From a virus, in IMG/VR virus record IMGVR_UViG_3300005264_001571, positions 1 through 25,285 of that record: a stretch of DNA of 25,285 bases; one strand, given 5' to 3'. Every line of letters starts with the position of its first letter. Position 1 is the first letter of the stretch. Made by a program: the position numbers and the translations under genes. The notes beneath the pieces were generated by a model. That model made no database searches. It was not told the DNA's origin and worked only from the letters and a program-made list of their open reading frames with translations. Below are positions 1-25,285 of this stretch, one piece after another.

Positions 1-2
1 TA

Positions 3-398
3 GAGGAAGAGTTTGATAATTTAATAGTGAACGCCGGGAAGGCGGAAGTAGCGAAGCTCATAGGCTCTGGTCTTGGAGGGACGGCTTTCGGCTATATCGC
101 CATCGGAACGGGAACTACATCAGAGGCAGCTACCGATACTGCCCTTGAAGCAGAGGTAAAGAGAAAGGCGGCAACTGTTACCAGTGTTACGACAAACGTA
201 ACTGACGACACGGCTCAGTTCGAGGCGTCTTTCAGCTCTGCAGACGGGCTTAGCGGCAGTTCAGCTATCACGGAGTATGGGCTGTTTAATGCGGATACGG
301 GCGGGACTATGCTTAGCAGGACAGTTCAAGCGGCTAAAAATCTCGACTGGGACGCAGGGGATACGCTAAGCGTTACGTGGCAGATTATAGTCCAGTGA
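3..398 (+). CDS. Tail fibre/baseplate-type structural protein, 5' end cut off by the window
   Basis: The frame is open from base 3, so the gene probably enters from the left. The first possible start inside the window, GTG at 27, has no ribosome site in front of it and is probably internal. The visible 131 residues have a glycine/threonine-rich stretch reading YIAIGTGTTSEAATDTAL, then a beta-rich C-terminus ending TWQIIVQ. That pattern recurs in small tail-tip or fibre-associated proteins of tailed phages (family knowledge, no domain name assigned). The following gene set (DUF2341 adhesin, repeat protein) fits a receptor-binding module. A T-rich spacer follows the stop. Tail association is moderately supported; the exact role is unknown. 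Confidence 0.6.
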   Translation, partial: EEEFDNLIVNAGKAEVAKLIGSGLGGTAFGYIAIGTGTTSEAATDTALEAEVKRKAATVTSVTTNVTDDTAQFEASFSSADGLSGSSAITEYGLFNADTGGTMLSRTVQAAKNLDWDAGDTLSVTWQIIVQ

Positions 399-401
399 GG
401 C

Positions 402-423
402 TTTTATTTTTAATTTAATTTTT
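402..423 (+). terminator. T-rich spacer, probable archaeal terminator
   Basis: Runs of 4-5 T (CTTTTATTTTTAATTTAATT) directly follow the stop at 396-398 and precede the GGAGGG ribosome site of the next gene. Archaeal RNA polymerase terminates at oligo-T without needing a hairpin. Similar spacers follow the capsid and tail tube genes. Confidence 0.45.
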
Positions 424-436
424 AGGAGGGATAAAA

Positions 437-898
437 ATGGCAACTCTAAAAGAGCTATATAATAAGCTCGATGCTCTTAAAGAAGAGGGCAAAATCATAG
501 AGTGGAAAACTGTAAGGGACAGCGGAGGAGTAGTAATAATTAATATCGGCTATCCAGCGGGAGATGATATCGTAAATTATGAAAACGTAGCGGTGAGAGT
601 TTATAATAGAGGCACGAAAAGTGAATATACTTATTGGGAGAGAAAAAAGCCAGCTATTGTTAAGGAAGAAGCTATTTCTCAATTTGAGGAGTACGTTAAG
701 AATAATAAAGCACAAATACTGCAGGACTTAAAAGAGAGTTATAAAGTAATTAAGCTTATAAGTTTTAGCATAAATAAAGAGAGAGAGTATATAACAGTTA
801 GGGCTTTTGTTGATAACGGAGATAATACTATTTCGGAGGAAGAGTTTATAATAATATTCGATAAGAGCGGGAACTACAGGATTTATAAGAAAGTATAG
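437..898 (+). CDS. Unrecognised protein in the receptor-binding module
   Basis: A 153-residue protein with no signal peptide or membrane segment. The ATG is preceded by AGGAGGG at a good distance. The N-terminal ~25 residues and residues ~75-105 look helical (KELYNKLDALKEEG; EEAISQFEEYVKNNK), with beta strands between and after them. The two beta parts have comparable endings (EYTYWERKK and NYRIYKKV), so a weak internal duplication is possible. It lies between a fibre-like gene and a DUF2341 adhesin, with only 12 bases to the next gene, so a virion-surface or fibre-assembly role is a guess from position. No family recognised. Confidence 0.6.
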   Translation: MATLKELYNKLDALKEEGKIIEWKTVRDSGGVVIINIGYPAGDDIVNYENVAVRVYNRGTKSEYTYWERKKPAIVKEEAISQFEEYVKNNKAQILQDLKESYKVIKLISFSINKEREYITVRAFVDNGDNTISEEEFIIIFDKSGNYRIYKKV

Positions 899-910
899 CG
901 GTGATTTTTA

Positions 911-2053
911 ATGGGATGGCTGAGTGGTTGGGCATATAGGCGAGAAATTACGATAACTGAGCAGTCGGGGAGCACGCTCACGGATTATCAGGTTAGGATA
1001 GAGCTTAACTCCTCGAACTTTGATTTTTCAAAAGCGAATAGTGATGGGAGCGATATACGTTTTACAGAAGATGATGGGACTACTTTACTCCCTTATTGGA
1101 TTGAAAAGTGGGATAACACTAACGAAGAGGCTGTGATTTGGGTTAAAGTCCCTTCAATTCCAGCGAACGGAGAGACGACGATTTACCTCTACTACGGCAA
1201 TAGTGGAGCGGAGAGCGAGAGCGACGGGGATGCAGTATTTGAGCTTTTTGATGACTTCGAGGGAACAGAATTAGATACGAGTAAGTGGGATTATGTGGGT
1301 AGTGTCTCAGTTTCGAACGGAGAACTTGACTTGTTAGGTCTTACATCAGTAGAAAATACAGAAGTAATATCTAAAACAACAATTGACGAACCATGTATTA
1401 TCGAATTTAAAGTTAGAGATGGGACTCAAACAAGTGCTAACTATTATGTTGGTCTTGGGTTCCCACAAGGCCCATGGGATACATCAAACTGGTTTGTAGT
1501 AATGCGTGCACGCTATGCAACTGGAGATTATCCATCAGTTAGATTTAGAGGCTCAAGCTCTGGAGAAACAGAAATAGTAAGAAAGTATTGGGATAATACT
1601 AAAGTAAGAGTAATAATTAAAGATAATAAAGCTGATTATTGGGATAGTGATGGAGATTCATACTCAGGGAGGGATTTTTCTGCAGATAGTATAACATTCC
1701 CAACAACATTTGCACTATTTAATCATCATGCTGGCACACAAGCACATGCGTATTTTGACTATATCTTTGTCCGCAAGTATGCCGAGCAGGAGCCAACCGC
1801 CAGCGTAGGGAGCGAGGAAGTAGCCATATTTACTATAAGCGGGACGGTAAAACTGCCGGATGGAACACCGGTAGAGGGAGCAAAAGTAATATCGATTAGG
1901 GAAGATACTTATGAAATCGTAGATACAACGACTTCGGAAAGCGACGGGAGTTACTCTGTGAATGGTTTCCTCTATTCAGGAAACACAGTAATCGTAATCC
2001 CCTCATCATCAGACCAGAACGGCGATATTAAGTGTCATATTCAACCAGCATGA
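911..2053 (+). CDS. DUF2341 / lectin-like adhesin with carboxypeptidase-regulatory-like C-terminus
   Basis: A 380-residue beta-rich protein, probably the receptor-binding or fibre-tip protein. Residues ~5-105 match the DUF2341 pattern (WAYRREITI, YWIEKWD, EAVIWVKVPSIPANG, IYLYYGN). Residues ~110-300 look like a concanavalin A/LamG-type sandwich (FDDFEGTELDTSKW, ending YFDYIFVRKY). Residues ~305-370 look like a carboxypeptidase-regulatory-like Ig fold (ISGTVKLPDGTPVEGAKV, SDGSYSVNG). Such domains are known from cell-surface adhesins and fibres of archaea and their viruses. The start has a GGTGAT ribosome site. Within the lectin-like part, about 1330-1770, codon choice shifts to A/T-ending codons (ACA, CCA, GCA, CAT) compared with both flanks, suggesting a swapped-in segment. 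Domain calls are from memory of the families. Confidence 0.75.
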   Translation: MGWLSGWAYRREITITEQSGSTLTDYQVRIELNSSNFDFSKANSDGSDIRFTEDDGTTLLPYWIEKWDNTNEEAVIWVKVPSIPANGETTIYLYYGNSGAESESDGDAVFELFDDFEGTELDTSKWDYVGSVSVSNGELDLLGLTSVENTEVISKTTIDEPCIIEFKVRDGTQTSANYYVGLGFPQGPWDTSNWFVVMRARYATGDYPSVRFRGSSSGETEIVRKYWDNTKVRVIIKDNKADYWDSDGDSYSGRDFSADSITFPTTFALFNHHAGTQAHAYFDYIFVRKYAEQEPTASVGSEEVAIFTISGTVKLPDGTPVEGAKVISIREDTYEIVDTTTSESDGSYSVNGFLYSGNTVIVIPSSSDQNGDIKCHIQPA

Positions 2054-2062
2054 GGTGTTTAA

Positions 2063-3151
2063 ATGGCTTATACTCCTCCTTCACCAAATAACGTCGAGCT
2101 GATTATCGAAACAGGTTATACTCATCCGAATAGCTCGAATGTTGAGCTAATACTTTACACAGGTGAGGAGGGAGTAGAATATACTATCTCTCTTTCAGAT
2201 ACAATACAGCTAAGCCATATCAATAAGAAAGATTTAAGCTTATATCCGCAAGAAGCCCTAACTCTAATTGACAGTTTATATTATTACTCTATCTTAACTA
2301 AACTTTTAAGCGATGATATACTATTATACGAAACGATAGATAAGCAGGCTGATTTGTATAATACTATACTCAGCTCGATTAATATAAGCGAGAGTAAAAA
2401 AGATAAAATCAGCCTCTCCCTCGATGATGCTATTACTTTAAACGAGCTTTTATACTACGCATCAGCCTTTTACGAGCTGTTACAAGATAATATAAGCCTG
2501 CAGGAGAATTTCAACGCTGGCTTTTTATTTGAGCAGGCGATTAGCGATATAATCTCGATAAGCGAGCAGTTAAACTTGCTTATCGGCGTGAACCCGAAAG
2601 ATAGCCTCTTTACCCTCGAAAAAGCGATTTATGATATTAATACTAAGCTGAAAGAAGAAGTTAGCTTAAGTGAAAGTGCCGAGATTAAGAGAGTATTAAT
2701 CACACTATTAAGCGAGGTAATAGCTCTTAATGAGATAGCCAGTTACTTATACTCCGCTCTCATGGAGAAAAAGGAAGCCTTAAACTTATCAGAAAAACTA
2801 ATAAACCGCTTAAAATTAACGTTGTCCTCCACACTTGCTTTAAGCGAAGACTTAATTAAAAGCTTAAGTATTATCTGCAGGGACGATATTACTATTTCCG
2901 AGCTGAGTAAATTAAGCTTAGTCGCCTCGTTAATTACGGATATATTATTAAGCGAGAACGTTAAGAGAGATACGAAAGTAAAGATTTTATCCCTGCTAAA
3001 GATAGACGAAAAAGTCGTTTCCTATCTCGGTCTTATCCCTCACGAGGAGAGGACGCTTTACTCGCTAATCGTCCTTTCGAAACTGCTTAATTCAGATATT
3101 GCTACGCTTAAGGAATTATATTCTTTAATTAAGAAAGAGGAGGAATTATAA
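2063..3151 (+). CDS. Tandem-repeat protein of the fibre region, leucine/serine-rich repeats
   Basis: A 362-residue protein built almost entirely of repeats. Residues 3-18 and 19-34 are a direct duplication (YTPPSPNNVELIIETG and YTHPNSSNVELILYTG). From about residue 38 to the end there are roughly 14 copies of an 18-24 residue unit with core D-x-I-x-L-x-E-x-L, for example DDILLYETI, DNISLQENF, DDITISELS, TDILLSENV. No enzyme signature, signal peptide or membrane segment is visible. Two copies of the same unit open the tail hub protein at 12851, linking this protein to the tail. The start follows GAGGTG, and the stop overlaps the portal start as TAATG, implying translational coupling. A fibre shaft or tail-tip spacer is likely; no named family recognised. 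Confidence 0.65.
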   Translation: MAYTPPSPNNVELIIETGYTHPNSSNVELILYTGEEGVEYTISLSDTIQLSHINKKDLSLYPQEALTLIDSLYYYSILTKLLSDDILLYETIDKQADLYNTILSSINISESKKDKISLSLDDAITLNELLYYASAFYELLQDNISLQENFNAGFLFEQAISDIISISEQLNLLIGVNPKDSLFTLEKAIYDINTKLKEEVSLSESAEIKRVLITLLSEVIALNEIASYLYSALMEKKEALNLSEKLINRLKLTLSSTLALSEDLIKSLSIICRDDITISELSKLSLVASLITDILLSENVKRDTKVKILSLLKIDEKVVSYLGLIPHEERTLYSLIVLSKLLNSDIATLKELYSLIKKEEEL

Positions 3152-4422
3152 TGAAGCTAAATTTAAAAGGATTATTTAAGCGGAAGCAAGCCCTAAATCC
3201 GCCCGTTGAGCTAAGAAAATCACAGACATCAGATATAAAGCAGACAATCTTATCTACCGCTATAAGCAGGCTGAGCCCTGAGCTTATGGTTTTGTGTGAG
3301 AATGCTTACCTAAGCGAGCCGCTAACGAGGAAAGGCATACTTAAACGCTCACACGATACTTTTGAAAGATGGCTGAGGATAGAGAGCGAGGACGAAAGAG
3401 TAAAAGAGATTTTTACTGAGCTCGAAAAAAGGACGGACTTAAAAAATAAGCTTATCGATTTGCTTAAGAACGCTATGATATACGGCGTCGGCTACCTCGA
3501 AATAGTCTATGAGAATGATACTAACCCTGCAAGTGAGGAGCCACCTCAAACAGGGATTATTAGCCTCGAATTAATCGACCCGAAGACGATTTTCCCCGTT
3601 TATCAAGCCGACCCTGCTAAGGAAGACTACGGCGAGATATTATACTATCAGCAGGAAATTAAAGCTATGCCTAATAGAGTGATTAAGCTCCACCCGAGCC
3701 GTATTATCGAATTTAAATATGATACGTTAGCCGATGGAAGAAGACCTGTCGGCGTTATAGAGCCAATGCTATACGTAGTTGAAGCAAAGATAACGCTGGA
3801 TAAATCAGCCGGGAGAATTCCAAAAAAGGTGATAAGCCAAATCATAACGGCAACGCTGAAAGGAGATGGCGTTACTCAGCAGTTGCTGGATGAGTGGGCT
3901 AAAGCTTTCGCTAAGATGGAAGATGTAGGGCGGTTCGTAACCCCTGAAATGGTAGAAGTTGATGTAAAAGAGGGAGGGAAGGCTCTTGATATAAAGCCCT
4001 ATTCCGAGCATCTTATCTACCAGATAGCGGGCGGAGTTGGTGTCCCTTATACTGTGCTTTTAGGAGCTGGAGCAGGGACGCTAAGCACGAGCGAGACTAA
4101 CTTAAGAGATTATTACTCTGATTTAAGAGACTTACAAGTAAGATTTACACCTATTATAAAGAGGCTCCTCGACTGGGAGTTAGCCGTCGAAGGAGTAAAA
4201 GCCGATTACGAAATCGTCTGGAATGAGATTTACGCCGACGAAAAGAGCGAAGCTGATATTTTAGCCACAAAAGCAAGAGCAATAGATTTACTTATTAACG
4301 ATGGAATAATCGGCGTGAATGAAGCAAGAGAGCTCTTAGGCTTAGAGCCTTTACCTGAGTTCGAGGAAGAAGCCGCCTCTTTTGGCACACCAATAAGGCG
4401 AGGTAGATATAAGCATGGTTAG
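3151..4422 (+). CDS. Portal protein (DUF1073-like)
   Basis: A 423-residue portal subunit, which would form the dodecameric ring at the head vertex through which DNA passes. Diagnostic stretches are MIYGVGYLEIVYE (~110-122), the strand SLELIDPKTIFPVY (~138-151), a long helix region at ~210-260, and GAGAGTLSTSETNLRDYYSDLR (split here as GAGAGTLSTSETN then LRDYYSDLR, ~307-330). The latter resembles the conserved C-terminal portal pattern seen in DUF1073 proteins, followed by a helix of the type LQVRFTPIIKRLLDWEL. The length is normal for a small portal. A strong GAGGAGG site precedes the ATG. The 3' end overlaps the MuF-like gene by 8 bases, the usual portal-MuF order in caudoviruses. Confidence 0.85.
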   Translation: MKLNLKGLFKRKQALNPPVELRKSQTSDIKQTILSTAISRLSPELMVLCENAYLSEPLTRKGILKRSHDTFERWLRIESEDERVKEIFTELEKRTDLKNKLIDLLKNAMIYGVGYLEIVYENDTNPASEEPPQTGIISLELIDPKTIFPVYQADPAKEDYGEILYYQQEIKAMPNRVIKLHPSRIIEFKYDTLADGRRPVGVIEPMLYVVEAKITLDKSAGRIPKKVISQIITATLKGDGVTQQLLDEWAKAFAKMEDVGRFVTPEMVEVDVKEGGKALDIKPYSEHLIYQIAGGVGVPYTVLLGAGAGTLSTSETNLRDYYSDLRDLQVRFTPIIKRLLDWELAVEGVKADYEIVWNEIYADEKSEADILATKARAIDLLINDGIIGVNEARELLGLEPLPEFEEEAASFGTPIRRGRYKHG

Positions 4423-5191
4423 AGAGGAAGAACTCGACTATATCTTGCGGCAGATGGAGTTAGCGATAGATAATGCGTTCGATAAGGCATACGAAGGTAG
4501 TAAAAAGTATATTGAGCAAGCGTATAAAAAAGGCAACGAGCTGGGGAATAAAGACTTAAAATCAGCCGGTATAAGCTTCGATATTCCACCAGATATTCAC
4601 GCACTTGACTTTTTAGACGGCTACCAGCTCGACCTTATAAAGGGTGTAAGTGAGGACTTAAAGAAAGAGATAAAGCGGGTAGTTAGGGACGGTCTTATGA
4701 ATGGTAAAGATATAAGAAACATAACTAAAGATTTAAAGCAGGTTTTTAATACTCGGAAGTGGCGGCTTAATACGATAGCGAGAACAGAAGTTATAAGAGC
4801 GAGTAATTTCGGTAGATACGAAGCGTGGAAGAAAAGCGGTGTAGTAGTAGGAAAAGAATGGGTTACTGCTTTCGATGATAGAACTTGCCCTGAATGTGCA
4901 TTAATGGATGGAGACCAAGCCCCGCTGGAAAAGCCTTTCCGTAATGGGGTATTAATGCCCCCTGCTCATCCTAATTGCCGTTGCACAGCTATCCCAATTA
5001 TAGACCGAAGTTTAGCCGGGCTTAAGAAAGGAAAATACGATGACGAAAAGAAATATATTAAGCCGAAGCGGAGGGAGCTTAGAGTAAAGTCAATCGAAGC
5101 CGCCTATGCCAAGCATTTGCTTTCTACGTTTAAAGAAGCATTTAAAGAGATTATCGCCATCTGGGAGCGATACGGGAGGCATTTATCATGA
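4415..5191 (+). CDS. Phage Mu F-like head morphogenesis protein
   Basis: A 258-residue minor head protein of the SPP1 gp7/Mu F family. The signature is in the second half: RTEVIRASNFGRYEAW (~122-137), then WVTAFDDRTCPECALMDGD, and PPAHPNCRCTAIPII. The conserved cysteines and histidine (C-x2-C, H-P-N-C-R-C) are all present. Family members are incorporated in the procapsid and are linked to DNA ejection. The gene starts inside the portal reading frame and ends in an ATGA overlap with the next gene, so the three are likely translated together. The N-terminal ~100 residues are helical and Lys/Glu-rich, as usual for the family. No ADP-ribosyltransferase or nuclease extension is present. Confidence 0.88.
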   Translation: MVREEELDYILRQMELAIDNAFDKAYEGSKKYIEQAYKKGNELGNKDLKSAGISFDIPPDIHALDFLDGYQLDLIKGVSEDLKKEIKRVVRDGLMNGKDIRNITKDLKQVFNTRKWRLNTIARTEVIRASNFGRYEAWKKSGVVVGKEWVTAFDDRTCPECALMDGDQAPLEKPFRNGVLMPPAHPNCRCTAIPIIDRSLAGLKKGKYDDEKKYIKPKRRELRVKSIEAAYAKHLLSTFKEAFKEIIAIWERYGRHLS

Positions 5192-5520
5192 CAGGTACGG
5201 GCATCTTTTTAATCAACTTCGATAAAATCATGAAAAAAGTACAGGTAGAAGAAGACCTAAATAAAGCGGTGGAAAGAATAGCCCTCCTTATCGAGGGCGA
5301 AGCCAAGAGAATTTGCCCGGTGAGGACGGGACGTCTAAGGGCGTCAATTCATACAGGAAAGATAAGAGAGGGTGTTTGTTACGTAGGCACGAATGTTCAT
5401 TATGCCCCTTATGTCGAGTTTGGCACTCGAAAGATGGCGGCAAAGCCTTATCTCCGCCCTGCAGCTAAAAGAGTAGTTAATTTAGTAAAAATAAAAGGAA
5501 TAAGTGCATTTATCGGGTGA
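5188..5520 (+). CDS. HK97 gp10-like head-tail/tail completion protein
   Basis: A 110-residue protein with the typical gp10-family run: EGEAKRICPVRTGRLRASI (~36-54), then YVGTNVHYAPYVEFGTRK (~65-82) and KPYLRPA. HK97 gp10 proteins act at the head-tail junction or in tail completion. The start codon overlaps the MuF stop (ATGA). In many siphoviruses this gene lies after the capsid gene with the other connector genes; here it sits before the protease, next to MuF. The family assignment is secure from the motif; the precise position in the virion is inferred. Confidence 0.82.
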   Translation: MTGTGIFLINFDKIMKKVQVEEDLNKAVERIALLIEGEAKRICPVRTGRLRASIHTGKIREGVCYVGTNVHYAPYVEFGTRKMAAKPYLRPAAKRVVNLVKIKGISAFIG

Positions 5521-5524
5521 TTAG

Positions 5525-5932
5525 ATGGCAGCAGTAATTGATGATAAAGACCTTGAGCAAATGCTAAATTCAATTATCTCTTTACTTAATGGAGTGCTTA
5601 AAGTAGATACTCTCTCCTCCGAAGATACAGTTACCGATGAAATAGATACTTCTACCGAATCGAGCCCATATACTCTTTTAACTCCAACTTCGGGTAAAGC
5701 AGTATCGACGAGAGGAGTAACGATAAATACTGATAGCTCAGGAGGGGAAATAACGGTTAAGTTCGCAAATAGCGGAGAGCTAATTTATAAAATCTATATT
5801 GGTAAGTTTAGAGGACAGGTCGGGGTTGGACTAAATAAAAGAGGAGCAGTAAACGAGCCGGTTGTCGTTAAATGGACAGGCGTCGATAATGGAGCTAAGA
5901 TTTTTATCGCTCTTACGTATAAAGAGGAGTAA
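5525..5932 (+). CDS. Unrecognised beta-rich structural protein, possibly capsid decoration
   Basis: A 135-residue protein. The N-terminal ~30 residues are a helix (DKDLEQMLNSIISLLNGVLK), the next ~25 are Ser/Thr/Asp-rich, and residues ~58-135 are predicted beta (GVTINTDSSGGEITVKF, LIYKIYIGKFRG, VVVKWTGVDNGAKIFIALTY). It starts four bases after the stop of the gp10-like gene and lies just upstream of the membrane protein and the protease. The compact beta fold and location suggest a head decoration or fibre-attachment protein. No family is recognised and this is inference from position. Confidence 0.55.
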   Translation: MAAVIDDKDLEQMLNSIISLLNGVLKVDTLSSEDTVTDEIDTSTESSPYTLLTPTSGKAVSTRGVTINTDSSGGEITVKFANSGELIYKIYIGKFRGQVGVGLNKRGAVNEPVVVKWTGVDNGAKIFIALTYKEE

Positions 5933-5942
5933 AGGTGGTAAT

Positions 5943-6137
5943 ATGGTAGTGGAAGAAATAGTGGCACAATACGGTATTGCTGGAGGGGCTTTAGTTTTAA
6001 TGTATTTAATGTATAAAGCGAACCTTGAAGCTATGGGGAAGCTCAGTGATGCTCTCGACCGACTAAACGAATCCTTTCGGGACTTAAAAGAGGAAATTAG
6101 AGTTATGAAAGAAGAGATAGTAAGGAGGGATAAGTAA
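5943..6137 (+). CDS. Small membrane protein with C-terminal coiled coil, BhlA/holin-like architecture
   Basis: A 64-residue protein starting at the ATG behind AAGGTGG. One hydrophobic segment (AQYGIAGGALVLMYLMYKAN, residues ~8-27) is followed by a charged amphipathic helix to the end (LDRLNESFRDLKEEIRVMKEEI). This single-pass plus coiled-coil layout is shared by BhlA/UviB-type holin-like proteins. The same layout also occurs in other small viral membrane proteins, and a location inside the head cluster is unusual for a holin. A frame-continuing upstream extension exists but has no ribosome site. Function uncertain. Confidence 0.5.
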   Translation: MVVEEIVAQYGIAGGALVLMYLMYKANLEAMGKLSDALDRLNESFRDLKEEIRVMKEEIVRRDK

Positions 6138-6139
6138 CA

Positions 6140-7507
6140 ATGAGGCAAAAACTTATCTTCGCACAAAGAGTAGAAAAGGGCGAACTACAAAGAGAAGGCA
6201 ACATTGTCCGATTACCGCTTTCGACTATACTTACTGAAGGCGAGCATAACGGAATTTTATTCTTAAGAGAGGAAATCGAAAAAGCAAAGTTCCCCGAAGC
6301 TTTCCCGCTAACTCTTAATCACAGCAGAGACGTAATCGACGAAGTTGGCTGGTGGGAGAGCCCACGAGTAGAAGACGGCAGATTAAGAGCAGTCCCAGTT
6401 ATTAATCTTGAAACGGCAAAAGGAGAGGCGGCTTTAGGCTACGTAAAAAATAGACTCCAAGCAGGCTTAGTTCCCGAAGTTTCAGTGGAAGTATGGGTAA
6501 CAATAGACCAAGACGATAACGGGAGAAAGATAGCAAGAGAGCTCGAAATAGATAAGGCAAGTTTGGTTGATAGAGGAGCCTGCGGCCCGGATAAGGGTTG
6601 CGGGATTGGTTTGAAAAAAGAAGAAAAGGAGGAGGTCGATTTGGGTGTAGTTCCTAAACATCCATGGCGTTATAGTAAAGATGCAGGAGCGAGCTGGAGT
6701 AAGCCAGATTTAGGTGATTTCACAGATAAGAGCTGGGGAGAGCTAAGCGATAAGGAAAAGCGTTCGATAGCAGGACATTATGCATGGGCTCCGCAGAACC
6801 CACCTGAGCGGTTTACTGATTTAAAACTACCACACCACAGACCAAAAGACCACGCCGTTGTCTGGAATGGAGTAAGAGCGGCAATGGCTGCTTTACTCGG
6901 AGCAAGAGGGGGCGTTGATATTCCTGCTGGCGATAAGAGAGCAGTTTATAATCATCTCGCCGCCCACTATAAAGAGTTTGATAAAGTTCCACCAAAAGTA
7001 TCTTTCTCCGAGGAAGGGGAAATAATCGAGGTGTTATGGATGGAGGAAGAAGATAAGAAAGAGTTTGAGCAGAAAGAGGAGATGCAGAATGAAGCAAAAG
7101 AGATGCAAGAAGAGCAGAAAGAGAATGCCTTTTGCAATGAGGAAGTCGAGGCACTAATTAAAGCAAAAGACGACGAAATAGCTAAGCTTAAAGCTAAGCT
7201 CGAAGAGATTACTGTAAACTATCGTAAACTTAAAGAGCTTTACGCTAAATTAGAAGAGCAAATAAAAGAATACGAGGAAAGGGAAAGAAAAGCCCTTATT
7301 GACGAGATAAGAAAGTATAACCCGGATTTTACCGGCGAAGGAAAGAGCATCGTCGAGCTGAAGGAACTTTTAGAATTTATAAGAGGGATTAGAGTTTTGT
7401 CCGGGCGTAAGTCTTTAGTTATTTCGCCCGAGGAAGAGAAAAAACCCGAATTGATATATGAGGAAGTTTTGAGAAAAAAGGTTAAGGAGTTAATGAGGAG
7501 GGATTGA
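6140..7507 (+). CDS. Prohead protease fused to scaffold
   Basis: A 455-residue head maturation protein. Residues ~1-150 resemble a prohead serine protease: LTLNHSRDVIDEVGWW with candidate catalytic His61, PEVSVEVWV with candidate Ser115, then KASLVDRGACG (~139-149), the usual end of the domain. Residues ~165-280 form a second domain (HPWRYSKDAGASWSKPDL, LPHHRP, AAMAALLGARGGVDIP, KRAVYNHLAAHYKEFDK) that I know from phage head proteases but cannot name with certainty. Residues ~290-420 are highly charged coiled coil typical of scaffolds (IKAKDDEIAKLKAKLEE). The capsid protein next door starts without a long delta domain, so the scaffold is expected here. A possible internal start lies at 6641. 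Confidence 0.78.
   Translation: MRQKLIFAQRVEKGELQREGNIVRLPLSTILTEGEHNGILFLREEIEKAKFPEAFPLTLNHSRDVIDEVGWWESPRVEDGRLRAVPVINLETAKGEAALGYVKNRLQAGLVPEVSVEVWVTIDQDDNGRKIARELEIDKASLVDRGACGPDKGCGIGLKKEEKEEVDLGVVPKHPWRYSKDAGASWSKPDLGDFTDKSWGELSDKEKRSIAGHYAWAPQNPPERFTDLKLPHHRPKDHAVVWNGVRAAMAALLGARGGVDIPAGDKRAVYNHLAAHYKEFDKVPPKVSFSEEGEIIEVLWMEEEDKKEFEQKEEMQNEAKEMQEEQKENAFCNEEVEALIKAKDDEIAKLKAKLEEITVNYRKLKELYAKLEEQIKEYEERERKALIDEIRKYNPDFTGEGKSIVELKELLEFIRGIRVLSGRKSLVISPEEEKKPELIYEEVLRKKVKELMRRD
6631..6643 (+). promoter_or_regulatory. Possible internal ribosome site and TTG start for a separate scaffold
   Basis: AAAGGAGGAGGT ends 4 bases before a TTG (6641-6643) that is in frame with the protease gene. 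It lies just after the protease domain ends. Starting there would give a ~288-residue product holding the second domain and the coiled coil, comparable in logic to lambda Nu3 inside gene C. The stretch also encodes KEEV, so the purine run may be coincidence. Confidence 0.35.
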
Positions 7508-7510
7508 GAA

Positions 7511-8452
7511 ATGGTAGATGTGGCTAAGCTTCAGAAAGAGTTTGAAGAGCTGGCAAATACAACTACAAGCGATATAAGTGCTATTATAAAGAGCGAGGTT
7601 TTCGCTAAGCTGATAGTCGAGGAAGCAACGAAGGGCAGGCTTTTAGCAGGCGTTATTGCGGCATCACAAGAAGATTTGAGTAAGGGAGATGGCGACACTG
7701 TTAAAGTTAGGGTCTTTCCAAAGATAGCAGTTGCTCAGACTGCAGAGGGAGCGGCTAACGAAGCAGGAGCATATAAGCCCTTTGCTTCTACCGTAGCAAT
7801 TCATAGATATAGCGTTACTGTCCCAGTTACGGCAGAAAGCCTTTATGAGGCAAGCGTGGACTTGCAGGCACAAATAGTAAGTGCTATCGCTAAGGGCTGG
7901 GCTGATAAGATGGACGAAGTTATAGTAAGCAAGCTTGATTTGGGAGCTGCTTCTGGCTCAAGCTATACTCCAGCCGTTAAGGTTACACTTGCGGCAGCGG
8001 GAGACCTCGACGACGTTTACGATAAGATAAAAGACGCAAGGGATGAGCTTAGAAAGAAGGGCTGGAAGCCTGATATTCTGGTCTGCGGTTACGACGTGGC
8101 TCAGCAGCTTATAGCCGAGTATGAAAGTAACTTGAACAGGAAGGTTATACAGGTAGATGACGATGGCAACCTTAAGAGCGTTTACGGTCTTAAAGTAATA
8201 GTTACTCCATTCGCCCCAGCAGTTAGCGATACAGCAAGCGAGGTCGTGGCTGTTGTACTCGATAGCTCAGTTGCGGTCGTTGAAGCAAGAGGTATGCCTG
8301 CTAAGTTCGAGGAGAAGAGAGAACCAGAATACGACCTTTATAAGGAAGTCTTTAACGCCTATTGGGGTGTTGATGTCGTAAAAGCAGACCTCGACGGAGA
8401 CTCTACAAGCGAAGCAATAGGTATTGCCCAAGTATGTAACCCAGCTGCATGA
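7511..8452 (+). CDS. Major capsid protein, HK97 fold
   Basis: A 313-residue protein in the right place and of the right size. The N-terminal ~35 residues form a helical arm (VAKLQKEFEELANTTTSD). An E-loop-like beta region follows (GDTVKVRVFPKIAVAQTAEGAANEAGAY), then strands typical of the P-domain (AIHRYSVTVPVTAESLYEAS, residues ~96-115) and the long spine-type helix (VSAIAKGWADKMDEVIVSKL). The C-terminal half (PDILVCGYDVAQQLIAE, VYGLKVIVTPFAP, VVAVVLDSSVAVVEARG) matches the A-domain order of HK97-fold capsids. No N-terminal delta domain is present. The gene follows a strong AGGAGGG site and is followed by a T-rich terminator, consistent with high separate expression. Confidence 0.85.
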   Translation: MVDVAKLQKEFEELANTTTSDISAIIKSEVFAKLIVEEATKGRLLAGVIAASQEDLSKGDGDTVKVRVFPKIAVAQTAEGAANEAGAYKPFASTVAIHRYSVTVPVTAESLYEASVDLQAQIVSAIAKGWADKMDEVIVSKLDLGAASGSSYTPAVKVTLAAAGDLDDVYDKIKDARDELRKKGWKPDILVCGYDVAQQLIAEYESNLNRKVIQVDDDGNLKSVYGLKVIVTPFAPAVSDTASEVVAVVLDSSVAVVEARGMPAKFEEKREPEYDLYKEVFNAYWGVDVVKADLDGDSTSEAIGIAQVCNPAA

Positions 8453-8461
8453 TAACTTGGC

Positions 8462-8482
8462 TTTAGTTTTTTCTTTTACTTT
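8462..8482 (+). terminator. T-rich terminator behind the capsid gene
   Basis: TTTAGTTTTTTCTTTTACTT begins 9 bases after the capsid stop, with a run of six T at 8467-8472. The 56-base gap up to the next ATG is the longest in the head operon, whose other genes abut or overlap. Partial termination here would raise capsid transcript over downstream genes. Confidence 0.55.
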
Positions 8483-8508
8483 AAATTAATTTTTAAGGAG
8501 GGACAGTA

Positions 8509-9111
8509 ATGCTCTATGGAGATATATTAAGTATCAGAGCACTGGTAGGGCTTACGAGTGAAGATATAGGCGACGAGGATATTAATCAAGTAATGCAGTT
8601 AGCTAACCGTATCGTTTTAAATACCATCCAAGTGCGGATTATAAGAGAGCAACCTCGACAGATAGGGAGCGATAGATTAGTTTACCAGACAGTATATTAC
8701 CCAATTGCAGATATAGACGGGGACGGACAGGTAACGGCTAATGATATAAAAGTAGAAGCTTTAAACCCGGTTGAAAGCTTCGATATGTGGCGGGAGCTTA
8801 CTATTAGCCAGATTAATGCTAATTATGGCTTAATTAAGTTAGCTGAGGCTCCTACGGGAGGGGAGCGAGTATTTATAACTTATGCTTATATCCCTGAATG
8901 GGTAAAAAAAGAAGATATAGATGATTTAGTAAACTTATTAACCGCTCATATCCTCACGCTGAGACTGCAGAACCCGGACACGATAGCGATAACGGATATG
9001 GGAGCTAATGAGCTGATAGTAAAGAAGCAAGAATCTAAGTTCTTAGAAGTATATAAACTTAAGTTACAAACTTTAATGAGCATTAAAGCAATGCGGAGTG
9101 TAGAGCTATGA
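8509..9111 (+). CDS. Head-tail connector protein with a dockerin-like Ca-binding loop
   Basis: A 200-residue protein directly downstream of the capsid gene, where head-tail connectors of the gp6/gp15 type sit. The N-terminal ~45 residues (IRALVGLTSEDIGDEDINQVMQLANRIV) and the C-terminal ~70 residues (VNLLTAHILTLRLQNP to the end) are helical. This matches the helical adaptor fold, with a beta insertion between. Residues 68-79 read DIDGDGQVTAND, a DxDxDGxVxxxD calcium-binding loop with all expected acidic ligands. An AAGGAGGG site precedes the ATG; the stop overlaps the next gene by ATGA. Connector assignment is from position and fold pattern; the Ca loop is seen directly. Confidence 0.65.
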   Translation: MLYGDILSIRALVGLTSEDIGDEDINQVMQLANRIVLNTIQVRIIREQPRQIGSDRLVYQTVYYPIADIDGDGQVTANDIKVEALNPVESFDMWRELTISQINANYGLIKLAEAPTGGERVFITYAYIPEWVKKEDIDDLVNLLTAHILTLRLQNPDTIAITDMGANELIVKKQESKFLEVYKLKLQTLMSIKAMRSVEL

Positions 9112-9545
9112 CTGATTACAGAGCGGAGTTAAAAGAATTACTTCAAGATATCATTTATACGAATAAGTATAATTCTCAAAAGAATATTAATATATATTAC
9201 GAAGAAGACGTTATGGAAGGGAAGGCCCGCTTTAAAACTCCCGCTCTTATCATTAGAGGTTTAAGACAGATAATCGACCCGGTGGATATCGGCTGGAACT
9301 TATATGCGGAGCTCTACGAAATAGATGTTAGCTTATATCTAAAGCAAAGGAGCGATAATTACTCAGCTGAGGAAGTAAGAGAGGAAATAACTAATCAGAT
9401 AATAGAAAAAGTAAAGCAGAATAAAGAAGGGCTTACGAGTAATGATATTTATCTAAAGCTCGCTGAAATCAGAGATAGAAACTATTTAGAAGAAGTAGGA
9501 ATTTTAAGGCGTGATTTTAGTTTTAAAATTTATAAGGAGGGTTGA
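9108..9545 (+). CDS. Probable tail completion/tail terminator protein
   Basis: A 145-residue alpha/beta protein. It begins with a helix (YRAELKELLQDIIY), has central strands (ALIIRGLRQIIDP; WNLYAELYEIDVSLYLKQRS), a helix (AEEVREEITNQIIEKVKQNK), and ends in a strand (RRDFSFKIYKE). That helix-strand-helix-strand order is typical of small tail completion or terminator proteins that lie between connector and tube genes. It overlaps the connector by ATGA and ends within the ribosome site of the tail tube gene. No family motif is decisive; the role is inferred from gene order. Confidence 0.6.
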   Translation: MTDYRAELKELLQDIIYTNKYNSQKNINIYYEEDVMEGKARFKTPALIIRGLRQIIDPVDIGWNLYAELYEIDVSLYLKQRSDNYSAEEVREEITNQIIEKVKQNKEGLTSNDIYLKLAEIRDRNYLEEVGILRRDFSFKIYKEG

Positions 9546-9547
9546 AA

Positions 9548-10174
9548 ATGGCAAATCAATGGATTAAGATAGGAAATATAAGCGGAGGAGACGCATATAT
9601 CGGCTTAGTGGCAAAAGAAGACGACTTAACTATCGAGAAAGATTTAAAAGAAGAGTATTACATTCACTCCGTCCACCCGATAGAACTCAAAGACGCAAAG
9701 ATAGCTCCGTCTGGGAGCATAACGATTCCGCTTAAGCCAGAGGACGGCCTCGACGAACTGCTCTATGCCTTTTTTGGTGAAGTATCTTCAAGCGACAACG
9801 GAGATGGGACTTATACTCATACGTTTACAGTGAAAGAGAAAGACATCCCCGAATTCGAGATAATCAAGAACATCGGCAGTATTCAGGAGAAATATTCTGG
9901 CTGTAAGGTTAAGAGCATAGAAATCTCCGCTAACGCAAGTGGAGAGTTCGAGGTAAGCGTTGAAGTTATAGCAAAAGAAGGAGAAAAGATATCAGGCGAA
10001 AGCGAAGGTAGTTATACCTTATCTAAGACTATGAAGGTTACTTCTTCCTCAATCAAGTGGGGAGGGAGCGAGTATGGAATCGGAGCGATTACGCTTACAC
10101 TTGAAAGAGACTTGGCAGAGGACGGCTTTTACTTAAATAGCGATGCTGGACCACTTCAAAGGCATTGGAAGTAA
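9548..10174 (+). CDS. Tail tube protein, N-terminal part; reading frame interrupted
   Basis: A 208-residue product from the ATG behind AAGGAGGG (an in-frame TTG six bases upstream is inside the ribosome-site region and less likely). The sequence is strongly beta, as in tail tube proteins: SGSITIPLKPEDGLDELLYAF (split: SGSITIPLKPEDG, LDELLYAFFG), GTYTHTFTVKEKDIPEFEI, and VKSIEISANASGEFEVSVEV. It ends ITLTLERDLAEDGFYLNSDAG (~183-203) and then PLQRHWK before a stop. The natural continuation, ALEVTFQNADGHSIVVYIP, is found in the -1 frame immediately downstream. So the tube gene appears split by a frameshift or by an internal deletion of 3n+1 bases. Tube identity is supported by position before the chaperones. 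Confidence 0.75.
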   Translation: MANQWIKIGNISGGDAYIGLVAKEDDLTIEKDLKEEYYIHSVHPIELKDAKIAPSGSITIPLKPEDGLDELLYAFFGEVSSSDNGDGTYTHTFTVKEKDIPEFEIIKNIGSIQEKYSGCKVKSIEISANASGEFEVSVEVIAKEGEKISGESEGSYTLSKTMKVTSSSIKWGGSEYGIGAITLTLERDLAEDGFYLNSDAGPLQRHWK

Positions 10175-10368
10175 CTTTTCAAAACGCCGATGGGCATAGC
10201 ATAGTCGTGTATATCCCGGCTGGAGTAATCACTTCAAGGGCGAAATCAACCGATGTAGGAAAGCAGTTGCTCGTCGAGGAGGTAGAGATAATCGGGCTGG
10301 ACGATGGAGCGAACGGCTCGGCTTATGTAGAACTTACGAATACAATCGCTTCGTATCCGAGGACTTGA
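10165..10368 (+). CDS. C-terminal part of the tail tube protein, out of frame with the N-terminal part
   Basis: A 67-residue frame read from TTG 10165; there is no ATG and only a weak AAAGG upstream. Its sequence (ALEVTFQNADGHSIVVYIP, TSRAKSTDVGKQLLVEEVEI, AYVELTNTIASYP) is typical of the last strands of tail tube proteins, not of an independent gene. It overlaps the end of the upstream frame by 10 bases. Joining the two frames near CAAAGG (10157-10162) would give a ~275-residue tube. Whether this is a mutation, a sequencing error, a programmed shift or coupled translation of two chains cannot be decided here. Confidence 0.55.
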   Translation: MEVTFQNADGHSIVVYIPAGVITSRAKSTDVGKQLLVEEVEIIGLDDGANGSAYVELTNTIASYPRT

Positions 10369-10370
10369 CC

Positions 10371-10387
10371 TTTATTATTTCTTTTTA
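10371..10387 (+). terminator. T-rich spacer behind the tail tube gene
   Basis: TTTATTATTTCTTTTTATA follows the stop at 10366-10368 and precedes GAGGTGG of the next gene. It resembles the spacers behind the first gene and the capsid gene, and fits partial termination after an abundant structural protein. Confidence 0.4.
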
Positions 10388-10412
10388 TAATAATATAAAC
10401 GAGGTGGGTAAA

Positions 10413-10682
10413 ATGGAAGTGGAGATTAACGGAAAGAAGTATATAGCTAAGGAGCCGACTGGGTATCAACTATTAAAGTTTACGGAGAAATATATGGACG
10501 ATAGCGGAGAAGTAAAAGCTGGAATCTCTAAGGCGGATATGATTGTTGAACTTATTAATCTAATTTTCGGCGTCCCTGAAGAGGAAGTAAAGAGGCTGAA
10601 ATGGAGCGAGCTTCAAATCTTGAACGAGAAGGCAAACGCTTATCTACAGAGTTTATTCGAGGATAAGCGGGAAAAAAAGTAA
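10413..10682 (+). CDS. Tail assembly chaperone, short form (lambda gpG equivalent)
   Basis: An 89-residue protein from the ATG behind GAGGTGG; the frame extends further up to 10365 but without a ribosome site. It has a short beta start (MEVEINGKKYIAKEPTG) followed by helices (YQLLKFTEKYM, KADMIVELINLIFGV, EEEVKRLKWSELQILNEKAN), the usual pattern of the short tail chaperone. It lies between tail tube and tape measure genes, the conserved place for the G/GT pair. The last codons, GAA AAA AAG before TAA, form a slippery site that leads into the long form. Confidence 0.8.
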   Translation: MEVEINGKKYIAKEPTGYQLLKFTEKYMDDSGEVKAGISKADMIVELINLIFGVPEEEVKRLKWSELQILNEKANAYLQSLFEDKREKK

Positions 10683-10954
10683 AATTAATAGCACGACAGC
10701 TTTTACGAAATAAGCCTTACTTTTTTGTCGGCTCTAACTCAGACGCTTTTACTATTTCTCTAAAGTTACAAGCGGTTATAATCGCTAAATACTTCGGTAT
10801 TTCTCCGGTTGAAGTTCTAAACTGGTCTTATTCTGAAATGCAAGAATTCTTAGCTTTAATCGATGTAATCAGTGAAACGGAGAGTAATAATAAAGAGAGA
10901 GATAAGACGGTTTATGATTTAAAAGAGATAGAAGGCGAGAGAGATGGCAAATGA
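10413..10954 (+). CDS. Tail assembly chaperone, long frameshift form (lambda gpGT equivalent)
   Basis: Join of 10413-10679 and 10679-10954 by a -1 slip, giving about 180 residues. The extension begins VKLIARQLLRNKPYFFVG, continues with helices (FTISLKLQAVIIAKYFGI, VLNWSYSEMQEFLALIDVI) and ends in a charged tail reading DLKEIEGERDGK. It has no start codon or ribosome site of its own, and it exactly fills the 260-base gap before the tape measure gene, overlapping its start by 11 bases. In siphoviruses the short and long forms wrap the tape measure protein before tube assembly; that function is transferred by homology of arrangement. Confidence 0.78.
10673..10679 (+). promoter_or_regulatory. Programmed -1 ribosomal frameshift site (A AAA AAG)
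   Basis: The heptamer A AAA AAG is in the correct phase (X XXY YYZ) relative to the short chaperone frame and sits immediately before its TAA stop. This is one of the most efficient known -1 slippery sequences. The -1 frame downstream is open until 10952. A weak bulged stem (10691-10697 pairing with 10727-10732) lies 11 bases downstream and might stimulate the shift. Confidence 0.8.
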
Positions 10955-12857
10955 AATATTAAAAGTAGTTATTGCGGCTCAAGACCAAGCCTCAGCATCT
11001 ATAAAGAAGATAACTAAAAATCTATCAAATCTTAAGACGGTAGCAATAGCGGCAGGCTCAGCGTTAAGTGCATTAGCAATTAAGCAGACGATAGACGCTT
11101 TTGCCAGCTTTGATGACGCTTTACAGAAAAGTATCGCTATTATGGGTAATGTAGATACAGCAATGCGAGAAAAATTAGCAAAGACGGCAAGAGAAGTAGC
11201 AAAAGAATTAGGCATAAGTCATGAAGAGGCGGCACGTTCATATTATTACCTCGCTTCAGCTGGTCTTTCAGCGGCTGAATCATTAAAAGCTATGCCTGCA
11301 GTTGCTAAATTAGCAAAAGCGGGAGCATTAGATATGGCTGAGGCAACCGATATAGCAACAGATATAATGACTGCTTTTGGTAAATCAGTCGAGGATTTAA
11401 CACATATTAATGATACTCTTATCGCTACAGTTACGAAGAGCAACACGAACTTACAGCAGTTAGGCGAAGCTATGAAATATCTCGCTCCTTCCGCTCATGC
11501 CGCTGGCTGGTCAATAGAGGAAATGAGTGCTGCTGTAGGATTGCTTTCTAACGCAGGTATAAAGGCAAGCCAAGCTGGAACTTACTTAAGACAGGTTATC
11601 GCTCAGTTACTCGACCCAACCAGCTCAGCAAAGGAAGCACTTGCGAGGCTTGGACTTACGGTAGAGGATATAAACCCAAAAACTAACTCACTTGCAGATA
11701 TTTTACAGAAGCTAAAAGAAAGAGGGGCCTCAGCATCCGATATTATGCAGATTTTCGGCGTTAGAGCAGGAACAGCAGTTTTAGCATTAATGGATCAAGG
11801 AGTCCCTGCTTTAAGGCAGTTTACGGAGGAAATAAAGAATGCAGGAGGTATTACCGACCAAGTAGCAAATACACAGATGAAAAGCTTTAGAGAGCAGATA
11901 AATAAGTTAAAAGCTCAACTCCAAGATATTATGATTACAATAGGTGAACAACTCGCTCCGATATTATTAGATTTCGCAAATAAGTTACAAGAATTCCTTA
12001 CAGATGAAAAAACACAGGAACAAATAAAAACTTTTACAGAAGGATTAAAAGAAGGACTTACTCATATTATAGAAGCACTAAGGTTAATGCTTGAAATTTT
12101 ATCTAAACTTCCACCGGAAGCAACTAAAGTAATAGGGTCTTTAGCCGCTTTTGGAGTAGTAATTGGGCCCCTCGTTATGGTAGTTAAAGTTATATCGAGT
12201 TTATGGGGGTTAATATCAGGATTAACAGGAATATTAAATGGACTAATCCCTGTCTTAAGTGCAGTAGCAGGAGCGATAAGCCTCCCCGTCGCCGCTATTG
12301 GAGCTTTAATCGCCGCTATTACTTTATTAGTCTTTAACGTCGGAGGAGCACGGGATAAGCTAAAGTCTGCAATTATGACAGTAAAAGACGCACTCGTTTG
12401 GGCGTTTAATATAATGAAAGAGAAAATAACTAACTTTGCCTCAGAGGTATTTAATTACGCATTAAATATAGGGCGGTCAATCGTAAGCGGAATAAGACAG
12501 GGCCTCTCTAATATTTGGAACGTAATTAAAAATTCTTTACTCGACCCAATTAGAAACGCAATCAACGAGGTAAAGGACAAATTAAGAATAGGGAGCCCGT
12601 CTAAGGTCTTTATCGAGATTGGACGGAGCATAAGCGAAGGTTATGAAATTGGTCTTAAGACGGCAAGAAAGATTAAGCCCGTTCTCCCTGCTCCACAGAT
12701 AATAACCCGTCCCATCCCTATGCCTGCAGGAGGGATACCATCAACCGGGCATCAGGTAATAGTTAGGCTCGAAGGCGTGGCGATAAGAGAAGATAGAGAT
12801 ATAGACAGGCTCGCTGACGAAATAGAAAAGCGGCTGGGGAGGAAGCTTAAATGGTAG
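10944..12857 (+). CDS. Tail tape measure protein (TP901 type)
   Basis: A 637-residue protein. Residues ~60-340 carry the TP901 core: FDDALQKSIAIMGNVD, YYYLASAGLSAAESLKAMPAV, DMAEATDIATDIMTAFG, HAAGWSIEEMSAAVGLLSNAG and FGVRAGTAVLALMDQG. Residues ~390-470 are strongly hydrophobic (FGVVIGPLVMVVKVISSL; AAIGALIAAITLLVF), as expected for the segment that crosses the host membrane on infection. The C-terminus has the familiar RIGSPSKVFIEIGRSISEG near residue 550. At ~1.5 angstrom per residue the tail would be roughly 95 nm (general rule, not measured). The start overlaps the long chaperone form; the end overlaps the hub gene by 7 bases. Confidence 0.9.
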   Translation: MANEILKVVIAAQDQASASIKKITKNLSNLKTVAIAAGSALSALAIKQTIDAFASFDDALQKSIAIMGNVDTAMREKLAKTAREVAKELGISHEEAARSYYYLASAGLSAAESLKAMPAVAKLAKAGALDMAEATDIATDIMTAFGKSVEDLTHINDTLIATVTKSNTNLQQLGEAMKYLAPSAHAAGWSIEEMSAAVGLLSNAGIKASQAGTYLRQVIAQLLDPTSSAKEALARLGLTVEDINPKTNSLADILQKLKERGASASDIMQIFGVRAGTAVLALMDQGVPALRQFTEEIKNAGGITDQVANTQMKSFREQINKLKAQLQDIMITIGEQLAPILLDFANKLQEFLTDEKTQEQIKTFTEGLKEGLTHIIEALRLMLEILSKLPPEATKVIGSLAAFGVVIGPLVMVVKVISSLWGLISGLTGILNGLIPVLSAVAGAISLPVAAIGALIAAITLLVFNVGGARDKLKSAIMTVKDALVWAFNIMKEKITNFASEVFNYALNIGRSIVSGIRQGLSNIWNVIKNSLLDPIRNAINEVKDKLRIGSPSKVFIEIGRSISEGYEIGLKTARKIKPVLPAPQIITRPIPMPAGGIPSTGHQVIVRLEGVAIREDRDIDRLADEIEKRLGRKLKW

Positions 12858-14344
12858 ATTACACTACCTCCATCACCGAAAACATTACTTTATCCGAAGC
12901 CCTCCCTTTTAATCTTTCCTCTATCCTGAGCGACAGCTTAACTCTACAGGAGAGCATACTAAACCTGCAAGAAATCTTAAGTAAGCGATATAAGCCACCT
13001 ATCTTCCGGTTTTACTTAGACGGTGAAGAAAAGGGGATTAAGAGTATAAGGATACGAAAAGACTTAAACGGAGTAACAGAGGCTACGCTAACGGCGTATG
13101 TTTATGCGGCAACAGAGGAGGATATATTAAAGCCCGTTGTTGTTACATCAACAAATCCCTACGATGATACGACTATAACGCTCTTCCGGGGTGTATTAGT
13201 TAAAATTGAAGAAAATAAGCCCGATAAGGAGATTAAATTAGAATGCAGGGGCTTAGATTACTACCTCGAAAATGACCTATTTATACAGTATGACTCTGAA
13301 ACGGAGGAAGTGAACGGCGTTTTTGAATATACACAGGTGAGAGCAGATAATATAGCGAGGGATATATTAAAAGATACTTCCTTTACTCTTATCGAGTGTC
13401 CTACCACTAAAATAAGCTTAAAGTTCGATTATGAAGACCGGCTAAGGGCTTTACAGCTGATAGCGGAGATTTTAAATAAAGTTCTCTGGATAGATAATGA
13501 CTACGGCGTTCACATCGGAGATAATTCTGGAAGGTTTAAGCTAAGCGAAATAACTTCAAAGAGGCTGGCTCAGAGTGGGGAAGATACGTATAACAGGATA
13601 ATCGTGATAGGCGGGAACGACGGAGAGGGGAAAGTCCCTATCGCCATCGCCGAAGACGGACAGCTAATCGCACAGCAGGGCGTAAAAGCGAAAAAGATTA
13701 CGGTAACACAGATAAGAGATAAGGAAACGGCATTGCTGCTCGCTAAGGCTTATTTAGACGTATATAAGCAAATAAACTACGAGCTATCCGTAAAAATCCC
13801 ACCTAAGTGGAAAAACTATTTAATCGACATCGGGAACGTTATAACTGTGGAAGAGACCGATTATATAGTTTCCTCCCTCGAACTTAGCGATAAAGAAATA
13901 ACTTTAGAAGCCACGCCGATAAGGTGCTTTATTAACTTAAAAAATTATTTAGAGAGACAGCTTAAACAGATAGAGACGGCGTCGAGCTCAAGTACATTCT
14001 ACAATGAAAGCCCGCAAACCTTAACGGCTTATGAGATTTTAGACCTTGAAACGGATTATTACGGGGGGAGCACGCCGAAGACGATAACCGTGGGAGAAAA
14101 TACTTATACTATCTTAAGTATTATGCACTTCTTTATCCCAGATAATTATACTCCTAAAGAAGCCGAGTTAAAAATCCGTTGGTTTGGAGATGAAAGCCCA
14201 ATTTCATTTAAAGTAATAGTAAATAGCAGTATTTACGACCCTGTAAGTGAGGGGACAGCAGATGATGGGGATACGCTTTATACAGTCTCGATAGAAGGCT
14301 CTTCATTAACAGCTGGCTGGAATGATATTTATTTCGTTCAGTGA
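12851..14344 (+). CDS. Tail hub/tail-associated protein (gp27/Tal-like) with N-terminal repeat
   Basis: A 497-residue protein following the tape measure gene. Residues ~55-350 have the hub layout of successive beta barrels: FRFYLDGEEKGIKSIRI, EATLTAYVYA, IKLECRGLDYYLENDLF, DYEDRLRALQLIAEILNKVL, GRFKLSEITSKRLAQSGED, YNRIIVIGGND, and the end-strand pattern YLIDIGNVITVEETDYIV. This resembles gp27/gp44-like tail hubs. The first 48 residues hold two copies of the D-x-I/L-x-L-x-E unit (TENITLSEAL and SDSLTLQESI) also found in the repeat protein at 2063. The C-terminal ~130 residues form an extra beta domain. The start overlaps the tape measure gene; no lysozyme or peptidase motif is seen. Confidence 0.72.
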   Translation: MVDYTTSITENITLSEALPFNLSSILSDSLTLQESILNLQEILSKRYKPPIFRFYLDGEEKGIKSIRIRKDLNGVTEATLTAYVYAATEEDILKPVVVTSTNPYDDTTITLFRGVLVKIEENKPDKEIKLECRGLDYYLENDLFIQYDSETEEVNGVFEYTQVRADNIARDILKDTSFTLIECPTTKISLKFDYEDRLRALQLIAEILNKVLWIDNDYGVHIGDNSGRFKLSEITSKRLAQSGEDTYNRIIVIGGNDGEGKVPIAIAEDGQLIAQQGVKAKKITVTQIRDKETALLLAKAYLDVYKQINYELSVKIPPKWKNYLIDIGNVITVEETDYIVSSLELSDKEITLEATPIRCFINLKNYLERQLKQIETASSSSTFYNESPQTLTAYEILDLETDYYGGSTPKTITVGENTYTILSIMHFFIPDNYTPKEAELKIRWFGDESPISFKVIVNSSIYDPVSEGTADDGDTLYTVSIEGSSLTAGWNDIYFVQ

Positions 14345-14353
14345 GGTGGGAAA

Positions 14354-15052
14354 ATGGTTAAGCGGCTAATTGCGGAATTAATAATAAGAGGGATATTAAG
14401 GGAAATCCCGGAAGAGGATGTAGTTAAGGAAACAGAAACTTCCGCAGATTATACTATAACTTTAAATGGAGTAATATATTCTTCCGGAGCATTAACTTAT
14501 GCCTCATCCTCTCAGGTAAATGATAAAACTCTTCAATTTGAGCACGGGATTTGGAATAATGCTGCAGGTACAGAAAATAAAGAAGCAAAGAAAATCTTAT
14601 TTAGCCCAGACCTACCAGAGACTTTTGAGATGACCGGGACGCTAAGTGTTTCGTGTGATGATAGTAAAGTAGAAGGAATAGGAATGGCTGCTCCTTATCT
14701 CTTTACCGGATTCTCTGATAATGGAGATATAAGCTCTACGACAAATAAAGTAGGAATAATCGTTGATGTAACAACTGATTGGATAAAAGTATTTTGTACT
14801 GCTTTTGGGATAAATAGCTCAGCAATTGAATTATCACAACCCGTATCTCAATCTTTCACATGGAAAATCCAAAAGACAGCAAGCGGATGGTATGTGGAAA
14901 TATCAAATGGGGTTACTACCGTATCAGCGGAAGGGTCGGGGACTATCGACCCGGAGCAGTTTATAGCTCACTATGGAGAAATGCTTACATCCTTCCCTCT
15001 AAATGAGAGAGCAACGACTACGTGGATATTAGACTCAGTAACGGAGTTATAG
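14354..15052 (+). CDS. Unrecognised beta-sandwich tail-tip protein
   Basis: A 232-residue protein with a GAGGTGG site 6 bases before its ATG and 9 bases after the hub stop. After a short helix (KRLIAELIIRGILREI) the rest is strand-rich: YTITLNGVIYSSGALTY, TLQFEHGIWNNAAG, FEMTGTLSVSCDD, FTWKIQKTASGWYVEISNG, and ATTTWILDSVTEL at the end. The alternation is compatible with a lectin-like (concanavalin A or LamG type) sandwich, but no diagnostic motif is visible. Position after the hub suggests a tail tip, distal tail or carbohydrate-binding protein. The family is unknown to me. Confidence 0.6.
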   Translation: MVKRLIAELIIRGILREIPEEDVVKETETSADYTITLNGVIYSSGALTYASSSQVNDKTLQFEHGIWNNAAGTENKEAKKILFSPDLPETFEMTGTLSVSCDDSKVEGIGMAAPYLFTGFSDNGDISSTTNKVGIIVDVTTDWIKVFCTAFGINSSAIELSQPVSQSFTWKIQKTASGWYVEISNGVTTVSAEGSGTIDPEQFIAHYGEMLTSFPLNERATTTWILDSVTEL

Positions 15053-15057
15053 TAAAA

Positions 15058-15354
15058 ATGATGCTTAAAAAGTATAATCCAGCAAAGAACTTAAAAAAGC
15101 GGCTCCCATTCTGGATAGCCGGGCTTTTAGTTTTTATTTTCCTTTTTAAGCACGAGTTTATTTTCGCTCTTGTTTGGGCAATTATCTTTATTTTAATCGA
15201 CGAAAGAATAAAAGAGGGCTATTGGGTAAAGAAGAGCGATTTTAAAAAGCCGCTCACGCATGAGTTTCTTATTATAATCACGATTATTATAAATATAATT
15301 ATAGTTTTTATGAAAAAAATAAGAAGAGCTCAAAAAATAGAAAATAATTTATAA
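15058..15354 (+). CDS. Small membrane protein at the end of the late operon, possible holin
   Basis: A 99-residue protein; ATG 15058 (or 15061) follows GGAGTT, while an upstream in-frame GTG lies inside the previous gene. Three hydrophobic segments are visible: LPFWIAGLLVFIFLF (~16-30), FIFALVWAIIFILI (~34-47) and FLIIITIIINIIIVFM (~69-84). Between them and at the ends it is very basic. Size, membrane layout and place at the end of the structural operon would suit a holin or other egress protein, but no family is recognised. The gene converges on the small four-cysteine gene; their last codons overlap by 6 bases. Confidence 0.6.
   Translation: MMLKKYNPAKNLKKRLPFWIAGLLVFIFLFKHEFIFALVWAIIFILIDERIKEGYWVKKSDFKKPLTHEFLIIITIIINIIIVFMKKIRRAQKIENNL
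15332..15348 (-). terminator. T-rich terminator of the minus-strand operon
   Basis: On the minus strand the bases right after the stop of the four-cysteine gene read AAATTATTTTCTATTTTTT, with runs of four and six T. It lies inside the end of the facing membrane-protein gene. Confidence 0.45.
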
Positions 15355-15498
15355 ATCACTTCTTATTTTACTAATCTCTTTTTTTGGCTCGTATTCTATA
15401 CATCTGCCTTTTTCATTAACTTCAATATAATCTAAATCACACCAACCACCTTTATTAAACTTACAATCTTTCCTCAAACATCTAATTGCCACGCCCAT
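15349..15498 (-). CDS. 49-residue four-cysteine protein, probable metal-binding
   Basis: A short gene with ATG at 15498-15496, overlapping the upstream stop as TGATG. Cysteines at residues 7, 12, 20 and 33 follow the pattern C-x4-C-x7-C-x12-C within CLRKDCKFNKGGWC and GRCIEYEP. The spacing, the G-G-W-C turn and the final C-x-x-Y-x-P resemble small Cys4 proteins seen in archaea and their mobile elements; metal binding is inferred. The start region (GTGATGGGCGTGGC) is nearly identical to that of the next gene upstream, so the beginnings of the two genes may be related by duplication. It is the last gene of the minus-strand operon. Confidence 0.72.
   Translation of the reverse strand: MGVAIRCLRKDCKFNKGGWCDLDYIEVNEKGRCIEYEPKKEISKIRSDL
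15361..15385 (+). terminator. T-rich terminator of the late operon
   Basis: TCTTATTTTACTAATCTCTT followed by five more T starts 6 bases after the last plus-strand stop. It contains a T7 run and lies inside the facing gene, giving overlapping convergent termination. Confidence 0.5.
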
Positions 15499-15689
15499 CA
15501 CACCCTCGCTAAAAATTTCTCTAAAAGCACTTTGAATATCCCTCTAACCTCATCCTCATCTGAAAATCCTTGTATTGTTCCCTTTGTCATTAGTTCGCCA
15601 TCCTCAACGTAGTAAAATTGAAAAATACTCTGCATTCTATCCCCTTCCTTCCTCTTCAAGATAAGAGCTTTCTCTTCAGCCACGCCCAT
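15498..15689 (-). CDS. Unrecognised 63-residue protein
   Basis: The ATG at 15689 follows GGAG; a GTG three bases upstream is possible. The sequence has two strands (ALILKRKEG; SIFQFYYVEDGELMTKGTI) and an acidic helix (SDEDEVRGIFKVLLEKFL). It starts MGVA like the four-cysteine gene that follows it, and its start lies inside the upstream gene, so translation is coupled along the operon. No family recognised. Confidence 0.6.
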   Translation of the reverse strand: MGVAEEKALILKRKEGDRMQSIFQFYYVEDGELMTKGTIQGFSDEDEVRGIFKVLLEKFLARV

Positions 15690-16023
15690 CACGCTCCTTT
15701 ATTATTTTATCTAACTTAACCTGTCGCTGTAAAATTCTCCTTGCAATCTGCTTTGCGAGTAAAGTATCTATGCCCCAAATCGTTATAGAGCATACATGCG
15801 TATCAAACTCATTGATAGAAATATTGACCCTCGCTAAGATAAACTCTTCACTTGTTCTTAATAAATACATCAAATCTGCCTCGTTGCTATCTCTATTGTC
15901 ATATAACTTCTTTTCAAATACTATCTCAAACTCATTAATACCTTTCTCTACAAGATATTCTTTCAAATGCTTATAAGGGGTTTTTTCAGCAGCTCCTATC
16001 CTCCAACCTGTCCTTACTTTCAT
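15676..16023 (-). CDS. Unrecognised 115-residue alpha/beta protein
   Basis: Starts at an ATG behind AAGGTGAT and overlaps the upstream stop (ATGA). The N-terminal half has a helix (YKHLKEYLVEKGI) and strand (EFEIVFEKKLYD), then a helix (EADLMYLLRTSEE), a strand pair (FILARVNISINEF; HVCSITIWGI) and a basic helix (LLAKQIARRILQRQVKLDKI). No catalytic motif is visible. Its place in a promoter-driven set of small genes suggests an early host-interaction role, which is inference only. Confidence 0.62.
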   Translation of the reverse strand: MKVRTGWRIGAAEKTPYKHLKEYLVEKGINEFEIVFEKKLYDNRDSNEADLMYLLRTSEEFILARVNISINEFDTHVCSITIWGIDTLLAKQIARRILQRQVKLDKIIKERDGRG

Positions 16024-16223
16024 ACCTTATCACCTTCCTTTTTATCTTTTTCTAGACCTAAAACGAAAGCCCGGATTTCTCTAAGCGACATAAAAATAGT
16101 ATTACTTTCTCCGTTCGTTAAAATATAAAAATAGCGCCCCTTCTTATCTTTTATCCGCTTAAGCTCGAAACCTTTTGCTTCGAGCTCTTCTTTTAAGAGT
16201 TTAAACGTCCTTCCTCTTTTCAT
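16020..16223 (-). CDS. Unrecognised small basic protein
   Basis: A 67-residue protein. The ATG at 16223 is chosen over an upstream one because it follows GGAGGTGAG and makes an ATGA overlap with the preceding gene, as elsewhere in this operon. Sequence: a helix (TFKLLKEELEAKGFEL), a strand hairpin (YFYILTNGE; TIFMSL) and a helix (LREIRAFVLGLEK). It resembles small nucleic-acid-binding or regulator-type proteins only in charge and size. No family recognised. Confidence 0.6.
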   Translation of the reverse strand: MKRGRTFKLLKEELEAKGFELKRIKDKKGRYFYILTNGESNTIFMSLREIRAFVLGLEKDKKEGDKV

Positions 16224-16756
16224 GCCCTCACCTCCTCCGAGGCCCATGGAGGAGTAAGCCACCTCTCCTTATCTTTTTCAAATTGGGCTTTCGCCCACTC
16301 GACGAAGTCCGGCGGGAGGTTATATATATATGAGTTGGGCCCTACCTTGATTAAAACATCATCCTTTTTTAGCCCTTTTTCAGCGAGATACCACTTGACT
16401 TTACTTGCCACTCTGTAACTATTTATATTATAGCCCTCCTTTTTCAGGAGAGCGGTTACCTGAGCAATAGTAAGCGGCTTAAAGCCGAGCTTTTTCGCCC
16501 TCCTCGGGTCTGATATATATTTTAGATATGATTGATAGTATTCTAATGCTCTCTTATAATATGCTTTTACGATATAGTGAGCAATGCCTTTCCTGTCCAG
16601 CCACTCTTCAAGCTCTCTTATATTTATTTCATGCAAATCTCCGAGCTCTTCCTCAATTATTTTAAGCTTATTGATTATTGCAGTTGTATATCCTGCTGGC
16701 TTCTTTCGTATGCTTTGCATGTAAAGAGAAAACGAAAAGAGTTCGCCGTTATTCAT
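16220..16756 (-). CDS. Probable DNA-binding protein with two helical domains
   Basis: A 178-residue protein with ATG at 16756. Residues ~15-75 (YTTAIINKLKIIEEELGDL, IRELEEWLDRKGIAHY, AYYKRALEYYQSYLKYI) look like the SAM-like core-binding domain of tyrosine recombinases, but no catalytic R...HxxR...Y part follows. Residues ~90-150 (KPLTIAQVTALLKKEGYNI, SYRVASKVKWYLAEKGL, VGPNSYIYNLP) have the shape of a winged helix, with a recognition-helix-like second helix. The last 25 residues are Trp-rich (FVEWAKAQFEKD, WLTPPWAS). A regulator or accessory DNA-binding protein is a reasonable guess; no named family. Confidence 0.6.
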   Translation of the reverse strand: MNNGELFSFSLYMQSIRKKPAGYTTAIINKLKIIEEELGDLHEINIRELEEWLDRKGIAHYIVKAYYKRALEYYQSYLKYISDPRRAKKLGFKPLTIAQVTALLKKEGYNINSYRVASKVKWYLAEKGLKKDDVLIKVGPNSYIYNLPPDFVEWAKAQFEKDKERWLTPPWASEEVRA

Positions 16757-16760
16757 GCTA

Positions 16761-17183
16761 TCACTCTCCTAATAGATATAAAAATAAATTTAGCCTCTTT
16801 TCGTCTATCCCTCGTCCTTCAGTAATATCCTTTAAAAATTCTCTGAATTCTTCGAATATTCTTGTTAGTTCTTTATCAAGCTCGTTAGCAGCATTCTGTA
16901 TATGCTGTGCATCGCTAAAAGTATCACTAAAACTGTCGCTTTCAGCTTCTATTTCCTCTGCTGTCTTATAAATCTCTGCTATTTTATTAAAAAACCAACT
17001 TTGCTTTTTTACTTTAGTTTTAGCGATACTTATATCTTTTAAGTTAAAATTCTGCAAGAGTACTAAAAGCTTATCCTGTAGTTCTCCTATTGCCATAGAG
17101 CCGTCGAGGTGGATTTTTACCTCGACCTCGCCATTCTCTATTAGTTCCCTTGTTACTGTTTCTATAAATTCTTTACCGTTCAT
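16761..17183 (-). CDS. Unrecognised acidic helical protein
   Basis: A 140-residue protein; the ATG follows GAGGAGGTGG and overlaps the upstream stop (ATGA). The first third has a strand pair (VEVKIHLDGSMAIG) and a helix (LQDKLLVLLQNFN). From ~residue 65 it is helical and acidic (FNKIAEIYKTAEEIEAES, AQHIQNAANELDKELTRI, FEEFREFLKDI). The very acidic, soluble character is common among small inhibitor proteins of viruses, but nothing in the sequence names a target. Confidence 0.6.
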   Translation of the reverse strand: MNGKEFIETVTRELIENGEVEVKIHLDGSMAIGELQDKLLVLLQNFNLKDISIAKTKVKKQSWFFNKIAEIYKTAEEIEAESDSFSDTFSDAQHIQNAANELDKELTRIFEEFREFLKDITEGRGIDEKRLNLFLYLLGE

Positions 17184-17353
17184 TCTTCCACCTCCTCAAA
17201 ATCTACCCCGAGAAACTCATAGCCTTCTGCCACGTATGCTTTAAGCTCCTCTCTCCACTGTTTTCTTAAGCTTTCTTTATCTGCTGCTTTTATTTCTACC
17301 ACGAACTTTTCGCCTTCAAACCCATCCCAAAACTTTAATTTTGCCTTCCACAT
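17180..17353 (-). CDS. Unrecognised 57-residue protein, first gene of a minus-strand operon
   Basis: The start at ATG 17353 is preferred because GGAGGT lies 8 bases before it. The longer frame, from ATG 17401, would begin directly against the TATA box of the promoter at 17389-17421, upstream of the expected transcript start. The protein has beta strands (WKAKLKFWDGFEGEKFVVEI) and a helix (DKESLRKQWREELKAYVAEG), then an acidic end. It resembles small ribbon or ferredoxin-like folds. No family recognised. Confidence 0.6.
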   Translation of the reverse strand: MWKAKLKFWDGFEGEKFVVEIKAADKESLRKQWREELKAYVAEGYEFLGVDFEEVEE

Positions 17354-17388
17354 TTTTCCCGACCTCCATATATATTCTTCATTTAATA

Positions 17389-17421
17389 ATTTAGCACTCA
17401 TACTATATAAACTTTTCTATT
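17389..17421 (-). promoter_or_regulatory. Archaeal promoter P1, twin of the one at 20303-20335
   Basis: Read on the minus strand: AATAGAAAAGTTTATATAG, then T, then ATGAGTGCTAAAT. AGAAAAG is BRE-like and TTTATATA is the TATA box; transcript start is expected about 25 bases downstream, near the end of the repeat. The same 33 bases occur at 20303-20335 with a single mismatch. It would drive genes from 17353 down to 15349. Confidence 0.75.
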
Positions 17422-17429
17422 CTTCCCAA

Positions 17430-17997
17430 GCTTATTATAGAGCAGAGTATTAATAATACTAAGCCGAGTTATTATTAACTCATTAGGTAAGCCTAATTTT
17501 GCAAAAATTTTGTAGTTTTTTCTCTGCAGAGAGCATATCTCAAAAAAGTTAATAATTCAGTTAATAATAGATTTTGATTATTAACTGCTTATTTTATTAT
17601 CATTATGATAATATATAATAAAGATAATAGTCATAAATTCAATTAATAATTGAGTTAATAATTAAAAAGACAGAAGTTATTATTAACGAGGCAGTTAATA
17701 ATTAAATTAATAATTAATTAATCTTATCTTATCTATCTTATCTATCTCTATTATCTAATAAGCTATTAGCTATAAGCTATATATTAGCAGCTAATTAATA
17801 ATTAATTTAATAATTAATTAATAGATATATTATATATAAGATATAGATAGAAGCTAAGCTGAAAAGTCGATATTAAATAGATAGTTAATAATTAATATAC
17901 AACATAATTGTTGTACAACAAATTTGTTATATTTTTGGTTATTTCAAGGGAGATATTATAAGAACGAGTTAATAATTAATTTAATAATTAATTAAGA
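17430..17997. repeat. AT-rich repeat region, candidate replication origin or partition site
   Basis: This is the only long gene-free stretch in the window. AGTTAATAAT occurs at 17547, 17559, 17653, 17693, 17883 and 17967 on the plus strand. It occurs inverted at 17471-17480 and 17577-17586, and with one mismatch at 17679-17688. TTAATAATTAATTTAATAAT-type runs recur at 17701, 17793 and 17971. Palindromes include 17446-17460 (AGTATTA-A-TAATACT), 17466-17481 (GAGTTATTATTAACTC) and 17521-17532 (TCTCTGCAGAGA). A TATC/TTATC microsatellite fills about 17722-17756. Clustered iterons, palindromes and low-melting DNA next to a DNA-binding protein gene are standard marks of origins or centromere-like sites; function is inferred. 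Confidence 0.65.
17898..17928. promoter_or_regulatory. Three overlapping palindromes, probable protein-binding site
   Basis: TACAACA-TAAT-TGTTGTA (17898-17915), TTGTTGTACAACAA (17908-17921, perfect) and AACAAATTTGTT (17917-17928, perfect) overlap one another. This TTGTTGTAC-type sequence is unlike the surrounding TTAATAAT repeats. Stacked inverted repeats are typical binding sites for ribbon-helix-helix dimers, and such a protein is encoded 70 bases away. Confidence 0.55.
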
Positions 17998-18771
17998 TTA
18001 AGAAGAGCGTATGAGTTTAAACACTCCTCGCCTCAGCACATCATCTTTGTGATGTTGATAAATCAGGTTCTCGGATGCTTTACGTATTATAAGCTTATCT
18101 GTCTCCTCGATTATCTCCCACTCCTTAACTGCTCCTCGGATTATTTCCTCATCGATTAGCCCGTCCTGCTGCTCAAGGAACTCCCTCATCCCGATGGCGA
18201 TGATATTTTTACTTATTAAATATTCCTCGATTAGCCCGGGCCACTCCTTGCTGGTGAGCTTGGCATTAATAAGTTTCTCCCTTATCGCCAGCTCCCGCTC
18301 TTTTTTCTCGATGTGCTCTTTTAGTGCTTTCAGCTTCGCCTCCTTTTCTTTTAATAATGCCTCCCACTCTTTTAGCTCCTGCTCTTTCTGCTTTAATCTA
18401 ACTTCTAAGATTCTTATTGTCCGCTCCTTCTTTTTGATACTGCCGTCTTTGCTTTTATATTTCGCTATATCATCGCTCATAGAGTTAAGGAGCAACGTCA
18501 TCGAGTCGAGCGTTTTCTTATATGCTTTCGCTTCCCGCTTTACCGCCCGTGCCGCAAGTTCATTCTCTTTCGCTTGTATGAGGAGAGTAGAGAGCTCTTT
18601 TTTATATTCTGCAAGAAGAGCTTTATTATCAATATTATTATTAGAAAGATAATCTTCCACTGCTTCAGTAACGAGCTGGCTAATGCTTTTCCCTGTCTTT
18701 ATTGCCATTTCTTTTAACTTTCTCTTTAGCTTTCTTTTTGTATTTATGCTCATTATAGTCATATCTTCCAT
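17998..18771 (-). CDS. Ribbon-helix-helix protein with long coiled coil, next to the origin-like region
   Basis: A 257-residue protein from the ATG behind AAGGTGG (an in-frame GTG at 18780 lies within the ribosome site). Residues ~5-45 fit a ribbon-helix-helix DNA-binding fold: a basic strand (MSINTKRKLKRKLKEMA), then GKSISQLVTEAVEDYLSN. Residues ~50-175 are one long charged coiled coil (IRILEVRLKQKEQELKEWEA, LKEHIEKKERELAIREKL). The last ~80 residues form a separate mixed domain (WPGLIEEYLISKNIIAIGMR; IDEEIIRGAVKEWEIIEETD). The gene ends at the edge of the iteron region, which it may bind. An RHH head on a coiled-coil arm suggests a partition, tethering or origin-binding role; this is inference, and no named family is recognised. 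Confidence 0.68.
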   Translation of the reverse strand: MEDMTIMSINTKRKLKRKLKEMAIKTGKSISQLVTEAVEDYLSNNNIDNKALLAEYKKELSTLLIQAKENELAARAVKREAKAYKKTLDSMTLLLNSMSDDIAKYKSKDGSIKKKERTIRILEVRLKQKEQELKEWEALLKEKEAKLKALKEHIEKKERELAIREKLINAKLTSKEWPGLIEEYLISKNIIAIGMREFLEQQDGLIDEEIIRGAVKEWEIIEETDKLIIRKASENLIYQHHKDDVLRRGVFKLIRSS

Positions 18772-18792
18772 CTCGACCACCTTTTTTATTTT

Positions 18793-18807
18793 AAAAGAAT
18801 AAAAAGA
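18793..18807 (-). terminator. T-rich terminator behind the DUF6876 gene
   Basis: On the minus strand, TTAATCTTTTTATTCTTTT follows the stop of the gene ending at 18808 and precedes the ribosome site of the RHH gene. T5 and T4 runs suggest at least partial termination. Confidence 0.4.
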
Positions 18808-19152
18808 TTAATACTCGGAAGGAAGCATTAATACTTTATCGACTAAGTAAAGCTTTTGGTATTCGAGTGGAAAGTCTGTAAAAGGTATTTCCTGCCGGAC
18901 TATCTCTGGTTCGCCTGCATCTTCTTTCATTGTTAGAATAGCTGTCCTATCTTCGTTTACCTTAAGCTCCCAGAGCTGGAAGGAGCAGTTTCTTACTTTT
19001 TCTTCGATTTGCCATGAAGCTATAGCATCAATGAGCCAGTAAGCTCCCGCCTTATCGGCGAGAAACTTAACTCCGTCTGTAAAGATTATTCCTAACGGAT
19101 GGCGATAATAATTTATTGTCCCTCCAAACTGTTCGAGCTTTTTAAGCTCCAT
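18808..19152 (-). CDS. DUF6876-like protein
   Basis: A 114-residue protein; ATG 19152 follows AAGGTGAT and overlaps the upstream gene's 3' end. The characteristic pattern is nearly complete: YYRHPLGIIFTDGVKFLADK (~16-35), GAYWLIDAIASWQIEE, FQLWELKVNED, a short DAGEPEIVRQEIPFTDFPLE, and the ending LYLVDKVLMLPSEY. I know this arrangement as DUF6876, a family of unknown function common in bacteria and mobile elements. Length matches the family. No catalytic residues are known. Its presence in an archaeal virus suggests exchange between bacterial and archaeal elements. Confidence 0.7.
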   Translation of the reverse strand: MELKKLEQFGGTINYYRHPLGIIFTDGVKFLADKAGAYWLIDAIASWQIEEKVRNCSFQLWELKVNEDRTAILTMKEDAGEPEIVRQEIPFTDFPLEYQKLYLVDKVLMLPSEY

Positions 19153-19330
19153 TCCTATCACCTTCTAATAAGCCTATAGCTTGACTGCTAATAACAAATG
19201 CTTTCCTCTGTCTAACCATTTCCTTTGCTTCTTCCTTACTTAGCTGAGCTGTAATCATTACTCCATTTTTCCACAGTTGGACTGTTTCCATTCTAATATG
19301 CTCGGGATTCATATCTAATTTTCTCTTCAT
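19142..19330 (-). CDS. Unrecognised 62-residue protein
   Basis: ATG 19330 follows GAGGTGAT. The sequence has a short basic start (MKRKLDMNPEHIRME), a strand pair (TVQLWKNGVMITAQLS) and a helix (KEEAKEMVRQRKAFVI). The gene lies between a helical unknown and the DUF6876 gene, overlapping the latter. The strand-strand-helix pattern with a basic start could bind nucleic acid, but no family is recognised. Confidence 0.55.
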   Translation of the reverse strand: MKRKLDMNPEHIRMETVQLWKNGVMITAQLSKEEAKEMVRQRKAFVISSQAIGLLEGDRNGA

Positions 19331-19349
19331 TTCTATCACCTCAAAGAAT

Positions 19350-19796
19350 TTAAAGAGAGGCTAAAGCCTCCTCAAGTTTTTTAAGCTTTTTAACAGCTTC
19401 CTCATAGTTTTTATTTGCTTCTTCAAGTGCTTTAATGAGTTCATTAATTATCCGTGGGAAGTCTTTAGCAATATTGCGTAGCACCCAGACTGGAATATCT
19501 TTAAGCTTTTCTTTATCCCTAAGCCAGATATATGTTGCGTCCTCGTGCATTTCATAGTCATACTTTATTTCAACGTATATTCCTTCCTCGTCGATATAAA
19601 GATAATAGTATGTATCTCTTGTTATGCTCTCAATAGCTCCGACTTTATATCTAAATCTAAAGCGTTCTAAGCTTTCAGGTAAAACTTTTTCTTCAAATTC
19701 TCCGAATATTTTTGCAATCCCATATCTTATCCAGCTCTGCTTTTCTGCCAGTTCCTCCATTTCTTTCCTAACAATTTCCAACTTTCCAACTTCCAT
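19350..19796 (-). CDS. Unrecognised 148-residue protein with C-terminal coiled coil
   Basis: The ATG follows GGAGGTG. N-terminal helix (MEVGKLEIVRKEMEELAEK), central strands (FRFRYKVGAIESITRDTYY; YYLYIDEEGIYVEIKYDYEM), a conserved-looking IPVWVLRNIAKDFPRII, and a C-terminal coiled coil (LIKALEEANKNYEEAVKKLK). The aromatic-rich central beta sheet with a trailing coiled coil resembles several unnamed archaeal virus proteins only in general shape. It opens a three-gene set ending with the DUF6876 gene. Function unknown. Confidence 0.6.
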   Translation of the reverse strand: MEVGKLEIVRKEMEELAEKQSWIRYGIAKIFGEFEEKVLPESLERFRFRYKVGAIESITRDTYYYLYIDEEGIYVEIKYDYEMHEDATYIWLRDKEKLKDIPVWVLRNIAKDFPRIINELIKALEEANKNYEEAVKKLKKLEEALASL

Positions 19797-19871
19797 CTTT
19801 TACACCTCCATCTTTTTGCCCTCTCATCGCCGGGCCAGCTCAATTCTTTTAGAGTCTTATTGGAAAGAGGG

Positions 19872-19877
19872 AAAAAA
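19872..19877 (-). terminator. Oligo-T terminator
   Basis: A T6 run on the minus strand (TTAATTTTTTCCC) lies 16 bases after the stop of the gene ending at 19894, separating it from the next gene, which has its own strong ribosome site. Confidence 0.4.
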
Positions 19878-19893
19878 TTAAATAGGGATAACC

Positions 19894-20271
19894 TCAAATT
19901 TCTTCTCCTTTATAGATAATAAATCCATATCCTTCAATTGTATTTCTACCATTGTATGCAATTGCGCCATCAACGTAAAGCTTTACCATGCTCCCGTAGT
20001 GGTAATAAAGATATACGCTATACGTTAGTGCTATTTTAACACTTTGTAGTTGCTTATGCTTATTATGTCTATTTATAAGCTCACTCGCAAGCTTCTGCAA
20101 CGCTTTATCAAAATCTTGTTCTTGCGTGTATTTAAGTATGTTCTGCTTTACTTTTTTTGCTACAATCTTATGCTCCTCTTTTAAAAGCTCAAAATTTTCC
20201 TTCCATGCGGCTGCTAAGTCTTGAGGGGTTATATTTCCCTCGATTTTCACATGCTCAAACCATTCAGCCAT
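19894..20271 (-). CDS. Unrecognised 125-residue protein under promoter P2
   Basis: ATG 20271 follows GAGGTGG; a GTG nine bases upstream lies within the ribosome site. The first ~75 residues are helical (ITPQDLAAAWKENFELLKEE; DFDKALQKLASELINRHNKH). The last ~50 form aromatic strands (IALTYSVYLYYHYGSMVKLY; EGYGFIIYKGEEI). It is the first, and because of the T6 run perhaps the only, gene transcribed from the promoter at 20303-20335. A single strongly promoted small gene in an early region is typical of host-takeover or anti-defence proteins; that is speculation. Confidence 0.6.
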   Translation of the reverse strand: MAEWFEHVKIEGNITPQDLAAAWKENFELLKEEHKIVAKKVKQNILKYTQEQDFDKALQKLASELINRHNKHKQLQSVKIALTYSVYLYYHYGSMVKLYVDGAIAYNGRNTIEGYGFIIYKGEEI

Positions 20272-20302
20272 CTTAACCACCTCTTTAATTTTTTTATTAT
20301 AT

Positions 20303-20335
20303 ATTTAGCACTCATCCTATATAAACTTTTCTATT
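20303..20335 (-). promoter_or_regulatory. Archaeal promoter P2, twin of the one at 17389-17421
   Basis: Minus-strand sequence AATAGAAAAGTTTATATAG, G, ATGAGTGCTAAAT: identical to P1 except one base. Expected transcript start is about 25 bases after the TATA centre, giving a short leader that carries the GAGGTGG of the gene starting at 20271. The ATG inside the repeat lies upstream of that start and is therefore not likely used. Confidence 0.75.
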
Positions 20336-20344
20336 GTTGGCTTT

Positions 20345-20350
20345 AAAAAA
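20345..20350 (-). terminator. Oligo-T terminator of the DNA-processing operon
   Basis: A T6 run on the minus strand (CTCTCTTTTTTAAAG) lies 7 bases after the stop of the Cas4-like gene and just before promoter P2. Confidence 0.5.
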
Positions 20351-20357
20351 GAGAGGA

Positions 20358-21134
20358 TTAGACGCCTCTGCAGATATGCCGGTAATCGCACATCGTGCAA
20401 GTAAAGTCGAATTTAGCGGGTGGCTCTTTCCCCTCGAGCATGGCTTTCCTCTGCCAGATTGTTTCCGCTATTGCATTTTCAAGAAGGATAATATCACCGT
20501 CCCTTATCCTCATAATCTCGGGTCTATCTCCACCTAAAAAGACGAGCTCCATTTTTAATTTTTTATTCCCATATAGCTTTTTATAAGCGAGCAGCTGAAT
20601 TATATACTCTTTTCGTGGATAGCGAGGCTTTTTCCCGCTCTTAAAATCAATTATTACGTTATCCGTTATTAAGTCGGGCCTGCCATGGAGGGTAAATCCT
20701 TCCTCTAAGTCCATAGTCATTTTTTCCTCTACCAGCCGAACCTGTTCGGGGCGGACAGTCCACCCAGCTATGAACTGTAAAAAGTTATCCCACATTCGTT
20801 TTAAATCGTTTACTAAGGAAGGGAGAGCATACTCAGGAATATTATTCTCCCTTAACTCAGCCCCGATGTCCCAATCCTTTTTAGGCTTTTCTCCCTGCAT
20901 AAGGGCTTTTATATACTGCTCTATTCTCGAATGAAGTAAAATCCCTCGTAAAGGATAGATATGTTTAGGAGCAGGCTCTATTCCTTGAGCCCGGAACCAA
21001 AGCGGCTTTTGGCAGCGGCCCAGCTCGGTTACGCTTATATTATAAAATAAAGAATAGTCGGTTGTTATTTGAGTAATATCCTCAGATTTTTTTAGCGGTT
21101 GTTCTTTAAAAGATAAAGAAGTAATAGAGCACAT
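20358..21134 (-). CDS. Cas4/RecB-like Fe-S nuclease
   Basis: A 258-residue PD-(D/E)XK nuclease. Motifs: His68 in GILLHSRIE, Asp154 in LHGRPDLI, Asp163-x-Lys165 in IIDFKSGKK, and Gln180/Tyr184 in IIQLLAYKK, which together are the RecB-family active site. Four cysteines (41 in GRCQKPLW; 246, 249 and 255 in CTMCDYRHICRG) match the iron-sulfur cluster that pins the C-terminus in Cas4 and AddB nucleases. Expected activity is single-strand DNA exonuclease or end resection. The gene closes an operon with a ligase and a probable ssDNA-binding protein, so it fits viral recombination or replication rather than CRISPR; no cas genes or CRISPR repeats are present. The start follows AAGGAGG. Confidence 0.85.
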   Translation of the reverse strand: MCSITSLSFKEQPLKKSEDITQITTDYSLFYNISVTELGRCQKPLWFRAQGIEPAPKHIYPLRGILLHSRIEQYIKALMQGEKPKKDWDIGAELRENNIPEYALPSLVNDLKRMWDNFLQFIAGWTVRPEQVRLVEEKMTMDLEEGFTLHGRPDLITDNVIIDFKSGKKPRYPRKEYIIQLLAYKKLYGNKKLKMELVFLGGDRPEIMRIRDGDIILLENAIAETIWQRKAMLEGKEPPAKFDFTCTMCDYRHICRGV

Positions 21135-21137
21135 TAC

Positions 21138-21353
21138 TTATGCCTCCTTGAGCTTTACTTTTACCCTTTTTCCATCCATCATAAGCTTTTTTATGCGGTT
21201 ATAATGCTCGTAAGCTTCTTCTATATAATCAAAAGCTTCAATGTAGTTAAACTTCGCCTGCTGCTCGAATGCTTTTTTTAACTTCAGCCCGAGCTGGTGA
21301 AATTCCTCCCAAAATTCTCTATCAAGGGCGATATATTCTTTTTCCTCTTTCAT
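21138..21353 (-). CDS. Unrecognised 71-residue helical protein
   Basis: Starts in a TAATG overlap with the ligase stop and ends 3 bases before the nuclease start. Almost entirely two helices (DREFWEEFHQLGLKLKKAFE; EAFDYIEEAYEHYNRIKKLM) and a basic tail (DGKRVKVKLKEA). A helical-hairpin adaptor that links ligase and nuclease is possible from position; no family recognised. Confidence 0.6.
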   Translation of the reverse strand: MKEEKEYIALDREFWEEFHQLGLKLKKAFEQQAKFNYIEAFDYIEEAYEHYNRIKKLMMDGKRVKVKLKEA

Positions 21354-22276
21354 TAAATCATCTCCTCAACAATGCTTAAATAAAGCCTATATGCCGAGTT
21401 CGGTATCTTTTTCCCGTATTCTTCCTGAACTTCTTTCGCTATCTCCCGCATAGCGATTTTTGGGTTAATAAAGTCTTCTTTTGAGAGCTTAAGCTTTACT
21501 TTATGTATTGCTTCAAGGACTTCCTCTTTTGTAGCCATATTTTTATCTTTACCTTTCTTCTGCTTCTTTTTCTCTTTTTTCCTCGCTTGCTCATAGAAAA
21601 ACTGCTCATGGGTCGGATAATTAAAGTGTATCGGCTTAATTTTGCCTCTGAGTAATATTTCTCCATCTTCGCCAATCGCCTTAACTACAAAGCCTTCATA
21701 GTCCCTAATCCACGCCAGCCATGATAAATATTTCATTGTCTCTTTTCCTGTCTCATTTTCAAAATACCAAGGCGAAAGCTTTTCTTGTATTTCTCCTCCT
21801 ACGCTATATAAATAATCATGTATAATATACGGGTAAAAGTTCTTAGTATCATTATCCCATTCCTCATAAAAGATTATATTACTCGCCTGAGTTACTGGCG
21901 TATAAGGAGCTTTTAGCTTTCCGCTTATAAGTTCTCCGACTATATAAGAGCCGTCCTCCCAATTTTCGTAAAAGAACTGTATCTGTGGTATAAGGTAAGG
22001 ATTATTTTCTAATGCTTCTTTAAAGAGCTTAAAAAATCTTTCCTCTGCATTCCTGTTACGTGTTAAAACGTAAATCTTATTCTTCCAGATAACGAGCCTT
22101 AAATTTGTGCCGTCGTATTTTTTTTCAACGATTACATAGTTTACTCTATCTTTTATTTTCTGGAACTTCTGCAAAAACTGGGCGTAGTTATCTATCTTCG
22201 GAAAAGGCTTAATTCCGGGCGGAATATACTCATTTGAAAATATAATCCCTTCCTTTTCAAACTCCACCTTAATCAC
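21353..22276 (-). CDS. ATP-dependent DNA/RNA ligase with extra C-terminal domain
   Basis: A 307-residue member of the covalent nucleotidyltransferase superfamily. Motif I is VEKKYDGTN with the adenylated lysine at Lys53; motif Ia-like YVLTRNRN (~70-77); motif III YIVGELISG (~111-119); motif IV EGFVVKA (194-200); motif V LRGKIKP (209-215). The OB domain of full-size DNA ligases is not evident. Instead there is a lysine-rich linker (~230-245) and a ~60-residue helical domain (KEEVLEAIHKVKLKL, AMREIAKEVQEEYG). The size and motif style resemble RNA-ligase-like enzymes, so DNA or RNA substrate is open. The GTG start overlaps the upstream stop; another GTG nine bases downstream is possible. Confidence 0.85.
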   Translation of the reverse strand: MIKVEFEKEGIIFSNEYIPPGIKPFPKIDNYAQFLQKFQKIKDRVNYVIVEKKYDGTNLRLVIWKNKIYVLTRNRNAEERFFKLFKEALENNPYLIPQIQFFYENWEDGSYIVGELISGKLKAPYTPVTQASNIIFYEEWDNDTKNFYPYIIHDYLYSVGGEIQEKLSPWYFENETGKETMKYLSWLAWIRDYEGFVVKAIGEDGEILLRGKIKPIHFNYPTHEQFFYEQARKKEKKKQKKGKDKNMATKEEVLEAIHKVKLKLSKEDFINPKIAMREIAKEVQEEYGKKIPNSAYRLYLSIVEEMI

Positions 22277-22518
22277 CCTGCCATATAACTTTCTATTTTT
22301 ACCTCCTCAAAAGCCTCTTTCCACCTTTTCCACTCCTCATAAAGTCTCCGTGCCTGCCTTGCATCTTTACGAGCATGCTTAGAACGAGCATGGACTATAG
22401 ACAGTCCGCTTAATATTCGCTTGATATAGCTCTTTTTGTATCCTTTCGACCATAGGTAGTTAATGAATTCCTGCTTTTCGCTTGGAGAAAGAGAAATAGG
22501 AGGAAATACATCCATCAT
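22273..22518 (-). CDS. Small basic helical protein, recombinase core-binding-like
   Basis: An 81-residue protein between the OB-fold-like protein and the ligase, overlapping both. Residues ~10-45 (SPSEKQEFINYLWSKGYKKS, YIKRILSGLSIVHARSK) resemble the N-terminal SAM-like DNA-binding domain of archaeal tyrosine recombinases. The rest is a very basic helix (ARKDARQARRLYEEWKRWKE). There is no catalytic domain. DNA binding is likely from charge; the recombinase resemblance may be convergent. Confidence 0.58.
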   Translation of the reverse strand: MMDVFPPISLSPSEKQEFINYLWSKGYKKSYIKRILSGLSIVHARSKHARKDARQARRLYEEWKRWKEAFEEVKIESYMAG

Positions 22519-22853
22519 TATTCCTCCTCGTCTGGGTCAACAAGCACATAGTATTTTAACCCTTTCTCATTCCTCCTCTTTATGACTTTAGCCGTTACTG
22601 GCTCTCCTTCAAAAGCATTCTTATCTTTAAGTATCCTTACTTGATCCATAATTACACTGCTCGATGTGTTCCAGCAGTAGGGCTTTTTCTCCGTGTCGTC
22701 CGCAAAGTGGAAATATATGCTCACATAGGGCCCTTCCACGCCTTTTCTAAAATGGGCATCCTCGATAAGGATAACCTCACCGAGGACGGCCCCGCTCTTA
22801 ACTATTTCCCTATTATCTAAGGGTTTTTCCAGATAGTCGCTTATCTTCTTCAC
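22518..22853 (-). CDS. Probable OB-fold ssDNA-binding protein
   Basis: A 111-residue protein starting at GTG 22853 behind GAGGTGAT. It shows the strand order of small OB-fold proteins: GAVLGEVILIEDAHF, GPYVSIYFHFADDTEK, PYCWNTSSSVIMDQVRIL, PVTAKVIKRRNEKGLKYYVL, with aromatic residues (Y, F, W) on the strands and an acidic tail (DPDEEE) as in single-strand-binding proteins. It is the first gene of the operon with a ligase and a Cas4-like nuclease, where an ssDNA-binding protein is expected. The family is inferred from pattern rather than from a diagnostic motif. A hairpin covers its ribosome site. Confidence 0.62.
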   Translation of the reverse strand: MKKISDYLEKPLDNREIVKSGAVLGEVILIEDAHFRKGVEGPYVSIYFHFADDTEKKPYCWNTSSSVIMDQVRILKDKNAFEGEPVTAKVIKRRNEKGLKYYVLVDPDEEE

Positions 22854-22867
22854 GAGGTATCACCTCG
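22853..22867 (-). promoter_or_regulatory. Hairpin covering the ribosome site and start of the OB-fold gene
   Basis: On the minus strand CGAGGT-GAT-ACCTCG is a perfect 6-bp inverted repeat with a 3-base loop. It contains the GAGGTGAT ribosome site and reaches the first base of the GTG start. Folding would hide the site; the palindrome could equally bind a repressor. Confidence 0.5.
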
Positions 22868-22878
22868 AAATTTATATA
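22866..22878 (+). promoter_or_regulatory. Plus-strand archaeal promoter for the phosphoesterase-TFB operon
   Basis: CGAAA (BRE-like) followed by TTTATATA. Expected transcript start is near 22900, leaving a leader of about 60 bases before ATG 22959. The direct repeats CTTATAAG (22905-22912) and GTTATAAG (22923-22930) lie at or just after that start, where a repressor could act; they may instead be TATA-like elements for the divergent gene. Confidence 0.6.
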
Positions 22879-22958
22879 TTACTTTATCATATTTAACGAT
22901 TTCTCTTATAAGAAGAGATACCGTTATAAGGTGGTTTTTATATTAGCATTTACTGGTG

Positions 22959-24182
22959 ATGGATATTAAGCCAAGCCAGCAGCAAATAATTTATATTTTA
23001 AATAAAAAGAGTGGTAAAGCACAAAAGAAGGAGCTTCAAGAAGAGGTTGGCTTTAAACCAAACGCATTTAGGGCGAGGATTTCAGAATTAAGGCGGATGG
23101 GCTTAATCGAGTGGGATAATAATTATATTTGGCTAACGGAGAAAGGAAAGGACTTCGTAAAAGAAAGTGCAAAAGTTACGGAAGCAGTAACTATTACAAA
23201 TAAAAATACGAATAAATTGAGCTCTCTTCTTCATGAAGAGCGGGAAGAAGACGACGATAAGATAAAAGCGACAATAGTAATATCAGACCTTCACCTCGGC
23301 GATGAAAACGTTATGCTCGAAACTTATAAGTCTGCAGTTAATAACTTAATTAATAAGCTAAAAGAGATAGCAAAAGAAGAAAAGATAAGCAAGATAGACG
23401 TTATTTTAAACGGCGATATTGTAGCTGGGCGTGGTATCTTCCGAGGACAGGAAGCACAAAATATTTTTAACAAGGGCAATATTCAGGTATTATATGCCTC
23501 CGCTTATATCCTTGACCTGCATAGAGAGCTAAGCCAAATCGCCCCGGTTCAATACTTCGTGATAAAAGGTAACCATGATACACATAGAGGAGATAATTAC
23601 GCATGGGAATTAGCCGATAAGCTCCGCTCTTTCGGATTAAACGCTTACTATGCAGGGCATCAGCGTATAACTAACTTAGGTAATAAAGAAAAGCAGCATT
23701 GGGCCCTAATCGAACACGGCTATGGGGGAAGCGATTACTATCCTATCAGCTATGACTTTTTACGCAATACGTGGAAAAAGCTTAACTGGCTTAATAGGAA
23801 ACAGATAGAACAAGGGCGAAAAGAGATAGAGCGGGTTATAGTCGGGCACTCTCACTGGCTCGTAACTAATATACGTCAAGACCCTTACTGGGCGATAGAT
23901 GTTAGCGGAGGCTTCCAGAGAAACGAAAGAATAGAGTTAGGTAAAAATCAAAGACCAGCGGGCTTTATCCTCTATGTATTTGACCCAGACAGGGATGGCT
24001 TAACAGTCTATGACTGGAAAGATGGGCTAAGGCTATATGAAATCGTCCCCGACGAGGAAATAATGTTAAAAGAGCTATTTGACCCAGCTCTTGAGCTAAA
24101 GAATCGGATGGACGCCCCACGCAAGTTAATAGAGTTATACGATTATTTAAAGAAGGAGGGATTAATTAAGAAGGAGGGATAA
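22959..24182 (+). CDS. Winged-helix / calcineurin-like metallophosphoesterase fusion
   Basis: A 407-residue protein. ATG 22959 is chosen; a GTG three bases upstream is in frame. Residues ~5-68 look like a winged helix (QQQIIYILNKKSGKAQKKEL; FRARISELRRMGLIEW; YIWLTEKGKDFV). After an acidic linker, residues ~104-370 carry the phosphoesterase metal ligands: SDLHLGD (109-115), NGDIVAG (151-157), GNHDTH (204-209), IEHGYGG (251-257) and GHSHW (296-300). These are the D-x-H, GD, GNH(D) and GHxH motifs of the superfamily that includes Mre11, SbcD and LpxH. It probably cleaves phosphodiesters in DNA, RNA or a nucleotide; the winged helix suggests nucleic acid. It heads the rightward operon, with AAGGAGGG leading into the next gene. 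Confidence 0.83.
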   Translation: MDIKPSQQQIIYILNKKSGKAQKKELQEEVGFKPNAFRARISELRRMGLIEWDNNYIWLTEKGKDFVKESAKVTEAVTITNKNTNKLSSLLHEEREEDDDKIKATIVISDLHLGDENVMLETYKSAVNNLINKLKEIAKEEKISKIDVILNGDIVAGRGIFRGQEAQNIFNKGNIQVLYASAYILDLHRELSQIAPVQYFVIKGNHDTHRGDNYAWELADKLRSFGLNAYYAGHQRITNLGNKEKQHWALIEHGYGGSDYYPISYDFLRNTWKKLNWLNRKQIEQGRKEIERVIVGHSHWLVTNIRQDPYWAIDVSGGFQRNERIELGKNQRPAGFILYVFDPDRDGLTVYDWKDGLRLYEIVPDEEIMLKELFDPALELKNRMDAPRKLIELYDYLKKEGLIKKEG

Positions 24183-24184
24183 AG

Positions 24185-24418
24185 ATGTATGTATATGGGA
24201 TAAAAAAGAGAAGAGATAATATTTTAACGTGGTTTATTATAGTAGTAATTATAGCAGTGATAATATTAGTCCCAGCACTCCCGGGAGTGGGTATCTGGTT
24301 ATGGCTCGACCCAGCAACTTTCTGGCAAAAGCTCCTATTATTCGCCTTTATCGCAGGGATTATTTATCCAGCTCTTTTCGTTATTGAGTTTATAATCCTT
24401 AAATTAATATGTGATTAA
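24185..24418 (+). CDS. Small membrane protein with two membrane segments
   Basis: A 77-residue protein behind AAGGAGGG, 2 bases after the phosphoesterase stop. A basic N-terminus (YGIKKRRDN) is followed by a first hydrophobic segment (WFIIVVIIAVIILVPALPG, ~16-34) and a second (LLLFAFIAGIIYPALFVIEF, ~50-69). The Lys/Arg-rich start predicts an N-in orientation. Co-expression with a phosphoesterase and a TFB argues against a late holin role; function unknown. Confidence 0.62.
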   Translation: MYVYGIKKRRDNILTWFIIVVIIAVIILVPALPGVGIWLWLDPATFWQKLLLFAFIAGIIYPALFVIEFIILKLICD

Positions 24419-24456
24419 ATAAGCCTTGCTTAAATAAGAAAGAGGAGGGAGAATAA

Positions 24457-25023
24457 ATGAAGCAAGATATAAAGAATAAAAGTAAAGTGGAGGCGGAAGC
24501 CCTTAACTGGGACGATACCCCTATAGCATATATATATAATAATAATGAATTATTAGCCATATACCGCGAGCCCGCAATAATAACCGACCACGGCACGATA
24601 AGAGCAGGGATTTTTGTCTTCTATACGGAGAGCGGCGAACATTACGCAAGGGCAGAGCTCGAGCTTGAAGATGTGGCTTATTTAATAAGGCGGTTAGAAG
24701 CAGCGATTAACTTTATTGAAGCACGTTATGAAGTAAGCGAGGATATAGAGGTATATAAGCGTAAGGAAGGAGATACCACACTGAGCATATTTATAACAAA
24801 AGATAGACAAATAACTTTCTTTATCAGAAATGGCGAACTATGGGCAAGAGCGGCAATAAATATTATCCAAGCAGTCTATTTGCTAAAAGTCCTTAATATC
24901 GAGTTTTCAAATGCATATCACGACGTCCACAGCCTAAGGACAGATATAATAAGAGAAATACAGAGAGGAGTTACACACGACTTAAAGAAGAAATACGACT
25001 GGGACGGGATGATGTATGGTTAA
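24457..25023 (+). CDS. Unrecognised protein with an internal duplication
   Basis: A 188-residue protein behind GAGGAGGG. Residues ~51-84 (GIFVFYTESGEHYARAELEL then EDVAYLIRRLEAAI) and ~118-150 (QITFFIRNGELWARAAINI then IQAVYLLKVLNIEF) align as two copies of a strand-hairpin-helix unit with a shared G-E-x-x-A-R-A core. A related strand (YIYNNNELLAIYREP) precedes the first copy. No catalytic motif. The last codons overlap the TFB gene start by 8 bases, so the two are probably translated together and might act together. Confidence 0.62.
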   Translation: MKQDIKNKSKVEAEALNWDDTPIAYIYNNNELLAIYREPAIITDHGTIRAGIFVFYTESGEHYARAELELEDVAYLIRRLEAAINFIEARYEVSEDIEVYKRKEGDTTLSIFITKDRQITFFIRNGELWARAAINIIQAVYLLKVLNIEFSNAYHDVHSLRTDIIREIQRGVTHDLKKKYDWDGMMYG

Positions 25024-25285
25024 GTGTCCGCTCTGCGGCTCTTCTTTTATTCTTTACGACTCGGAACGGGGAGAATATTACTGTGGTAAATGTGGCTATG
25101 TAATCGAGCAGGAGCAGGTTATAAATAAGAGAGTATTAAAGCAGGCGAAAAGAGATATAAAGAACGCAAAGTTTGAATGGACAAGTGCAAAAGATGATAA
25201 TTATAATTACGCTATTGCTGAAATAAGAAGAATAGCCGCTAATTTAAATTTGCCCTCTTATATGGTAAAGGAAGCGGAAAGAAAA
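25016..25285 (+). CDS. Virus-encoded TFB (TFIIB-like) transcription factor, cut by the window end
   Basis: Ninety residues are visible. Residues 4-35 form a zinc ribbon with CPLCGS and YYCGKCGYVIEQ (four cysteines, C-x2-C...C-x2-C), the TFIIB type. From ~residue 63 the first cyclin repeat begins (NYNYAIAEIRRIAANLNLPS, then YMVKEAERK), matching the EI-x-RI-x3-L-x-LP pattern of archaeal TFB. Only ~27 residues lie between ribbon and cyclin repeat, against roughly 60-80 in host TFB, and no GPEWR-like B-reader is present. It would bind TBP and BRE to redirect host RNA polymerase to viral promoters, possibly those with the AGAAAAG/TTTATATA elements here. Confidence 0.85.
   Translation, partial: MVKCPLCGSSFILYDSERGEYYCGKCGYVIEQEQVINKRVLKQAKRDIKNAKFEWTSAKDDNYNYAIAEIRRIAANLNLPSYMVKEAERK

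Follow-up and report, generated by a model that had tools for sequence, protein, structure and literature searches.

In the omega2/parS system of pSM19035, an RHH protein binds arrays of heptad repeats near several promoters (PMC4498918), and the RHH protein PrpA acts on the iterons of the AT-rich origin of plasmid pMBL6842, where it controls copy number (PMC7848731). StbA of R388 binds 9-bp repeats and needs no ATPase (PMC3098194), and Par of pSK1, as described in PMC11500499, joins a DNA-binding domain to a coiled coil in a single-protein system. In the Sulfolobus plasmid pRN1, the origin lies directly downstream of the replication operon (PMC4234260). Little is known of where archaeal tailed viruses begin replication, and the literature searches made for such origins returned none from an Archaeoglobi virus. 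The locus described here, in which a repeat array adjoins the gene of an RHH protein with a long predicted coiled coil, resembles parts of several of these systems.

The locus lies in a 25,285-bp IMG/VR virus record, referred to as the window at its full length, which carries genes for a phage portal protein, a Mu F-like head protein, an HK97-type capsid protein and a tape-measure protein. Judged by its sequence, the window is a contig of an archaeal head-tail virus with hyperthermophilic hosts. This placement follows from its capsid protein, which is 90% identical to the capsid on an Archaeoglobus sp. MAG contig (NZ_JACDNT010000021, L022/L037), from the MCM (G007) and TFIIB-like proteins (G007 and L037) of its relatives, and from BRE/TATA promoters. 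Terminase genes are present in relatives and absent from the window, so the window is probably incomplete. At 911-3151, two adjacent ORFs, of which one contains DUF2341, take the place of what is one 1151-aa ORF in the Archaeoglobus relative, which indicates a gene split or fusion.

The repeat array and its flanking genes

The initial annotation had described an iteron-rich AT region with nine copies of a 10-mer, six direct and three inverted, one of them mismatched. Our count agrees: the window holds eight exact copies of AGTTAATAAT (six direct, two inverted), all within 17,471-17,976, and a ninth at 17,679 on the minus strand (CGTTAATAAT) with one mismatch. None was found outside the region within the window. 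AT content does not explain these copies, because shuffles gave only 0.22 copies for the window and 0.026 for the region itself, and the composition-corrected excess is strong. The short palindromes (TCTCTGCAGAGA, TTGTTGTACAACAA, AACAAATTTGTT and TATTATCATTATGATAATA) and the TATC-type tract mentioned in that annotation are likewise present (Table 1).

The order of the array exceeds this earlier description, with 12-bp pairs, clusters and an odd palindrome. Twelve TTAATAAT cores lie on the plus strand and three on the minus strand (17471, 17577 and 17679), and five pairs of neighbours on the same strand have a spacing of exactly 12 bp; when the cores were placed at random, one spacing recurred that many times in 3 of 20,000 placements. 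Because period-4 tracts account for part of the lag-12 signal seen in relatives, we re-tested the spacing with the tract removed in the window and with core pairs only in the relative G007. Pairs and single copies group into clusters whose first sites are about 52-100 bp apart. Eight of the cores extend to the odd palindrome TTAATAATTAA (TTAAT-A-ATTAA), which occurs nowhere else in the window.

Table 1. Coordinates of the array, its neighbours and the dispersed repeats of one relative
Feature	Position	Strand	Basis
Candidate control region (non-coding, 20% GC), the window's longest stretch free of ORFs	17402..17997		
Promoter-like BRE/TATA element AATAGAAAAGTTTATATAG for the leftward operon	17402..17420	-	
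Array of 15 TTAATAAT cores	17450..17988		motif count
Perfect palindrome TCTCTGCAGAGA	17521..17532		
Cluster: tandem pair 17549/17561 (12 bp) and inverted copy 17577, CAGTTAATAAT-8 nt-ATTATTAACTG	17547..17586		
Clusters: tandem pairs 17643/17655 and 17695/17707 (12 bp each) and inverted copy 17679	17641..17717		
Pyrimidine-rich TATC/TTATC tract, directly after tandem pair 17695/17707	17723..17757	+	
Cluster: tandem pair 17795/17807 (12 bp)	17793..17817	+	
Single copy 17885, then palindromes TTGTTGTACAACAA and AACAAATTTGTT	17883..17932		
Cluster: tandem pair 17969/17981 (12 bp), adjoining the stop codon of the RHH-coiled-coil gene	17967..17993	+	
Predicted RHH (CopG/Arc-type) protein with long coiled coil and C-terminal region	17998..18780	-	RHH models, 32% identical homologue, predicted long helices
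Small genes of the leftward operon, downstream of the array	15498..17353	-	
Dispersed repeats of relative G007	L021:441-569, 1132-1282, 1787-1932, 3369-3513; L020:13658-13807		

The region is, as annotated, the only long non-coding stretch of the window, with 596 bp free of ORFs of at least 45 aa; the next such stretch, at 10,683-10,943, measures 261 bp. That second stretch precedes the tape-measure gene; since an overlapping ORF occupies this place in relatives, a tail chaperone made by programmed frameshift is possible. Features of iteron origins are present, namely short direct repeats confined to one region of the window and, by duplex stability, adjoining AT-rich DNA that is easily melted: 185 of the 200 least stable 100-bp windows fall in the region. 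The GC-skew sign change that the initial annotation had proposed to look for is absent from the region, also at third codon positions; the skew flips at ~15.3 kb and ~22.9 kb, where gene direction switches. It follows gene direction and is a weak origin test in a small viral genome. Five simple ORB-like patterns found no archaeal ORB or mini-ORB in the region, and Rfam gave no RNA family match. The family matches in the window and in the relatives read included no recognisable replication initiator, and neither a ParA-like family match nor a KGGxGK motif pointed to a ParA/ParM-type ATPase in the incomplete window or those relatives.

Genes on both sides of the region run leftward, as had been stated. 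The product of the gene that ends at the array begins with an RHH domain (PHROGs CopG-like repressor, E 7e-7; Pfam RHH_1, E 6e-4), beyond which an AlphaFold model predicts a long coiled coil and then a C-terminal region. Its best RHH match among solved structures is 2kel, a weak one (E 0.008), and its profile matches include no Rep-type or known initiator family. Foldseek returned coiled-coil matches only above E 0.001, which we left unused because the AlphaFold models are single-sequence and of limited confidence (mean pLDDT 66 and 69). Searches of phages, plasmids and viral contigs, and of 57 genomes from the host order, returned no homologue; a search of 393 genomes of the phylum yielded one coiled-coil match and two chromosomal proteins with the RHH part only, which were judged unrelated.

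To the left, the first gene probably starts at 17,353 and not at 17,401, because a TATA element and a Shine-Dalgarno sequence fit the former. The motif of its promoter, AATAGAAAAGTTTATATAG, is common to the promoter at 20,332 and to promoters of relatives. The 20,332 promoter is the nearest upstream of the RHH gene and carries zero repeat copies, so that an operator over the protein's own promoter, a feature of CopG/Arc repressors, was not found there. Within the leftward operon, the protein encoded at 16220-16756 has weak DnaD/DnaB_2 and Slx4 matches and a low-confidence AlphaFold model that is helical with a small strand pair. Its positional counterparts in L037 (16982-17488) and L024 (18183-18704) are similar by eye, and it is possibly a DNA-binding or replication protein.

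The element in related viruses

The most informative relative is JACDOE010000026 (L024/L036; 23,629 bp), which is probably a complete circular genome, since its contig ends overlap by 43 bp. It was binned in a MAG labelled Bacillaceae, although its viral genes are of the window's group and of archaeal type, and the label is probably a binning error. The homologue of the RHH-coiled-coil protein in this virus (L036) has about 248 aa, is 32-34% identical, shows the same domain layout and matches CopG/Arc-like proteins at E 5e-6. The genome has one long ORF-free stretch of about 330 bp, with no more than 46 bp elsewhere. Its position matches that in the window: the RHH-coiled-coil gene ends on one side of it, and on the other is the leftward operon's promoter, whose BRE/TATA-type motif the two viruses share. 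Here, TATTACGTAATA occurs twice, 12 bp apart, in place of the window's 10-mer, and a perfect (ATCT)10 tract follows shortly after the tandem pair (tetranucleotide tract at L036 220-260). Two inverted TATTACG pairs flank the site, and 8 of the 14 genomic TATTACG copies are in this stretch.

In the 27-kb relative G007 (L020/L021), TTAATAAT forms only two close pairs. Each has a spacing of exactly 12 bp (0.005 expected per genome) and abuts a (TTTA)5 tract (L021 7578-7597; L020 338-357); the genome has no other such tracts. One pair adjoins an RHH-like coiled-coil gene (L021:7682-8245) upstream of an operon that ends in MCM. The other belongs to an inverted 83-bp copy, 93% identical, at L020:321-402 between two structural genes; this second element is corroborated by an independent contig that is 99.5% identical. 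Five non-coding repeats, each about 130-150 bp long and 81-91% identical, are also scattered over G007 (Table 1). At least two of them carry a shared AATAGAAAAGTTTATA promoter, and we read the set as a repeated promoter module.

The Archaeoglobus relative L037 carries three copies of the 13-mer ATTAATAATTAAT (0.03 expected for its 11-mer core). A 28-bp inverted repeat that precedes the RHH genes contains two of them (DNA hairpin z -8.6); the third precedes the operon corresponding to the leftward one of the window. Two promoters, including that of the RHH gene itself, have the same element of ~30 bp with ATTAATTATTAAT at 63-64 bp upstream. The genes concerned are two RHH-like coiled-coil genes at 14628-15351; neither their products nor that of L021:7682-8245 show detectable sequence homology to the window's RHH-coiled-coil protein. 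The RHH assignment in G007 and L037 is a lead, because it comes from reading the sequences and from a weak repressor match of a 50-aa L037 protein. The large, near-perfect inverted repeat at L037:14394-14542, upstream of the RHH genes and perfect over 28 bp at its core, might act in control as a stem-loop or else be a small mobile element. The same genome has a DpdA/TGT-like gene at 17609-18463 (Pfam DpdA, E 3e-10), which suggests modified deoxyguanosine in its DNA. The relatives G001, G004 and G066 stop short of the matching region and are uninformative on the array.

On this comparison, three viruses have the layout together with the 12-bp pairing and the tract; the core sequence also recurs in three, and the fourth has a different palindrome. 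Conservation in relatives, which the initial annotation had put forward as a check, thus holds for the type of site, in the matching place and beside an RHH-coiled-coil or RHH-like gene, but not for the 10-mer, which is replaced in JACDOE010000026. We take the region to be a conserved composite cis-element in which 12-bp tandem palindromes abut a tetranucleotide tract. The RHH-coiled-coil protein is its likely ligand, which would be the simplest reading of the gene linkage and of the covariation of protein and palindrome. In other viral contigs (L016 and L017), the exact iteron pair forms isolated tandems of two to three copies, with no arrays.

The same data bear on whether the region could be a non-functional AT-rich spacer whose repeats arose by slippage. 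Its AT-richness and simple-sequence tracts would be expected of such a spacer; however, the strong excess over composition-matched shuffles, the exact 12-bp pairing, and the recurrence of the layout with a different palindrome in JACDOE010000026 and of the exact core in G007 and L037 make this highly improbable.

Possible functions of the region

A reading as a viral origin or centromere, as first proposed, is reasonable because the matching region is the sole long ORF-free stretch of a complete circular relative. The region-specific repeats, the low duplex stability and the recurrence in relatives speak for it, whereas the skew, the search for ORBs and the searches for an initiator and a ParA-type ATPase do not. 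Origin and centromere are indistinguishable from sequence; the array and its gene probably form a control site for copying or keeping the viral genome. As for other candidate sites, a pac site was rejected as the terminase genes are ~4 kb distant in JACDOE010000026, and an attachment site was rejected as no tyrosine-recombinase motif was found in these genomes.

We tentatively favour replication origin or replicon control, at somewhat less than even confidence, because a circular genome requires an origin, the region is the sole long non-coding one in JACDOE010000026 and contains the least stable DNA, and the G007 element precedes the MCM operon. PrpA on its plasmid iterons (PMC7848731) and the position of the pRN1 origin (PMC4234260) serve as precedents. 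Against a unique origin stand the missing skew switch, ORB motif and recognisable initiator, and the two copies in one relative. We infer a mechanism in which the region would be the virus's main cis-acting control site, with about fifteen operators of ~12 bp bound by the adjoining RHH-coiled-coil protein. RHH dimers would sit on the odd palindrome and cooperate at the 12-bp tandem pairs, and the long coiled coils would bridge the clusters into a single nucleoprotein complex. Such a complex may make the strongly AT-rich DNA and the tetranucleotide tract next to it accessible and recruit an MCM helicase, the host's or, in one relative, a viral one; alternatively, it may limit firing by handcuffing. 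Its use would be as the replication-origin or replicon-control region of a circular genome.

The element is present at two loci in each of two relatives, G007 and L037, which is unusual for a single origin and fits operators or centromere sites equally. One possible explanation is transcription control, with the array as an enlarged operator or enhancer for the leftward operon through which the RHH-coiled-coil protein represses or activates, for example in an early-late switch. RHH proteins are mostly repressors, the PHROGs matches are to CopG/Arc-like repressors, a BRE/TATA promoter common to relatives lies at the array's left end and, as the main support, the ATTAATTATTAAT element of L037 stands at a fixed distance from two promoters. 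However, the array reaches about 560 bp upstream of the promoter, and usual archaeal operators are far shorter in reach. The 20,332 promoter, the presumed driver of the RHH gene, has the shared motif but lacks the repeats, and it is not obvious what the conserved tetranucleotide tract would do in repression. We regard transcription control as possible, though on balance rather improbable.

We consider it unlikely, and more so than transcription control, that the region is a centromere or tethering site for extrachromosomal maintenance, at which the RHH-coiled-coil protein would pair genomes or tether them to the host chromosome or membrane with no ATPase. RHH centromere-binding proteins do use arrays of short direct and inverted repeats (PMC4498918), an RHH protein gene lies beside such an array here, as in RHH-type (type Ib) partition systems (its binding is predicted), and single-protein systems exist in StbA (PMC3098194) and pSK1 Par (described in PMC11500499). 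The missing tyrosine-recombinase motif and the one circular relative make episomal persistence possible, but such persistence is a supposition for these viruses, and no ParA/ParM-type ATPase was recognised in the incomplete window or its relatives.

The region is a compact candidate origin with a named protein partner, and the relatives allow a natural comparison, since they differ in the repeat sequence but retain its spacing and neighbourhood. The RHH-coiled-coil protein and the composite element might constitute a module for replicon control that has so far not been described in archaeal tailed viruses. A single non-enzymatic protein would then both define the origin and keep genomes together, and the palindrome would vary within a fixed spacing and layout; we consider this broader proposal doubtful. 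Were RHH-coiled-coil proteins to act in this way, RHH proteins would gain, beyond their functions as repressors and partition adaptors, a part in replicon control in viruses of hyperthermophilic archaea.

Comparison with known systems

Similar to omega2/parS, the locus combines an RHH protein with short direct and inverted repeats near promoters and a possible double role in regulation and partition. By contrast, its repeat is ~12 bp and not 7, no ParA-like ATPase was recognised, and omega is small, with no long coiled coil. PrpA and pMBL6842 share with it an RHH protein and iterons in AT-rich DNA (binding is predicted here), but PrpA is an antitoxin that competes with RepB, whereas neither a Rep nor a toxin partner was recognised here. 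The likeness to pSK1 Par is a DNA-binding domain with a coiled coil, and that to StbA is the use of direct repeats with no ATPase; those proteins are of helix-turn-helix type and from bacterial plasmids, whereas here the protein is of RHH type, the element is from an archaeal virus and the array lies 3' of the gene.

Among archaeal elements, pRN1 has its origin directly downstream of its replication operon and an inverted-repeat structure, to which the large hairpin of L037 is comparable, but it has a primase-polymerase replication protein and a stem-loop, and no iteron array. SvtR, the RHH repressor of SIRV1 (PDB 2kel), which comes from a virus of hyperthermophilic archaea, is the best solved match to the RHH part, although a weak one, and is small, with neither a coiled coil nor an associated iteron array. 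Each compared family has a defining feature that is absent here or lies beyond sequence evidence, so we assign the element to none of them; by analogy, it most resembles an RHH-bound iteron array in how it would work.
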